A DNA stretch of 64,000 nt from NCBI RefSeq assembly GCF_014643455.1, contig NZ_BMJM01000005.1, forward strand, positions 124,001 to 188,000, given 5' to 3'. Of the stretch, positions 1 to 64,000 are shown piece by piece (positions within the stretch are counted from its first letter, which is position 1; the number at the start of each line of letters is the position of its first letter). The DNA is from Sandarakinorhabdus glacialis. GTDB lineage: Bacteria; Pseudomonadota; Alphaproteobacteria; Sphingomonadales; Sphingomonadaceae. A program made the position numbers and the translations under genes. The notes beneath the pieces were generated by a model. That model saw nothing but the letters and a program-made list of their open reading frames with translations, ran no database searches and had not been told where the DNA came from.

Positions 1-1212
1 GTCGGTAGTGTCGCCGGCGTTCTTGAGGGCGATGGCGGGTTTGGCGCGGGCGGCCTCGAGCGCCGGAACGAGGCTGCTGGCGATGGCGACGGCGATGCCG
101 ATCATGGCGAAGACGAGTGCGGCGGGGGCCGAGAAATCGAGATGGACCTCGCCGCGACCGAGGAGACCGCCGCCGAGATCGCCGCCGAGCAGCGTGACGG
201 CGAGGTCGGCGAGGCCATAGCCGATGGCGATGCCGAGGCCGGCGCCGATGAGGCCGACGATCGCGCCTTCGAGGACGATCTGGACGGTAAGCGCGCCGGG
301 GCGCAGGCCGAGGACGCGGAGCAGCGCGAATTGCGGCCGGCGGCGGGCGACCGACAGCGATTGCGCCGAATAGACGAGAAAGCCGCCAGTGAGCAGCGCG
401 ACCATGGCGAGCATTTCGAGGTTGACGCGATAGGCGCGGGAGAGGCTGTCGCTGCTGGCCTGGGCGTTCTCGGGGGAGACCAAGCGGGCGTCGGCGGGGA
501 GCCGGGCGTTGATGGCGGCCATTGCGGCGGCGCGGTTCATGCCTTGGGCGAGACGGATATCGATGCGCTGGAGCTTGCCGAGTTGGGCGAAGCGCCACTG
601 GGCGTCGGCGATATCGATGACGGCGATGGCCTGGTCGTTGCCGGTGTTGGCGAGGATACCGGCGATGGTGAAGCTGCGGCTGGTGTTGGCGGCTGTGAGG
701 GTGATGCGGTCGCCGAGGTTCTTTTTTGCAGCGGTGAGCGCGGCGCGCGAAAGGAAGATTGCGTCCGGGTCGAAGGGGCTGCTGCGATCGGGGGGCAGGC
801 CGATGAGGCTGGGGGTCACGGCGGCGGCGCGGAGGACATCGAGGCCGAGCAGGGTCATGGGGGCGGGGTTGGCTGTGCCGGTTGTGCTCGCACTGGCGAA
901 GGCGACGATCTCGACGACGGGGCTGGCGGCGGCGACGCCCGGCGTGCGGGCGATGCGGGGGTAGAGGGACTCGGCGAAGCCTGCCGGGGTGGCGGCGCGG
1001 ATCTGCAGGTCGGCGGCGCCGTTGACGGTGCGGACGGCGCGATCGAAGCTGGCGAGCGCGGTCTGGTTGACGAGGTGGACGGCGAAACCGAGGGCGACGC
1101 CGACGGCGATGGCGAGGGCGCCGATGACGAGGCGGGCGGGATGGGCGCGCCACTCGCCGATGACCATCCAGCGGGCGGCGGTGGTGGGTGGGGGCTGCCA
1201 AGCTGCGGTCAT
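1..1212 (-). CDS. ABC transporter permease, FtsX/MacB type (partial, 3' end outside window)
   Basis: The minus strand is open from an ATG at 1212 to the window edge, giving 404 codons without a stop. The predicted protein has a membrane segment at about residues 27-46, a large extracytoplasmic domain (about 47-262) and then three hydrophobic segments (about 263-284, 309-340, 363-383). That is the MacB_PCD plus FtsX arrangement of exporter-type or lipoprotein-releasing permeases. The ATG overlaps the stop of the upstream ATPase gene in an ATGA, so the two are translationally coupled and should form one inner-membrane complex. Family members of this large type usually have about 800 residues in two repeats, so roughly half may be missing. 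The substrate cannot be told from the sequence. Confidence 0.85.
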   Translation of the reverse strand, partial: MTAAWQPPPTTAARWMVIGEWRAHPARLVIGALAIAVGVALGFAVHLVNQTALASFDRAVRTVNGAADLQIRAATPAGFAESLYPRIARTPGVAAASPVVEIVAFASASTTGTANPAPMTLLGLDVLRAAAVTPSLIGLPPDRSSPFDPDAIFLSRAALTAAKKNLGDRITLTAANTSRSFTIAGILANTGNDQAIAVIDIADAQWRFAQLGKLQRIDIRLAQGMNRAAAMAAINARLPADARLVSPENAQASSDSLSRAYRVNLEMLAMVALLTGGFLVYSAQSLSVARRRPQFALLRVLGLRPGALTVQIVLEGAIVGLIGAGLGIAIGYGLADLAVTLLGGDLGGGLLGRGEVHLDFSAPAALVFAMIGIAVAIASSLVPALEAARAKPAIALKNAGDTTD

Positions 1213-1883
1213 CGGGGCGTGAGGCCGGTCGGGCCGAGGACGAGGACGCGGTCGGCGATGGCGGCGGCGCAGTCGCTGTGGGTGACGAGGACAAGGCCGG
1301 CGCTGGAGGCGCGGACTTGCGTGGTGAGCAGCGAAAGGATGCGCTCGGCGGTTTCGGGGTCGAGGTTGCCGGTGGGCTCGTCGGCGAGGATCAGCGCCGG
1401 GTCGTGGATGAGGGCGCGGGCTATGGCGATGCGCTGGAGCTCGCCGCCGGAGAGTTGTGCGGGATAGTCGCCGCCGCGGCCGGGGAGGCCGACATTGGCG
1501 AGCATGGTTATGGCGCGGGCGAGCGAGGCGGCAGTGTCGGCGCGGGCGAGGACGAGCGGGAGGGCGATGTTCTGCGCGAGGGTGAGGTGCGGCAGAATGT
1601 GGAAGGCCTGGAAGACGAAGCCGACATGGTCGCGGCGGATGATGGTGCGGGCGTCGTCCTGCCTGTCGTCGAGGGCCTGCCCGGCGATCGAGATGGTGCC
1701 GGCGTCGGCGCTGTCGAGGCCGGCGACGAGATTGAGCAGGGTGGATTTGCCGATGCCTGATTCGCCCATGATGGCGACGATCTCGCCCGGGGCGACGGTC
1801 AGGTCGAGGTTGTGGAAGAGGCGCCGGCCGCCGGGGACGGACTTGGCGAGCTGATGGACGGTGAGGGCTGGGGGGGATGTCAC
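1209..1883 (-). CDS. ABC transporter ATP-binding protein (LolD/YbbA-like)
   Basis: This 224-residue protein is a complete ABC ATPase. Walker A is GESGIGKST (about 40-48), the Q-loop Gln is at about 92 (FVFQAF), the signature is LSGGE (144-148), Walker B is ALILADEP (163-170) and the switch His is at 202. The length and the TGNLDPET sequence after Walker B are typical of the MacB/LolD/YbbA branch that powers FtsX-type permeases. It is the first gene of an ATGA-coupled pair with the permease downstream on the minus strand. The partner architecture suggests export or mechanotransmission rather than nutrient uptake; the cargo is unknown. Confidence 0.93.
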   Translation of the reverse strand: MTSPPALTVHQLAKSVPGGRRLFHNLDLTVAPGEIVAIMGESGIGKSTLLNLVAGLDSADAGTISIAGQALDDRQDDARTIIRRDHVGFVFQAFHILPHLTLAQNIALPLVLARADTAASLARAITMLANVGLPGRGGDYPAQLSGGELQRIAIARALIHDPALILADEPTGNLDPETAERILSLLTTQVRASSAGLVLVTHSDCAAAIADRVLVLGPTGLTPR

Positions 1884-1983
1884 TGGGGGTAACTTAGGGG
1901 GGAATGGGGTGGGGGGATATCGGGCGTGTTGGCGCGGGGGTTTAGGGACCTTTGGCTAAAGCGTGCTTGTGTTGGCGGGGGAC

Positions 1984-2046
1984 CACCCCCACCCGGGCCG
2001 CGTGAAGACGCGTCTCTCGCCTCCCCCGTTGAGGGGGAGGACAAGG
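1984..2046. repeat. Intergenic repeat, family F (copy 1)
   Basis: A run rich in CACCCCCACC is followed by CTCCCCC-GTT-GAGGGGGAG, which can fold into a hairpin. A closely similar block occurs at 13509-13570 and a shorter relative at 6378-6417. All three lie between genes. It looks like a REP-type element and may also act as a transcript end. Confidence 0.6.
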
Positions 2047-2047
2047 T

Positions 2048-2959
2048 TTAATGGGCGGGGATGGCTTTGAGATAGGCGGCGATTGCGGCGTGGTCGGCCC
2101 GGGGGAGCATGGCGAGGTTGCGTTGGACGTCGGCCATCGAGCCGCCAACCGAGTCGTAGTCGGGGGTGAAGCCGGTTGCGAGATATTCGGCGATTTCGGC
2201 GGTGGACCAGCTGCCGATCGATTTCGAGCCGGGGGTGATGTTGAGGATTTGGCCTTTTCCCTCCGGACTGGGGGCGCCGGAGAGCCATTGGCTGGATTGC
2301 ATGGCACCGGCGCCGCCGAAGCTGCGCGGGGTGTGGCATTGGCCGCAATGGCCGGGGCCTTCGACGAGGTATTGGCCGGCGCGGGCGGCGGGGCCGGCGC
2401 TGGCGGGGAGCGCGACGACCGGGGCTGCACCGGGCATGAAGGCGAGCTTCCACAGGCCGATGCCGCGGCGGATGTTGAAGGGGAACGACAGGGCGTTGGC
2501 AGGGGCGGTGCCAGGGACGGGCGGGAGGGTGCGGATATAGGCGAACAGGTCGGCGATGTCGGCGGCGGTCATGTGGACGTACGAGGTGTAGGGGAAGGCG
2601 GGGTACAGGTGCCGGCCGCGCGGGTCGACGCCGCGCTGCATGGCGTTGGCGAAATCGGCGAGGTTCCAGCGGCCGATGCCGTCGGGGTGGGGCGAGATGT
2701 TGGGGGCGTGGAAGGTGCCGAAGGGGGTTTCGATGGGCGCGCCGCCGGGGAGGTTGAGGCGGTCATTGCCGCGGGCGCCGGCGGGGGCGTGGCACGAGGC
2801 GCAGCCGCCGGCCCAGAAGATGCGGGCGCCTCGAGTTGGGCTGGCGGTGGCGAGGGTGGCGATCTGGGAGGGGGGGAGGCGGTCGGGGATGGTCAGGGCG
2901 TAGAAGAGCGCGGCGCCGATTGCGATTAGCCCGAGAGCGAGGATGGCGAGGCGTTTCAC
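2048..2959 (-). CDS. Membrane-anchored diheme cytochrome c
   Basis: The 303-residue protein starts at a GTG and has one N-terminal hydrophobic segment (about 4-23) that serves as signal or anchor. Two c-type heme sites follow: CASCH (53-57) and CGQCH (205-209). Between them is GRHLYPAFPYTSY (about 115-127), a stretch typical of the cytochrome subunit of membrane-bound alcohol, aldehyde and related dehydrogenases. It should sit on the periplasmic side and pass electrons to the respiratory chain. No dehydrogenase subunit is adjacent; the only molybdenum hydroxylase subunit in the window is at 55-57 kb, so any pairing is speculative. Its nearest neighbour is another c-type cytochrome gene, about 150 bp away. 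Confidence 0.88.
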   Translation of the reverse strand: MKRLAILALGLIAIGAALFYALTIPDRLPPSQIATLATASPTRGARIFWAGGCASCHAPAGARGNDRLNLPGGAPIETPFGTFHAPNISPHPDGIGRWNLADFANAMQRGVDPRGRHLYPAFPYTSYVHMTAADIADLFAYIRTLPPVPGTAPANALSFPFNIRRGIGLWKLAFMPGAAPVVALPASAGPAARAGQYLVEGPGHCGQCHTPRSFGGAGAMQSSQWLSGAPSPEGKGQILNITPGSKSIGSWSTAEIAEYLATGFTPDYDSVGGSMADVQRNLAMLPRADHAAIAAYLKAIPAH

Positions 2960-3020
2960 GGGGTGAGGGCCTGGTTGGAGAGGTTGTGCCGATTGCGTCC
3001 GGGTTTAGCGGCGTTGGGCG

Positions 3021-3052
3021 GGAGATGGGCCCCGGCCTTCGCCGGGGTGACG
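3021..3052. repeat. Intergenic palindromic repeat, family B (copy 1)
   Basis: Core GGCCCCGGCCTTCGCCGGGG with GGAGAT before it and TGACG after it. It recurs almost letter for letter at 21907-21938 and 33605-33636 and inverted at 33563-33594. It has a REP-like GC-rich stem. Confidence 0.75.
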
Positions 3053-3110
3053 GGGAGAAAGGGCCGGGGTGACGGTTGAAGAAGAGGGTGATGCGGCGGG
3101 GCTATCCGGG

Positions 3111-3578
3111 TCAGCCCTTTTTGACGCGCAAACTTTCGTGGCAGGCTTTGCAGTTTGCGGTGACCTTGCCGAAGGCGGTGCCGAAGGCGGCTGTGGTCGA
3201 CAGGTCGCCGGTAGCGGCGGCGGCAGTGTCGGCCTGGAACTTGGCGAGGGCGGCCTTGAAGTCGGCGGGCTTGGTCCAGATCGCCGGGGCGGCTTCGGTC
3301 TTGCCGCCGGTCTCGGTGCCTTTGGGGAACAGGCCGCCGAACTTGGCGGCGACGTCGTTCATACCCTGGAAGATGGCCTTGGCCTTGGCCGCGTCGTACG
3401 GCACCGCGCCCTTGAGCATGTCGGCGCCAGTCTTGGTGTCCTTGCCGTTCTGCTCCATCAGCGCCTGGCGTGCGGCGATCGGGTCGCTGGCCGGGGCGGT
3501 TTGGGCGATGGCCGGGGCCACGAATGCGGCGGTGCAGGCGGCGGCGAGCAGGGCCGTTTGCAGGGGGTGCTTCGACAT
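3111..3578 (-). CDS. Cytochrome c' (class II c-type cytochrome)
   Basis: The 155-residue protein has a signal peptide (1-26, ending AIAQ) and a single heme site near the C-terminus, CKACH (143-147). A C-terminal heme site on an alanine-rich helical protein of about 130 mature residues is the signature of cytochrome c'. Such proteins are periplasmic four-helix bundles that bind NO and other gases or carry electrons. The start is the ATG at 3578, because GGAGA lies just upstream and a good signal peptide begins there; the frame stays open further upstream but that part is the shadow of mutS. It is downstream of mutS on the same strand with a gap of about 130 bp. Confidence 0.9.
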   Translation of the reverse strand: MSKHPLQTALLAAACTAAFVAPAIAQTAPASDPIAARQALMEQNGKDTKTGADMLKGAVPYDAAKAKAIFQGMNDVAAKFGGLFPKGTETGGKTEAAPAIWTKPADFKAALAKFQADTAAAATGDLSTTAAFGTAFGKVTANCKACHESLRVKKG

Positions 3579-3712
3579 TGTCTGTCTCCGTCTTGGACTG
3601 GCGATGATGCGGCAGTTGAAAGCAGAACCGCTTGGCATGCAACCGGGTATCGAGGGCGGGATGGTAACGTCGGGGATCGCCGACCGGTTTGAGGCTGTGA
3701 ACTCTGTTCGGG

Positions 3713-6304
<2,592 letters not shown>

Positions 6305-6377
6305 GCGGGGTTTGGTAGCGGGGATGGTTCGGTGGGGGAAGGGCGGGAGGGCATTGCGGTAGAGAAGAAGAAACTAA

Positions 6378-6417
6378 CCCGCCCCCGACCCCTCCCTTGA
6401 AGAAGGGAGGGGGGAAG
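6378..6417. repeat. Intergenic repeat, family F (short copy)
   Basis: CGCCCCCGACCCCTCCC-TTGAA-GAAGGGAGGGGGG forms a GC-rich hairpin related to the elements at 1984-2046 and 13509-13570. It lies between divergent mutS and maeB. Confidence 0.55.
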
Positions 6418-6480
6418 GAAGAGGACGCTTGCCGCTTGGGCTTGCGAAGCCTTATCAGGGAGGCTTGCCAGGAGAATCCA

Positions 6481-8745
6481 GTGTCCGACGAAAACCCATC
6501 CGATTTCGGTGACCGCGAAGCTTTGGCGTTCCACCGCATGGGCGGCCGGCCCGGCAAGCTCGATATCATCGCGTCGAAGCCGATGGCGACGCAGCGCGAC
6601 CTGTCGCTGGCCTATTCGCCCGGTGTTGCGGCGCCGGTGCGCGCGATCGCGGCCAATCCCGACGCGGCGTATGACTATACGATCAAGGGCAACCTTGTGG
6701 CGGTCATCTCCAACGGCACCGCGATCCTGGGGCTGGGAAACCTGGGTGCGCTGGCGTCGAAGCCGGTGATGGAGGGCAAGGCGGTGCTGTTCAAGCGCTT
6801 TGCCGATATCGATTCGATCGACATCGAACTGGCGACCGAGGACGTGACGCGATTTATCGATGCGGTCGAACTGATGGAGCCGAGCTTTGGCGGCATCAAC
6901 CTTGAGGACATCAAGGCGCCCGAATGCTTCATCATCGAGACGACGCTGAAGGAGCGGATGAATATCCCGGTCTTTCACGATGACCAGCACGGCACCGCGA
7001 TCGTCGCGGCGGCGGGGCTGATCAATGCGCTGCATCTGACCGGGCGCAAGGCCGAGGACGTCAAGATGGTGGTCAATGGCGCGGGGGCAGCGGCAATCGC
7101 GTGCACCGAGCTGATCAAGGCGTACGGTGTCCGAAACGTCATTATGTGCGACACCAACGGGGTGATCTGGCAGGGCCGCGAAAAGGGTATGAACCAGTGG
7201 AAGTCGGCGCATGCGGCGGTGACCGACGACCGCACGCTGGAAGAGGCGATGCGCGGCGCCGATGTCTTCATGGGCCTGTCGCAGAAGGGCGCGGTCAACG
7301 AGGCGATGGTGGCTTCGATGGCGCCGAACCCGATCATCTTTGCGATGGCCAACCCCGATCCGGAAGTGACGCCGGAGGAAGTCCACCGGGTGCGCAGCGA
7401 TGCGATCGTGGCGACCGGGCGCAGCGATTATCCCAACCAGGTCAACAATGTCCTGTGTTTCCCGTATCTGTTCAGGGGTGCGCTCGATGTGCGGGCAACG
7501 CAGATCAACGAGGAAATGAAGCTGGCGGCGGCGAATGCGATCGCCGCGCTGGCACGGATGCAGGTGCCCGACGAGGTCGCGGCCGCGTACGGCGGCAAGG
7601 CGCGGACGTTCGGGCCCGAATATATCATCCCGGCGCCGTTCGATCCGCGGCTGATCGAGGAAATTCCGACCGCGGTGGCGAAGGCGGCGATGGCTTCGGG
7701 GGCGGCGAAGAAGCCGTTTTTTGACGAGGTCGCCTATCGGCAGGAACTGCGCTCGCGGCTCAATCCGACGACATCGATCCTGGCCAGTGCCGTGGAGGCG
7801 GCGCGGGTGCGGCCGCGGCGGTGCGTGTTCGCCGAGGCCGAGCAGGAGGTCGTGCTGCGCGCGGCGGTCAATTATCGCAGTTCGGGATATGGCGAGCCGG
7901 TGCTGGTCGGCCGCGAGGCGCCGGTGCGCGAGGCGCTGGCGCGGATCGGCGTGCCGGATGTCGACAGCTATGAAATCCACAATTCGAGCATCAGCCCGCT
8001 GGTGCCGCGCATGGTCGAGCATCTTTATGCGCGGTTGCAGCGGCGCGGGTTTCTGCTGCGCGACGTTCAGCGCATGGTCAACCACGAGCGCAACATCTTT
8101 GGTGCGATGCTCGTCGAACTGGGCGAGGCCGATGTGATGATCACCGGCGTGACGCGCAATTTCGCGACGACCTATCGCCAGGTCCGGCATGTCATCGACC
8201 CGTCGGAGGGGCATCGGCCCTTCGGCGTGCACATGGTGGTCGGCAAGTCGCAGACGATCTTCATCGCCGACACGACGGTCAACGAGCGCCCCGACGCGAC
8301 GCAATTGGCCGATATCGCCGAACAGACCGCGGCAGTGGCGCGGCGGCTGGGCGAGGAACCGCGGGTGGCGTTCCTGTCCTATTCCAACTTCGGCAATCCG
8401 CCGGGCGATATCGTCGGCAATCTGCGCGGTGCGGTGAAGCTGCTCGACGAGCGCCGGGTCGGGTTCGAATATGAGGGCGAGATGTCGGCCGATGTCGCGT
8501 TGAATCCCGCCATGCGCGCGCAATATCCGTTCAGCCGACTGTCGGGCCCCGCCAATGTGCTGATCATGCCGGGGCTGCATTCGGCCAATATCGCTGCCAA
8601 GCTGTTGAAGGAACTGGCCGGCGCCCGCGTCATCGGGCCACTGCTGGTCAACATGGGCCGGCCGGTGCAGATTGCGCCGATGACAGCGACTGCTTCCGAC
8701 CTGGTGACCATGGCTGTGCTGGCTTCGACAGGAGTTGTTGTTTGA
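6481..8745 (+). CDS. maeB: NADP-dependent malic enzyme with phosphotransacetylase-like C-terminal domain
   Basis: The enzyme oxidatively decarboxylates malate to pyruvate with NADP, linking the TCA cycle to pyruvate and NADPH. I take the GTG at 6481 as start because AGGAG lies 6-7 bases upstream and the protein is then 754 residues, normal for MaeB; the frame is open upstream but without a better start. The malic N-terminal domain ([19 protein letters not shown]) and the Rossmann domain ([13 protein letters not shown]) fill residues 1-400. The remainder resembles phosphate acetyltransferase (YSNFGNPPG) and is usually regulatory, not catalytic. Its last codon overlaps the start of the hydrolase gene that follows. 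Confidence 0.95.
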
Positions 8746-9551
8746 AGCCCATCCTGTTCTGCATTCATGGAATGTGGGCGACACCGGCGACTTTTGCCCG
8801 GTTGAAGACACGGTTCGAGGCGTTGGGGCACGAGGTGGTGACACCGGCGCTGCCGTTTCACGATCGCGACCCGAAGCTGCCGCCGGCGCCGGGGATCGGC
8901 ACGCTGACGGTCGAGGATTATGCGGCATTCCTGGTGGCGGAGATCGGCAAATTGCCGGCGACGCCGGTGATCGTCGGCCATTCGATGGGCGGCATGCTGG
9001 CGCAAATCGTGGCGGCGCGGGTGGCGCACCAGGGGCTCGTGCTGCTGTCGACGGCAGCGACGGCGACGACAGTTTCGCCGGGGCCGGCGACGCTGCGGAC
9101 GATGGCGGGGATCGTGACCAAATGGGGCTGGTGGCATTCGCCGACGCGGATCGAATACCAGGCGGCGCGCTGGGGCATCTATAACGGCGTGCCCGATGCG
9201 ACCGCGTTAAAGGAATTCGACCAGTTGGTGTGGGATTCGGGGCGGGTGGTCGCCGAGATGGCGATACCTCGTATGTCGGCGACGCGGGTGACGCGCGTGG
9301 ACTATGGGCGGTTGTCGCAACCGGCGCTGATGATCGTCGGCACCGAGGACCGCATTACCGTGGCGGGGATCTCACGAGCGACGGCGCGGAAGCTGGCGGG
9401 GACGGTGGACTATCACGAGATCGCGGGGGCGGGGCATTGGCTGTTCTGGGGCGAGCTCGAGGTCAAGGTCGGGGACCTGATCGAGGGATGGCTGAAGCAG
9501 TTCGGGCCGGGCGAGCCGTTGCCGGTCGTGCCTGATTCCAGTGTGTTTTGA
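8742..9551 (+). CDS. Alpha/beta hydrolase
   Basis: The 269-residue protein has the alpha/beta hydrolase nucleophile elbow GHSMGG with Ser81. An acid in GTEDRIT (about 200) and a base in AGAGHWLF (about 236) complete a plausible Ser-Asp-His triad. It starts at a TTG that overlaps the maeB stop codon (TTGA), with CAGGAG 9-11 bases upstream, so it is translationally coupled to maeB. The substrate cannot be inferred; esterase, lactonase and haloperoxidase-like members share these motifs. No signal peptide is seen, so it should be cytoplasmic. Confidence 0.88.
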   Translation: MKPILFCIHGMWATPATFARLKTRFEALGHEVVTPALPFHDRDPKLPPAPGIGTLTVEDYAAFLVAEIGKLPATPVIVGHSMGGMLAQIVAARVAHQGLVLLSTAATATTVSPGPATLRTMAGIVTKWGWWHSPTRIEYQAARWGIYNGVPDATALKEFDQLVWDSGRVVAEMAIPRMSATRVTRVDYGRLSQPALMIVGTEDRITVAGISRATARKLAGTVDYHEIAGAGHWLFWGELEVKVGDLIEGWLKQFGPGEPLPVVPDSSVF

Positions 9552-9574
9552 TGGCATGTTCCGGGCTTTAGAAA

Positions 9575-9602
9575 CTGGGTCCCGGGTCAAGCCCGGGATG
9601 AC
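9575..9602. repeat. Intergenic palindromic repeat, family A (copy 1)
   Basis: CTGGGT-CCCGGG-TCAAG-CCCGGG-ATGAC. Near-identical copies lie at 33487-33514, 54901-54927 and 58311-58338, all between genes. It is a short self-complementary REP-like element. Confidence 0.78.
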
Positions 9603-9608
9603 GGCGTT

Positions 9609-10673
9609 GTGGTAGATCGTTCGGCATTGGCGGCAGAGGCGGCGCGGCTGGGTTTTGCGGCGTTCGGCATTGCGCCCGCCGATGCGACGCCGCTGGCGCG
9701 GGTGCGCCTGCGCGAATGGCTCGAGGCCGGGCGGCATGGCGACATGATCTGGATGGCGGAGACCGAGGCGCGGCGAGGGTCGCCGGCGGGGCTTTGGCCC
9801 GAGGTGCGGTCGGTGATCATGCTGGGCACGAGCTATGCCCCCGCGCTCGATCCGCTGCGGCACGCGGGACGTCCCGAGACCGGCGTGGTGTCGGTTTATG
9901 CGCTCGGCAGCGATTATCACGATGTCGTCAAGAAGCGCCTGAAGGCGTTGGCGCGTTGGCTGGTGGCGGCGGCCCCGGGCAAGGAATTAAAGGTCTTCGT
10001 CGATACGGCGCCGGTGATGGAAAAACCGCTGGCAGCGGCGGCGGGGCTGGGCTGGCAGGGCAAGCACACCAATGTCGTGTCGCGCGAGCATGGCTCGTGG
10101 CTGTTTTTGGGGGCGATCTATACGACGCTTGAACTGCCCGTCGATGCGCCGCACGCCGACCGCTGCGGGTCGTGCGATCGCTGCCAGCGGGCGTGTCCGA
10201 CGGCGGCATTTCCGAGGCCGTACCGGCTCGATGCGCGGCGCTGCATTTCGTATCTGACGATCGAGCACCGAGGGCCGGTGCCGACCGAGTTCCGTGCGGC
10301 GATGGGAAACCGCATCTATGGCTGCGACGATTGCCTGTCGGTGTGTCCGTGGAATCGCTTTGCGCAAGCGTCGCGCGAGATGGCGTTTGCCCCGCGTGCC
10401 GAACTGGCCGCGCCGGCGCTGGCGGACCTGTTGATGCTCGACGATGCAGGGTTCCGGCAGGTGTTTTCCGGGTCGCCGATCAAGCGGATCGGGCGCGACC
10501 GGATGGTGCGCAACTGCCTTTATGCGGCGGGAAACAGCGGCAATGCGGTGCTGATGCCAATCGTTGCCGGGTTGCTGGGTGATCCGGATGAAGGCGTGGC
10601 GGATGCGGCGGCCTGGGCGCTGGCTCGGTTGTCAGTGCGCATTGGGGTCCATGTCGACGAGGACGCGGTTTAG
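9609..10673 (+). CDS. queG: Epoxyqueuosine reductase
   Basis: It catalyses the last step of queuosine synthesis in tRNA, reducing epoxyqueuosine with a cobalamin cofactor. The 354 residues include the catalytic Asp132 in VDTAPVMEK and two ferredoxin-like clusters. The first has C186, C189, C192 and C196 ([11 protein letters not shown]); the second includes C239, C242 and C246 (CDDCLSVC) with C212. HEAT-like repeats at about 300-345 probably hold the tRNA anticodon stem. The start is a GTG at 9609. Its last 42 bases overlap the last 42 bases of the convergent PBP gene. Confidence 0.95.
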
Positions 10674-12695
10674 CCATTCGTCGTTGATCTTGGGCTGGGC
10701 ATTGGCCTGCGGGGCCGGTGTTTCGGGCGGTGCGGCCGGCGGGGCCTGGACGTTGCCGGGCACCAGCGGCTCGCCGTCGGGGCCGTATTCGGTGGGCACG
10801 GCCGGGTCCTGTTGTTCGGGGCCATAGCCTTGCTCGATGCCGTAAACCTGGTCGTCGGGCTCGATGATCGGGAAGCCGGTGTCGATGTCGGTGACCAGCG
10901 GTGCGGGCGGCGTTCCCCCGACAGCGCGCGCCATATAGGCAGCGAAGGCACGGGCCGGAGCGCGGCCGCCGGCGAGGCCGGGAACGGCGCGGGCGTCGTC
11001 GCGGCCCATCCAGACGCCGGTGGTGAGTTCATTGGTGAACCCGAGGAACCAGCCGTCCTTGTTCGACGAGGTCGTGCCGGTCTTGCCCGCCAGCGGCCGG
11101 CCGATCTGGGCGGCGCGGCCGGTGCCGGTTTCGACCGCGGCCTGCATCAATTCGGTCATCTTGGCAGCAACAAAGGGCGCGACGATGACGCGCGATTGCC
11201 CCGATTCGCGTTCGTAGAGCACCTTGCCCGACCCCGAGGTGATGCGGGTGATGGCGTAGGGCCGCGCTTCCACCCCGCCATTGGCGACGGTGGCATAGGC
11301 CTGGGTCATTTCGAGTAGGGTGACGTCGGAGGCGCCCAATGCCATGGCCGGGCGGCGATCGATCGGGGTGGTGATGCCGAAGCGCCGCGCGGTATCGGCG
11401 ACGGTGTCGAAGCCGACGCGGGCGGCGAGTTCGACGGCAACGGTATTGACCGATTGGGCAAAGGCGTCGCGGACGGTGATCGGGCCGACATAGCGGCCGT
11501 TGCTGTTGCGCGGCGACCAGCGGCCGATGGTCAGCGGCTTGTCCTGCATGACGTCATCGGGGCTGACGCCGTCCTCGATCGCGGCGGCGTATACGAAGAA
11601 CTTGAACGCCGAGCCTGGCTGACGGCGGGCGGCGACGGCGCGGTTGTAGTTGGATTTGACATAATCGCGGCCGCCGACCATCGCCCTGACGGCGCCGTCG
11701 CGGGCGAGCGCGACCAGCGCTGCCTGCGCCCCGCCGGGCGTTTCGGCAGCGAGCGCAGCTTCGGCTGCGCGTTGACCGGCGATGTCGAGGGTCGTGGTGA
11801 CCTGGAGTGGCTCGATGGTTTCGTCGGTGAGGTTTTCCACCTCGGACAGCACCCAGTCGGTGAAATAGCGGACGCTGGCGCGGCGGCTGGGGGCGCTGAA
11901 GCGAACCGTTGCGACATCGGCGGCGGCGGCCTCGCCGGGGGTGATGCTGCCCGAGCGAACCATGGTCCCGAGGACGATATTGGCGCGGCGGCGGGCGGCA
12001 TCGGCGTCGGCGGAAGGGGCAAAGCGCGACGGCGCCTGGACAAGCCCGGCGACGATGGCGGCTTCCTCGAGGCCGAGGCGGGTGGCGCCATGGCCGAAGA
12101 ACTTGCGCGACGCGGCATCGACGCCGTACGCGCCGCCGCCGAAATAGACGCGGTTGAGGTAGAGTTCGAGGATGGCTTCCTTGGTGAACTTGCGTTCGAT
12201 GGCGAGCGCCAGGATAATCTCTCGGGCCTTGCGGGCATAGGTTTTGGAGGCGGTCAGGAAGACGTTGCGCGCCAGCTGCTGGGTGATCGTCGAAGCGCCC
12301 TGCGACTTGCGGCCCGACTGGAAATTGACCAGCAGGGAGCGCGCCGCGCTGATGGGGTCGAAGCCGGGGTGATAGCGAAAGCGCTTGTCTTCGACCGAGA
12401 TCATGGCGTCGGTCATCACCTTGGGAATGCTGCCATAGGGCAGCCATTCTCCGTAGCTGGGCCCGACCGAGACAAGGACTTCGTTACCGGCGCCGCGGAT
12501 TTCGACCGATTGCCCGTTGGGCGAACGCATCATCTGGTCAAAATCGGGGAGGGTCGAATAGGCGATGGCGACGGCGACAGCGACACCCAGGGTGCCGGCA
12601 ACAGCGAGGATGGCGCCGGCCTTGACGACGAACAGAAATGCTCGCGCGATGGGCCCCCGCGCGGGTTGCGATCGGCGGGATTTGGAGCGGGCCAC
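10632..12695 (-). CDS. Class A penicillin-binding protein (transglycosylase/transpeptidase, PBP1A family)
   Basis: This bifunctional peptidoglycan synthase has 687 residues with a membrane anchor at about 23-46. The glycosyltransferase domain has catalytic Glu102 ([11 protein letters not shown]) and [12 protein letters not shown] (133-144). The transpeptidase domain has Ser362/Lys365 (PGSAFK), SVN (415-417) and KTG (538-540), so all catalytic motifs are intact. The tail (about 620-687) is Pro/Ala-rich and ends with a short conserved-looking segment. It polymerises lipid II and crosslinks stem peptides in the periplasm. Its 3' end overlaps queG tail to tail by 42 bp, so the two transcripts are antisense there. 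Confidence 0.95.
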
Positions 12696-12726
12696 GGAGG
12701 CGGCAGATAATGGGCAATTGCGGCGG

Positions 12727-13485
12727 TTACAAGGAAGCTACTCCGCATCCGGGACAGTTGGGGTCCTTGGGCAGGCGGACGGTGCGCATTCTTGCGCCCA
12801 GCGCATCGTAGAGGAGGAGCCGACCGGCGAGAGGGTCGCCGAAACCGGTGATGTCGCGGATGACCTCGAGCGCCATCATTGCGCCGATGACGCCGGTCAG
12901 GGCGCCGAGAATGCCCGATTCGGCGCAGCTTTGCGCGTTCTGGTCATGGGCGTTGCCGACGAGGCAGCGGTAGCAGGGGAGGGCGGGGTCGTGGCCCTTG
13001 AAGGTGGCGACCTGGCCGTCGAAGGAGCCGACTGCGCCGGAGATCAGTGGGATTTTCAGGGCTTGAGCGGCGTCGGAGACGGCGAGGCGGGTGGCGAAGC
13101 TGTCGCAGCCGTCGGCGATATGGGTGTGGTTGGCGAGGAGGGCAATCGCGTTTTCGGGGGCGAGGCGTGTGGTTTGCGGGGAGATTTGGACGTGGGGGTT
13201 CAGGGCGGTGAGGTGCTCGGTGGCGGCTTCCGTTTTGGGGCGGCCGGTGTCGGCGGTGGTGAAGATCACCTGGCGCTGGAGGTTGCTGAGGGCGACGGTG
13301 TCGTCGTCGATGATGGTGAGGCGGCCAATGCCGGCGGCGGCGAGATAGAGCAGGCACGGCGAGCCGAGGCCACCGGCGCCGATGACGGCGACGTTGGCGG
13401 ATTTAATGAGGGATTGGCCGCGGCCGCCGATTTCGCGGAGGACGAGGTGGCGGGCGTAGCGGTCGAGTTCTTCGTCTGAGAGCAT
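12727..13485 (-). CDS. HesA/MoeB/ThiF-family adenylyltransferase
   Basis: This E1-like enzyme should adenylate the C-terminal glycine of a small sulfur carrier (MoaD or ThiS). The 252-residue protein has the nucleotide-binding GAGGLGS (about 37-43), SNLQRQ with the adenylation arginine, and two zinc-binding pairs, CYRC (about 179-182) and CPGC near the C-terminus. One variation: the usual Asp-Asn of this family (DNFATR) reads DSFATR here. There is no rhodanese domain. No moa or thi gene is adjacent, so MoeB and ThiF roles cannot be separated. It is followed after about 30 bp by the PBP gene. Confidence 0.88.
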   Translation of the reverse strand: MLSDEELDRYARHLVLREIGGRGQSLIKSANVAVIGAGGLGSPCLLYLAAAGIGRLTIIDDDTVALSNLQRQVIFTTADTGRPKTEAATEHLTALNPHVQISPQTTRLAPENAIALLANHTHIADGCDSFATRLAVSDAAQALKIPLISGAVGSFDGQVATFKGHDPALPCYRCLVGNAHDQNAQSCAESGILGALTGVIGAMMALEVIRDITGFGDPLAGRLLLYDALGARMRTVRLPKDPNCPGCGVASL

Positions 13486-13508
13486 TTTATGCTTTTCCGG
13501 GGAGGGGA

Positions 13509-13570
13509 GACACCCCCACCCGCCGCGCCGAAGGGGCGCGAGTCGCTTCCCCCCTTGAGGGGGAGGACAA
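13509..13570. repeat. Intergenic repeat, family F (copy 2)
   Basis: CACCCCCACCC, a GC-rich middle and CCCCCTTGAGGGGGAGGACAA; its right half matches 2021-2044. It sits between dut and the MoeB-like gene and may also end the dut transcript. Confidence 0.6.
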
Positions 13571-13571
13571 G

Positions 13572-14024
13572 TCAGGCACCTGTGCTGCCGAAGCCGCCAG
13601 CGCCGCGGGTGGTGTCGTCCAAGGATTCTACGATGAGGAGGCGGGCGCGGGTTACGGCGGCGGGGACGAGTTGGGCGATGCGCATGCCGCGTGTGATGGT
13701 GACGGGATCGGGGCCGAGGTTGATCAGGATCACTTTCAATTCGCCGCGATAGTCGGAGTCGATGGTGCCCGGGGCGTTGGCAACGGTCAGGCCGTGCTTG
13801 AAGGCGAGGCCGGAGCGCGGGCGGACCTGGACCTCGTAATTGTCGGGGATGGCCATGGCGATGCCGGTGGGCACGGCGAAGCGGTCGCCGGGGGCGAGGA
13901 TCAGGTCTTCGGTGAGGGCGGCGACGGCGTCCATGCCGGCGGCGCCGGGGGTGGCATAGGCGGGCAGGTCGAGGCCGGAGCCATGGGGCAGGATCTGGAC
14001 GGCGATGGCAATTTCAGAGGGCAT
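13572..14024 (-). CDS. dut: Deoxyuridine 5'-triphosphate nucleotidohydrolase (dUTPase)
   Basis: It hydrolyses dUTP to dUMP and pyrophosphate, keeping uracil out of DNA and feeding dTMP synthesis. The 150-residue trimeric-type protein shows the five dUTPase motifs: [20 protein letters not shown] (69-78), [10 protein letters not shown] (86-95, with the catalytic Asp), RIAQLV and the flexible C-terminal arm [10 protein letters not shown] (140-149). I chose the ATG at 14024 because it gives the family length. It overlaps the end of coaBC by 11 bp, an arrangement also common in other proteobacteria (coaBC-dut). Confidence 0.96.
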
Positions 14025-15201
14025 TGGCGATCCTTGTTGCGAGTCGTTCGGCGATGTCGGCCTTGCTGCCGGCGCCCCAGTCCTCGGTGCCGGCAGCGGT
14101 GACGAAGTAAACATGGTTGGCGTCGGTGCCGAAGACGCCTTCGCTGACATTATTGGCGATCATCCAGTCGGCGCCCTTCTTGGCCAGCTTGACCTTGGCG
14201 TTGGCGAGCAGGTCGCCGGTTTCGGCGGCGAAGCCGATCACCAGGCGGGGGCGGTTCGGCGCATGGCCGGTAAGGGCGAGAATGTCGGGGTTTTCGATGA
14301 GCGTCAGCACCGGCGGGCCGGCTGCGGATTTTTTCAGTTTCTGGCCGGCGGCCTCGACGTGCCAGTCGGCGACGGCGGCGACCATGACGGCGATGTCGGC
14401 GGGCAGCGCGGCGGCGACGGCTACGGCCATGTCGCGGGCGCTGGTGACATCGATGCGCCTGACCCCTTCCGGCGTGGCGAGCGCGACCGGGCCGGCGACA
14501 AGGGTAACGCTTGCCCCCTGCTCGGCGAGCGCGGCGGCGATGGCGAAGCCCTGCTTGCCCGACGAGCGATTGCCGAGGAAACGCACCGGGTCGATGGCCT
14601 CGTGGGTCGGGCCGGCGGTGACGATTGCGGTCTTGCCGGACAGACGCTTTGGCCCGAAATGCGCGGCGATCGTCGCCATGATGGCGGGGACCTGCGGCAG
14701 GCGGCCGGGGCCGAACTCGCCGCACGCCATCTCGCCGTCATCGGGCTCCATTACCTTGAGACCGTCGGCGCGGAGCCGGGCGATGTTGCGCTGCGTCGCC
14801 GGGTGGAGCCACATGCGGACGTTCATGGCGGGAACCATCAGGACCGGCGTGTCGGTGGCGAGCAGGAGGGTGCTGGCGAGGTCGTTCGCCTGGCCGGTGG
14901 CGGCGCGGGCCATGAGGTCGGCGGTGGCGGGGCAGACGACGATGAGATCGGCGCTGCGGCTGAGCTGGATATGGCCCATGCTGGCCCCATTCTCGGTGTC
15001 GTCCTCGAGATCCCACAACGATAGGCGAACCTTGGCCTCGGTAAGCGCGGCGAGGCTGAGCGGCGTGACGAAGCGCGCGCCGGCCTCGGTGAGGACGGGG
15101 GTGACGCTGGCGCCGGCGCGGCGGAGTTCGCGGACGAGTTCGAGCGACTTGAACGCAGCAATGCCACCGCCGACGATGAGGAGTATGGTCTTGCCTAACA
15201 T
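14014..15201 (-). CDS. coaBC: Bifunctional phosphopantothenoylcysteine decarboxylase / phosphopantothenate-cysteine ligase
   Basis: It carries out two consecutive steps of coenzyme A synthesis. The 395-residue protein has the FMN-binding CoaC half first ([20 protein letters not shown] with the catalytic His, PAMNVRMW, and a flap Cys in [11 protein letters not shown]). The CoaB half follows ([24 protein letters not shown]), with the substrate lysine near KLAKKGADW. It overlaps dut downstream and lies 19 bp from the GNAT gene upstream, so the block is probably one transcript from ubiE to dut. Confidence 0.96.
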
Positions 15202-15220
15202 GACCTACCCTTAGACGGGG

Positions 15221-15742
15221 TTAGAGCCGCTTGAAATAGACCGTCGTCGGGGCGAGGCCGCCGGCCGGCATCAGCGCATAGTCGGGGATCTCGCCGGCGC
15301 GGGTCCAGCCGCAGCGTTCATACAGGCGCGCGGCATCGCTGAAGCTGATGGTGTCGAGGACGAGCATCGTGCGGGTCTCGGTGCGGGCCTCGGCTTCGAC
15401 CGCGGTGATCAGCGCGGTGCCGATGCCGCGGCGCCGGGCGGCCTCGGCGACGATCATCTTCTGCACATCGGCGCGATGCGGCTGGTTGGGCGGGGTGTCC
15501 ATGGCGAGGGTCACGGTGCCGAGCAGCGCCGCGCCTTCAAGCGCGACAAGGACGATCATGCCGGGCGCGGCGACCTTGGCGGTCCAGAACGCCAACGCTT
15601 CATCAGGGGTGTAGCCGGCCATGAAGCTGATGGAAGCGCCGCCGGCGACGGCCTCGACGAGGAGGTCGGCGAGCGCTGGCAGCATCGCCGTGTCGCCGGC
15701 GGGGTCGAGGCGGCGAACGACGACCGCCGCGCCCTTAGCCAA
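15221..15742 (-). CDS. GNAT-family N-acetyltransferase
   Basis: A single GNAT domain with the acetyl-CoA-binding motif EAARRRGIGTALI and the C-terminal motif DAARLYERCGW. The start is uncertain. A TTG at 15742 overlaps the end of ubiB and gives 173 residues beginning just before the conserved fold. An ATG at 15814 would add 24 residues that mirror ubiB coding and look unstructured. The substrate is unknown; small molecules and protein N-termini are both possible. It lies between ubiB and coaBC in a tightly packed block. Confidence 0.85.
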   Translation of the reverse strand: MAKGAAVVVRRLDPAGDTAMLPALADLLVEAVAGGASISFMAGYTPDEALAFWTAKVAAPGMIVLVALEGAALLGTVTLAMDTPPNQPHRADVQKMIVAEAARRRGIGTALITAVEAEARTETRTMLVLDTISFSDAARLYERCGWTRAGEIPDYALMPAGGLAPTTVYFKRL

Positions 15743-17279
15743 GGTAATGCACGGCCCCGGCGCCGAGACCGGCCGCAAGCAGCAGCCACGGCGTCGACCA
15801 GCCGGCGCGGGCACCGCGGACGGGCAGCGGCGCCAGGGTCGGGCCCTCGGGAGCGGCGCCGGGGATCGGGTGCTCGGCGACCCATTGCCGGAAGATGCGC
15901 GGCAGTTGTGCCAGCGCGCGGTTGTTCTCGACGAGACGGTCGGCGATCACGGCCTCGGGCCCCATTTCATCGCGGACCCAGCCGCGCACATATGGCTCGG
16001 CGACTTCCCACATGTTGACCTGCGGATCGAGGGTGAGCGCGACGCCTTCGACCATCACCATGGTCTTTTGCAACAGCAGGAGGTGCGGCTGGACTTGCAT
16101 GTCGAAGCTGCGGGTGATCGAGAACAGCCCCTCGAGCAGGTCGGTGATGTTGACGTCCTTGGCGCGCTTGCCGCGGATCGGCTCGCCGACCGAGCGCAGT
16201 GCCGTCGCGAACGCGCCGACACTGTGGTGCGGCGGCACATAGCCCGCCTCGAAATGGATCTCGGCGACGCGCTTGTAGTTGCCGGTGACGAGGCCGAACA
16301 GGATCTCGGCGAGATACATGCGGGCGCGGCGGTTGATGCGGCCCATGATGCCGAAATCGATGACCGCGATGCGGGCTTCATGGCCGTCGCGGGCGGGAAC
16401 GACGAAGAGATTGCCCTGGTGAAGATCGGCGTGGAAAAAGCCTTGGCCGATGGCTTGGGCGAGGAAGGCGTTGACCAGCACCTCGGCGAGCCGGCGGCGG
16501 TCGAAATCGAGCGCGGCGAGGCCCTCGGTGTCGTTCATCTTGACGCCGTCGACCCAGTCGAGAACCAGCACCCGCCGCGACGACCGCGCCCAGTCGATGT
16601 CGGGAACGATGAAATCAGGCTCGCCGAGGAGGGTTTCGGCGAGTTCCGACGCCGACGCCGCCTCGCGCCTGAGGTCGAGCTCGGCCTCGGTCCAGCCCTT
16701 GAAGGTGGCGATCACGGCGCGCGGCCGCAGCCGGGCGAACTCGCCGCCGAGCAGCTCGATATGGCCGGCCGCCCAGCTGTACGTGTCGATGGCCCGCGCC
16801 AAATCGGCCTCGATCCCCGGCCGCAGCATCTTGATCGCGACCTTGCGGCCGTCGAGCGTGATGCCGGCATGGACCTGCGCCATCGACGCGGCGCCGATCG
16901 CCACCGGGTCGATCGATTTGAAATAATCGCGCCAGCTATTTTTGCCGTAGCTGGCGTTGAGGACCGTTTCCATCTGGGCGAACGGGAGGGGCGGCAGGGA
17001 ATCCTGCAGGCGCACGAGATCGAGCGCCGCCTCGATGCCGATCAGGTCGGGACGCGTCGCCAGCGCCTGGCCGAACTTGACCGCGGCGGGACCGACCGCG
17101 CTGAGCCCGGCGGCGAAATCGGGGGTCTGGGGGGCGTTGGTGCCGAGGCGTGCGAGCCTGGCGACGAAACGGATGCTGCGCGGGGCGCGGGGATCCTCGA
17201 ACGGGCGCAGGGCGCCGTGCCTGGCGAGGCGGCGGCCCCAGACCAGCATGCGCCAGAGGTGGGTTGGGGTGGAGGTCAT
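15735..17279 (-). CDS. ubiB: Ubiquinone biosynthesis protein UbiB (atypical kinase/ATPase)
   Basis: This ADCK/UbiB-family protein is needed for ubiquinone synthesis, probably extracting or presenting lipid intermediates. The 514-residue protein has the family-specific KFGQALATR (KxGQ) motif, the alanine-rich loop AIGAASMAQVH, the ATP-binding lysine in KVAIKML, FHADLHQGNLF (catalytic Asp and Asn) and DFGIMGR. A C-terminal hydrophobic stretch (about 493-512) anchors it to the inner membrane. Its stop overlaps the likely GNAT start. ubiE lies about 60 bp upstream, separated by a repeat. Confidence 0.96.
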   Translation of the reverse strand: MTSTPTHLWRMLVWGRRLARHGALRPFEDPRAPRSIRFVARLARLGTNAPQTPDFAAGLSAVGPAAVKFGQALATRPDLIGIEAALDLVRLQDSLPPLPFAQMETVLNASYGKNSWRDYFKSIDPVAIGAASMAQVHAGITLDGRKVAIKMLRPGIEADLARAIDTYSWAAGHIELLGGEFARLRPRAVIATFKGWTEAELDLRREAASASELAETLLGEPDFIVPDIDWARSSRRVLVLDWVDGVKMNDTEGLAALDFDRRRLAEVLVNAFLAQAIGQGFFHADLHQGNLFVVPARDGHEARIAVIDFGIMGRINRRARMYLAEILFGLVTGNYKRVAEIHFEAGYVPPHHSVGAFATALRSVGEPIRGKRAKDVNITDLLEGLFSITRSFDMQVQPHLLLLQKTMVMVEGVALTLDPQVNMWEVAEPYVRGWVRDEMGPEAVIADRLVENNRALAQLPRIFRQWVAEHPIPGAAPEGPTLAPLPVRGARAGWSTPWLLLAAGLGAGAVHYLG

Positions 17280-17294
17280 GCGCGGGCCAAAGTG

Positions 17295-17329
17295 CCTCCG
17301 GCGGCTGGGGCCATTGGCCCCAGACCCCA
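17295..17329. repeat. Intergenic palindromic repeat, family E (copy 1)
   Basis: CCTCCGGCGGCT-GGGGCC-AT-TGGCCCC-AGACCCC between ubiE and ubiB. The second copy is at 21737-21768 downstream of dnaA, where the centre is GGGGCC-TT-GGCCCC. Confidence 0.7.
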
Positions 17330-17337
17330 GTCGATCT

Positions 17338-18072
17338 TCATATTTTCCAGCCGGTGTGGATAGCGACTGCGCCGCCCAAAATGGGGCGGTATTTTACGTT
17401 CTTGAAGCCGGCAGCTTCGATCATCCGGGCGAAATCGGGCATCTTGGGAAACCGGCGGATCGATTCGATCAAATAGCGATAGCTTTCGGAGTCGTTGGCG
17501 ATCGCCTTGCCGATGCGGGGGACGATCTTTTCGGAATAAAGATCATAGGCTTCGCCGAAGCCGGGCCATTTTGTCGTCGAGAATTCGAGACAGAAAAAGC
17601 GACCGCCGAAGCCCAGGACCCGGTGGGCTTCCTTGAGGGCTGCGGGGATGTCGGTGACATTGCGGATGCCGAACGCGATCGTATAGGCGTCGAAACTCCG
17701 ATCGGGGAAGCTGAGGACCTCGGCGTTTTCCTCGCGCCATACCATCGAAGTGACGTCCTTCCTGGCGGCGCGCTCCATGCCGACCGCGAGCATTTCGGGG
17801 TTGATGTCGGCAACGGTGACGCTGGCACCCGATTTTTCGATGCGAAAAGCGATGTCGCCGGTGCCGCCGGCCATGTCGAGGATGCGCTCATTCGGCTGCG
17901 GCTTGAGCGCGCGGACGAAATCATCCTTCCAGACGCGGTGCATGCCCGCCGACATCAGGTCGTTCATGATGTCGTAGCGCTTGGCGACCGAGGCAAAGAC
18001 TTCACCGACGCGGCGGGTCTTTTCCTGGGGGGCGACGTCCTGGTAGCCAAAGCTGACGGTCTTGTCGGTCAC
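17338..18072 (-). CDS. ubiE: Ubiquinone/menaquinone C-methyltransferase UbiE
   Basis: This SAM-dependent methyltransferase adds the C-methyl group to the benzoquinol ring in ubiquinone (and, where present, menaquinone) synthesis. Motif I is [21 protein letters not shown] and [10 protein letters not shown] are the typical UbiE motifs. I chose the GTG at 18072: AAGGAG lies about 10 bases upstream and the protein then starts [12 protein letters not shown], the conserved N-terminus. A GTG at 18096 in the same frame is the alternative. It is divergent from mutM with 76 bp between starts. Confidence 0.95.
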
Positions 18073-18148
18073 GTGCGCGGGACTCCTTGGAAGCACGACG
18101 TCCTAGCTTGGCCTTGGCGGAACGGCAAACGGGCCGTATGTCGCGCCG

Positions 18149-18964
18149 ATGCCCGAACTTCCCGAAGTCGAGATCGTCATGCGCGGGCTGGCGCCTGTCT
18201 GGACCGGACAGCGGTTCACGCGAATCACCCTCCACCGCGCCGACCTGCGGCGTCCGTTTCCGGATGGGCTCGGCCAAAGGCTGACCGGGGCGAAAGTGCT
18301 CGCCTGCCGGCGCCGGGCGAAATATGGGCTGGTCGATACCGATCGCGGCGACACGATGATCCTGCATCTCGGGATGTCGGGGCGGATGCGGCTCGATCCC
18401 GCCGAGATCGGCAAGCATGACCATGTCGTGTTCGAGACCGGCAATGGCCGAACGGTGGCGTTTAACGATGCGCGGCGGTTCGGGTCGCTCGACCTGACCG
18501 AGACGACCTTGATGGAGTCGCACCCGCTGCTGGCGGGGCTGGGGCCGGAGCCGCTGGGACCGGATTTCGGGGCGGCGATGCTGGTCGCGGCCTTCAAGGG
18601 GCGTGCGGCGCCTATCAAGGCGTTGCTGCTCGACCAGCGCATCGTTGCGGGCCTTGGCAACATCTATGTGTGCGAGGCGCTGTTCAAGGCGGGCATTCAT
18701 CCGGCGCGCGCCGGGGGCAAGGTGACGAAGGCGCGGCTGGCGAAGCTTGCCGAGGCGGTGCCCGAGGTGTTGCTCGATGCGATCCGGGCGGGGGGCTCGA
18801 GCCTGCGCGATCATGCGGCGCCCGACGGGACGCTGGGGTATTTCCAGAAGAATTTTTGCGTCTATGGGCGGGAGGGACAGCCGTGCCCGCGGTGCGGGAC
18901 GCCGATCGAGCGGATCGTCCAGTCGGGGCGGTCGAGCTTCTTTTGCAAGGTCGATCAACGGTAG
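18149..18964 (+). CDS. mutM: Formamidopyrimidine-DNA glycosylase
   Basis: It removes 8-oxoguanine and formamidopyrimidines from DNA and nicks the abasic site. The 271-residue protein begins PELPEVEI after Met, so the catalytic Pro2 and Glu3 are present. The lysine of the beta-hairpin is in RRRAKYGLV, and the C-terminal zinc finger is CPRCG...FFC. It is divergent from ubiE, and rpsT follows 120 bp downstream. Confidence 0.97.
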   Translation: MPELPEVEIVMRGLAPVWTGQRFTRITLHRADLRRPFPDGLGQRLTGAKVLACRRRAKYGLVDTDRGDTMILHLGMSGRMRLDPAEIGKHDHVVFETGNGRTVAFNDARRFGSLDLTETTLMESHPLLAGLGPEPLGPDFGAAMLVAAFKGRAAPIKALLLDQRIVAGLGNIYVCEALFKAGIHPARAGGKVTKARLAKLAEAVPEVLLDAIRAGGSSLRDHAAPDGTLGYFQKNFCVYGREGQPCPRCGTPIERIVQSGRSSFFCKVDQR

Positions 18965-18975
18965 TGATTGACCAA

Positions 18976-19005
18976 AAGCCGTGTCGCGGCTATGCGGCAC
19001 GGCTT
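18976..19005 (+). terminator. Hairpin after mutM (possible terminator or rpsT leader structure)
   Basis: AAGCCGTGTCGC-GGCTAT-GCGGCACGGCTT forms a 12-bp stem with one G-U pair and a six-base loop, 11 bases after the mutM stop. Only TTCC follows, so a poor U-tract. It ends 79 bases before the rpsT start and could equally belong to the rpsT leader. Confidence 0.55.
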
Positions 19006-19084
19006 CCGTCGCGGGACAACTCGCGTCCGTTCCGGCTTTGCGCCGGGAATGCCCGAGCAACGAACAGATTTTTCAAGGACGACC

Positions 19085-19354
19085 ATGGCCAATACGCCCC
19101 AGGCTGAAAAGCGCATCCGCCGCAACGACCGCCGCGCCGAGATCAACAAGGCGCGCGTCAGCCGCATCCGGACCTTCGTGAAGAAGTGCGAATCGTCGAT
19201 TGCCGCCGGCGAACCGGTTGCAGCCGCAGCAGCGCTTGCCGCCGCCCAGCCCGAGATGATGCGCGGCGTCGCCAAGGGCGTGTTCCACAAGAACACCGTG
19301 TCGCGGAAGATTTCGCGCCTCGCCAAGCGCGCCAAGGCGTTGCAGACGGCCTGA
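19085..19354 (+). CDS. rpsT: 30S ribosomal protein S20
   Basis: The 89-residue, lysine/arginine-rich helical protein begins [13 protein letters not shown] and contains [19 protein letters not shown], typical of bS20, which binds the 5' domain of 16S rRNA early in 30S assembly. CAAGGACGACC supplies the ribosome binding site before the ATG at 19085; the frame is open upstream but that part is not conserved-looking. The rpsT-dnaA order is common in this group. A short hairpin (GACGGC-CTGA-GCCGTC, 19345-19360) covers the stop codon. Confidence 0.97.
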
Positions 19355-20181
19355 GCCGTCGGCGCTAACGCGGGTAGCGTCGATGCTGCTTCGGCGGCAA
19401 GATTGAGTGAATATGCAGTCAATGGGCGTGGGTGAGAGCCTGCGCCCTTTGGCATTCGGGCATCGTTTCCTGTCTGGCGAGCAGGGGCATCGCCCCCAGC
19501 GGGGTGATTCGCGCCGCGATTCGCGCACAAGCTGGTCGGCCGCAGTTCGTAACGGACCTTAAACCATCTCGCTGGTTTCGGGGAGCGCCTGGTCCGGGAC
19601 AACCCTGACCTACTGGCGCGCGAATCGCTGCGTCTTTGCATCTGCAGCAAAGCGCCACAAAGCAACGACTTGATGGGCCGGCTATCAGGCCTTGTCACTG
19701 AACGGTAACCGCGCTGTCATGTGAAAACAGCGGTTTGCATGGCGGAAACAGTGAATCGGCCGATCTGCGTGTCAACGGAATTATTTCAGTTCTGCGGTGA
19801 TTCTGACGCTTGCTAGGCGGCCCTTGGGTTGCTTATCTGGGCGCTCTTTCGGGGCTTCGGCGCATGATCTGCGTCATCCGGTCCGGTCGACAGCTTGTTC
19901 AGGCTTGCGCGTGGCGATTGCCGCGTCGGGGAAGAATTTGCCTGTCGATGGGGACATTCCGGGCCTTTGGAGGAGCGTGTTTTTGCCGATGTTGTCGGTT
20001 GTGTATTGCCAGGCGGCACCGAACCGGTGCGGCCAAGGTGGATGCGACGGCACGTCGGCGAGGGGGAGCAGGTGCTGCGGTTGCAGCGCCATTGAAGGAC
20101 GGTGTTGAGGCCGTTCGTAACGAGACACCGCGTGGCGGTGGGCCGACCGCAAGGGCGTGCTGAACAGGGAGGCAATGGTTC
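19355..20181. other. Gene-free region between rpsT and dnaA
   Basis: This is the longest gene-free stretch in the window (827 bp) and is visibly less GC-rich than its surroundings. No reading frame in it has recognisable motifs. It presumably carries the dnaA promoter(s). I searched by eye for DnaA boxes (TTATNCACA, both strands) and found none better than a 7/9 match (TGTGTATTG near 19998). An origin is therefore not supported. A small RNA cannot be excluded. Confidence 0.6.
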
Positions 20182-21711
20182 GTGTCAGTATCGGCAGTTT
20201 CGGCAACATCGGCTTCGTCGCAGCGAGCGGCAGGCTGGTCGACGCTGCCGGGGCGCGCGACTGTGAGCCACAATGGTGCCGGGCGGGTGTCGGATGCCGG
20301 GGCGGTCGGGGGCCCTGTGGCCGGAGCCGCTGGCGCCGGAGCCGCCGAGGACAACCTGGTGCGGTCGTGGGGCCGGGTGCGCGCGGCGCTGCGGGTCGAA
20401 TCGGGAGAGCGCAACTTCGACACCTGGCTGGCGCCGCTGGCGCTGCTGGGGGCCGATGGTGACCAGGTCCGGCTGGCGGCGCCGACGGCGTTTCTCGCCG
20501 ATTGGGTGGCGAGCCATTTCGCCGACAAGTTGCGCCAGCATTGGGCAGCGCAGCGGCCGGGGACGCGACACGTCGCGGTGGCCGTGCAGGCTGGCATGAC
20601 GGCGACGCCGGTTGCTGCAACGCCTGCTGCGGTGCGGGCCGCGATCGCGACGGCCGCTGCGATCTCGCCGGCGGCAATGGCGATCAGCCTGCCGGTCGAA
20701 AGCCGGTACAGTTTCGATAATTTCATCGTCGGCAAGTCGAACGAGCTTGCCTACAACGCGGCGCAGGCCGTCGCCGAGCCGGGTCCGGTCGGGTTCAACC
20801 CCTTGTTTCTGCACGGCACGACCGGGCTGGGCAAGACTCATCTGATGCACGCCATCGGCAACGCATTCCTGGCGGAGAAGCCCGACGCCAAGGTCGCCTA
20901 TATGTCGGCCGAGAAGTTCATGGTCGAATTTCTGGCGGCGCTGCGGGCGAAGGATACGATTGCCTTCAAGCAGAGGCTGCGGTCGGTCGATTTGCTCATG
21001 ATCGACGATGTCCAGTTCATCGCCGGCAAGGAATCGACGCAGGAAGAATTCTTCCACACGATGAACGAAATCATCAGCGCGGGTAAGCGCCTGGTGATCA
21101 CCGCCGATCGGTCGCCGCAAAATCTCGAGGGCATCCAGGAACGGATCCTGTCGAGGATGGCGTGGGGGTTGGTCGCCGATATCAACGCGGCGGACTATGA
21201 ACTGCGGCTCAATATTCTGCATGCCAAGCTGGCGGGGATGAGCCAGAACGTCGTTGTTCCGGCTGAGGTGATTGAATTCCTTGCCAGGAAGATAACCGCA
21301 AATGTGCGTGAACTTGAGGGCGCGCTGAACCGGGTGGTGGCGTATGCGGCGCTGGTCAACCAGCCGGTGACGCTCGAGTTTACCCGCGAGACGTTGGCCG
21401 ACCTGCTGCGCGCGCATGAGAAGAAGCTGACGATCGACGAGATCCAGCGCAAGGTTGCCGAATATTATCACCTCAAGATGACCGACCTCCTGTCGGCGCG
21501 GCGGGCGCGCGAAGTGGCGCGGCCGCGGCAAGTGGCGATGTATCTCGCCAAGCGGCTGACCCCGCGGTCGTTGCCCGAGATCGGGCGGCGATTTGGTGGG
21601 CGTGACCATACGACGGTGATGCATGCGGTGAAGCGCATCGAGGAGCTGCGGGTCGCGGATCGCGAGATCGATGCGGATGTCGCGCATTTGACGCGGTTGC
21701 TTGACGCTTAG
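20182..21711 (+). CDS. dnaA: Chromosomal replication initiator protein DnaA
   Basis: It binds DnaA boxes as an ATP-bound filament, melts oriC and loads the helicase. The 509-residue protein has domain I (about 58-125), a short linker, the AAA+ domain with Walker [10 protein letters not shown] and Walker [10 protein letters not shown], and the DNA-binding domain IV signature [14 protein letters not shown]. The GTG at 20182 has GGAGG nine bases upstream. It gives an unusually long Ala/Gly/Ser-rich N-terminal extension of about 55 residues before domain I. A GTG at 20263 would shorten this by 27 residues but lacks a good ribosome site. Confidence 0.96.
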
Positions 21712-21736
21712 AGTAGAGTCTCCGGCGGCTGTTTGG

Positions 21737-21768
21737 CCTCCGGCGGCTGGGGCCTTGGCCCCGGACCC
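21737..21768. repeat. Intergenic palindromic repeat, family E (copy 2)
   Basis: CCTCCGGCGGCT-GGGGCC-TT-GGCCCC-GGACCC just after dnaA. An extra partial TCCGGCGGCT lies immediately before it, and a related inverted GCCGGAGG lies near 21880. Copy 1 is at 17295. Confidence 0.7.
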
Positions 21769-21797
21769 AATTTTGGGTCTTTGTCGCAGGGTGGTGC

Positions 21798-21823
21798 GTC
21801 CCTCGACTTCGCTCGGGATGAGC
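21798..21823. repeat. Intergenic palindromic repeat, family C (copy 1)
   Basis: GTCCCTCGACTTCGCTCGGGATGAGC; identical sequence at 24620-24645. The stem is TCCC-TCGA with its imperfect complement TCGGGA. Confidence 0.72.
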
Positions 21824-21906
21824 GAGGTTTTGTTATCTTAGCGGAAATGCTGGGGTGCAGGGGCATTGGCCCCTGCCCGCCGGAGGCTCTTGTTCCGGGA
21901 CGGGCA

Positions 21907-21938
21907 GGAGATGGGCCCCGGCCTTCGCCGGGGTGACG
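21907..21938. repeat. Intergenic palindromic repeat, family B (copy 2)
   Basis: Same 32-bp element as 3021-3052, here between dnaA and wrbA (convergent genes). Three repeat families lie within 200 bp at this spot. Confidence 0.75.
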
Positions 21939-21946
21939 ATGAAGAA

Positions 21947-22546
21947 CTAGGCGATGAGTTTGGCGGCGGCTTTGGCGATGAGTTCGCCCTGGTGGCGGGC
22001 GCCGTCGAGTTCGGTCTTGCTCGGCTGGCGTTCGCCCTTGCCGCCGGCGATGGTGGTGGCGCCGTAGGGAGCCCCGCCGACGATCTCGTCGATGCCCATC
22101 TGGCCTTGGTGGCTGTAGGGCAGGCCGATGATGGTCAGGCCGAAGTGGAGCAGGTTGGTGATGATCGAGAACAGGGTGGTTTCGTTGCCGCCGTGTTGCG
22201 ACGCCGACGAGGTGAAGGCGCCGCCGACCTTGCCGTTGAGGACGCCCGACTGCCACAGGCCGCCGGCCTGGTCGAGGAAGGCGGTGAGCTGCGACGGCAT
22301 GCGGCCGAAGCGGGTGGGGGCGCCGATGATGATGGCGTCGTAGTTGGCGAGGTCGCCGATGACGGCGATGGGGGCCTGCTGGTTGAGCTTGAAATAGCTG
22401 GCCTTGGCGAGTTCCTCGGGGACGGTTTCGGGGACGCGCTTGATGTCGACAGTGGCGCCGGTGGCGCGAGCGCCCTCGGCGACGGCGTTGGCCATGGTTT
22501 CGATGTGGCCGTAGCTCGAATAATAAAGCACCAGGACTTTAGCCAT
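21947..22546 (-). CDS. wrbA: NAD(P)H:quinone oxidoreductase, type IV (WrbA)
   Basis: This flavodoxin-like enzyme reduces quinones by two electrons and protects against redox cycling. The 199-residue protein has the FMN phosphate loop [12 protein letters not shown] near the N-terminus, [11 protein letters not shown], and the [12 protein letters not shown] and PYSHQGQMG stretches typical of WrbA. The start is the ATG at 22546 with GAGGAGAACGACA before it. It converges on dnaA. Confidence 0.95.
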
Positions 22547-22649
22547 TGTCGTTCTCCTCAACCGTGCGGGGCCATCATGGCCGCGGCGTCGAAGTCTTGA
22601 TAGGCGGGCGTGGGCTAAGGAAGAATATGGATAATGTCGATGCGGTCGT

Positions 22650-23003
22650 TCAGCTATTTAGAAAAGCTGCGGTGTAGGTTTCTGGCTTGAAGCCGACGAG
22701 AAGGACACCAGGACCTTCGACGACGGGGCGCTTGATCATCGAGGGTTGGGCGAGCATCAGCGCGATGGCTTTTTCGGCGTCGATGTTGGTTTTGTCGGCA
22801 TCGGGCAGGGTGCGGAAGGTGGTGCCGGCGCGGTTGAGCAGGATTTCCCAGCCGAGAACGTCGACCCAGGCGCGGAGTTTGTCAGGATCGGCGCCGCTGG
22901 CCTTGTAGTCGTGGAAGTCATGGGCGACGCCGTGGCTGTCGAGCCAGGTGCGGGCCTTTTTTACCGTGTCGCAGTTCTTGATGCCGTGGAGGATCATTCC
23001 CAT
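22650..23003 (-). CDS. ArsC/Spx-family reductase-like protein (YffB type)
   Basis: The 117-residue thioredoxin-fold protein begins with [15 protein letters not shown], the YffB signature with a single active-site cysteine (no CXXC). ArsC-family members of this subtype are thought to use glutathione, but their substrate is not established. The basic arsenate-reductase residues are not clearly conserved (RPVVEG is present). It overlaps the end of guaA by 10 bp, so it is translated from the same mRNA. Confidence 0.88.
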
Positions 23004-24550
23004 TCGATCGTGCCGGGCGGTTTCGAGGTGTAGTCGTAGACGACGCGGTTGATGCCGGGGACTTCGTTGACGATGCGGGTGGCGCAGCGGCTGAGGAAGG
23101 CGCTTTCGAAGGGATAGACGTCGGCGGTCATGCCATCGACGCTGGTGACGGCACGAAGCCCGCAGACCTTGTCGTAGGTGCGGCCGTCGCCCATGACGCC
23201 GACGGTGCGGACGGGGAGGAGGACGGCGAAGGCTTGCCAGATCTCGTCATAGAGTCCGGCCTTGTGAATTTCCTCGAGGTAGATGGCGTCGGCCTTGCGG
23301 AGCGTGTCGCAGGCCTCCTTCGTCACTTCGCCGGGGATGCGGATGGCAAGGCCGGGGCCGGGGAAGGGGTGGCGACCGACGAAGGCTGGTGGAAGGCCTA
23401 GCTCGACGCCGAGACGGCGGACTTCGTCCTTGAAGAGTTCGCGCAGCGGTTCGACGAGCGCCATGTTCATGCGCGCCGGGAGCCCGCCGACATTGTGGTG
23501 GCTCTTGATGGTGACGCTGGGGCCACCGGTGAAGGAGACGCTTTCGATGACGTCGGGGTAGAGCGTACCTTGGGCGAGGAAGCGGGCGCCGCCGATCTTT
23601 TTCGCTTCGGCCTCGAAGACGTCGATGAAGGCGCCGCCGATGAACTTGCGCTTTTTCTCGGGGTCGGTGACGCCGGCGAGGCCGGCCATGAAGGCGTCGC
23701 TGGCGTCCACATGGACGAGCGGGATGTGGTAATGTTCACGGAACATGGTCACGACCTGCTCGGCTTCGCCGGCGCGGAGGAGGCCGTGGTCGACGAAGAC
23801 GCAGGTCAGCTGGTCACCGATGGCTTCGTGGATGAGAAGTGCGGCGACCGAGGAATCGACGCCGCCCGACAGGCCGCAGAGGACGCGCTCGGTGCCGACC
23901 TGGGCGCGGATCTCGGCGATCTTGGCGGCGCGGAAGCCGGCCATCGTCCAGGTCGGGGCCATGCCTGCGACATTGAGGACGAAGTTGGCGAGGAGCCTGG
24001 CGCCGTCGGGGGTGTGGTAGACTTCGGGGTGGAATTGCACGCCGTAGCGGCGGGTGGTGTCGTTGGCGATGGCGGCAAACGGCGCGCCGGCGGAGACGGC
24101 GACGGGGCGGAAACCTGCGGGGATGGCGTCGATGCGGTCGCCGTGGCTCATCCAGACATGGGGCTTGTCGCCCTTTTTCCAGACGCCGTCGAAGAAGGCG
24201 CAATCATCGACGATCTCGATGTCGGCGCGGCCGAATTCGCGGTGGCCGGAGGGGCCGACCGCGCCGCCGGTCTGGGCGCAAAGGACTTGCTCGCCGTAGC
24301 AGATGCCGAGGATGGGGACGTCGGCGGCGAGGATGTTTTCGGGGATGCGCGGGCTGTCGGCGTCGGTGACCGAGGCGGGGCTGCCCGACAGGATGACGGC
24401 GCGGGGGGCGAGGCGGTCATAGGCCTCACCGCCTTTGGCGAATGGGACGATTTCGGAATAGACGCCGGCCTCGCGGACGCGGCGGGCGATGAGCTGGGTC
24501 ACCTGGCTGCCGAAATCGAGGATCAGGACGGAGTCTGGGGGGGTCGTCAT
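22994..24550 (-). CDS. guaA: GMP synthase (glutamine-hydrolysing)
   Basis: It converts XMP, ATP and glutamine to GMP. The 518-residue protein has the class I glutamine amidotransferase domain (catalytic Cys in [10 protein letters not shown]; His-Glu in QFHPEVYHT), then the ATP-pyrophosphatase loop GLSGGVDSS and the dimerisation domain ending in PPGTIEWE, the expected C-terminus. The ATG at 24550 gives the usual length. The downstream ArsC-like gene starts inside its last codons. Confidence 0.97.
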
Positions 24551-24619
24551 CGGTGGCGATTAAAGCGGTGGGGCGGTTGTGGCAAGCTTGGGGGTGGGTT
24601 TGGCGGGATGGGTCGGGCG

Positions 24620-24645
24620 GTCCCTCGACTTCGCTCGGGATGAGC
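24620..24645. repeat. Intergenic palindromic repeat, family C (copy 2)
   Basis: Identical to 21798-21823 (GTCCCTCGACTTCGC and so on), upstream of guaA. Confidence 0.72.
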
Positions 24646-24733
24646 GGGGGTGGTGTGGTTGCGCTTGGTTGGTGCGGTGGCTGCACGGCGAGTGGTGCGT
24701 TGGACGGGGAGCTTGGGCTTGGCGGGGCGGTGG

Positions 24734-24757
24734 ATGCTGAAACGAGTTCAGCATGAC
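24734..24757. repeat. Intergenic palindromic repeat, family D
   Basis: ATGCTGAA-ACGAG-TTCAGCAT-GAC, an 8-bp perfect stem. Only one copy is in the window, but similar TGCTGAA elements are common in sphingomonad genomes. It sits just after the thioesterase stop and may act as its transcript end. Confidence 0.62.
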
Positions 24758-24770
24758 GATTCCTTGTTTT

Positions 24771-25190
24771 TTATCTGGTGGTCAGTTCGGCGAGGCAAGT
24801 GCGCCACTCTTCCGGCAAGGGCGCGGGGCGGCGGGAGTCGCGGTCCACATAGACGTGGATGAAATGACCTTCGGCGCAGGGGCCTTCGTGGCCGGCGGTG
24901 AACAGGCCGACTTCCCAGCGGACGCTCGAGGTGCCGACATGGGCGATGCGGACGCCGGCTTCGACGACTTGCGGGAAGGCGACCGACCGGAAATAGCGGC
25001 AGCCGGTCTCGACGACCAGCCCGATGGTGCGGCCGTGCTGGATATCGAGCAGGCCCCATTCGACCAGCAGCGCGTTCACCGCCGTGTCGAACCAGCTGTA
25101 GTAGACGACGTTGTTGACGTGGCCATAGGCGTCGTTGTCCATCCAGCGCGTCGGCACGTCGCGAAAGGCATGGTAGTCGATGCGGCTCAC
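24771..25190 (-). CDS. Acyl-CoA thioesterase, 4HBT/YbgC family
   Basis: The 139-residue hot-dog fold protein shows the YbgC active-site pattern [20 protein letters not shown], with Asp19 as likely catalytic residue. Such enzymes hydrolyse short- or medium-chain or aromatic acyl-CoAs. It starts with GTG at 25190 and follows the O-antigen ligase-like gene by 21 bp on the same strand, so co-transcription is likely. The substrate is not known. Confidence 0.9.
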
Positions 25191-25211
25191 CTGGGGGTCT
25201 TGCGCTGTTGC

Positions 25212-26855
25212 TCACGCACCGTGGCGCATCCGGTCCTGGCCCTGCGGCTGGTCGCCGCCGGGACGGTAGGCGGCCTGGAACCGGATATCGGTTTCAGGCT
25301 CGGCCTGTTCGGCGGCGCTGGTAACGGTGTCGGCCTGGTGCTGCTGGCGGACGAGGCCCATGATGCAGCCGAGCATGATGACGACGATCGGGAAGTTGAT
25401 CTCGGTGCTGCTGACCAGCTTGATGATGATATAGTTTGTCAGCGCGACGGTCAGCGGCGCGAAGACCTTGGCGTCGGTGGTGCGCGACCGCGCAAAGCCC
25501 CAGAAACCGTGCCAGATGGCGACTAAGAAGATGCCGAGGAAGGCGAGCAGCCCGAGCGGGCCGTATTCGAGCAGCAAGGTCAGCATATAGCTGTCGACGG
25601 TCGGGTTGTCGGACCCCGGATTGTAGAAGCCCAGCGCTTCGCCGGAACGGCCGACGCCGTGGCCGATCGGATGGGTGGCGATCTTGGGCCAGCCCATCGC
25701 CCATTGGGTCGCGCGCGAATCGGTGCTGCCCTGGTGCTGGCCGCCGCCGATGATCATGACGTGGAGGCGGCGCCAGAAGACGACGAGCATGGCGAAGACG
25801 CCGGCGAGCATCGGATAGGCGAAGACGACGCCGCTGGCGGCCAGTGAAGTGACCTGCTGGGTCCGCGCCCGCCACGCCAGCATGAAGCAATAGCCGAGCG
25901 GGGTCAGCAGCATGGCAAGCGCTGCCGAGCGCGAATTGGTGAATATCATCGCCAGCGCGACAGCGAGCGTGGCGGCGACGAGCAGGAGGGTGTGAGAGAC
26001 CTTGCGCGAGCTGGCGAGGCGATGGACGACGAACGGAAAGGCGATGGCGAGATATTCGGCGAAATAGAGCGCCCCCGAGAACGTCCCGCGGACGCGGTAG
26101 AGATTGGTGCCGGCGCGGCCGTTGAACTGCGCCATCTGGGCAAGAAGTTCCGAATCGGCCTTGAGGAAACCGGGCAGCCACGGCAGCCAGAACACCGATT
26201 GGCGGCTGTATTCGACAATGGCGACGCAGGCGACGAAAATGACGCTCCACGCCATTACGCGGCTGAAGGTTTCGGCAAAGCCCTTGCGGACCGACAGCCA
26301 CGCCGACAGCGCGAACATCATCGTCCAGAAGATCTGGTTGTTGATGTATTTGTTGAACGACCAGAGCGGCGTTGCCGACATCACCAGCGAAATCGTGGTA
26401 ATCGCCCAGAAGGCCCAGAACAGCTTGCCGAGCCAGGGGATGCTTTTCATCGATTCGGATATCTGCTGCCGCATTTCGGACGATGTGGAATAGTTGAACA
26501 GGAACACCGCGAGCGCGCCGAAGATGACGATTCGCGTCGGCGTGATCCACGGCAGGCCCGGGGCGTTTAGGGCGACGAAGCTGGGCCAGAGTACGCTGAA
26601 CCCGGTGAACCAGATCAGGGCCTTGCCGAGCAACTCGGCCTTGGTGCCGCCGATATCGGGGAGCATCCAGAGGATGACGCCGAACAGTAGCAGGATCGGG
26701 GCGGCGGGGATGGCGAGGACGCGCATCGGCAGCACGCTGCTCATCAGGCCATAGAAAGCGGCAAGGGCGATAAGCGCGGCGCCGAGCACGAAACGCTGCA
26801 GCGCACTGGGCTTGCGGCCGCGGTGATAGGGCTTGAGGACTGATGTCTGGGCCAC
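25212..26855 (-). CDS. O-antigen ligase-family (Wzy/WaaL-like) membrane protein
   Basis: The 547-residue protein has about 10-12 hydrophobic segments and a large periplasmic loop in its second half. The Wzy_C core is visible as HPIGHGVGRSG and the segment around SYMLTLLLEYGPLG, which carry the His and Arg that bind lipid-linked sugar. Family members ligate or polymerise O-antigen or exopolysaccharide at the outer face of the inner membrane. No glycosyltransferase genes surround it, so it is isolated from a polysaccharide cluster. The N-terminus (HRGRKPSAL) and the C-terminus (about 500-547) are charged and cytoplasmic. The start is a GTG. Confidence 0.85.
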   Translation of the reverse strand: MAQTSVLKPYHRGRKPSALQRFVLGAALIALAAFYGLMSSVLPMRVLAIPAAPILLLFGVILWMLPDIGGTKAELLGKALIWFTGFSVLWPSFVALNAPGLPWITPTRIVIFGALAVFLFNYSTSSEMRQQISESMKSIPWLGKLFWAFWAITTISLVMSATPLWSFNKYINNQIFWTMMFALSAWLSVRKGFAETFSRVMAWSVIFVACVAIVEYSRQSVFWLPWLPGFLKADSELLAQMAQFNGRAGTNLYRVRGTFSGALYFAEYLAIAFPFVVHRLASSRKVSHTLLLVAATLAVALAMIFTNSRSAALAMLLTPLGYCFMLAWRARTQQVTSLAASGVVFAYPMLAGVFAMLVVFWRRLHVMIIGGGQHQGSTDSRATQWAMGWPKIATHPIGHGVGRSGEALGFYNPGSDNPTVDSYMLTLLLEYGPLGLLAFLGIFLVAIWHGFWGFARSRTTDAKVFAPLTVALTNYIIIKLVSSTEINFPIVVIMLGCIMGLVRQQHQADTVTSAAEQAEPETDIRFQAAYRPGGDQPQGQDRMRHGA

Positions 26856-26995
26856 GCGCTACACTTTATCCGTTGTTGCCCTGCACCATTGCCCGATCGC
26901 GTCGCCCGCGTCCAACACCATGGCATCGTCCCGGTCGTTGGTATCGACAGGCCATGATGTTAGAACGCCCGTCATTGCAATGACTAGCAAGAAAA

Positions 26996-27629
26996 GTGCA
27001 TAATTTACGCTGGTCGCCGGCGCTAAGTCTGGAAAAGAGCCCCGTCGATGACAAGATTCGGGATATTCCAAAGGATTTAGGATCTGATGTTCGCGGCCGC
27101 CTGAAGGCGCTGTGCGACGCGATCGCTGCCGGCGCCCGGATCGGCGCTGCGGCACCGGGTGCTGACGAAGGTCGTGGCGGGCGACTACGGCAGCGCGATG
27201 CGCGATGCGATCGACCCGGGCAGCGAATTTCGCGGGCACGACCTCGACGAGGCACTGATCGCGCTCGACCAGCGGATGCTGAGGCTGGACCGGGCGCGGG
27301 CGTCGGTTGCCGAAGCCGGCGAGGCTGTGGCGGCGGCGCTGACGGGCAATGTTCGCGGCAGCATCATCGCGGCGTCGGTGGTGCCGCCAGCGGAGGCGGC
27401 ATTCGGCAGCTTGGACGCGATCGAGGCGGGGTCGGCGGCGACGACGGCATCGACGGCATCGCCATCGGGCAGGGATCGGCGAAGGTCGAGGCGTTCCATC
27501 ATACTCTGGGTGCAGGGCGAAACCGATGCGCCGTACTGCTCCCGCCCGCCACCTTCATCGCCAGCTGCATGACTTCATCGCCCGCTCCGACGCCGACGGC
27601 AGCATCGACAAATCCGCCGCGCTTGGCGA
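26996..27629 (+). pseudogene. Decayed gene with SASA/SGNH-esterase-like remnant
   Basis: Protein-like sequence shifts between all three plus-strand frames. DDKIRDIPKDLG and RLKALCDAIAAG (about 27046-27125) are in frame 1. VVAGDYGSAMRDAIDPG and LIALDQRMLRLDRAR (about 27170-27430) are in frame 2. GIDGIAIGQGSAKVEAF (about 27445-27498) is back in frame 1. IILWVQGETDA (about 27505-27537) is in frame 2, and LHDFIARSDADGSIDKSAAL (about 27560-27625) in frame 3. WVQGETDA resembles the block around the catalytic residues of SASA-type carbohydrate esterases. The remnant stops where the convergent LLM gene ends, so its 3' part has been lost. I read it as a dead gene; sequencing errors could cause some of the shifts. 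The upstream 26856-26995 holds nothing I recognise. Confidence 0.55.
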
Positions 27630-28703
27630 TCAGAGTGCCAGCGGGCCGTGCTGCAATTCGGGCAGGACGTGGCGGGCGAAAAGGTCGGCCTCGGCGGCGT
27701 GGGGGTAGCCCGACAGGATGAACGCCTCCATGCCGATGGCTTGATAGGACTGGAGCTTTCTAAGGACCTGGCCGGGGTCACCGACGATGGCGGCGCCGCA
27801 GCCCGAGCGGGCGCGGCCGATGCCGGTCCAGAGATTGTCTTCTACGTAGCCGTCACTGGCGGAATCGCGGAGTTCGGCCTGGCGCTTGACGCCCACCGAC
27901 GTGGCGTCGAGCGACTTGGCGCGGATGGCGTCGCCGGTGGCGGCGTCGAGGTGCGACAACAGGCGGTCGGCGGCGGCGCGGGCTTCGGTTTCGGTTTCGC
28001 GGACGACGACATGGACGCGGTAGCCGAACTTGAGCGTGCGGCCATGGCGGGCGGCGCGGGCGGTCATGTCGTCGACGATGGCCTCGACTGCGGGCATGGT
28101 GTCGGGCCACATCAGATAGACGTCGGCAGCGCGGGCGGCAGCTTCGCGCGCGTCCTCGCTGAGGCCGCCGAAATAGAGCGGCGGGCATTTGCCAGAGACG
28201 GTGGTGACGCCGGGGGGATCGAGCTTGAGCTTGTAATGCTCGCCCTGATGATCGAGCGGCTGGCGGTTCAGGATGGTCTTGAGGATCTCCATGACCTCGA
28301 CGGTGCGGGCGTAGCGGGGGGCGGAGGGCATTGTCTCGCCGGGCATGTCCGAGGAGATGATGTTGATGGTTAAACGACCTTCCAGGAGTCGGTCGAGTGT
28401 CGCGATCTGGCGGGCGAGTTGCGGCGGCCAGGTTTCGCCGACGCGGACGGCCATGAGCAGGCGGATGCGGCGGGTGATGGCGGCGATGGCAGCGGCGAAG
28501 ACGGTGGTGTCGATGCCGAGCGCATAGCCAGAAGGCAGCAGGATGTTGTCGAAGCCCGACTTTTCGGCGGTGAGCACGATGTTGCGGCAATGCTCCCAGC
28601 TCGACTTGAGCGCCGGGTCGGGTTGACCGAGGAATTCATAGTCATCGTCGCAGAGCGCCGAAAACCAGCTGACTTCGCATTTTTTCATTTCAGGAACGCT
28701 CAC
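27630..28703 (-). CDS. LLM-class flavin-dependent oxidoreductase (alkanesulfonate monooxygenase-like)
   Basis: This bacterial luciferase-like TIM-barrel protein of 357 residues resembles SsuD: SGFDNILLPSGYALG, RIRLLMAVRVGE, LLEGRLTINIISSD and PPLYFGGLSEDAR are in the expected order. Such enzymes use FMNH2 and oxygen to oxidise alkanesulfonates or other small organics. The start is the GTG at 28703, with GGGGAG eight bases upstream and a GTGA overlap with the aldo/keto reductase stop; an ATG at 28688 is in frame. The coupling to the reductase suggests a shared catabolic pathway. No flavin reductase or Ssu transporter is nearby. Confidence 0.9.
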   Translation of the reverse strand: MSVPEMKKCEVSWFSALCDDDYEFLGQPDPALKSSWEHCRNIVLTAEKSGFDNILLPSGYALGIDTTVFAAAIAAITRRIRLLMAVRVGETWPPQLARQIATLDRLLEGRLTINIISSDMPGETMPSAPRYARTVEVMEILKTILNRQPLDHQGEHYKLKLDPPGVTTVSGKCPPLYFGGLSEDAREAAARAADVYLMWPDTMPAVEAIVDDMTARAARHGRTLKFGYRVHVVVRETETEARAAADRLLSHLDAATGDAIRAKSLDATSVGVKRQAELRDSASDGYVEDNLWTGIGRARSGCGAAIVGDPGQVLRKLQSYQAIGMEAFILSGYPHAAEADLFARHVLPELQHGPLAL

Positions 28704-29635
28704 GGCAGATTCTCCCCAAGTGCGGCGGTCAGGATCGCGTACCATTCGGTGCGGGTGAAGCGGACCTTGTAGGCGTCGGCGCTTTCGGCGATGCGGGCGC
28801 TGTTCTGACTGCCGACGATGGGGATGATGCCGGCGGGGTGAGCCATGATCCAGGCATAGGCGGTGGCAGCGATGCCGACGCCGTATTGCTCGCCATGGGC
28901 GAGGAGGGCGGACTGGACGCCCGCGATTTGGGTGTCGACGGCGACGCGGCGGCCGGGGCGGGGATCGCCGTCGCCGAGACGGCCCTGGCCGAGGGGGGAC
29001 CAGGCCATGACGGCGACGCCGTGCTTCATGGCGCGGTCGAGGGTGCCGTCGAACAGCGGCGCGGTGGCGAGCAGGGAGAATTCGGGCTGGACCGAGACAA
29101 TGCCGGCGCGGAGGTAGCGGGACAGCGCACTGGTCTGGGCGTTGGTGTGGTTGGAGACGCCGACTGCGGCGATCTTGCCTTCGCCGACGAGGGCATCGAG
29201 GACGCCGGCGGTTTCGGCGGGGTGGGAGAGCATGTCGGGGCGGTGGATCTGCCAAAGGTCGATCTGCTCGGTGCCGAGGCGGGTCAGCGATGCTTCGACG
29301 GCAGCGCGGATATAGGCGGGCGACGAATCATAGGGCACGCCCATGCGGATGCCGCCTTTCGACGCCAGCACGATTTGATCGCGCAGGGCGGGCGATTCGG
29401 CGAAGACCCGGCCGAGCAGCGCCTCCGCAGCGCCGAAGGGTTCGTCGTTGTCGGGGCCGTAGATGTCGGCGGTATCGAAAAAGTTTATGCCGGCGGCGAG
29501 TGCGGCTTCGACCTTGGCGCGGGCAGCGTTCACATCGTCGCCGGCGAAGCGCCACATGCCCCACGCCATCGGCGAGACCATCAGGTGGGACTTGCCGAGG
29601 GCACGGCGTTCGGGGGAAAGGGCGATGTGATCCAT
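28700..29635 (-). CDS. Aldo/keto reductase
   Basis: The 311-residue protein is a (beta/alpha)8 NADPH-dependent oxidoreductase of the YdhF-like group. The catalytic tetrad is visible as Asp and Tyr in DTADIYGPDN, Lys in VLASKGG and His in WQIHRPD. NADPH contacts lie near GSQNSARI. GGAGG sits four bases before the ATG at 29635. It is coupled to the LLM oxidoreductase downstream and faces the Gfo/Idh/MocA gene across only 29 bp, so the two divergent transcripts need overlapping promoters. Confidence 0.93.
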   Translation of the reverse strand: MDHIALSPERRALGKSHLMVSPMAWGMWRFAGDDVNAARAKVEAALAAGINFFDTADIYGPDNDEPFGAAEALLGRVFAESPALRDQIVLASKGGIRMGVPYDSSPAYIRAAVEASLTRLGTEQIDLWQIHRPDMLSHPAETAGVLDALVGEGKIAAVGVSNHTNAQTSALSRYLRAGIVSVQPEFSLLATAPLFDGTLDRAMKHGVAVMAWSPLGQGRLGDGDPRPGRRVAVDTQIAGVQSALLAHGEQYGVGIAATAYAWIMAHPAGIIPIVGSQNSARIAESADAYKVRFTRTEWYAILTAALGENLP

Positions 29636-29664
29636 GATTCCTCCAATGCCCGGAGCGCGGCAAA

Positions 29665-30747
29665 ATGAAAAGCGACACTATACGGTACGGCATCGTCGGT
29701 TCGGGGATGATGGCACTTGAGCATATCGCCAATATCGCGCTGACGCCGGGCGCGGTGGTGACGGCGCTGGCCGATCCGGTGGCGTCTTCGCTCGATCGTG
29801 CATCGGCGGCGGTCGGGGCCGAGGTGGCGCGATTCGGCGATGCGGCGGGGCTGGCGGCTTCGGGGCTGTGCGATGCGGTGGTGGTGGCGTCGCCCAACTT
29901 CACGCATGTGCAGGTGCTGCCGCCGTTGATGGACGCAGGGTTGCATATATTGTGCGAGAAGCCGCTCGCGACGACGATCGCCGATGCGCGCGCGGTGGCG
30001 GATGCGGCGGCAGGCTATGCACCGGTGTTCTGGACGGGGATGGAGTATCGCTTCATGCCGCCGGTGGCCGAATATGTGCGGCAGATCAATGACGGGCGCG
30101 TCGGCAAGCTGCAGATGCTGTCGATCCGCGAGCACCGGTTTCCGTTCCTGGTCAAGGTCGGCGACTGGAACCGGTTTTCGGCCAATACCGGCGGCACGAT
30201 GACCGAGAAATGCTGTCACTTTTTCGATCTGATGCGGTTGATCGTCGGGGCCGAGCCGGTAAGGGTGTTCTGTTCGGGCGCCATGGACGTCAACCACCAG
30301 GACGAGCGGTACGGCGGCAGGAAGCCCGATATCATCGACAACAGCTTCACGACGGTCGAGTTCGCCAATGGCGTGCGGGCGATGCTCGATCTTTGCATGT
30401 TCGCCGATGGGGCGGAGCAGCAAGAGGAGATCGCGGCGACGGGTGATGCGGCGCGGCTGGAGTGTTTCATCCCGGCGGGCGAGATCGTCCATTCGCCGCG
30501 GACGGGGTTCATGAACCCCAAGCAGGTGACGCGGGCGCTGGTCCATACCGACGCGGCGGCGCTGGCGGCGGGGCATCACCATGGCTCGACATTCTACCAG
30601 CACCGGGCGTTCACCGCGGCGGTGCGCGGCGAGGGACCGGTGATCGTGACCGCGGACGATGGCTTGCGCGCGGCGGCGATGGGGCTGGCGGCGGAGATCA
30701 GCGCGCGCGAGCACCGGGTGGTGGAGATGAGCGAACTGGGCCTGTAG
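29665..30747 (+). CDS. Gfo/Idh/MocA-family oxidoreductase
   Basis: The 360-residue protein has an N-terminal Rossmann domain (GIVGSGMMALEH) and the family lysine in ILCEKPLATT, followed by the alpha/beta C-terminal domain with the GGTMTEKCCHFFD loop. Members oxidise or reduce sugars, inositols and related cyclic polyols with NAD(P). It is divergent from the aldo/keto reductase and followed by a TonB receptor, which suggests uptake and oxidation of a carbohydrate-like compound. The exact substrate is unknown. GGAG lies about nine bases before the ATG. Confidence 0.92.
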   Translation: MKSDTIRYGIVGSGMMALEHIANIALTPGAVVTALADPVASSLDRASAAVGAEVARFGDAAGLAASGLCDAVVVASPNFTHVQVLPPLMDAGLHILCEKPLATTIADARAVADAAAGYAPVFWTGMEYRFMPPVAEYVRQINDGRVGKLQMLSIREHRFPFLVKVGDWNRFSANTGGTMTEKCCHFFDLMRLIVGAEPVRVFCSGAMDVNHQDERYGGRKPDIIDNSFTTVEFANGVRAMLDLCMFADGAEQQEEIAATGDAARLECFIPAGEIVHSPRTGFMNPKQVTRALVHTDAAALAAGHHHGSTFYQHRAFTAAVRGEGPVIVTADDGLRAAAMGLAAEISAREHRVVEMSELGL

Positions 30748-30753
30748 GGCGAA

Positions 30754-30773
30754 GTGTTGCGGCCGGGCAACAC
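30754..30773 (+). terminator. Perfect hairpin after the Gfo/Idh/MocA gene
   Basis: GTGTTGC-GGCCGG-GCAACAC, a 7-bp perfect stem, seven bases after the stop codon. No T-run follows, so it could slow RNases or the polymerase rather than act as a classical terminator. Confidence 0.45.
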
Positions 30774-30896
30774 GGTGCGGGCGTTTCATTTCGGGCCGAT
30801 TGACGACGGGACAGAAAGGCTTTCTTGCACGGGGTAACGATGCCGGGCCAATCCCCGGCGACAGGTGGCCGATCGGCCCCACCCCTTGGGAGAGAC

Positions 30897-33248
30897 ATGA
30901 TGCGCACGGTGTTGCTTGGCTCGGTTGCCGCTTTTGTGATGCTCGCCGGGCCTGCCGCGGCCCAGACGGCCGATACTGCTGTGGACGTTGCCACCGATGC
31001 GGGAACCGAGAGCGCCGAGATCATCGTGACCGCGCAAAAGCGGTCGGAGCGGTTGCAGGATGTTCCCGTCGCCGTGTCGGTAGTGTCTGGCGACCGGCTG
31101 GCGGCGCAGGGCGCGGTCAACCTCGAGGGCGCGCAGTACCTCGTGCCGTCGCTGAATTTCCGCAAGTCGGGGACGACGATCAACCAGTCGCTGTATCTGC
31201 GCGGCGTCGGCACCGCGACCTTCTCGATCGCCGGCGAGCCTTCGGTGTCGACGGTGCTCGACGGCGTCGTGCTGAGCCGGGCGGGCGAGGCCTTCTCGGA
31301 CCTGGTCGATATCGAGCGGATCGAAGTGCTGCGCGGGCCGCAGGGGACGCTGTTCGGCAAGAATTCGTCGGCGGGTGTCGTCAACATCGTGTCGAAGATG
31401 CCCGGGGAGGATTTCGGCGGCTTTGTCGAGGGTGGCTTCTTCTTCGACAACGGCAATGAATATCGCGTTCGTGGCGGCGTCGATGTGCCGATGGGCGACC
31501 GGCTGCGCGCGCGGGTGACGGGGTTCTACGGGGAATACGACGGCAATATCTTCAACGATGCGCCGGGCGTGAACCGCCGCGTCAACGGCTACCAGCGCTA
31601 TGGTGTCCGCGGCATCCTGCTCGCCGATGTCAGCGATACGGTGCAGTTGAAGCTCATCGGCGACTGGCGCAAAGCGAACGACGATTGTTGCGCCGAAGTC
31701 ATCGGCACGGCGCCGACGGGCGTCGGCTCGCTGGCACTGGCGGGCATCGGTTTTCAAGGCGACGAGACGCGGGTTATCCGCCAGAATTTGATCACCCGCA
31801 CCGAGGAGGAAAGCTGGGGTATCTCGCTGCAGGCCGATATCGAACTTGGCGACAATACCGTGACCTCGATCACCGCGTATCGCGACTACAAGAACCGCGA
31901 GATCCGCGACGGCGACTGGACGGCGGGGGCCTATGCGGGGCTCAACCAGCTCCATGATGACGGGCCGCAGACCGGGACGACGTTTAGCCAGGAACTGCGG
32001 CTGACGTCGCCGGCGGACCAGTTCTTTGCCTATGTGCTGGGGGCGTTTTACTCGAAGGCCGACAGCGAGCGGACATTCACGCGCAATGTCGTGGTGTGCA
32101 ACCCGGCGCCGACGCCGCTGGCGCTCGTGACGTGCGGATCGCCGGGCGCGCCGGCGACGACGTTCCCTTCGGCGACGGCGACGTTCGGCTCGGAACTGAC
32201 CAACGTGGCGGTGTTCGGGCAGTCGACGCTGAACTTCTCGGACCGGCTGCGCGGGATTTTTGGGCTGCGCTATACGGTCGACCAGAACAGCGTTTTCCAC
32301 AGTCGACGGACGGCGCTGACGGGGCCGGGCATCCAGCCCAACTTCGACCAGGGGGTGTTCTTTTCGGCGCGTCAGGGCTTGATCAACGGCGATCCAGCAC
32401 GATCGAACGGCCAGCCCTATGCCACGCAGACGACGCAGGATAATCTGTCGGGCAAGGTCGGCGCGCAGTTCGACGTAACCGACGACGTGATGGCGTACGG
32501 CACTTATGCGCGCGGCTACAAGGGCCCGGCGTACAACGTGTTTTTCAACCTGACCGCCAGCGGCACCAACGTCATCGAGGCGGAAACCGTCGACAGTTTC
32601 GAACTGGGCTTGAAGAACAGCCTGTTCGGCAACACGCTGGTCGTCAACGTGGCCGCCTATTACGCCAAGTACAAGAATTTCCAGGCGAATAACCCCGACT
32701 TGGTGGCTGGCGTGGTGGTAACGCGGTTCACCAATGCCGGCGATGTATCAACGCGCGGCGCCGAGCTCGATCTCAACTGGCGGCCGTTGGCGGACCTCAA
32801 CATCAGCGGCGGGGTCGCCTATACCGATGCCAAGGTCGATGAATTCCTGGCACCGCCTGGCGCTGCCGTCATTCCGGCCGGCACCCAGCTTGGTTATGCG
32901 CCGAAGTGGAAGGGCTCGCTTGGCGTCGATTACCGGATCCGCACCGGCGGTTTTGCCGACGTGACGCTCGGCGTGCAGGGTTCGACGCAATCGAGCCAGT
33001 TCTCGCTGTTCGATCCCAGCCCCGTCATCCGCGAGCAGGGCCGGATCGCGGCGTACAGCCTCGTCGACGCCCAGATCGGGCTGGTCGGCGAGGACGACCG
33101 CTACAAGCTGACCTTCGTCGTCAAGAACCTGTTCGATCAGAGCTTCGCGGCGGCGATCACCAACGGCGGGCCGGGCGGATCACTGCGCTACCTGATCCCG
33201 CGCGAGGCCGACCGTTATTTCGGAATCACTGGACGGGTCAACTTCTAG
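30897..33248 (+). CDS. TonB-dependent receptor
   Basis: This outer-membrane gated transporter has about 783 residues. A signal peptide ends at PAAAQ. The TonB box region precedes EIIVTAQKRSERLQDVPV, and the plug domain carries IERIEVLRGPQGTLFGKN and GVVNIVSK. A 22-strand barrel follows, ending in an aromatic residue (GITGRVNF). The start is one of two consecutive ATGs (30897 or 30900) after GGGAGA. The type is the large sphingomonad family that imports siderophores, sugars or aromatic oligomers. Its position next to oxidoreductases favours an organic nutrient over iron, but this is inference. Confidence 0.95.
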   Translation: MMRTVLLGSVAAFVMLAGPAAAQTADTAVDVATDAGTESAEIIVTAQKRSERLQDVPVAVSVVSGDRLAAQGAVNLEGAQYLVPSLNFRKSGTTINQSLYLRGVGTATFSIAGEPSVSTVLDGVVLSRAGEAFSDLVDIERIEVLRGPQGTLFGKNSSAGVVNIVSKMPGEDFGGFVEGGFFFDNGNEYRVRGGVDVPMGDRLRARVTGFYGEYDGNIFNDAPGVNRRVNGYQRYGVRGILLADVSDTVQLKLIGDWRKANDDCCAEVIGTAPTGVGSLALAGIGFQGDETRVIRQNLITRTEEESWGISLQADIELGDNTVTSITAYRDYKNREIRDGDWTAGAYAGLNQLHDDGPQTGTTFSQELRLTSPADQFFAYVLGAFYSKADSERTFTRNVVVCNPAPTPLALVTCGSPGAPATTFPSATATFGSELTNVAVFGQSTLNFSDRLRGIFGLRYTVDQNSVFHSRRTALTGPGIQPNFDQGVFFSARQGLINGDPARSNGQPYATQTTQDNLSGKVGAQFDVTDDVMAYGTYARGYKGPAYNVFFNLTASGTNVIEAETVDSFELGLKNSLFGNTLVVNVAAYYAKYKNFQANNPDLVAGVVVTRFTNAGDVSTRGAELDLNWRPLADLNISGGVAYTDAKVDEFLAPPGAAVIPAGTQLGYAPKWKGSLGVDYRIRTGGFADVTLGVQGSTQSSQFSLFDPSPVIREQGRIAAYSLVDAQIGLVGEDDRYKLTFVVKNLFDQSFAAAITNGGPGGSLRYLIPREADRYFGITGRVNF

Positions 33249-33420
33249 TCGCAGCGCCGCGAGCGCGTAGCGCAAATGCGCTGCGCGCCGACAGGCGCAA
33301 GACCGGCCGGCGAGGCGGCGCGACCTTCACGCGCCGAACTCGTCCGACGCCAGCGCGGGCTTTGCCCGTGCCTTTTGTCTGTTGCTGTTCTTCTTGCTCG
33401 CTTTTCCGGGAAGCACGGGA

Positions 33421-33449
33421 CTGGACCCCAGCCTTCGCTGGGGTGACAG
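33421..33449. repeat. Intergenic palindromic repeat, family B (diverged copy)
   Basis: CTGGACCCCAGCCTTCGCTGGGGTGACAG has the same plan as family B, but both stem arms carry matching changes (CCCAGC/GCTGGG instead of CCGGC/GCCGG). Such paired changes imply that the stem, not the sequence, is kept. Confidence 0.68.
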
Positions 33450-33486
33450 TTTGGGAGTTGGGGGGCATTTGTCAGCAGAGACGCAA

Positions 33487-33514
33487 CTGGGTCCCGGGTC
33501 GAGCCCGGGATGAC
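33487..33514. repeat. Intergenic palindromic repeat, family A (copy 2)
   Basis: CTGGGT-CCCGGG-TCGAG-CCCGGG-ATGAC, one base different from the copy at 9575-9602. Confidence 0.78.
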
Positions 33515-33562
33515 AGGGTTTGGTTAGCCAGCGGTGGGCTTTGTCCGGCTCTCACATCTTTT

Positions 33563-33594
33563 CGTCACCCCGGCGAAGGCCGGGACCCATCTCC
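33563..33594. repeat. Intergenic palindromic repeat, family B (inverted copy)
   Basis: Reverse complement of the family B element with one change. It faces the copy at 33605-33636 across 10 bases, so the pair could form a long cruciform or hairpin. Confidence 0.75.
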
Positions 33595-33604
33595 GGGGCG
33601 TGCA

Positions 33605-33636
33605 GGAGATGGGCCCCGGCCTTCGCCGGGGTGACG
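33605..33636. repeat. Intergenic palindromic repeat, family B (copy 3)
   Basis: Identical to 3021-3052 over the 32-bp core. It is the right half of an inverted pair with 33563-33594. Confidence 0.75.
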
Positions 33637-33666
33637 GCAAGAGGGAGGGGTGACGAAAGAGGTAGC

Positions 33667-34068
33667 TCAATCCAGTTCGGCCTCGATCGCTTCCATCGCC
33701 TCGTCGCTCAACCCGAAATGATGGCCGACTTCATGCACCAGCACATGGCTGACGATGGCCTCCAGGCTGTCTTCGGTCTGGGACCATTCGTCGAGCAAGG
33801 GGCGGCGGTAGAGGAAAATCATGTCGGGAAGGGCGCCCGATGGCTCGTCGCCTTTCATGCCGACATGGCGGCCCTGGTAAAGGCCGAGGATGTCCCACTC
33901 GCTCTCGAGCTCCATCGCCGCCATGACGTCGGCGTCGGGGAAGTCCTCGACGCGGAGGAGGACGGGGCCGAGGTGGCGGCGGAACATTTCGGGCAGACGC
34001 TCGACGGCGGCCTGGGCGAGGGCCTCGATGTCGGCGATGCTGGGGGCTATTGTTTGACGGTTGTTCAT
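33667..34068 (-). CDS. Metallopeptidase family protein (minimal zincin)
   Basis: The 133-residue protein carries the zinc-protease motif HEVGHHFG followed by an acidic SDEAMEAIE tail, the pattern of the small bacterial zincin-like proteins (DUF1025 type). It has no signal peptide and should be cytoplasmic. The role of the family is not established. I use the ATG at 34068 (MNNRQTIAP); an ATG at 34095 would add nine residues. It is divergent from the pterin dehydratase gene, 44 bp away. Confidence 0.86.
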
Positions 34069-34112
34069 TGCCGCTAGATAGGCGGGGCAGGGCATTAATG
34101 CGAGGATGTGCG

Positions 34113-34394
34113 ATGACTGCGAAGTTGAGCGACGCCGAAATCGAAACGGCGCTGGCGGGCGTGCCGGGATGGACCCGCAACGGCGACGGCATCGACCGGC
34201 AGTATAAATTTGGCGATTTCACCCATGCCTTTGCGTTCATGACGCGGGTCGCGCTGCTGGCCGAAAAGGCCGACCATCATCCCGAATGGTCGAACGTCTG
34301 GAACAAGGTCGATGTGCGGCTGACGACGCATGACGCGGGCGGGCTGTCGAAGAAGGACTTCAGCCTGGCCCGCGCCATCGACGCCGACGAATAG
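34113..34394 (+). CDS. Pterin-4a-carbinolamine dehydratase
   Basis: The 93-residue protein shows the family core: [10 protein letters not shown]-type strand (here [13 protein letters not shown]), then [16 protein letters not shown], with the paired histidines of the active site, and [11 protein letters not shown]. It dehydrates 4a-hydroxytetrahydrobiopterin formed by aromatic amino acid hydroxylases. GAGGA lies seven bases before the ATG at 34113. No phenylalanine hydroxylase gene is present in the window, although maiA (tyrosine breakdown) is at 45.5 kb. Confidence 0.93.
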
Positions 34395-34397
34395 GGT

Positions 34398-34580
34398 TCA
34401 GGCGACCGTGGTGTCGTCGATTTCGGCGTCGGGGCCGTTCTTCTTGATCGATTCGATGGCGCTTTTGGCAGAGGCTTTCGAAGTATAGCCTTCGGTCGAG
34501 AAGATCGTCTCGCTGTTGTATGCGAAGCGGACGCGGAATTCGCCGGCCTTGTCTTTGTGGATTTCGAACTTGTGCGCCAC
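34398..34580 (-). CDS. DUF1508 (YegP-like) small protein
   Basis: This 60-residue protein begins at a GTG (34580) with GGGGAGA about five to six bases upstream. It contains a single YegP-type repeat: FEIHKDKAGEFRVRFAYNSE, then a GYTSKASAKSAIESIKKN segment. The fold is a small beta-beta-beta-alpha unit; E. coli YegP has two. The function is unknown. It converges on the pterin dehydratase gene with three bases between stops. Confidence 0.85.
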   Translation of the reverse strand: MAHKFEIHKDKAGEFRVRFAYNSETIFSTEGYTSKASAKSAIESIKKNGPDAEIDDTTVA

Positions 34581-34683
34581 TTCCAGTCTCCCCGTTGGTT
34601 TCGGGAGCGATGTTATGGCGTTGGCGCTGGAAAGGAAAGCGGCGAGAGCGAGCGAAGTGACCCGCTTGCTCTCGCCGTATTGA

Positions 34684-35463
34684 TCAACGCGGCGACATCC
34701 GGATGGCGCCGTCGATGCGGACGTCTTCACCGTTGAAATAGGAGTTGCGGCACATTTCGACAGCCAGCGACGCATATTCCGACGGATTGCCGAGGCGCTT
34801 GGGGAAGGGCACCGACGCGGCGAGGGCGTCCTTCACGTTCTGCGGGGCATTGTTCATCAGCGGCGTGTTGAAGATGCCGGGCAGGATGGTGTTGACGCGG
34901 ATGCCTTCGCTCATCAGGTCGCGGGCGATCGGCAGGGTCATGCCGACGACGCCGCCCTTGGAGGCGGAATAGGCTGCCTGGCCCATCTGGCCGTCTTCGG
35001 CGGCAACCGACGCCGTGTTGACGATGGCACCGCGCTCGCCGTCTTCCAGGGGCTCGAGGGTGAGCATGCCGGCAGCCGACTTGGCGACGCAGCGAAAGGT
35101 GCCGACGAGATTGATCTGGATGATCATGTTGAAGGCATCGAGCGGGAAATGCTTGATCTCACCGGTTTCGCGCGAGCGGCCGGCGGTTTTTGCAGCGTTG
35201 CCGGTGCCGGCGCAGTTGATCAGGATACGCTCCTGGCCGATGGCGGCGCGCGCCTTGGCAAAGCCGGCGTCGACCGATTCGTCGCTGGTGACGTTGACGT
35301 TGCAGAACACGCCCCCGATGGATGCTGCGACGGCTTCGCCCTTTTCGGCGTTCATGTCGAAGATCGCGACCTTGACGCCTTCGGCAGCCAGCGCGCGCGC
35401 CGTTGCTTCACCCAGGCCGGACGCGCCGCCCGTGACCACTGCCGAACAACCCGAAAGCTTCAT
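34684..35463 (-). CDS. SDR-family oxidoreductase (3-hydroxyacyl-CoA dehydrogenase type 2-like)
   Basis: The 259-residue classical short-chain dehydrogenase has the cofactor motif VTGGASGLGEAT (9-20), NCAG, and the catalytic Tyr-Lys in YSASKGG. The Asp in IFDMN after beta-2 suggests NAD. GMTLPIARDLMSEGIRVNTI and the close match to the HSD17B10/3-hydroxyacyl-CoA dehydrogenase type 2 group suggest a role in fatty-acid or branched-chain acyl-CoA oxidation. It is a stand-alone gene with 78 bp to the transporter upstream. Confidence 0.9.
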   Translation of the reverse strand: MKLSGCSAVVTGGASGLGEATARALAAEGVKVAIFDMNAEKGEAVAASIGGVFCNVNVTSDESVDAGFAKARAAIGQERILINCAGTGNAAKTAGRSRETGEIKHFPLDAFNMIIQINLVGTFRCVAKSAAGMLTLEPLEDGERGAIVNTASVAAEDGQMGQAAYSASKGGVVGMTLPIARDLMSEGIRVNTILPGIFNTPLMNNAPQNVKDALAASVPFPKRLGNPSEYASLAVEMCRNSYFNGEDVRIDGAIRMSPR

Positions 35464-35541
35464 CTACCGTCTCCCTGAAAATCGCCCGGCTTATGCGGGC
35501 GGTATTGTGGCGCGGCAACTGACAAAGAAAGGGGTCTGCGC

Positions 35542-36426
35542 CTAGCCCGGATTTTCGGAGGCGGTACGTATCGCCCGGGCGACCTGCGCCTCGCGGACGG
35601 CGAGGTAGATCGTCGTCGCAAGAATGATCGCGCCGCCGGCGATGGTGAGGGCGTCCATGCGTTCGCCGAACAACAGGATGCCGGCACCGGTAATCAGCCC
35701 GAAGCGGACGAAGTCGTACGGCAGGATGGCGGATGCCTCGGCGAGCGAGAAGGCGCGCGACAGCGACAATTGGCCGATGGCGGCGGCTGTGCCGATGAGA
35801 GCCAGCAGCGGGTAGAGGTGCGCCGCCGGCCAGGTCCAGACGAACGACGCGACGATGAGGCTGGGGATGGTGGTAAGGATGAAGGTCCAGGCAGCGACGG
35901 CGCGGCTGTCGTCGGAGGCGACGAGAGCGCGGATGGCGACGATCGAGAAGGCGGTGGAGAGGGCGGACACGACCGCGGCGAGGACGCCGGGGGTGAGGGG
36001 CAGGGCACCAGGGCGGACGACGACGAGCATGCCGATGAAGCCGATGACCAGCGCAGCGACGCGGCGGAAGCGGATGCGTTCGCCGAGGAACAGCACCGCG
36101 CCGAGGGTGGCGAACAGCGGCGCAGTATAGTTGATCGACAGTGCCGTCGCGAGCGGGGCATGGGCGACGGCGTAGAAGGTGGCAAGGGTGGCGATGAAGC
36201 CCGAGGTGGCGCGCTTTACGTTGCGGCCGAGGCTGGAGAAGCGGATCAGGCCCTTGTTGGACAGGATCATGGGAAGCAGGACGAGGGTGCCGATGAAATT
36301 GCGGAAGAAGACGATCTGGAAGGCGTGCATTTCGCGCGAGGCGTAGCGGATCATCACCCACATCGACGCAAAGGCGACACAGGAGACGATCATCCAGAAC
36401 GCGCCGCGGGATCGGAGGTTGGTCAC
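35542..36426 (-). CDS. DMT-superfamily transporter (EamA)
   Basis: The 294-residue protein has ten predicted transmembrane helices in two EamA repeats. Repeat one includes FFRNFIGTLVLLPM and FLGERIRFRRVAALVIGFIG; repeat two includes LLFGERMDALTIAGGAIIL. Such carriers usually export metabolites or amino acids. It starts with GTG at 36426 and is divergent from the EVE-domain gene. The substrate is unknown. Confidence 0.9.
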   Translation of the reverse strand: MTNLRSRGAFWMIVSCVAFASMWVMIRYASREMHAFQIVFFRNFIGTLVLLPMILSNKGLIRFSSLGRNVKRATSGFIATLATFYAVAHAPLATALSINYTAPLFATLGAVLFLGERIRFRRVAALVIGFIGMLVVVRPGALPLTPGVLAAVVSALSTAFSIVAIRALVASDDSRAVAAWTFILTTIPSLIVASFVWTWPAAHLYPLLALIGTAAAIGQLSLSRAFSLAEASAILPYDFVRFGLITGAGILLFGERMDALTIAGGAIILATTIYLAVREAQVARAIRTASENPG

Positions 36427-36518
36427 GGTGCTGGGGGTAGAGAAAAGCGGCTATAGTGGGAAGGGTGCTTGCGCCCGAAGCCGGCGGCGGACATCAGGCT
36501 GATGCAAAAGGAGCGATG

Positions 36519-36920
36519 ATGCACTGGTTGGTAAAGTCGGAGCCGTCGAAATATTCGTGGGACATGTTCGTGCGCGACGGGTCGACGACCTGGGACGGGG
36601 TGCGCAACAACCAGGCGGCGATCTATCTGCGGACGATGAAGATCGGCGAGGAGCTGTTTTTCTATCATTCGAACGAAGGGCTGGCGGTGGTCGGCATCGC
36701 CAGGGTCGTCGGCGAGCATTTCATCGATCCCAGCGATGCCAACGGGCGATTTCCAGCGGTGACGGTGGCGCCGGTGCGCGCGATGAAGTCGCCGGTAACG
36801 CTGGCGGCGATGAAGGGGGAGCCGGCGCTGGCGGGGATGGCGATGTTCCGGCAATTCCGGCTTTCGGTGCTGCCGGTCAGCGATGACGAATGGCAGGCCA
36901 TCATGTCGATGGCCGGTTAA
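36519..36920 (+). CDS. EVE domain-containing protein
   Basis: The 133-residue protein is a single EVE domain (PUA-like): HWLVKSEPSKYSWDMF, TTWDGVRNNQAA with the conserved RNNQA, and FFYHSNEGLAVVGIA. EVE proteins bind modified bases in DNA or RNA and are sometimes linked to restriction or RNA modification; no such gene is near. Two ATGs (36516, 36519) follow AAGGAGCG; the second has the better spacing. Confidence 0.92.
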   Translation: MHWLVKSEPSKYSWDMFVRDGSTTWDGVRNNQAAIYLRTMKIGEELFFYHSNEGLAVVGIARVVGEHFIDPSDANGRFPAVTVAPVRAMKSPVTLAAMKGEPALAGMAMFRQFRLSVLPVSDDEWQAIMSMAG

Positions 36921-37072
36921 AAGGAGCAATTTACCGTACCATCTATATCTTCCAGCTTGACCCAAAAGAGCTAAAGCGCCAGACGCCGAACTTGCCTTGC
37001 GGCAAGGAAGTCCATGATTCGTCTGAATTTTCTGCAATCTTCCTTAACGGTGCATAAAGGCGCGTCGGCGAC

Positions 37073-38254
37073 GTGACGCCGGCAATTCCTGTGCCGGACG
37101 GTGCGTCTACCATGTCGGCCGAGACAGCCGTCGCCCCGCGGCGACCGGTTTCGGCGGTGAAGCGACACCGTTTCGAGGTGCTCGACAGCTTGCGCGGCGT
37201 ATGCGCCATCCTGGTCGTGCTGTACCATTATCCCAACGGCAGCCACCTGACATCGAGCGAGTTCATTCGCGGCGGCTACCTGTTCGTCGATTTCTTCTTC
37301 GTGCTGTCGGGGTTCGTCATCGCGTACAGCTATGCCAACCGGATCACCGATCGCGAAAGCCTGCTGGTCTTTGTTGCGCGGCGGTTTTTCCGGCTGTGGC
37401 CGCTGCACCTGTTCATCCTCGCGCTGTATTTCCTGGTCGAAGTGTCGATGAAGCCGGCGGGTGCCGAATTGGGCGCGGTGAGCGGGCGAAACCTGCCCGA
37501 CCTGTGGCGCAGCCTGACGCTGACCAATGGCTTTGCGATGGACCATACTTCGCCTTGGAACATGCCTTCGTGGAGCATTTCGGCGGAATGGTGGACGTAT
37601 ATCGCATTTGCGCTGCTGGTCCTGGCCTTGCCGCGGCGGTTGTGGGCAGGGTTGGTGGCCATGGTCGCGGTCGCGCTGGCGGCGCTAATGGCGACGCACA
37701 GCTCGATGCGGATCACCTTCGACATGGGGCTGGTGCGATGCCTGGTCGGGTTCGGGCTGGGGGCGCTGATGGCGACCCAGTGGAAGTCGGTGTCGAACTG
37801 GCTCGGATCGGTCGGCACCCGTAAATTGGCCATCAGCGAAGTGCTGCTGGTCGTTGCCGTCACGGTTTTCGTGGCCAGCGCCCGCTTGTCGCACTGGTCG
37901 TTCCTGGCGCCCTTCCTGTTCAGCGCGGCGCTGGCGGTGTTCGCGATGGAAGCCGGGCCGGTATCGCGATTGATGCGCGGGCCGTTCTTCGTCCGCGCCG
38001 GTGTGCTGTCGTATTCGATCTATATGGTGCACCAGCTGATCATGGGGCGTTTGCGCAACGTCACCGACCTCGGGGGCAGGCTGGGATATACGCCTGACCC
38101 TGCGAACAAGTGGCATATGGATGCGATGGTGGTGTTGATGGTGGTGATGGTGTGGGTGGTGGCGGCGCTGACGTATCGTTTTGTCGAAATGCCGGGGCAG
38201 GCCATGGGATCGACTGTCATCGACCGATTCAGGCGGGTGTCGCGTAAGGCGTGA
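37073..38254 (+). CDS. Acyltransferase-3 (OafA/YrhL-like) membrane protein
   Basis: The protein of about 393 residues has some ten transmembrane helices. It opens with the AT3 signature RGVCAILVVLYH, in which Arg and His are ten residues apart, followed by GGYLFVDFFFVLSGFV, another family hallmark. PSWSISAEWWTY and the later SYSIYMVHQ complete the pattern. AT3 proteins move acyl groups from cytoplasmic donors to sugars or other acceptors outside. The start is uncertain (GTG 37073, or ATG 37112). It directly precedes the adenylation-carrier-acyltransferase fusion, which holds a second domain of the same family, so the two may work in series. Confidence 0.9.
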   Translation: MTPAIPVPDGASTMSAETAVAPRRPVSAVKRHRFEVLDSLRGVCAILVVLYHYPNGSHLTSSEFIRGGYLFVDFFFVLSGFVIAYSYANRITDRESLLVFVARRFFRLWPLHLFILALYFLVEVSMKPAGAELGAVSGRNLPDLWRSLTLTNGFAMDHTSPWNMPSWSISAEWWTYIAFALLVLALPRRLWAGLVAMVAVALAALMATHSSMRITFDMGLVRCLVGFGLGALMATQWKSVSNWLGSVGTRKLAISEVLLVVAVTVFVASARLSHWSFLAPFLFSAALAVFAMEAGPVSRLMRGPFFVRAGVLSYSIYMVHQLIMGRLRNVTDLGGRLGYTPDPANKWHMDAMVVLMVVMVWVVAALTYRFVEMPGQAMGSTVIDRFRRVSRKA

Positions 38255-38339
38255 ACTTCGGCCAGATGTCGGTTATGAGCGGGCCACGACACGGCGGCAC
38301 GCGGCGCCGCCGTGCAATCTTGTAGATGGACCATGATCG

Positions 38340-40967
38340 TTGGATGGGGCCGTGCTCGAAGACCTGGTGCTGACTGCCGATAACGGCGCCGACTGGGCAA
38401 GGCGGTTGGACCGGCATGCCGACCGGACGGCGTTGCTGACGGCGGATGGTGCCGCGCTGACGTATGGTGAGCTGCTGGCGCGGGCGGATGCGATGATCGC
38501 TGCGGCGGCGCCGGATGGGGAGCGGCGGCTGACGGCGCTACTGGTGCGCAACGATGTCGCCAGCATTGCGGCGTATCTGGGATGTTTGCGGGCCGGGAAC
38601 CCGGTGCTGTTGCTCGATGCCGATGGCGATGCCGGGCGGGTGCTGGCGACGTTTGCGCCGGGACTGACGATGTGGCCGTCGGATGGCCGGGTGGAGGTTG
38701 GCGGCGCGCCGGCGGCGCTGCATCCGGAACTGGCGCTGCTGCTGCCGACATCGGGATCGACGGGCAGCCCGAAGCTGGTGCGGCTTTCGGGGGCGGCGGT
38801 GGCGGCAAACGCAGCGGCGATCGTCCAGTATCTGGAGCTGGGGCCGGACGAGCGCGCGGTGACGACATTGCCGATCCACTACAGCTTTGGACTGTCTGTG
38901 CTCAACTCGCATCTGATGGCGGGCGCGTCGATCATCGTTACCGATGTGTCGATGACGCATCCCGATTTTGCCGGGATGATCGAGCGGTTGCGGCCGACGT
39001 CGCTATCGGGGGTGCCGTATAGTTTCGAGCTGCTCGAGCGCAGCGGGCTCGAGGCGCGGTTGCCCGATTCGATCCGCAGCCTGACGCAGGCGGGGGGGCG
39101 GTTGCCGGCGGACCGGGTGCGGGCGTTGGCGGCGCGCGGCGATACGCAGGGGTTCCGGTTTTTTGCGATGTACGGCCAGACCGAGGCGTCGCCGCGGATG
39201 GCGTGGCTGCCGCACGAACAGGCGGCGGAGTTTCCCGATTGCATCGGCCGGGCGATCCCGGGCGGGGCGTTTTCGCTGTTAGGGGACGATGGCGCGGTGA
39301 TCGAGGCGGCGGAAACACCGGGCGAGCTCGTCTATCGCGGGCCGAACGTGATGATGGGCTATGCTTTGGAACGCGGCGACCTGGCGCTAGCCAGCGGACC
39401 GGGCGAGCTGCGGACGGGCGATATCGCGGTGCGCAATTCGGCGGGGCTTTACCGGATCGTTGGACGGGCGAGCCGGTTTGCCAAGATTGCGGGCCTCAGG
39501 ATCGGGTTCGACGACATCGAGGCGTTGCTGCGGCAGGCCGGGCACGAGGCGGTCGTCAGCGGCGACGACACGCTGGTAACGGTTCATGTCGAGGCGGCTG
39601 TTACGGCCGAAGCGCGCGAGCGGATCGAGACGTTGACCGCCGAGCGCTGCCATATTCCCGAGGCGGCGATCGCCGTGGTGGCGGGGCCGGTGCCGCGGCT
39701 GGCGACGGGCAAGACCGATTATGCGGCGGTGCGGCGCGCCGGGACGGCGGCGGCGGCGGCGCGGCAGGCGGTAGCGGAGACGGGGGCGCATCCGATCCTG
39801 GTGGGTTATCGGCGGGCGTTCAACCGGTCGGCGCTGACCGGCGAGGCGAGTTTCCAGGCGCTTGGCGGCGACAGCATGTCGTATGTCAATGTCGCGGTGG
39901 CGATCGAGAAGTCGCTCGGCCAGTTGCCGGCGCAGTGGGAGGCGATGCCGATCAGCGCGCTGGTGGCGATGGCGCCCGAGCCGGGGACATCGCACGGCCG
40001 CCGGGGGACGCGGATCGGCACCGAGACGCTGGTGCGGCTGCTGGCGCTGGCGCTGGTCATCACCGGGCATGCGGCGCCGCTCGATTCGGAGTTCCTGCGC
40101 GGCGGCGCGGCGATCCTGTTCCTGATGGCGGGCTATAACCTGGCGCGGTTCCAGCGGTCGGCGTTCGAGGCCGGCCGGACGGGACCGGCGCTGACCGGAT
40201 CGCTCGAGCGAATGATTTTGCCCTACATGGTGGTGATGATTCCGCTGCTGCTGGCAAGCGGCGCGGCATGGTCGTGGGGCTGGTTCACACTGGTCAGCGT
40301 GTTCACGGTGGACGATGCCCAGAGAGGGCCGTTGTTTGCGTTCTGGTTCATCGAGACGGTGTTCCACGCGTTGTTGCTGACCATATTGGTATTCAAGGTG
40401 CCGCCGCTGCGCCGATTGAGCCGGGCGCGGCCGTTCGTGTTTTCGCTGGCTCTGCTGGCAGGCGCGTTGGCGGCGGAAATCCTCGTGCCGAGGTATGTGT
40501 TCGACGATGCCAACCCGGTGTCGCTAACCATCGATGCGCAATATTATCTCTATGTGCTCGGCTGGATGGCGCTGATTGCGCGCGGACGCTGGCAGGTGAT
40601 GACTGTGGTGGTCCTGGTCGTCGTGCTGTCGGGCTGGGATTATGGCCTTATGTCGGCGCGGCAGACCTGGCTGTCGCTGGCGATAGCGACGTTGCTGGCG
40701 GTGCCGTGGGTGCCTGTGCCCGACCGGGCGGCGGCGATCGTGCTGCGCATCGCGTCGGCGGGATATTTCATCTATATCAGCCACGTCATGATGGCACATT
40801 TGCTCAAATACCGGTTCGATCTCGCCGGGCAGACCGAGATCATGGTGCCGGCGCTGCTGGTGTTGAGCGTCGTTGCCGGGCTTGTCTTCGAACGCGCCTG
40901 GATGGCCGCCGGTGGGCTGATCTCGCGAAACTTTCGGCGATTGCGCCGCGAACGGGAACACAGTTGA
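38340..40967 (+). CDS. Fusion protein: adenylation domain - carrier domain - membrane acyltransferase-3
   Basis: This protein of about 875 residues joins three units. Residues 1-465 form a complete AMP-binding domain: TSGSTGSPK (137-145), YGQTE (278-282), RTGD (358-361), a [13 protein letters not shown] segment (375-387) and the catalytic lysine in GKTD (457-460). Residues about 480-550 form a carrier domain with GGDSMS, Ser512 being the phosphopantetheine site. Residues 560-875 form an AT3 membrane domain with Arg566-X10-His577 and about ten helices. IHYSFGL (about 179-185) resembles acyl-CoA synthetases more than amino-acid-activating domains and lacks their usual Asp, so the substrate may be a carboxylic acid. 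The start is unclear (TTG 38340 or GTG 38352). The stop overlaps the panB ATG (TGATG). Confidence 0.88.
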
Positions 40968-41818
40968 TGTCGACTACTTTCACGCTCGATACCGGTACCA
41001 GCCGGGCGCATCCCGTCCCGGAGCCGGTGCGGCGGTTGACGGTGCCGGGGATCGCCAAGCGCAAAGGTGGCGAGCCTGTCGTCATGCTCACCGCCTACAC
41101 GGCGCGGATGGCGCAGTTGCTCGACAAGCATTGCGACATGTTGCTGGTCGGCGATTCGCTCGGGCAGGTCATCTATGGCCTCGATACGACGGTGAAGGTC
41201 ACGCTCGAGATGATGATCGCCCACGGCGCGGCGGTGGTGCGCGGGTCGTATCATTCGGTCGTCGTCGTCGACATGCCGTTCGGCAGTTACGAAGCGTCGC
41301 CGCAGCAGGCGTTCGAGAATGCCGCACGGGTAATGAAGGAAACCGGCGCGGCGGGGGTGAAGCTGGAGGGCGGCACGGCGATGGCCGAGACGATCAACTT
41401 CCTGTCGCGGCGCGGAATTCCAGTCGTGGCGCACGTCGGCCTGACCCCGCAGGCGGTCAATGCGTTGGGCGGTTACGGGGCCCGTGGTCGCAGCGCCGAA
41501 GAGGCCGCGACCATCCTTGCCGATGCGGAAGCGGTGGCGGCGGCGGGGGCGTTCGCGCTGGTGGTCGAGGGCGTCGTCGAGCCGCTGGCACGGCGTATCA
41601 CCGAGACGGTCAAATGCCCGACGATCGGCATCGGTGCGTCGGCGGCGTGCGATGGCCAGGTGCTGGTGGTCGACGACATGCTCGGCATGTTCGAGCGGGT
41701 GCCGCGCTTCGTCGAGCGCTTCGACGACCTCGCGGTGCGGATCGATACGGCGGCGGCGACCTTTGCAGCGGCGGTGCGCGAGCGGCGGTTCCCGACGGAG
41801 AAACAACTTTATCTCTGA
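40967..41818 (+). CDS. panB: 3-methyl-2-oxobutanoate hydroxymethyltransferase
   Basis: It makes ketopantoate, the first committed step to pantothenate, CoA and the phosphopantetheine arm of carrier proteins. The 283-residue protein has [13 protein letters not shown] (metal and substrate site), [25 protein letters not shown] and the catalytic Glu in [10 protein letters not shown]. Its ATG shares a base with the stop of the adenylation-carrier-acyltransferase gene, so translation is coupled. panC is not in the window. The coupling to a carrier-protein gene may be meaningful or accidental. Confidence 0.95.
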
Positions 41819-41935
41819 CCGCGCTTGGGGCATTCACGCCTGCGAAAGCCTTCGCCCGGCATTTGCGATGGGTTGGGCGCTGGGCAGGCGACGGCCCGAT
41901 CCGTATTTTGACCTGCATTTTGGAGCGTTTTGATC

Positions 41936-42694
41936 TTGGCTGTGACCCCGCACGAACCCGACGAAGCGTTTCTGCGGGAAGTCGACGAAGGCGTGCGCCG
42001 CGACCAGGTGGCGACGCTTTGGGATCGCTACGGGATTGCCATCATCGCGGCTGTTGTGCTGTTCCTGGGAGCCGTCGGTGGCTGGCTGTGGTGGCAGGAT
42101 TCGCAGGCCAAGGCGCGGGCGACAGCGGGCGAGGACCTGACCCAGGCGATGAGCAAGCTGGAAGTCGGCGATGCGGCGGCGGCGCGTCCGGTGCTCGATC
42201 GGCTCGCCAAGGACGGCCCCGGTGGCTATCGCGGGTTGGCGCAGATGATGCAGGCGGCCGATGCCGCCGGTGCCGGCGACAATGCCAAGGCGATGAAGCT
42301 GCTCGACGCGGTTGCGGTGGACGGCAAGCTGTCGCAGCCGCTGCGCGATGCGGCGCTGATCAAATCGGTGCGGCTGGGCTTTGACACGCTGCCGCCGGCG
42401 GCGGTGATCGAGCGGTTGAAGACGCTTAGCGTCCCGGGCAATGCCTGGTTCGGCATTGCCGGCGAGATGACGGCGCTGGCGCATCTGAAGGCGGGCAAAC
42501 CCGATCTCGCCAAGCCGCTGCTGACCGCGATCGTGCGTGACCAAAGCCTGCCGACGAGCCTGCGTGGTCGCGCCGCCGAACTGGCGCTGTCGCTCGGCGT
42601 CGATGCGGCGAGCCTGAAGGTGCCGGGCGCGGCGTCCTCAGACAACACCAGTGCGCAAACCGCGCCGGCGCCTGCCGCCGCGCCTGCCGAGTAA
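41936..42694 (+). CDS. Tetratricopeptide/YfgM-like membrane-anchored protein
   Basis: The 252-residue protein has a short cytoplasmic N-terminus (PDEAFLREVDEGVRRDQ), one transmembrane helix (about 35-53, AIIAAVVLFLGAVGGWLWW) and a periplasmic TPR-like alpha-helical domain ending in an Ala/Pro tail. This matches YfgM, which contacts the SecYEG translocon and periplasmic chaperones. I use the TTG at 41936, ten bases after GGAG; TTG 41930 and GTG 41942 are in frame. It is followed by bamB and der, the classical order. Confidence 0.9.
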   Translation: MAVTPHEPDEAFLREVDEGVRRDQVATLWDRYGIAIIAAVVLFLGAVGGWLWWQDSQAKARATAGEDLTQAMSKLEVGDAAAARPVLDRLAKDGPGGYRGLAQMMQAADAAGAGDNAKAMKLLDAVAVDGKLSQPLRDAALIKSVRLGFDTLPPAAVIERLKTLSVPGNAWFGIAGEMTALAHLKAGKPDLAKPLLTAIVRDQSLPTSLRGRAAELALSLGVDAASLKVPGAASSDNTSAQTAPAPAAAPAE

Positions 42695-42705
42695 GGGCCA
42701 TAACT

Positions 42706-44043
42706 TTGCATAGCCAGATCTTGCGCAAGCAATCGGTGAGTTTCGTCGTGGTGGCGGCGCTGGCGCTTTCGGGCTGCGGCATATTCAAGGGCGGCAAGAC
42801 CAAGACTCCGACGCTGGGCGAGCGCATTCCGGTGCTGAATTACGAGACCCGCGCCGTTGCCGAGCCCGAGCTGCAGGACCTGGCGATCGTCTTGCCACCC
42901 GCCGAAGCCAATGCCGATTGGGCGCAATCGGGCGGTTCGGCGTCGAAGGCGAACGGCCACCTGGCGTTGCCCGAGACGGTGGCTGCGGCCTGGTCGGTTT
43001 CGATCGGCGCGGGCAGCAGCGGCACGCGGCGGCTGAATTCCGGACCGATCGTGATGGACGGGCGGGTGTTCACCATGGACACCGGCGGCGATGTTCGCGC
43101 CTTCGATGCGACCACCGGGGCAGTAGTGTGGCAGTCGCGGATTTCGGTCGCCAAGAAGAACAGCAATGCGGCGTTCGGCGGCGGTGTCGGCGGCGGTGAC
43201 GGGCGCATATTCGCGACGACCGGCTATGGCATCGTTGCGGCGTTCGATTCGAAAACCGGCGCCGAACTGTGGCGCAAGACGCTGGGTGCACCGCTGCGCG
43301 GGGCGCCCGCGGTGGCAAACAACCGGGTTTTCGTGGTCACCCAGGACAACCAGATATTTGCGCTGAACGCCGAAAAGGGCGACGAATTGTGGACGGTAGC
43401 GGGCACCGTCGAAGTCGCCGGGCTGCTTGGGGTGGGCGCGCCGGCGGTGGCCCAGGACACTGTCGTGGTCGGATTCTCGAGCGGGGAGCTCAATGCACTA
43501 CGCGCTGAAAACGGTCGGACGGTATGGTCCGATGCGCTGGCACGGACCGGGCGCTCGACCGCGATGGCGGCCTTGTCGGACATCGACGCCTCGCCGGTGA
43601 TCGATCGCGGTCGGGTCTATGCCATCGGCCATGGCGGGCGCATGGCGGCGCTGGAGTTGGCGACCGGGCAACGCGCCTGGGAGCGCAATTTTGCCGGGAC
43701 GTCGATGCCGTGGGTTGCCGGCGAATTCGTGTTCGTGGTGACGCTCGAGGGCGAGCTCCTGTGCCTGACGCGCGGCGATGGCAAGGTGCGCTGGATGTTG
43801 CAGCTGCCCAATTTCGGCAACGTCAAGAAAAAGACCAAGCCGATCAGATGGGCAGGGCCGGTGCTGGCATCGGATCGTCTGATCGTGGCGGGTTCGAACA
43901 AGGAGATGGTGGTCGTCTCGCCGTATACCGGCAAGATCATTTCAACGATCAAATTGTCGGCCTCGGCATTCCAGCCGCCGATCGTCGCCGGCAATACCGC
44001 CTATGTGCTGACCGACGATGGCAAGCTGACCGCGTATCGATGA
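42706..44043 (+). CDS. bamB: Outer membrane protein assembly factor BamB
   Basis: This lipoprotein of the BAM complex supports folding of beta-barrel proteins into the outer membrane. The 445-residue protein starts at a TTG, has a lipobox ending LALSGC (Cys24) and an eight-bladed PQQ-type propeller seen as repeated motifs such as GRVFTMDTGGDVRAFDATTG and GRIFATTGYGIVAAFDSKTG. It lies between the yfgM-like gene and der, 11 bp and 35 bp away, and they probably share a transcript. The large autotransporter downstream is a likely BAM client. Confidence 0.95.
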   Translation: MHSQILRKQSVSFVVVAALALSGCGIFKGGKTKTPTLGERIPVLNYETRAVAEPELQDLAIVLPPAEANADWAQSGGSASKANGHLALPETVAAAWSVSIGAGSSGTRRLNSGPIVMDGRVFTMDTGGDVRAFDATTGAVVWQSRISVAKKNSNAAFGGGVGGGDGRIFATTGYGIVAAFDSKTGAELWRKTLGAPLRGAPAVANNRVFVVTQDNQIFALNAEKGDELWTVAGTVEVAGLLGVGAPAVAQDTVVVGFSSGELNALRAENGRTVWSDALARTGRSTAMAALSDIDASPVIDRGRVYAIGHGGRMAALELATGQRAWERNFAGTSMPWVAGEFVFVVTLEGELLCLTRGDGKVRWMLQLPNFGNVKKKTKPIRWAGPVLASDRLIVAGSNKEMVVVSPYTGKIISTIKLSASAFQPPIVAGNTAYVLTDDGKLTAYR

Positions 44044-44078
44044 TGGCCGGATGCGCGCTCCTCTGCTAGGTGCGCGCA

Positions 44079-45545
44079 ATGTCCAACACTGATTCACTAC
44101 CCCGCGTCGCGATCGTCGGGCGCCCCAACGTCGGCAAATCGACCCTGTTCAATCGTCTCGTCGGCCGCAAGCTGGCGCTTGTCGACGATATGCCGGGGGT
44201 CACGCGCGATCGCCGCGAGGGGCTCGCCAAGCTGTTCGATCTCGAGTTCACCGTCGTCGATACGGCGGGTTTCGAGGATGCCGATGCCGCCAGCCTGGCC
44301 GGCCGGATGCGCCAGCAAACCGATGCGGCGGTTGGCGATGCCGTCGTCGCGCTGCTGGTGTTCGATGCGCGCGCCGGGGTGACGCCGCTCGACAAGCATT
44401 TCGCCGACTGGCTGCGCAAGCGCGGCACGCCGCTAATTCTGGTCGCCAACAAGGCCGAAGGGCGCGCCGGCGAGCTTGGCGTTGCCGAGAGCTACGCGCT
44501 CGGGCTGGGCGATCCGATCCAGATTTCGGCCGAGCACGGCGAAGGCATGGCCGATTTGTTCGAAGCGCTGATGCCGCATATCGATGCCCCGGTCGAGGAT
44601 GAGCCTGAGGAAGAGGCGCTCGGCGAAGGCCTGGAAGATGGCGAGATCGAGCTCGATGTCGAACCCACCGGGCCGCTGAAGCTGGCGATTGTCGGACGCC
44701 CGAATGCGGGCAAGTCGACGTTGATCAACACTTTGCTCGGCGAAGCGCGGCTGGTGGTCGGGCCCGAGGCCGGCATCACGCGCGATTCGATTGCGATTCC
44801 GTGGGATTACCACGGCATGCCGGTGCGGCTGGTCGATACCGCGGGCCTGCGCAAGCGTGCCAAGGTAAGCGACAAGCTCGAGCGGATGGCAGCGACGGAT
44901 ACCAAGCTGGCGATCGATTTCGCCGAAGTCGTGGTGCTGCTGCTCGATTCGACGCTGGGCCTGGAAAGTCAGGATTTGCGGATTGCCGACCTGGTGCTGT
45001 CCGAAGGCCGGGCGCTGGTGATTGCGCTGAACAAATGGGACGTAGCGCACGACCAGTCGTCGCTGTTCCAGGGAGTGCGCAAGGCGCTCGACGATGGCCT
45101 GTCGCAGATCCGCGGCGTGCCGCTGGTGGCGCTGTCGGGGCAAACCGGCAAGGGGCTCGATTTGATGATGAAGGCGGTCACCGAGGCGCGGACGAAATGG
45201 TCGCGCCGGGTCTCGACGTCGCAGCTCAATCGCTGGTTCGAGAATGCGCTCGATCGCAACCCGCCGCCGGCCGCCGGGGGGACGCGGATCAAGCTGCGTT
45301 ATGTCACGCAGGTGGCGGCGCGGCCGCCGTCGTTCATCATTTTCGGCAATCGCACCGAGGATTTGCCGGCAAGCTATGGCCGCTATCTGGTCAACAGCCT
45401 GCGCGACGATCTCGATTTCGAAGGCGTGCCGATCCGGTTGAACTTCCGCGGCAGCAAGAACCCGTTCGCCGACAGCCCGCGCGGCAAGCCCGACAGCCCG
45501 CGGCCCAAGCCGGACAGTCATCGCCGCGGACCGCCGAAACGATGA
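44079..45545 (+). CDS. der: GTPase Der (EngA)
   Basis: This essential GTPase for 50S ribosome assembly has two G domains in tandem. The first has GRPNVGKST (about 14-22), DTAGFED and NKAEG. The second has GRPNAGKSTL (about 206-215), DTAGLRK and NKWD, followed by the KH-like domain ending near NFRGSKNPF. The 488-residue length is typical, and the C-terminus carries a Pro/Lys/Arg-rich tail. The ATG at 44079 is preceded by TAGG. Its stop overlaps the maiA ATG (ATGA). Confidence 0.96.
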   Translation: MSNTDSLPRVAIVGRPNVGKSTLFNRLVGRKLALVDDMPGVTRDRREGLAKLFDLEFTVVDTAGFEDADAASLAGRMRQQTDAAVGDAVVALLVFDARAGVTPLDKHFADWLRKRGTPLILVANKAEGRAGELGVAESYALGLGDPIQISAEHGEGMADLFEALMPHIDAPVEDEPEEEALGEGLEDGEIELDVEPTGPLKLAIVGRPNAGKSTLINTLLGEARLVVGPEAGITRDSIAIPWDYHGMPVRLVDTAGLRKRAKVSDKLERMAATDTKLAIDFAEVVVLLLDSTLGLESQDLRIADLVLSEGRALVIALNKWDVAHDQSSLFQGVRKALDDGLSQIRGVPLVALSGQTGKGLDLMMKAVTEARTKWSRRVSTSQLNRWFENALDRNPPPAAGGTRIKLRYVTQVAARPPSFIIFGNRTEDLPASYGRYLVNSLRDDLDFEGVPIRLNFRGSKNPFADSPRGKPDSPRPKPDSHRRGPPKR

Positions 45546-46183
45546 CGACCGCGCCGGAACTGACGCTTTTCAGTTACTGGCGGTCGTCGGCGGCGTATCG
45601 CGTGCGGCTGGCGCTGGCCTGGAAGGGGCTGGCGTATGATGTCGTGCCGATCGACTTGCGAACCGGGGCGCAATCGGCACCGGAATATACCGCGCTGAAC
45701 CCGCAGGGGCTGGTGCCGCTGCTGCGTATTGGCGAGGTTTCGCTGACACAGAGCCTGGCGATTATCGAGTATCTCGACGAAGTATATCCCGAGCCGCCGC
45801 TGTTGCCGGGCGATGCCGTCGGGCGGGCGCGGGTACGTGCTGCCGCGCAGACGATCAGCAGCGATGTGCATCCGATCAACAACCTGCGGGTGCTGCGGTA
45901 TCTCAAGGAAGAACTCGGGGCGTCGCAGCTGCAGGCCGATGCTTGGGCGCGGCACTGGATAAATGCTGGACTGGAGACTCTCGAACGGTTTGCCGAGCAG
46001 TTCGGTGGACGATTCTTGTTCGGCGAGTCAATGACAATTGCTGATGTGTGCTTGATGCCGCAACTTTATAACGCCCGTCGGGTAGAAACGGACCTTTCAA
46101 AATACGGTCGATTGCTCGCGATCGACGCAAAGCTACGCGAAAACGCCGAATTGGCGCTTGCCCATCCGGCAAACCAGACCTGA
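45542..46183 (+). CDS. maiA: Maleylacetoacetate isomerase (zeta-class glutathione transferase)
   Basis: This glutathione-dependent isomerase of tyrosine and homogentisate breakdown converts maleylacetoacetate to fumarylacetoacetate. The 213-residue protein has the zeta-class N-terminus FSYWRSSAAYRVRLAL with the Ser-Ser of the active site, NPQGLVPLL, QSLAIIEYLDE for glutathione binding, and SSDVHPINNLRVL. It is translationally coupled to der, which is unexpected functionally; no other homogentisate pathway gene is near. Confidence 0.92.
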   Translation: MTTAPELTLFSYWRSSAAYRVRLALAWKGLAYDVVPIDLRTGAQSAPEYTALNPQGLVPLLRIGEVSLTQSLAIIEYLDEVYPEPPLLPGDAVGRARVRAAAQTISSDVHPINNLRVLRYLKEELGASQLQADAWARHWINAGLETLERFAEQFGGRFLFGESMTIADVCLMPQLYNARRVETDLSKYGRLLAIDAKLRENAELALAHPANQT

Positions 46184-46216
46184 ACCAAGTCTGAACGGCC
46201 CCATTCGAGCTTACAA

Positions 46217-46243
46217 AGTAAACGTTTCACCCTTGTGTTTACT
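46217..46243. promoter_or_regulatory. Inverted repeat upstream of the autotransporter gene
   Basis: AGTAAAC-N13-GTTTACT, a perfect 7-bp inverted repeat, 60 bp before the autotransporter start in an AT-rich patch. The arms are centred about 20 bp apart, so it could be an operator for a dimeric regulator. It is too widely spaced and too AT-rich to be a convincing terminator of maiA. No second copy is visible in the window. Confidence 0.5.
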
Positions 46244-46303
46244 CCGAATTCGGCTAAACCTCACAAAGTGTTAAGATGTGGGCACGTCTGATTGGGGTTG
46301 GTA

Positions 46304-49300
46304 ATGATTGTTGCGGTCCAGAAACATCGGGCCTCCAGGCCGTCGTCCGTTCTGTACCGGCGCATCAAGGTCGGCCTGTCGGTCACCGGATTGATGCTGG
46401 CGGGAACGGCGCTGGCACCGGCAAGTGCCGAAGTCCTCAATTTGAACGGCATATCGCCGGCCCGCAGCACGGTCGCCGGCGCGACTGAAATCACGAACGG
46501 CATATTGCGGCTGACGCCAGCGGTCGGAGGCGTGACCATCGATGCCGCTTTGAACGACCGCCTCGGCGTGTTTGCGCTCACCAAACTCGGCCAGCATTCG
46601 CTTACGCTGAATGGATCGGGGCTTAATACCTATTCGGGCGCAACGACCATCAGCGATGGCGCGGTGTTTGCGGGCAATGTCAATGTCCTGTCACCGAACT
46701 CGGTCGTGACGCTGGCAGCCCCCGGCGTGCTCGATCTTCGCGGATACCGCCAGGCTGTTGCCGGATTGGCCGGCTTTGGCATCGTTCGCAGTAGCACGGC
46801 GACGACAAGCCTGCTGACGGTGGGGGCTGCCGGGACGTATAATTACCGCGGCGTCATCGAGGGCAATCTGCGCCTGGTCAAGACCGGTGCGGACCAGCAA
46901 AGTCTCGGAGGGTCCAATACCTATACCGGCGGTACCGAGCTTCGGTCAGGTATTCTTCGCTTCACGCGGGACGACTCGCTGGGCACCGGCGCGATCGACG
47001 TGACTGGGGCGGCGGTGTTGCTGCCGGCCATCATGGGTCGCCGCATTGCCAATGATTTCAGCCTTGGCGGCGATCTGGAGGTGTCAGGCGCGTCGATGGA
47101 GCTGGCCGGCCGAATTTCGGGAACCGGGCGCCTCATCAAGACTACGGTGAGCAACCTGACGCTTTCGAGCGGAGCGAACAGTTTTTCCGGCGGCGTCGAT
47201 CTCCAGGACGGACAGCTTGTCATCGCGACGGGCTCATTGGGTAGTGGCGATCTCGTCGTCTCGGCAGGCCAGGCGTCGATGTCGACCGTGGGCAATCTGT
47301 CGGCAGTGCTGCGCAACCGGGTCGTGCTCCTCGGCGGTCTCAACTTCGAGCTGCTCGATGCGGCCAGCGTGCTCGAGCTCTCGGGCCCGATCTCGGGTGG
47401 CGGCTTCCTGTACATGAAGCAGGGTCCGGGTACTTTGCTCCTGACCGGCGACAACGGCTTTACCGGGCACTTTTCACTCGCAACCGGCACCCTTGGTCTC
47501 GGCACCAGTACGGCGGCCGGATTTGGAATTCTTAGCACTGGTGGCGGTGCAGGCATCGCAGCTTATGCTGACAACCTCGTTGTCGCGAACAGGATCCATC
47601 TTGGCCCGGCGTTGCGGATCGACACGCGCGGATATGACCTGACGTTGACGGGAGCCATCATCAACAACACCAATGTTGCCGGCGGCTTCCAGAAGCTCGG
47701 CGACGGCAATCTGACGCTGACCGGGGTAAGCAGCTTTACCGGACCGGCGACGATCATCACCGGCCAGTTGACCATGAATGGCAGCATAACCAGCGACGCC
47801 GCAATCGGCAGCGGCGCTATTCTCGCAGGCTCGGGCTCGATCGGCGGCGTCGTGACCGTTGCCGACGGCGCGAGGATTGCGCCGGGTACGAGTGCCGGGA
47901 CGCTGACGCTTGGCAGCCTGGTGCTGGGTGCCGGCTCGGTGCTCGATTTCGAGTTGAAGACGGCCGGCGCGATCGGTGGCGGGATCAACGATTTGATCGC
48001 CGTGAACAATAGCCTGACGCTCGACGGCACGATCAATGTCGTCGGCTTGCCGGGTTTCGATGTCGGGACTTTTCGCGTCATCAACTATGGCGGCGCGCTG
48101 ACCAACAATGGCCTTGATGCCGGCACGGTACCGGTCGGCTTCAACTTCACGATCGATACGTCTGTCCAGGGCCAGGTCAATCTGCTCGTCGGCTTCGCGG
48201 GCGTCCGGTATTGGGACGGTGCCGATGTCGTCGGCGATGGCGTCATCGACGGCGGCAACGGCACCTGGGCGTCGGGGGCGACCAACTGGACCAATGTCGA
48301 TGGCTCGGCGAACCTGTCGTGGGGCAATACCACCGGGATCTTCGCAGGCGCGCCCGGCACGGTTGCCGTGGCTGGTGTTCAGGGTTTCACCGCATTGAGC
48401 TTCCAGACGGCTGGCTATGTCCTGAACGGCGGCGAGCTGGCGATCAATGGCGGTACGCTCGAGACAGCGAATACCGGCACGACGACGATTAACAGCGTGG
48501 TGTCCGGGAGCAACGGCCTGACCAAGACGGGTGCCGGGTCCCTCGTGCTGGACGGCGCCAACACATATGCTGGCGGAACGACACTTGCACAGGGCACTAT
48601 TACCGCCGCGAGCAACACCGCGCTCGGCGCCGGCGCATTGACGATGGCATCGGGCACGACGCTGGCCTCGGCGGGCGCCAGCCGCAGCCTTGCAAACAAC
48701 ATCGTCGCTACGGGCAACGACATGGTCCGGGCCGGCACAGTTGCGACCGACGTGCTCACGCTGGCGGGAACGATTTCGGGGAGCGGTTCGATCACGCAGG
48801 TCGGGCCGGGCAATCTGGTGCTGACCGGCAACAACAGCTTCGGCCGGCTCGGTATTGCCGCCGGTATGGTGACTATCGGCACCAACACCTCGGCAGGCAC
48901 TGGTCCGATCGCGATTGACAATGGCGGCACGCTTGCCGCCGGCGTTACAGGTTTGGCGCTCAACAATGCGATCCAGGTCGCCACCTCGGGCGTCGTCAAC
49001 GTCGGCAGCGGCGCGTTGACCCTGGGCGGTACCATGGGCGGCGCAGGGAATATCACCAAAACCGGCACTGGCGTTCTCAACCTGACTGCGGTCAGCAGCT
49101 TGACGGGTGCCACGACGGTATCGGCGGGGCGGCTGAACATCATCGGGTCTATCGCGCAGTCGGCGACGACGGTGCAAAGCGGCGCAACCCTGGCCGGCAC
49201 CGGCACGGTCGGCGCGCTGACGGCACAGTCGGGTTCGGCGATATCGCCCGGCGCGGCGGTCGGCAGCGTCGGCACGCTCAACGTCAACGGCGCGGTTTCA

Positions 49301-50668
49301 CTGCTGGCGGGCTCGACCTTCATCGTCGACTATGGCCCGGCCTCGGTCGACCGTCTCACGGCGACGGGTCCCGCATCGATCGCCGGCAACATTTCGGTGG
49401 TGCCCGCGGCTGCGGGTCGCTTCGGCGAAACCATCATCTTGTCGTCGAGCGCACGAACCGGCACATTTGCCAATGACGCGTCGGTTGCCAGCTTGTTCGG
49501 CCCGGCGATCACCTCGAAGCTGCTTTATACCTCAACTTCGGTTGTGCTCAGCCTCACGCCGACGTCGCTCGCGTCGCTCGGCAATTTGACCGGCAACCCG
49601 TTGCAGGTCGCGCTGGCGTTCGATCGCGCTGTGACGACCGGATATAATCCGTCGCCCTACTTCGCGCTTTTCACCCAGGGTGCGAATTTTTCGACCGCGC
49701 TCAGCCAGCTGTCGGGCGAGCTTCATTCGGCCGAACGCCGGGTGCTGCTCGAGGATAGCCGCGTCGTTCGCGAGACGGCCTGGGATCGCATGAATGCCGG
49801 GTTGAGCGCCATCGCCGGGGCCCAGTCGGTAACCGCCGACGACGGCGACCTGGCAACGACGGTCTGGCTGCGTGCCGCGGGGTCCTGGGGCCAGGCCGAT
49901 GCCGACGGCGTCGGCAGTGCGTTCGAGACCGAGCAGCGCGGCGTGCTGACCGGCATGGATTTCGCGACGAACGGCTTCAAGGCAGGCGCGATGTTCTATT
50001 ATCTCGAGACCGACATAGAATTTGCCACGCTGGGCAAATCGACCGTCGAGTCGACGGGTGGCGCCATCTATGCCGGCTACCGCCAGCCAGGCGCGGGTTT
50101 CGCGGTCGGCCTTGGCGGATCGATGGCGGGCAACCGCGCCGAAGGTGTGCGTTCGATCACCATTCCGGGTCTGGCGCAAACGCTGACCAGCCGCGTCAGC
50201 GGCACGACCTACCAGATCTTCGGTGAAGTTGCCTTCGACCTGCTGGCAGCGGAAAACAGCCGGATCGAGCCGTTCGGCCGTGTCGCCCATGCCCAGGTTA
50301 AGTCGAATGCCTTGACCGAGGCTGGCGGTATGGCTGCCCGGCATATCCCCGGCCAGCGCAACGAGATGACATGGGTCGATGTGGGTCTGCGCGGCGGCAT
50401 CACGGCGGGGGAGGTGGATTTCACCGGCTCTGCGGCGTGGCACCGCACTTCGGGCGATCGCAACGGCATCACCTACAGCTCGCTGGGTGGGCTGAACACC
50501 CAGTCGTTCATCCGCGCCGTTGAACTCGATCGCGATGCCGTGGCCCTCGAAGCCCAGGCCAATTACAGCATCACCCCGATGATCAAGATCGGCGCCGGCT
50601 ATAGCGGCATCATCGGGTCCAACAACCAGGACCATGGTGCGCGGGCGACCCTGTCGTTCGGCTTCTAG
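46304..50668 (+). CDS. Autotransporter with beta-helical passenger (type V secretion)
   Basis: The protein of about 1454 residues has a long, basic signal peptide (RRIKVGLSVTGLMLAG, ending PASA). A passenger of roughly 1100 residues follows, built of repeats such as GLTKTGAGSLVLDGANTYAG and NITKTGTGVLNLTAVSSLTG, typical of PATR beta-helices. The last 270 residues form a 12-strand autotransporter barrel starting at TTVWLRAAGSWGQ and ending with Phe (RATLSFGF). No protease or lipase motif is obvious, so an adhesin or surface-display role is likely. The ATG at 46304 has GGGG about eight bases upstream; a TTG at 46292 is also in frame. Confidence 0.93.
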   Translation: MIVAVQKHRASRPSSVLYRRIKVGLSVTGLMLAGTALAPASAEVLNLNGISPARSTVAGATEITNGILRLTPAVGGVTIDAALNDRLGVFALTKLGQHSLTLNGSGLNTYSGATTISDGAVFAGNVNVLSPNSVVTLAAPGVLDLRGYRQAVAGLAGFGIVRSSTATTSLLTVGAAGTYNYRGVIEGNLRLVKTGADQQSLGGSNTYTGGTELRSGILRFTRDDSLGTGAIDVTGAAVLLPAIMGRRIANDFSLGGDLEVSGASMELAGRISGTGRLIKTTVSNLTLSSGANSFSGGVDLQDGQLVIATGSLGSGDLVVSAGQASMSTVGNLSAVLRNRVVLLGGLNFELLDAASVLELSGPISGGGFLYMKQGPGTLLLTGDNGFTGHFSLATGTLGLGTSTAAGFGILSTGGGAGIAAYADNLVVANRIHLGPALRIDTRGYDLTLTGAIINNTNVAGGFQKLGDGNLTLTGVSSFTGPATIITGQLTMNGSITSDAAIGSGAILAGSGSIGGVVTVADGARIAPGTSAGTLTLGSLVLGAGSVLDFELKTAGAIGGGINDLIAVNNSLTLDGTINVVGLPGFDVGTFRVINYGGALTNNGLDAGTVPVGFNFTIDTSVQGQVNLLVGFAGVRYWDGADVVGDGVIDGGNGTWASGATNWTNVDGSANLSWGNTTGIFAGAPGTVAVAGVQGFTALSFQTAGYVLNGGELAINGGTLETANTGTTTINSVVSGSNGLTKTGAGSLVLDGANTYAGGTTLAQGTITAASNTALGAGALTMASGTTLASAGASRSLANNIVATGNDMVRAGTVATDVLTLAGTISGSGSITQVGPGNLVLTGNNSFGRLGIAAGMVTIGTNTSAGTGPIAIDNGGTLAAGVTGLALNNAIQVATSGVVNVGSGALTLGGTMGGAGNITKTGTGVLNLTAVSSLTGATTVSAGRLNIIGSIAQSATTVQSGATLAGTGTVGALTAQSGSAISPGAAVGSVGTLNVNGAVSLLAGSTFIVDYGPASVDRLTATGPASIAGNISVVPAAAGRFGETIILSSSARTGTFANDASVASLFGPAITSKLLYTSTSVVLSLTPTSLASLGNLTGNPLQVALAFDRAVTTGYNPSPYFALFTQGANFSTALSQLSGELHSAERRVLLEDSRVVRETAWDRMNAGLSAIAGAQSVTADDGDLATTVWLRAAGSWGQADADGVGSAFETEQRGVLTGMDFATNGFKAGAMFYYLETDIEFATLGKSTVESTGGAIYAGYRQPGAGFAVGLGGSMAGNRAEGVRSITIPGLAQTLTSRVSGTTYQIFGEVAFDLLAAENSRIEPFGRVAHAQVKSNALTEAGGMAARHIPGQRNEMTWVDVGLRGGITAGEVDFTGSAAWHRTSGDRNGITYSSLGGLNTQSFIRAVELDRDAVALEAQANYSITPMIKIGAGYSGIIGSNNQDHGARATLSFGF

Positions 50669-50687
50669 GCTCCGATTTCGGCGTATG

Positions 50688-50718
50688 AAACGGCAGTGCC
50701 AAAGGGTGCTGCCGTTTT
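50688..50718 (+). terminator. Rho-independent terminator of the autotransporter gene
   Basis: AAACGGCAG-N12-CTGCCGTTT followed by TCGTT, a perfect 9-bp stem with a T-run, 20 bases after the stop codon. The A-run on the other side makes it usable in both directions. Confidence 0.85.
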
Positions 50719-50776
50719 CGTTCGTGCGCGGTGCATGGCCGTTGACCGGCGCGGTGTGCGGCCCTAGCCGGGAGGC

Positions 50777-51787
50777 ATGAATTTCCTGTCCGACAACAGC
50801 GCCGCGCCCTGTCCCGAAGTCCTCGCCGCGATCGGCGTGGCGGCACCTGCATCGGGCCCGGGGTACGACGGCGATGCCATCTCGCAGCAGCTCGATGCGG
50901 CATTCGGGGCGTTGTTTGGGTGCGAGTGCGTCGTGCTGCCGGTATCTACCGGGACCGCGGCGAATGCGCTGGCGCTGGCGGCAATGGTGCCGCCCTATGG
51001 CGCGGTGGTGTGCCACGAGGAAGCGCACATCCAGGTCGACGAATGCGGAGCGCCGGGTTTCTTCAGCGGCGGCGCCAGCCTGTTGCTGGTCAGGGGCGAG
51101 GCCGGCAAGCTGACCCCCGCCGGGATCGAGGCCGGGCTTTCGGCGTATCGCGGCGATGCCCATCAGGTCCAGGTGCGGGCGCTATCGCTGACGCAGGCGA
51201 CCGAGGCCGGCACGGTCTATTCGCCGGCGGAACTGGCGGCGCTGGGCGAATATGCACGTGGGCGTGGGTGGAAAGTGCATCTCGATGGTGCGCGCTTTGC
51301 CAATTCGGTGGCACACCTTGGCTGTCATCCGGGCGATATTACCTGGCGTGCCGGGGTCGATGTGCTCAGTTTCGGGACCATCAAGAACGGCGGCATGACG
51401 GCGGAAGCGATCGTGCTGTTCGACCTGGCGCTAGCCGACGACCTGCGGTTTCGCCGCAAGCGCGCCGGGCAGATGCCGAGCAAGGGCAGGTTCCAGGCGG
51501 CGCAGTTGCTGGCGATGATCAAGGACGATGTCTGGCTGCGCAATGCCGGGCAAGCCAATGCCGGCGCGGCGCGGCTGGCGGCGGCGGCCGGCGACCGGGT
51601 GATGTATCCGGTGGAGGCAAACGAGGTGTTCGTCCGCCTGCGGGCCGGCGAGCCGGAGCGACTGCGCAGCCTCGGCTTTGCATTCTACGACTGGGGCGCG
51701 GCGGGATCGAACGAGGCGCGCTTCGTGGTGGCGTGGGACAGCAGCGCCGCGGACATCGCGGCATTAACGGCGGCGCTGGCCGGGTAA
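50777..51787 (+). CDS. Threonine aldolase-family PLP enzyme (low-specificity L-threonine aldolase-like)
   Basis: The 336-residue fold-type I PLP protein of the beta-eliminating lyase group starts NFLSDNSAAPCPEVL. It has the cofactor stacking region HEEAHIQVDECG and the internal-aldimine lysine in SFGTIKNGGM (about residues 197-206). It should cleave L-threonine or allo-threonine to glycine and acetaldehyde. GGGAGGC lies right before the ATG at 50777. The lysine context (IKNGG) is that of the threonine aldolase-like bacterial branch, not of GLY1 (LSKGL), so the real substrate may differ. Confidence 0.9.
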   Translation: MNFLSDNSAAPCPEVLAAIGVAAPASGPGYDGDAISQQLDAAFGALFGCECVVLPVSTGTAANALALAAMVPPYGAVVCHEEAHIQVDECGAPGFFSGGASLLLVRGEAGKLTPAGIEAGLSAYRGDAHQVQVRALSLTQATEAGTVYSPAELAALGEYARGRGWKVHLDGARFANSVAHLGCHPGDITWRAGVDVLSFGTIKNGGMTAEAIVLFDLALADDLRFRRKRAGQMPSKGRFQAAQLLAMIKDDVWLRNAGQANAGAARLAAAAGDRVMYPVEANEVFVRLRAGEPERLRSLGFAFYDWGAAGSNEARFVVAWDSSAADIAALTAALAG

Positions 51788-51838
51788 AGTTTCGGCGCGG
51801 GGCAGACAGTGGGGCGTGAAAGGCTCTAGGCATTGGTC

Positions 51839-52762
51839 ATGCACGCACCTGTTTCTAATGTACGGCCTGACGCTACGGGGTTCACCCCGCGGATGCTGGT
51901 CTATTTCGCCATCGTGACGCTGATCTGGGGGTCGACCTGGCTGGTCATCAAGACCCAGCTCGGGGTGGTGCCGACGTCGTGGTCGGTGGCGTGGCGGTTC
52001 CTGCTCGGCGGCGGCGTGATGATGGTCATGTGCCTGGTGCGGGGCAAATCGCTGTGGCTCGATTGGCGCGGGCACGGCTTTGCGCTGATCGTCGCGGTGA
52101 TGCAGTTTTCGCTCAATTTCAATCTCGTCTACCGCGCCGAAGAACATGTCACCTCGGGGCTTGTGGCGCTGAGCTTTGCACTGCTGATGGTGCCCAATGC
52201 GCTATTGGGATCGGTATTTCTCGGGATCAAGGTGACGCCGCGCTTCCTGCTCGGCGGCGCGATGGGCATCGCCGGCGTGGGGATGATGTTTGCGCGCGAC
52301 GTGATGGCGCCGGGCCTCGACGGCAGCGAGGTCGTGCTCGGACTGGCGCTTGCCGTGGCCGGGGTGCTGTGCGCGAGCGTCGGCAATGTCATGCAGGCCA
52401 GCCCGGCGGGGCGCGCGTTGCCATTGGAGGGCGGGCTGGCGTGGTCGATGCTGTACGGCGGCATCATCAACACCGTGGCCGCGCTGGTGATTTCGGGGGC
52501 ACCGGTGATCGACTGGTCGCCGGCGTACTTGGCCGGATTGGCCTATCTGGGAATCGTCGCTTCGGCAGTAGCCTTCAGCCTTTATTATGCGCTGATCCGT
52601 GCCGTCGGGCCTGGCAAGGCGGCCTATACCGGGGTCGTCGTGCCATTGGTGGCGATGGCGTTGTCGACGATGTTCGAAGGCTATGTGTGGAGCGGCATGG
52701 CGGTCGCCGGCGGCGCGCTGGCGATGGTGGGGCTGGTGGTCGCACTGCGGAGTCGTGGATAG
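51839..52762 (+). CDS. DMT-superfamily transporter (EamA)
   Basis: The 307-residue protein has ten hydrophobic segments in two EamA halves. VTLIWGSTWLVIKTQLG and PTSWSVAWRFLLGGG mark the first half; GIVASAVAFSLYYALIRAVG and VVPLVAMALSTMFEGY mark the second. It is a different subtype from the transporter at 35.5 kb, closer to RhaT/YedA-like exporters. I use the ATG at 51839 with AGG eight bases upstream; a TTG at 51833 is in frame. The FNR-type regulator gene follows after 11 bp. Confidence 0.92.
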   Translation: MHAPVSNVRPDATGFTPRMLVYFAIVTLIWGSTWLVIKTQLGVVPTSWSVAWRFLLGGGVMMVMCLVRGKSLWLDWRGHGFALIVAVMQFSLNFNLVYRAEEHVTSGLVALSFALLMVPNALLGSVFLGIKVTPRFLLGGAMGIAGVGMMFARDVMAPGLDGSEVVLGLALAVAGVLCASVGNVMQASPAGRALPLEGGLAWSMLYGGIINTVAALVISGAPVIDWSPAYLAGLAYLGIVASAVAFSLYYALIRAVGPGKAAYTGVVVPLVAMALSTMFEGYVWSGMAVAGGALAMVGLVVALRSRG

Positions 52763-52773
52763 GGGAGACGGTG

Positions 52774-53490
52774 ATGGCCCGGACTTGCAGTGACTGCGGC
52801 GTACGCGACTCGGCGCTGTGCGGAACATTGAGCGACGAAGAACTGGTGGGGCTGGCCAAGCTTGGCGTGCAGCGGCGGCTGGTGCGCGGCGATGTGCTGG
52901 TGCGCGCCGGCGATCCGCCGCTGGCCTGCGCCAACGTCCAGGCCGGGGTGATGAAGATCGCCAGCGTCACCGCCGCCGGCGACGAGGCGATCGTCGGGCT
53001 GCTTTATTCCGGCGATTTCATCGGGGGACCGTTTGCGGCACCGGCGGAGCATGACGTGACTGCGCTGACCGATGTCGAACTGTGCATGTTCCCGAGGGCG
53101 GCGTTCGAGGCCAGCCTGGCCGACCACCAGCGGATGGAGCGACTGTTGCTCGAGCGGACGATGATCGAGCTGGCACGGGCGCGGCGCTGGCTGGTGCGGA
53201 TCGGCCGGGCTTCGGCGCGGGCGCGGGTGGCGGGGTTCCTGGGCGATATGGGGCGGCGGCTGGCGGTGGTGAACGATTGCCGGCGCGATGCAGCCGCAGT
53301 GCCGGCGGCGAGTTTCGAGCTGCCGCTGAGCCGCAGCGAGATAGGCGATCTGCTCGGGCTGACCATCGAGACCGTCAGCCGGCAGTTGACGCTGTTGCGC
53401 GCCGCCGGGGTCATCGACCTGCCGGGCGGGCGGATGATTGTCGTTCGCGATGCGGCGGCGCTTGCGGCTGCGGCCGACGAAACGGTTTGA
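52774..53490 (+). CDS. FNR-type oxygen-responsive transcriptional regulator (Crp/Fnr family)
   Basis: The 238-residue protein has a cysteine cluster at its N-terminus, C5-X2-C8-X7-C16, plus C104 in VELCMF at the place of the fourth FNR ligand, so it can hold an oxygen-labile [4Fe-4S] cluster. The cNMP-like sensor domain is followed by a winged helix with LSRSEIGDLLGLTIETVSRQL. The Glu-X2-Ser-Arg in its recognition helix is that of FNR and predicts binding to TTGAT-N4-ATCAA. Exactly such sites occur at 53487 and 54379. GGGGAGACG precedes the ATG at 52774. Confidence 0.93.
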   Translation: MARTCSDCGVRDSALCGTLSDEELVGLAKLGVQRRLVRGDVLVRAGDPPLACANVQAGVMKIASVTAAGDEAIVGLLYSGDFIGGPFAAPAEHDVTALTDVELCMFPRAAFEASLADHQRMERLLLERTMIELARARRWLVRIGRASARARVAGFLGDMGRRLAVVNDCRRDAAAVPAASFELPLSRSEIGDLLGLTIETVSRQLTLLRAAGVIDLPGGRMIVVRDAAALAAAADETV

Positions 53491-53500
53491 TCGACATCAA
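53487..53500. promoter_or_regulatory. Perfect FNR box upstream of the universal stress protein gene
   Basis: TTGAT-CGAC-ATCAA, all ten half-site bases matching the FNR consensus. Its first four bases include the TGA stop codon of the FNR-type gene itself. The centre lies 72 bp before the stress-protein ATG. Confidence 0.82.
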
Positions 53501-53565
53501 TGCAAGGCGCAGGATTTGCGCTCAAGCCATGCAGGGGTTGATTTCGCCCTGTGAAGGAGAGCGCG

Positions 53566-54375
53566 ATGAAGACAATCTTGGTGCCCGTCAACAATGATGA
53601 AGGCCAGGGCGCGCGCCTGCAGGCGGCCTTCGACCTGGCACGGGCGTTCGGCGGGCACCTGACCTGCCTGCAGGTGACGCCCTATACCGCCTATGCGCTG
53701 GGGGAGCCGTCGATGGGGGCGTTTCCGGTGACGGCGATGATCGAGGCGATTGAGCAGGAAAAGCGCAACGAGCGCACTGCAGTCGAGGCGCAGTTGGCGC
53801 AGGAGGGGATCGGATGGGACTGGATTACCCGCGACGGCGATGCCGTGGAGCGGGTGCGCGAAGCGGCGCGGCTGGCCGATGTCGTGGTGATGAACAGCGG
53901 TCCGTTCGGCAAGATGGCGAGCATGCGGCTGGCGGTGACCGGCGATGTCGCGATCCATGCGCCGTCTCCGGTGGTGGCGGTTCCCACCGACAGCCATGGC
54001 CTGGCGGTGACCGGGGCGGCGCTGGTGGCATGGGATGGCTCGCAGGAAGCGGCCAAGGCGATGCGTTCCGCGCTGCCGATGCTGCGGCTGGCCGAATCGG
54101 TCGATATTCTGACGGTCGAGGAGAAGGAAACCGACTATCGGGCGCGCGATGCGGCGGCGTGGCTGTCGCGGCACGGTGTGGGCGCCGAAGTCATCGAGCG
54201 CGGGAGTGGCGGGCAGACCATCGAGTCGGTCATTCGCGACGTGCTGGCCGAGCGCCAGTCGGCGTGGCTGGTGCAGGGCGCCTATGGTCATTCGCGGTGG
54301 CGGCAGACACTGTTCGGGGGGGTGACGCGCGGGCTGCTCGCCGATGCGCCGGTGCCGCTGGTGCTCAGCCATTAG
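53566..54375 (+). CDS. Universal stress protein, tandem UspA domains
   Basis: The 269-residue protein holds two Usp domains. The first starts MKTILVPVNNDEGQ; the second contains AALVAWDGSQEAAKAM and ends with GAYGHSRWRQTLFGGVTRGLL, the ATP-binding G-X2-G-X9-G pattern of the UspA/UspFG type. Tandem Usp proteins are commonly induced by low oxygen or NO in bacteria. AAGGAG lies before the ATG at 53566. It is preceded by one FNR box and followed by a second in front of the next gene. Confidence 0.92.
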   Translation: MKTILVPVNNDEGQGARLQAAFDLARAFGGHLTCLQVTPYTAYALGEPSMGAFPVTAMIEAIEQEKRNERTAVEAQLAQEGIGWDWITRDGDAVERVREAARLADVVVMNSGPFGKMASMRLAVTGDVAIHAPSPVVAVPTDSHGLAVTGAALVAWDGSQEAAKAMRSALPMLRLAESVDILTVEEKETDYRARDAAAWLSRHGVGAEVIERGSGGQTIESVIRDVLAERQSAWLVQGAYGHSRWRQTLFGGVTRGLLADAPVPLVLSH

Positions 54376-54378
54376 CGT

Positions 54379-54392
54379 TTGATCCAGATCAA
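54379..54392. promoter_or_regulatory. Perfect FNR box upstream of the small membrane protein gene
   Basis: TTGAT-CCAG-ATCAA, a full match to the FNR consensus, four bases after the stress-protein stop codon. A plausible -10 hexamer (TAATGT, 54415-54420) lies where a class II FNR promoter would put it, with the box centred at -41.5 and the transcript starting near 54427. Confidence 0.82.
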
Positions 54393-54461
54393 GGCGGGCT
54401 CGATTCGCTGGCGGTAATGTCTCCCTGATCCGGCGCGGTGCCGGGGTAGGGAGTGAAGACA

Positions 54462-54884
54462 ATGCGGATCGAGTTCGAGCTTCTGGATACGGGCGCGGCG
54501 GTTCGGGCACCTGTCGAGACTTTGGTCACACCCGCGCGTGCGGCACCGGTGCTGGAGTTCGACCTGCCGCAGTCGCTGCTGTTGCAGCTGGTGGCGACGG
54601 CGGCGGGTTTTCTGTTGGTCATGGGGCTGGCGTTTCGCGGCGGCACCGGGATCGGGTTGGTGCTCGCGGTGTCCGCAATGGTGTTCGCGGGCTACTACGG
54701 CTTGCCGGTAGTGATGGCGCGGGCGAGTCGCATGGGTCGGCCAGCCCAACGTGCGGTCAAGGCGAAGGGCTGGGGAATCGAGACGGCGAGCGGTCATTTG
54801 CCCGGCGGGGCAGCCTGGGCGCAGGTGATGACGGTGCCGTTGCTGATACTGGCCTGGGCGATCTTCATCGCCTTTCTGCAGTAG
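54462..54884 (+). CDS. Small three-helix membrane protein of unknown function
   Basis: The 140-residue protein has a polar N-terminus of about 35 residues (MRIEFELLDTG) and three hydrophobic helices: LLLQLVATAAGFLLVMG (about 40-58), GLVLAVSAMVFAGYYGLPVV (about 64-84) and VMTVPLLILAWAIFIAFL (about 121-139). A charged loop lies between helices two and three. I do not recognise a family. GGGAG stands eight bases before the ATG at 54462. The perfect FNR box upstream suggests expression under low oxygen. Confidence 0.78.
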   Translation: MRIEFELLDTGAAVRAPVETLVTPARAAPVLEFDLPQSLLLQLVATAAGFLLVMGLAFRGGTGIGLVLAVSAMVFAGYYGLPVVMARASRMGRPAQRAVKAKGWGIETASGHLPGGAAWAQVMTVPLLILAWAIFIAFLQ

Positions 54885-54900
54885 GACTGCGGAGATAAAA

Positions 54901-54927
54901 TGGGTCCCGGGTCAAGCCCGGGATCAC
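54901..54927. repeat. Intergenic palindromic repeat, family A (copy 3)
   Basis: TGGGT-CCCGGG-TCAAG-CCCGGG-ATCAC, downstream of the small membrane protein gene. The adjacent 54928-55116 has an AT-richer patch but no gene. Confidence 0.76.
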
Positions 54928-55116
54928 AGTCTTCAGTTGGTTAACATTTTCCGCATTTTCCGATTTCGGCAGTTTCCTGCTGGTCGTCGTTTTCGCGATG
55001 AAGCCTCTATTTTACGCGACAATTATGCGGGCTGTCGTGCTGACGATGTCAAAGAGCGCGCGCGTCGAAGGTGAACGGGCATGATAGTGCAAACCGGGCG
55101 TGTAGGACAGCCGCGC

Positions 55117-57396
55117 CTATTCGGCGGCGACCGCCAGTTCGAGCGAGCGGGCGACGCGCCAGAGTTTCTCGATGCTGGCGGGCATTTCGATCTGGGTGCC
55201 GTCCAGGGCGTCGATGATGGCGTTCATCACCGAGGGCATGGCGCCGATGGTGCCGGCTTCGCCGCAGCCCTTGACGCCCAGGGGATTGGTCGGGCTTGGG
55301 GTGCCGAGCGTGTCGAAGCCGATCGCCGACGGCATGTCGTCGGCGCGCGGCACGCCGTAATCCATGAAGCTGCCGGTCACCAGCTGGCCATCGTCCGTAT
55401 AAACGATGTCCTCGAGCAGGATCTGGCCCAACCCTTGCGCGACGCCGCCGTGAATCTGGCCTTCGACAAGCATCGGGTTCACCAAATTGCCGAAATCGTC
55501 GACGAGCGAATAGCGGGTGATGGTGACCTTGCCGGTCTGCGGGTCGAGCTCGATTTCGGCGACGTGGCAGCCGTTCGGGAAGCTGGGGGCGGGCTTGCCG
55601 GTGGTGTATTTGCTGCGGCCGTCGAGGGCGCCGGGGTGGGCGGCGGCAAGCTCGGCGAGACTGCGGGTGGCGTTGGTGCCGCGGGCGCGGAAGACGCCGT
55701 CGGCATAATCGATGTCGTCGGCGCCGAGGTCGGTCCGCGACAATTCGATGCCGCGTTCGACAAGGGCATCGGCCGAGGCGAGGACGGCGCCGCCGCCGAA
55801 CGCCATCGAGCGCGAGCCGCCGGTGCCGTTGCCGGCTTCGAGACGGACGGTGTCGCCCTGGACGATGCGGATGTCGTCCATGTCGATGCCGAGGCGTTCG
55901 CTGAGGACTTGCGCATAGGCGGTTTCATGGCCCTGGCCGTTGGACTGGGTGCCGACTGCCATCTCGACCTTGCCGTCGGGGGCGACGCGGACATCGGCGA
56001 ATTCGTCGGTGCCGCCACCGCCGGCGATCTCGACATAATAGGCCATTCCGCGGCCGAGGCGCAGGCCCTTTGCCGCAGCGGCAGCCTTGCGCGCCGGGAA
56101 GCCGTTCCAGTCGGCCTGGCGCAGGGCTTTTTCGAGGACGGCGGGAAAATCGCCGATGTCGAAGGTCAGTCCGATGCCGTTGTCGTGCGGGAGTTCGGCG
56201 GGGATGAGCAAGTTGCGGCGGCGGATTTCGTCGACGCCGAGCCCGAGTTCGCGGGCGGCGGCTTCGATCAGGCGCTCCATGATATAGGCGGATTCGGGAC
56301 GGCCGGCGCCGCGATAGGCGTCGACGGGGGCGGTGTTGGTGACGACGCCGTGGACGAGATTGTGGATCGACGGGATGCGATAGACGCCGCCCATGATGCG
56401 GCCGCCGGCCATGGTCTGGATGGCGGGGCCGAATTGCGATTGATAGGCGCCGAGGTCGGACCAGGTTTCGACCGCCATGGCGGTGATGCGGCCAGCCGCA
56501 TCGAAGCCGAGGCGGGCATCGCTGACCATGGCGCGGCCGTGGGTGTCGGTCTGGAAGGCGTCGCCGCGGTCGCCGGTCCATTTGACCGGGCGGCCAAGGG
56601 CGCGGGCGGCGTGGAGGACGAGGCCGTATTCGGCGTAGAAGAAGCTTTTCATGCCGAAGCCGCCGCCGACGTCGCCGGTAACGATGCGGACGCGTTCGGG
56701 GTCGATCTTGAAGACGGGGCCGGCGACGATCTGGCGCATGCCGGCGACGCCCTGGCTGCCGACCGAGAGGGTGAAGCCGGTTTCCTCCTCGTATTCGCCG
56801 AGCGCAGCGCGGACTTCCATCGAGGTCGGGGCGATGCGGTTCTGGACGACACGGAGCCGGGTGACATGGACGGCGGAGGCCATGCCGGTTTCGGTTTTTT
56901 CGCTGTCGCCGACCGCCCAGTCGAACAGGGTGTTGGACTTGGCCAGGGGCCAGATCTGCGGGGCGCCGGGGGCGATGGCGGCGGCGAGCGAGGCGACGAC
57001 GGGGAGTTCGGAATATTCGACTTCAACGGCTTCGGCGCCGGCGCGGGCGGCTTCGCGGGTTTCGCCGATGACGAAGGCGACGCCGTCGCCGACGAAGCGG
57101 ACGCGGTCCTTGGCCAGCATGGGGCGGTCGGTCTTGATGTCGCCCGACAGTGGCACCATGCACGGCACCGGGCCATATTCGGCAATGTCTTCATGGGTAT
57201 AGACGGCGACGACGCCGGGCAGGGCGAGCGCGGCGGCGGTGTCGATCGAGGTGATTTCGGCGTGGCCATAGGGCGAGCGCAGGGTGACGGCGTAGAGCAT
57301 GCCGGGGCGTTGCAGGTCGTCGGTGAAGGCGCCCTTGCCGGTGAGGAGGCGCGCGTCTTCGACGCGCTTTACGGATTGGCCAGCACCGAATTTCAT
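55117..57396 (-). CDS. Xanthine dehydrogenase-family molybdopterin-binding subunit (orphan)
   Basis: The 759-residue protein is a full-length large subunit of the molybdenum hydroxylase family. It has the N-terminal domain (AGQSVKRVEDARLLTGKG), the Mo-cofactor motifs GGGFGMKSF, AYRGAGRPE and VGTQSNGQGHE, and the catalytic Glu in KGCGEAGTIGA. The active-site loop AYRGAGRPE is not the AYRCSFR of CO dehydrogenases, so another substrate (aldehyde, N-heterocycle or similar) is likely. The [2Fe-2S] and FAD subunits that normally lie beside it are absent here. Its ATG overlaps the stop of the epimerase-like gene upstream. Confidence 0.92.
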   Translation of the reverse strand: MKFGAGQSVKRVEDARLLTGKGAFTDDLQRPGMLYAVTLRSPYGHAEITSIDTAAALALPGVVAVYTHEDIAEYGPVPCMVPLSGDIKTDRPMLAKDRVRFVGDGVAFVIGETREAARAGAEAVEVEYSELPVVASLAAAIAPGAPQIWPLAKSNTLFDWAVGDSEKTETGMASAVHVTRLRVVQNRIAPTSMEVRAALGEYEEETGFTLSVGSQGVAGMRQIVAGPVFKIDPERVRIVTGDVGGGFGMKSFFYAEYGLVLHAARALGRPVKWTGDRGDAFQTDTHGRAMVSDARLGFDAAGRITAMAVETWSDLGAYQSQFGPAIQTMAGGRIMGGVYRIPSIHNLVHGVVTNTAPVDAYRGAGRPESAYIMERLIEAAARELGLGVDEIRRRNLLIPAELPHDNGIGLTFDIGDFPAVLEKALRQADWNGFPARKAAAAAKGLRLGRGMAYYVEIAGGGGTDEFADVRVAPDGKVEMAVGTQSNGQGHETAYAQVLSERLGIDMDDIRIVQGDTVRLEAGNGTGGSRSMAFGGGAVLASADALVERGIELSRTDLGADDIDYADGVFRARGTNATRSLAELAAAHPGALDGRSKYTTGKPAPSFPNGCHVAEIELDPQTGKVTITRYSLVDDFGNLVNPMLVEGQIHGGVAQGLGQILLEDIVYTDDGQLVTGSFMDYGVPRADDMPSAIGFDTLGTPSPTNPLGVKGCGEAGTIGAMPSVMNAIIDALDGTQIEMPASIEKLWRVARSLELAVAAE

Positions 57397-58199
57397 GGGG
57401 TTAGCTCCTTCAAGCAGGCGGTCAGGCCCTGTCGGTAGTCTGGATAGCGCAATTCATAGCGCAAATCGCGCGACATCTTGCCATTGGCGACACGGCGGCA
57501 TTCGCCGTAAAAGGCACGGCCCATCGGGGATAGCGCGGCCTGGGCGAGGGTCTGGAGCGGCGGAATGGGAAGGTTCAGGAGCCGGGCGGCATAGGCGGTG
57601 ACGGCTTCGCCGGGGGCGGGTTCGTCGTCAGTGAGGTTGTAGACGCCTGGGTCGCCGTGGTCGAGACTGGCGTCGATTGCGCCTTTGATATCAGCGACAT
57701 GGATGCGGCTGAAGATGTGGCCGGGGAGGTCGATGCGGGCGACCGGCGCGGTGCGCAGGCGGTCGAGGGTGCTGCGGCCGGGGCCGTAGATGCCGGGCAG
57801 GCGGAAGATGCGCGCCTGAGGGTGGAGGGCTTGCCAGGCGAGGTCGGCAGCAAGACGCCCGGAGCGGCGGCCCTTCAATGGCGAGGCCTCGTCGACCCAG
57901 GCGCCGGCGGCGTCGCCGTAGACGCCGGTGGAGGAGAGATAGCCGACCCAACGGGCAGGGGCGGCGGCGATTTGCGGTCCCAGCCGGTCGATGACGGGGT
58001 CGTTGCCGGTATCGGACGGGGGCACCGAGGACAGGATGTGGCTGGTTTTGGCCAGCAAGGCGGGGATGGCGGGGTCGTTTAGGGACAGGACGCCGGCGGC
58101 GGCGCGCGAACGGACGGCGGTGACGGTGCCGCCGCGGGCGCGAAAGGCGTCGGCGATGTGTGCGGCGGTGTAGCCGAGGCCGAGGATGAGCATGTGCAT
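57393..58199 (-). CDS. NAD(P)-binding SDR/epimerase-like protein (YeeZ type)
   Basis: The 268-residue extended-SDR-like protein has the dinucleotide motif ILGLGYTAAHIA at its N-terminus, YLSSTGVYGDAAGAWVDE, and FRLPGIYGPGRSTLDRL. The SSTGVYG stretch contains the Ser and Tyr of the usual triad, but the Tyr-X3-Lys is not obvious, so catalysis is uncertain. The ATG at 58199 has AAGG eight bases upstream; a GTG at 58208 is in frame. It is translationally coupled (ATGA) to the molybdenum subunit gene. Confidence 0.84.
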   Translation of the reverse strand: MHMLILGLGYTAAHIADAFRARGGTVTAVRSRAAAGVLSLNDPAIPALLAKTSHILSSVPPSDTGNDPVIDRLGPQIAAAPARWVGYLSSTGVYGDAAGAWVDEASPLKGRRSGRLAADLAWQALHPQARIFRLPGIYGPGRSTLDRLRTAPVARIDLPGHIFSRIHVADIKGAIDASLDHGDPGVYNLTDDEPAPGEAVTAYAARLLNLPIPPLQTLAQAALSPMGRAFYGECRRVANGKMSRDLRYELRYPDYRQGLTACLKELTP

Positions 58200-58231
58200 C
58201 GGCGGCACCTTGGCAAAGAGCGGGGCCGCGT

Positions 58232-58273
58232 GGAAACGAAAAAGCCGTCCCGTTCGGCGAGGAACGGGGCGGC
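58232..58273 (-). terminator. Rho-independent terminator (minus strand)
   Basis: Read on the minus strand, GCCGCCCCGTTC-CTCGCC-GAACGGGACGGC forms a 12-bp stem with one G-U pair, followed by TTTTTCGTTT. It lies 74 bases downstream of the PRC-barrel gene and 33 bases upstream of the epimerase-like gene, so it ends the PRC-barrel transcript. Confidence 0.85.
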
Positions 58274-58310
58274 AGGTTTCGAACTGCGGTCTATTGTTGC
58301 AGAGAAGGAA

Positions 58311-58338
58311 CTGGGTCCCGGGTCAAGCCCGGGATGAC
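58311..58338. repeat. Intergenic palindromic repeat, family A (copy 4)
   Basis: CTGGGT-CCCGGG-TCAAG-CCCGGG-ATGAC, identical to 9575-9602, immediately after the PRC-barrel gene. Confidence 0.78.
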
Positions 58339-58346
58339 AGGCGTCC

Positions 58347-58826
58347 TCAATAGCGGTCGGTGGTCTGGTTGCCGTTGGCATCGGTGCGGGTGCCGCGCGC
58401 GACATCGGGTTCGGGAGCGCCGGGGAAGTTGGAGCGGCGGGCGATCTCGACGCCGTAGTAATTGTCGATGACGCCGCCGTGGCTGTCATAGTCGAACTCG
58501 TCGATGGCGTTGCGTTCGTAGGACGGGGCACCTTCGAGGGTGCTGCGATCGAGGGCGACGCGGTAGCCGCCGATCTCGGGGTCGTAATCGAGGACGTCCC
58601 AGGGCAGCGGGTGATATTGCTCGCCGATGCCGAGGAAACCGCCGAACGACATGACGGCATAGGCGACTTTGCCGCTGCGCTTGTCGATCATGATGGAATC
58701 GATGCTGCCGAGCTTTTCATCATTGGCGTTATAGACGGGGGTGCCCTTGACGCGGTCGGCGGCGATCAGCGCCGATGGCGCCCGGCTGGTGTCGTAGCTG
58801 CTTGCGGTGGGTGTTTCGCTGGACAT
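58347..58826 (-). CDS. PRC-barrel domain-containing protein
   Basis: The 159-residue soluble protein contains one PRC-barrel (about 20-95): GTPVYNANDEKLGSIDSIM, RSGKVAYAVMSFGGFLGIGE and YHPLPWDVLDYDP. Such small single-barrel proteins are common in sphingomonads and methylobacteria, often stress-related, with no established activity. The C-terminal third (about 110-159) is polar and low in complexity. It is followed by a repeat and then a strong terminator, so it is a single-gene transcript. Confidence 0.88.
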   Translation of the reverse strand: MSSETPTASSYDTSRAPSALIAADRVKGTPVYNANDEKLGSIDSIMIDKRSGKVAYAVMSFGGFLGIGEQYHPLPWDVLDYDPEIGGYRVALDRSTLEGAPSYERNAIDEFDYDSHGGVIDNYYGVEIARRSNFPGAPEPDVARGTRTDANGNQTTDRY

Positions 58827-59227
58827 GATCTTGCTCCCAAGTGCGCCCGCGTGGGGCGGCTGTGCCTAACAGCCCGCCGGCCGAACCGGCAGACGTTTGC
58901 GAAAACCGGCGGCATTATCTTTAGTTCCGCACCGTCCGAGATGTTGCTCGAATGCGCGAAGGAATTTCCGTCATTTCTTACGCTGCGATGCAACCAGCCC
59001 CGAAACCATGCGTAATCATCGGCAAGGCAGCGCGATCAGTCCCCCCGCTTTCGCTGCCCGTACCGGACCCGGCTATGAACGCCCCCCGATTATGGCCGGG
59101 TCCACCCAATATTCGATTTGTCGCCGATTTGATGGCGTTCGTCGCGCAGTTGAAATGTTCTGCGGACGTTTCGGAACCTAGCGGCGGCAAGGCCGTTTTG
59201 CAGTCCGGACCCAACAGGAGAGCCGAA
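58827..59227. other. Gene-free region between the PRC-barrel and lipoprotein genes
   Basis: This is a 401-bp divergent intergenic stretch. A plus-strand frame runs through it into the lipoprotein gene but has no ribosome site or recognisable motif. It should hold the promoters of both flanking genes. I see no repeat and no clear operator. Confidence 0.55.
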
Positions 59228-59536
59228 ATGAAGACTTTGACCCCAACCATGATGATCCTTGCCGCCGGCCTGACGCTCGCCGCCTGCAACAAGTCGCCAG
59301 CCGACAAGGCCGCCGATGTGGCACGTGCCGAAACCGAAGGCGCTGCAGCGCAGATCGAAACGACTGCCGACACCATAGAGAACAAGGGTGAGGCCGTTGG
59401 CGGTGTCGTCGAAGACAATGCCGAAGTGAAGGCTGATGCCATTCGCGATCAGGCCGATGCAGTCAAGGATGCCGGCGAAGCCAAGGCCGACAAGATCGAA
59501 GAGGGCGCGACCGGCACCGCGACCGAAACGAAGTAA
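59228..59536 (+). CDS. Small coiled-coil lipoprotein
   Basis: The 102-residue protein has a lipoprotein signal ending LAAC (Cys20). A highly charged Ala/Glu/Lys/Asp helix follows, with heptad-like repeats such as KAADVARAETEGAAAQIE and KADAIRDQADAVKDAGEAK. It resembles small Lpp-like or stress-induced sphingomonad proteins of unknown role, probably anchored in a membrane facing the periplasm. AGGAGAGCC precedes the ATG at 59228. It is followed by a hairpin and then pepN. Confidence 0.82.
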   Translation: MKTLTPTMMILAAGLTLAACNKSPADKAADVARAETEGAAAQIETTADTIENKGEAVGGVVEDNAEVKADAIRDQADAVKDAGEAKADKIEEGATGTATETK

Positions 59537-59579
59537 GGGTTACACCCTGCTGCGCCGGAGTATGGGCGCAATTGCGTAG

Positions 59580-59608
59580 CAACGCCGGGTCCCAGTGGCC
59601 CGGCGTTG
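59580..59608 (+). terminator. Perfect hairpin after the lipoprotein gene
   Basis: CAACGCCGGG-N9-CCCGGCGTTG, a 10-bp perfect stem 43 bases after the stop codon. TGCTGTCC follows, so no real T-run. It is the likely transcript end or RNA-stabilising structure before pepN. Confidence 0.6.
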
Positions 59609-59698
59609 TGCTGTCCGGTCCCGGTCATGCCGCTGGCGCTGCCTGTTTGGGGTAGTTTGGACATTGGCGGGGTGAACTGGCAAAACAAGGTCATGAAG

Positions 59699-62281
59699 AT
59701 GCTCGATGCCCAGTCAATTCCGCAACTGCCCGGCGCCATACGCCTTGCCGACTATGCCCCGCCGGACTGGCTGGTGCCCGAGGTAAGCCTGGATTTCCGG
59801 CTGTCGGCCGGATCGACGCGGGTAACGTCGCGGCTGGTGGTCCGGCGCAATGGCAACCACGACCGGCCGCTGGTGCTCGATGGCCAGAATCTGAAGACGT
59901 CGTTTGCGATGCTGGACGGCGAGCCGATCGACGTGGTGCCGGTCGGCGAGCGGCTCGAGATTGCGATTGTCGGCGATGCGGCGATTGTGGAGTTCGAGGT
60001 CGAGATCTCGCCGGCGCTCAACACCCGGCTGATGGGGCTGTACGAAAGCGAAGGCCGGTTGGTGACGCAGTGCGAGGCCGAGGGTTTTCGCGCCATCACC
60101 TGGTTTCCCGATCGGCCCGATGTGCTGTCGGTCTATACGGTGCGGATCGAGGGCGACGCGGCCCTGTACCCGGTGCTGTTGTCGAACGGCGATCGCGGCG
60201 CGGTCGAGACGGGGCTGGCGGGCGGCCGCCATGCGGTGACCTGGACCGATCCCTGGCCCAAGCCCTGTTATTTGTTCGCGCTGGTTGCCGGCGACCTGTC
60301 GGCGCTGCGGGATGGTTTCACGACCATGAGCGGGCGCCAGGTCGAGTTGGCGATCTGGACGTCGGCGGCAGACGTGCCGCGCTGCGCCCATGCGATGGCG
60401 GCGTTGAAGGCGTCGATGGCATGGGACGAGGCGATCTATGGCCGGGAGTATGACCTGGGCGCGTTCAACATCGTCGCGGTCAATGATTTCAACGCCGGGG
60501 CGATGGAGAACAAGGGACTGAATATCTTCAATTCGAAGTATATTCTGGCCGATCCGGAGACCGCGACCGACAGCGATTTCGATGGTGTCGCGGGGGTTGT
60601 CGCGCACGAGTATTTCCACAATTGGACCGGCAACCGGGTGACCTGCCGCGACTGGTTCCAGCTGAGCTTGAAGGAGGGCCTGACGGTCTTTCGCGACCAG
60701 CAGTTTTCGGCGGACCAGGGCAGCGCGGCGGTGCGGCGGATCGAGGATGTGCGGGGCTTGCGGGCGGTGCAGTTTCCCGAGGATGCGGGGCCGCTGGCGC
60801 ACTCGATCCGGCCGGATCATTATGTCGAGATCGCCAATTTCTATACGGCGACGATCTATAACAAGGGCGCTGAGGTTATCCGGATGCTCCATACCTTGGT
60901 GGGCGCGGCGGGGTTTCGCGCCGGTACGGATTTGTATTTCGAGCGGCATGATGGCCAGGCGGTGACGTGCGAGGATTGGGTGGCCGCGATGGAGGCGGCG
61001 ACCGGCAGCGACCTGGGGCAGTTCCGGCGTTGGTACGAGCAGGCGGGGACGCCGCGGGTGGCGGTGCACGAGCGGCGCGAGGCCGGCAAGGTGATCGTCG
61101 AGCTGGTGCAGAGCCAGTCGCCGACGCCTGGGCAGGCGGTGAAGCTGCCGGTGCACATGCCGTTCCGGATGGCGTTGATCGGGCGGGACAGCGGCAGGCG
61201 GATCGGCGAGGAGCGGGTCGTCGAGATGCGCGAGGCGGTGACGCGGGTGGAGTTCGATGCGGTGGATGAGCCGGTGTTGCTGTCGCTCAACAGGGGGTTT
61301 TCGGCGCCGGTGATCATCGAGGCGGAAGCGTCGCGGACCGAACTGGCGTTCCTTGCGGGGCATGACGACGATCCGTCCGCGCGCTGGGAGGCGATGCAGC
61401 GGCTGGCGCTGAGTGTGCTGGCGACCGACGACGATCCGGCGGCGCTGGTGAGTGCGGTGGCGGCGACGCTGATGGATGGCACGGCTGGCAAGCTTGATGC
61501 GGCGTTCGTCGGCGAGGCAATGTTGTTGCCGACCGAGAGCTTTATCGGTGACCAGGCGGCGATGGTCGATGTCGAGGGGATTCACCGGCGGCGGGAGGCG
61601 GCGCGGCTGGCGATTGCAACCGGGCTTGAGGCTGAGTGGTGGGCGGCGCTGAGGACGTATTCGGGGAGCGGGACGGCTTTGACGCCGGCGGCGAAGGGCG
61701 CGCGCCGGCTGGCCAATGTGGCACTGGCGTATCTCGTTGGCGCGGGATCGGCCGAGGCGTTGGCGGCGGCGCGGATCCAGTATGAAACGGCGGCGACAAT
61801 GACGGACCGGATGGGGGCGCTTTCGGCGCTGGTGGGGACCGATACGCCCGAGCGCGATGCGTGCCTGGCGGATTTCCATGCGCGCTTTGCCGGAAATAAC
61901 GACGTTATCGATAAGTGGTTCACGGTGCAGGCGTTGAGCGGGCGGCCGGATACTTTGGCGCGGGTCGAGGCATTGGCGCGGCATCCGGATTTCTCGATTA
62001 CCAATCCTAATCGGCTGCGGTCGCTGGTGGGGGCGTTTGCGGCGAACCAGCGCTGGTTTCATGCGGCGGATGGGGCGGGGTATCGGTTGCTGGGCGACCA
62101 GCTGCTCGCGGTCGACCGGATCAATCCGCAGAGCGCGGCGCGGCTGGCGGTGCCGCTGGGGCGGTGGCGGCGGTTCGATGCGGCGCGGGGGGCGCTCATG
62201 CGGGCGCAGCTGGAGCGGGTTACGGCGACGCCGCGGGTGAGCCGGGATGTGCTGGAGATGGCTTCGCGGGCTTTGGTTTAG
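59699..62281 (+). CDS. pepN: Aminopeptidase N
   Basis: This M1 zinc aminopeptidase of about 860 residues trims N-terminal residues from peptides in the cytoplasm. It has the substrate motif GAMENKG (about 267), the zinc site HEYFH (303-307) with the third ligand Glu in LKEGLTVF, and the helical C-terminal domain (DUF3458 type) to the expected end. I use the ATG at 59699, eight bases after AAGG; an ATG at 59693 is two codons earlier. No signal peptide is present. Confidence 0.95.
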   Translation: MLDAQSIPQLPGAIRLADYAPPDWLVPEVSLDFRLSAGSTRVTSRLVVRRNGNHDRPLVLDGQNLKTSFAMLDGEPIDVVPVGERLEIAIVGDAAIVEFEVEISPALNTRLMGLYESEGRLVTQCEAEGFRAITWFPDRPDVLSVYTVRIEGDAALYPVLLSNGDRGAVETGLAGGRHAVTWTDPWPKPCYLFALVAGDLSALRDGFTTMSGRQVELAIWTSAADVPRCAHAMAALKASMAWDEAIYGREYDLGAFNIVAVNDFNAGAMENKGLNIFNSKYILADPETATDSDFDGVAGVVAHEYFHNWTGNRVTCRDWFQLSLKEGLTVFRDQQFSADQGSAAVRRIEDVRGLRAVQFPEDAGPLAHSIRPDHYVEIANFYTATIYNKGAEVIRMLHTLVGAAGFRAGTDLYFERHDGQAVTCEDWVAAMEAATGSDLGQFRRWYEQAGTPRVAVHERREAGKVIVELVQSQSPTPGQAVKLPVHMPFRMALIGRDSGRRIGEERVVEMREAVTRVEFDAVDEPVLLSLNRGFSAPVIIEAEASRTELAFLAGHDDDPSARWEAMQRLALSVLATDDDPAALVSAVAATLMDGTAGKLDAAFVGEAMLLPTESFIGDQAAMVDVEGIHRRREAARLAIATGLEAEWWAALRTYSGSGTALTPAAKGARRLANVALAYLVGAGSAEALAAARIQYETAATMTDRMGALSALVGTDTPERDACLADFHARFAGNNDVIDKWFTVQALSGRPDTLARVEALARHPDFSITNPNRLRSLVGAFAANQRWFHAADGAGYRLLGDQLLAVDRINPQSAARLAVPLGRWRRFDAARGALMRAQLERVTATPRVSRDVLEMASRALV

Positions 62282-62336
62282 GGGGCGTTGCCGGTGATGT
62301 GGGCGTGTGTCGGTTGGTGTGGGCCTGGCGGCGCGG

Positions 62337-62365
62337 CTGGATACCAGCCTTCGCTGGTATGACAG
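62337..62365. repeat. Intergenic palindromic repeat, family B (diverged copy)
   Basis: CTGGATACCAGCCTTCGCTGGTATGACAG. Both arms have changed together (ATACCAGC/GCTGGTAT) compared with the other copies, which keeps the stem. It lies just before the amidohydrolase start. Confidence 0.66.
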
Positions 62366-62375
62366 GTTTGAATTG

Positions 62376-63356
62376 GTGACCTTGCTGCCCCCGTTGCCGC
62401 TGTTTCATCATGCGGATTATGTGGCGGCGTTGCCGGTCGGGCATAGTTTTCCGATGGGCAAATATTCGTTGTTGCTCGATGCGCTGGCGGAGGCGGGGCA
62501 GGCGATCGAGGTGTTTGCGCCGGAGCCGATGGCGCTTGAATGGGTCGAGGCGGTGCATGATCCGGATTATGTGGCGGCGGTGATGGCGGCGCGGGTGCCG
62601 GCCGAGCGCGAGCGGCGGATCGGGTTTCCAGTAACGGCGGCGGTGGCGCGGCGGACGCTGGCGGTGGCTGGGGGGACGTATGGGGCGGCATTGTACGCGC
62701 TGGAGCATGGGTTTGCGGCGAATGGGGCGGGAGGTAGTCATCATGCGCTGCCCGATGGCGGGGCGGGGTATTGCGTGACGAATGATCTGGCGATTGCGGC
62801 CAATCTACTGGTGGTCGAAGGGCCGGTTCGGCGGGTGCTGATCGTTGATCTCGATGTGCATCAGGGCGACGGGACGGCGGTGATCTTTGCCGGGCGGGAC
62901 GATGTGCTGACGTTTTCGATGCATGCGGGGCGGAATTTTCCGGTGCGGAAGGCGCGGAGTTTTCGCGATGTCGAACTGGCGGATGGCTGCGGCGATGCGG
63001 AGTATCTGGCGATACTGGAGCGCGAATTGGCCGGCTTGCTGGCGGAGGTGAAGCCGGACCTGGTGCTGTTTCAGGCGGGAGTCGATCCGCATGTGGATGA
63101 CAGGCTGGGACGGCTGGCGTTGAGTGATGCGGGGCTGGCGGCGCGGGATGCCATGGTTGTCGGGATGTGCCGGGCGGCGGGGGTGCCGCTGGCCTCGACA
63201 TTGGGGGGTGGCTATGCCGCCGACCGGATGACGGTGGCGCGGCGGCATGCGGCGGGGTTGATCGCGCAGTGGGGCGCGGCAAGGGATTTTCCGAAGGTGG
63301 CGCGTATGCCGGGTGAAAATGACGATGCATGTCATCCCCGTGCTCAAGGTGCCTGA
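62376..63356 (+). CDS. Histone deacetylase-family protein (acetylpolyamine/deacetylase-type amidohydrolase)
   Basis: The arginase/deacetylase-fold protein of about 326 residues has the zinc and catalytic motifs in order: GGSHHALPDGG with the catalytic His pair, LIVDLDVHQGDGTA with Asp and His zinc ligands, FSMHAGRNFP, the third ligand near GVDPHVDD, and LGGGYAAD. Bacterial members deacetylate polyamines, acetoin-linked or other acetylated small molecules. The start is unclear; the GTG at 62376 gives the family N-terminus (PLPLFHHADY) and has AGG nine bases upstream. Confidence 0.9.
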   Translation: MTLLPPLPLFHHADYVAALPVGHSFPMGKYSLLLDALAEAGQAIEVFAPEPMALEWVEAVHDPDYVAAVMAARVPAERERRIGFPVTAAVARRTLAVAGGTYGAALYALEHGFAANGAGGSHHALPDGGAGYCVTNDLAIAANLLVVEGPVRRVLIVDLDVHQGDGTAVIFAGRDDVLTFSMHAGRNFPVRKARSFRDVELADGCGDAEYLAILERELAGLLAEVKPDLVLFQAGVDPHVDDRLGRLALSDAGLAARDAMVVGMCRAAGVPLASTLGGGYAADRMTVARRHAAGLIAQWGAARDFPKVARMPGENDDACHPRAQGA

Positions 63357-63409
63357 TCGGGAAACCGGGGACTCGTCGCCGCTGGCGCTGTTGATGGCGC
63401 GGGTGGCCG

Positions 63410-63922
63410 ATGGCGATCGCGCGGCTGGTTGCGGCGCTCGAGGGACAGGGGCTGCGGCTGGCGGACCGGACGCTGAACGATCGCGTCGGCGCCGAGGATG
63501 TCGTGCAGGTCGCGCTGACCCGGATGTGGACGATGGCGGCGCGGTTCGATCCGGCGCGGGGGTCGGTCGAGGGCTGGTTCCGGCGGATTGTCGTCAATCT
63601 TTGCCTCGACCGGCGGCGGTCGCTGAAGCTGGTGGCGCCGTTGGCCGAGGCCGATGACGTGGCGAGCAGCGCGCCCGATCCTTATGAAGCGGCGGCGGCG
63701 AACGACCAGCGCGCGCGGATGAGCGCCGGCATGGCGCGGTTGGCGCCCCGGCAACGCGCGGCGCTGGCGATGTTCCACGGCGAGGGCATGACGATGGCCG
63801 AGATCGCCGCTGCGCTGGAGACCAGCCCCAAGGCCGTCGAGGGATTGCTGGGCCGGGCACGTATGGAATTACGAAACCTGATCGGAGTGGACACCCCAAG
63901 TGAACAGCGAACGCGCCCTTGA
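63410..63922 (+). CDS. ECF RNA polymerase sigma factor, apparently frameshifted near its start
   Basis: The frame from 63410 encodes region 2 from AEDVVQVALTRMWTMAARFDP onward and a complete region 4 (LAPRQRAALAMFHGEGMTMAEIA and SPKAVEGLLGRARMELR), as in ECF sigma factors. The natural N-terminus, PLALLMARVADGDRAA, is in another frame from about 63319 to 63425. Joining the two would restore the usual GDRAAFARL helix, so a small deletion has probably split the gene. The ATG at 63410 has no ribosome site and would give a protein lacking the first helix. A sequencing error is possible. The gene after it begins inside its last codons. Confidence 0.78.
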   Translation: MAIARLVAALEGQGLRLADRTLNDRVGAEDVVQVALTRMWTMAARFDPARGSVEGWFRRIVVNLCLDRRRSLKLVAPLAEADDVASSAPDPYEAAAANDQRARMSAGMARLAPRQRAALAMFHGEGMTMAEIAAALETSPKAVEGLLGRARMELRNLIGVDTPSEQRTRP

Positions 63923-64000
63923 GATCATCGCGGCCTATGGCGCCGATGCGCGGCGCTGGCCCGATGCCGAGCGCGGCGGTGTGCTGGCGCTGGTGGCGGC
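63900..64000 (+). CDS. Protein encoded downstream of the sigma factor (partial)
   Basis: A GTG at 63900 opens a frame that runs to the window end: VNSERALEIIAAYGADARRW and on. It overlaps the sigma gene by 23 bp. Genes in this position next to ECF sigma factors often encode anti-sigma or small regulatory proteins, but 33 residues are too few to name a family. Confidence 0.6.
   Translation, partial: MNSERALEIIAAYGADARRWPDAERGGVLALVA

Follow-up and report, generated by a model that had tools for sequence, protein, structure and literature searches.

The window, i.e., the whole stretch of 64,000 nucleotides of Sandarakinorhabdus glacialis DNA that was analysed, carries three neighbouring genes on its forward strand, namely (i) a companion acyltransferase-3 (AT3) gene of the ordinary type (37073..38254), (ii) a gene joining adenylation, carrier (thiolation) and AT3 domains, hereafter A-T-AT3 (38340..40967), and (iii) panB (40967..41818). 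The companion encodes 393 aa (PF01757, 1.1e-25) and exhibits the R-X10-H motif (Arg41/His52) as well as the RxxR motif (Arg104/Arg107). Recognised by Pfam at 1.1e-101, panB begins with an ATG (40967-40969) whose A is also the last letter of the TGA of the A-T-AT3 gene (40965-40967). Both flanking genes noticed in the preliminary description are thus real, and so is the overlap of the panB start with the preceding stop codon.

The A-T-AT3 gene is an intact frame of 875 aa starting with a TTG, the earliest possible start. Its adenylation domain (residues 1-465, 38340..39734) matches PF00501 at 2.5e-43 in the whole-protein Pfam scan, displays the motifs TSGSTGSPK, YGQTE, RTGD and GKTD together with the A10 lysine Lys458 (39711..39713), and has MenE, PltF, MatB and HitB as the best Foldseek matches of its model. 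The carrier domain (residues 466-555, 39735..40004) does not appear in the whole-protein Pfam scan at E<=0.01 and, when the region is scanned alone, matches PP-binding at 0.0014 with 19.3 bits, below the curated cut-off of 20.8. Across the family, PP-binding was matched at E<=1 by all 54 carrier regions scanned, out of 75 rows of the family alignment (best 4.1e-11), and the carrier profile matches both PCPs and ACPs of solved structure (best 1.4e-9), NRPS PCPs being the closest among solved chains. Together with Ser512 (39873..39875), at which a helix (512-526) begins in the structure model, this domain is predicted to be a phosphopantetheine carrier; counting against this reading, just one phosphopantetheinyl transferase of the ACPS family was found in the organism's own genome, and it may or may not prime this carrier. 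The AT3/TmAT membrane domain (residues 556-875, 40005..40964) bears Arg566 (40035..40037) and His577 (40068..40070) of the R-X10-H motif. It scores 2.6e-7 against PF01757 in the whole-protein scan (30.4 bits, just below the cut-off of 31 bits), rises above this cut-off in the six-frame search of the organism's own genome (33.6 bits), and is matched at 5.5e-21 to 2.7e-30 in relatives (L084, L093, and L100). Modelled alone, the AT3 domain reaches a pLDDT of 93.5 and a pTM of 0.90, with HGSNAT ranking top in Foldseek by a weak match, and the whole-protein model has a pLDDT of 89.7 and a pTM of 0.63, so that the placement of the carrier relative to the pore is not fixed by the model.

Conservation and neighbourhood of the A-T-AT3 gene

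Among homologous frames of at least 800 aa (15 shorter frames were left out beforehand), the adenylation lysine and the carrier serine are intact in 80/80, Arg566 in 78/80 and His577 in 79/80. The catalytic residues of all three domains are therefore kept together, in the single chain and at the positions given by the preliminary description. Frames built of the same three domains were found in rhizobia, actinobacteria, roseobacters, sphingomonads, gammaproteobacteria and one flavobacterium, which excludes an assembly error misjoining two genes. Within the family of the window organism, the distribution is patchy, with 16 of 397 genomes, its own included, carrying the gene.

Some members depart from this layout. 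In the two long frames lacking Arg566, L064 and L095, the activate-carry part is fused to a C-terminal SGNH domain, and the next gene downstream is of the MBOAT family; in L122, L143, and L111 the activate-carry part is divided into separate genes. No description of an adenylation-carrier-AT3 protein was found in the open-access literature searched, and the annotated plasmid records among those examined name it merely “AMP-binding protein.” An ortholog with 78% identity to the S. medicae protein is present in an S. meliloti record.

Genes at these loci were called by codon composition, and spurious antisense frames persist in some of them. In 15 other sphingomonad stretches, one of which (L145) spans just 3.9 kb, a companion-type AT3 gene adjoins the A-T-AT3 gene in four, an MBOAT gene is found in two, an SGNH gene in one and panB in none. 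Of the neighbourhood advanced earlier, the AT3 part is half supported; the coupling to panB is not supported and panB is rejected as a functional partner, being seen beside none of the relatives. Glycosyltransferase genes adjoin L035 and L109, and no conspicuous exporter was observed among the neighbours scanned. Three Rhizobium loci have YcaO/TfuA as neighbours and four sphingomonad stretches have gatA; these were judged local, as were metH/PAC2 in Nocardia and the GGDEF and ABC-F genes in Ensifer.

Hallmarks of the AT3 domain and of the adenylation pocket

In a joint alignment with ordinary AT3 proteins, the R-X10-H motif of TMH1 is present in all 64 A-T-AT3 rows, and R566, H577, G598, W669, G741, Y812, and H815 are kept in 63-64 of 64 rows and in 28-29 of the 29 controls. 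Three of these, i.e., G598 (64/64), G741 (64/64) and Y812 (63/64), correspond in a mapping made for this analysis to the TMH2-Gly, TMH6-Gly and TMH9-Tyr of PMC12423673. On the contrary, both arginines of the TMH3 RxxR occur in 0/64 A-T-AT3 rows versus 29/29 control rows (21 distinct genes; one A-T-AT3 row was taken out before the count), a contrast possibly overstated because the controls were collected with a profile seeded by the RxxR-bearing companion and a frame was obtained in only 20 of 30 loci. A relaxed R..R, within about five positions, remains in 12/64 A-T-AT3 rows. This loss was not part of the preliminary description and, like the iron link considered below, is a new finding.

In ordinary AT3 proteins, passages of PMC7448272, PMC9833829, and PMC12423673 report RxxR as essential and, by simulation, place it at the 3′-phosphate of CoA. 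Since an acyl group bound to a carrier lacks this 3′-phosphate, the loss of RxxR favours the carrier over free acyl-CoA as the predicted donor. The argument is not clean, because the arginine equivalent to the retained Arg566 also contacts the 3′-phosphate in the OafB simulation, according to the portion of PMC9833829 concerned. Transfer without free acyl-CoA, as initially proposed, gains further support at the sequence level from the variants that combine the activate-carry part with SGNH and MBOAT.

Regarding the acid, residue 182 falls in the alignment where VinN and a prolyl ligase have the Asp that binds the amino acid, and is Ser in 45/80 rows and Cys in 35/80. On this alignment, the adenylation pocket appears not to be one for alpha-amino acids, which upholds the view that the domain is not of the amino-acid-activating type. 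The pocket pattern [S/C]YSGTAMARK, read with the position numbering of the adenylation code, occurs in the two halves of the family alike and, for the most part, in stand-alone adenylation genes; the pocket thus does not reveal the acid, and substrate prediction from the code was rejected. In the closest ortholog (L135), the gene is followed after about 30 bp by one for a sulfate/citrate-class transporter; as this was not seen beside other relatives, citrate as donor acid is only a hint.

Iron boxes in the sister half of the family

The family falls into two halves, and the window protein belongs to the one in which no iron signal was found. A gene for ferric FbpB is close by in 27/85 loci. 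In actinobacteria, an IdeR/DtxR box was found at 20/35 loci with at most five mismatches, against 5/200 control genes, and at 15/35 loci with at most four, against 3/200; in the hold-out, the figures are 9/13 against 23/1000 random windows. In rhizobia, a RirA IRO box was found at 20/25 genes, counting as a miss the plain acyl-CoA ligase L096:8617, against 16/215, and at 5/9 against 45/900 in the hold-out. The sister half hence looks iron-regulated, as a candidate member of the iron-starvation regulon, and an iron role, to which both a ferric importer and two regulators unrelated to each other point, was unexpected for A-T-AT3 proteins. Elsewhere, no Fur half-palindrome was found in the window within three mismatches, with a motif that is E. 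coli-like and may not be that of a sphingomonad; no convincing Fur-like box was found in the window or in the gammaproteobacterial and other loci, and a search for FbpA in the organism's own genome, run without a positive control, returned no match. Irr-like matches were weak, with four mismatches.

In rhizobia and actinobacteria, the A-T-AT3 reaction probably serves iron acquisition, and the sister half hints at an undescribed route of iron gathering. More tentatively, and with considerable doubt, the protein could act there as a one-protein iron-gathering synthase, joining an activated carboxylic or hydroxy acid to an acceptor at the outer face; making and exporting an iron-binding compound or surface would then be a single step, with its ferric iron passed on to FbpA, and within this carrier-fed AT3 machinery the window protein would represent the branch with no role in iron. 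If so, a separate exporter and a classical siderophore cluster would be unnecessary. The loading of the mycobactin lipid tail by MbtM, MbtL, and MbtK likewise follows an activate-carry-transfer scheme under iron control, although it is spread over individual soluble proteins and its transferase is of the GNAT type.

A candidate self-loading acyltransferase and its alternatives

Taken at the level of sequence, the window protein is likely a self-loading transmembrane acyltransferase, where the adenylation domain and the carrier would feed the AT3 pore of the same chain with no need of free acyl-CoA. The adenylation domain would convert a carboxylic acid, other than an alpha-amino acid, into an acyl-AMP, from which the acyl group would be loaded onto the phosphopantetheine arm at Ser512 of the fused carrier; this arm would deliver it directly into the AT3 pore, which would hand it to an acceptor at the outer face of the membrane. 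We infer each of these chemical steps, as well as which way the acyl group travels and what accepts it, a surface sugar or lipid being the likeliest acceptor in the window organism; for the window half, some neighbours suggest acylation of surface glycans.

Such logic in a single chain had been likened to Dlt, and the co-conserved catalytic residues support it. The Dlt system (DltA, DltC, DltB, and DltD) combines adenylation, a phosphopantetheine carrier and transmembrane transfer, as the window protein is predicted to do, and the likeness is extended in L064 and L095, the only two relatives in which SGNH and a neighbouring MBOAT-family gene accompany the activate-carry part. They differ in that the window protein is one polypeptide with AT3 in place of MBOAT, and in that, by alignment, its family lacks the amino-acid-binding Asp of a D-alanine-type adenylation domain. 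With the AT3/TmAT proteins OafA, OafB, OatA, and HGSNAT, it has in common R-X10-H, the other hallmarks and a predicted transmembrane domain, while differing by the missing RxxR and the built-in adenylation and carrier domains. AT3 proteins are very widespread modifiers of bacterial surfaces. Their donor is argued to be acyl-CoA, not ACP, in the relevant part of a review (PMC9558356), which names the architectures AT3-only, AT3-SGNH and AT3-racemase. An AT3 protein with its own adenylation and carrier domains, minus the motif for the CoA 3′-phosphate, would be a direct exception to this view, and a clean system for studying acyl entry into the pore.

Alternatively, the protein could be a one-module NRPS-like synthase releasing a small metabolite, i.e., a chelator in the iron-regulated half, through an AT3 domain working on the cytoplasmic side, like the MdmB/CarE-type AT3s that acylate antibiotics. 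The proximity of the carrier profile to NRPS PCPs, the link of the sister half to iron boxes and FbpAB, and the small-molecule-acylating AT3s mentioned in part of PMC9558356 all speak for it; with the transmembrane-fold AT3 hallmarks retained, no condensation domain found in the window protein by Pfam and no conspicuous exporter among the scanned neighbours, we regard it as unlikely. A dual supply, where the adenylation-carrier part loads acyl groups for other enzymes, e.g., the companion AT3, and its own AT3 domain is a membrane anchor, would suit the intact RxxR of the adjoining companion, the AT3 neighbours in four of the other sphingomonad stretches and a loss of RxxR by decay; the (near-)invariance of the Arg, His, Gly, Trp and Tyr hallmarks is unlike decay and most relatives have no companion AT3, which makes this highly improbable. 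Least credible is the chance fusion of an ordinary AT3 that depends on acyl-CoA with a ligase producing acyl-CoA locally, for, even with acyl-CoA ligases among the best NCBIfam and PDB matches of the adenylation part, RxxR is gone, the carrier serine is invariant and every member scanned has the carrier domain. The closest NCBIfam model of the adenylation part is TIGR03098, an exosortase-A-associated acyl-CoA ligase (5.9e-42, 143.8 bits, for a cut-off of 592); this ligase and the adenylation/ACP/LuxE cassettes (L010-L014) have largely the same pocket residues, and differ by a separate ACP, a LuxE-type partner and the absence of an AT3 domain.

Domain architecture and conservation of the family

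The preliminary description had placed three domains in a single chain, and this is borne out by an intact frame (window 38340-40967, + strand) that holds adenylation, carrier and AT3 domains in that order (hereafter the A-T-AT3 protein). The AT3 domain scored 30.4 bits in the whole-protein scan (cut-off 31) and 33.6 bits in a six-frame search; the carrier had no Pfam match at E 0.01 in the whole-protein scan and was matched when its region was scanned alone (0.0014). PP-binding was matched at E<=1 by all 54 family members given, out of the 75 rows of the family alignment, and a profile built from these carriers, searched against solved structures, picked out carrier domains of NRPSs (1.4e-9). 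The whole-protein model (mean pLDDT 89.7, pTM 0.63) has good domains of uncertain relative placement, and the AT3 domain modelled alone reached pLDDT 93.5 and pTM 0.90. When the latter was compared with the PDB by Foldseek, no match was found at E 0.001, and the top-ranking entry was the transmembrane acyltransferase HGSNAT (E 0.19, probability 0.94, TM 0.42), a likeness of predicted structure that is supporting, not proof.

Relatives were sampled by scanning GTDB genome contigs, which gave at least 80 loci, and from related genomes. Among the 80 frames of at least 800 aa, window included and 15 shorter frames left out, the adenylation lysine (Lys458, window protein numbering) and the carrier serine (Ser512) are invariant, while Arg566 and His577 of the AT3 domain are kept in 78 and 79 frames, respectively; as such, the catalytic residues of the activating, carrying and transferring parts are co-conserved. 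The two frames without Arg566, from Massilia (L064:5986-10138) and Photobacterium (L095:5986-10059), are not decayed, since an SGNH/GDSL domain replaces AT3 (3.9e-12 and 1.8e-9, respectively). An MBOAT gene directly follows the adenylation-carrier-SGNH protein in L064 (9.3e-23) and also in L095, where the assignment comes only from a BLAST cluster shared with the L064 neighbour; both sets are Dlt-like, but assembled from other parts. Split forms consist of an adenylation-carrier gene plus an AT3 gene (L122, L143) or of an adenylation gene plus a carrier-bearing gene (L111). Joined, split and swapped versions, taken as a set, argue that the adenylation, carrier and transfer parts cooperate. In one same-genus genome (L119:3-6039), the A-T-AT3 gene has within ~9 kb an MBOAT gene, AT3 genes, a GDSL/SGNH gene and a further frame that looks SGNH-like by eye.

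Among the best 25 of 80 NCBIfam families no model was fitting, the best being TIGR03098 (143.8 bits, cut-off 592), plasmid relatives are annotated “AMP-binding protein” or unannotated among the 40 of 88 records listed, and no description of the architecture was found in the open-access literature. A-T-AT3 proteins are thus a real, conserved and unstudied family, with Dlt-like logic but in one chain and with an AT3 exit. Of the one-chain scheme initially suggested, the domains and catalytic residues are conserved, and the chemistry and acceptor are predicted.

Acyl donor and activated acid

In AT3 proteins, R/K-X10-H (TMH1) and RxxR (TMH3) are reported as essential (PMC7448272), the latter being placed at the CoA 3'-phosphate by simulation (PMC9833829, PMC12423673), and the donor has been argued in review to be acyl-CoA, not ACP (PMC9558356). 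Comparison of 64 family AT3 domains (64 of the 75 alignment rows, near copies excluded) with AT3 frames of the window's relatives, obtained in 20 of 30 loci, showed R566, H577, G598, W669, G741, Y812 and H815 to be kept in 63-64/64 family members and 28-29/29 controls. Both RxxR arginines, on the other hand, occur in none of the 64 family domains versus all 29 control rows, i.e., 21 distinct genes retrieved with a profile itself seeded by an RxxR-bearing AT3; a relaxed R..R lies nearby in a different register in 12/64. Both arginines are also present in the companion AT3 (window 37073-38254, + strand), the upstream gene whose presence is confirmed. Carrier-bound phosphopantetheine has no 3'-phosphate, and the sole loss of RxxR is therefore the expectation for a carrier-fed AT3. 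This argument is weakened by the shifted R..R, by the seeding of the control profile and by OafB Arg14, equivalent to the retained Arg566, which likewise contacts the 3'-phosphate in simulations (PMC9833829). On balance, the AT3 domain is probably fed by its own carrier, in keeping with the proposed transfer from a phosphopantetheine-bound donor without free acyl-CoA.

Regarding the acid, the Asp binding the amino group in VinN and in a prolyl-carrier ligase aligns with residue 182, a position occupied by Ser (45 rows) or Cys (35 rows) throughout the 80; this argues against an alpha-amino acid as the likely substrate and agrees with the earlier view that the adenylation core resembles acyl-CoA synthetases more than amino-acid-activating domains. 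The remaining pocket is near-constant across both family halves and largely common to stand-alone adenylation genes, so it cannot name the acid. The closest structural matches of the window-protein model are MenE, PltF, MatB and HitB. Same-genus genomes (L010-L014) harbour a cassette of a stand-alone adenylation gene whose pocket residues are mostly those of the window protein, a LuxE-type acyl-protein synthetase and an SDR, with a carrier gene of 76-88 aa called in L011-L014 and none in L010. Next to the closest ortholog (57% identity), a sulfate/citrate-class transporter (L135:6693-8129) lies ~30 bp downstream on the same strand.

Two family halves and their genomic settings

A quick, midpoint-rooted tree of 80 rows splits into 63 and 17 (support 90 each), the larger side comprising rhizobia, roseobacters, actinobacteria and a few others, and the smaller side the window, other sphingomonads (sphingomonad rows 7/7), Methylococcaceae, Massilia, Photobacterium, Caulobacteraceae, some rhodobacters and Flavobacteriaceae; the window protein has a long end branch (1.42) and an unsure exact position. 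The A-T-AT3 gene is patchy, being found in 16 of 397 genomes of the Sphingomonadaceae, own included. The coupling to panB, whose start overlaps the A-T-AT3 stop (TGATG) as described, is not conserved, panB being beside none of the relatives in 15 other sphingomonad stretches; a companion-type AT3 occurs in 4 of these, with MBOAT in 2 and SGNH in 1. A GT2/GtrA gene lies two genes downstream in L035, and the L109 adenylation-carrier gene adjoins a glycosyltransferase gene. For the window's half, surface-glycan acylation would be the best guess. The window also encodes a 1458-aa autotransporter with PATR repeats (46292-50668, + strand) and an 807-aa frame that is TonB-dependent receptor-like by eye (30825-33248, + strand).

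In the sister half, where the iron-box rows fall, the setting points to an iron link. The flanking DNA retrieved contains FbpB-like genes in 27/85 loci and FbpA-like genes in 26/85, and in L049 and L069 fbpA, fbpB, fbpC and the A-T-AT3 gene stand in a row, abutting or with 4-base overlaps; the solved structures nearest to the L049 binding protein are all of the ferric-iron-binding kind, with a ferric-iron ABC binding protein first (2e-128) and YfuA and SfuA after it. With the IdeR/DtxR consensus (PMC8464063), a box upstream of fbpA or the A-T-AT3 gene was found in 20/35 actinobacterial loci versus 5/200 other genes at <=5 mismatches, and in 15/35 versus 3/200 at <=4, the 3 control hits being divergent genes using the same box. 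With the RirA IRO consensus (PMC6386902), promoters of 20/25 rhizobial genes were positive versus 16/215 others. In hold-outs fetched later, the IRO box was found in 5/9 Rhizobiaceae genes versus 45/900 random windows, and fbpA lay upstream in 13/18 new Mycobacteriaceae loci; these 13 had an IdeR/DtxR box in 9 versus 23/1000 random windows (<=5 mismatches) and in 5 versus 14/1000 (<=4), some of these windows possibly overlapping real boxes. All box counts concern related sequences, not independent events, and boxless loci are present in both groups. In the window no iron box was found with an E. coli-like Fur half-palindrome at <=3 mismatches, and its genome gave no FbpA match; the sphingomonad Fur motif may differ from the one used. 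Judging from these genes and boxes, the sister half probably takes part in iron acquisition.

Two mycobacterial loci (L225, L226) have an fbpA of another type (~38% identity to that of L049) at the same upstream position, perhaps a transporter replacement. In L038, L040 and L050, Cyclase/AAA, YcaO and TfuA genes (Pfam on L038) follow the A-T-AT3 gene consecutively on the same strand.
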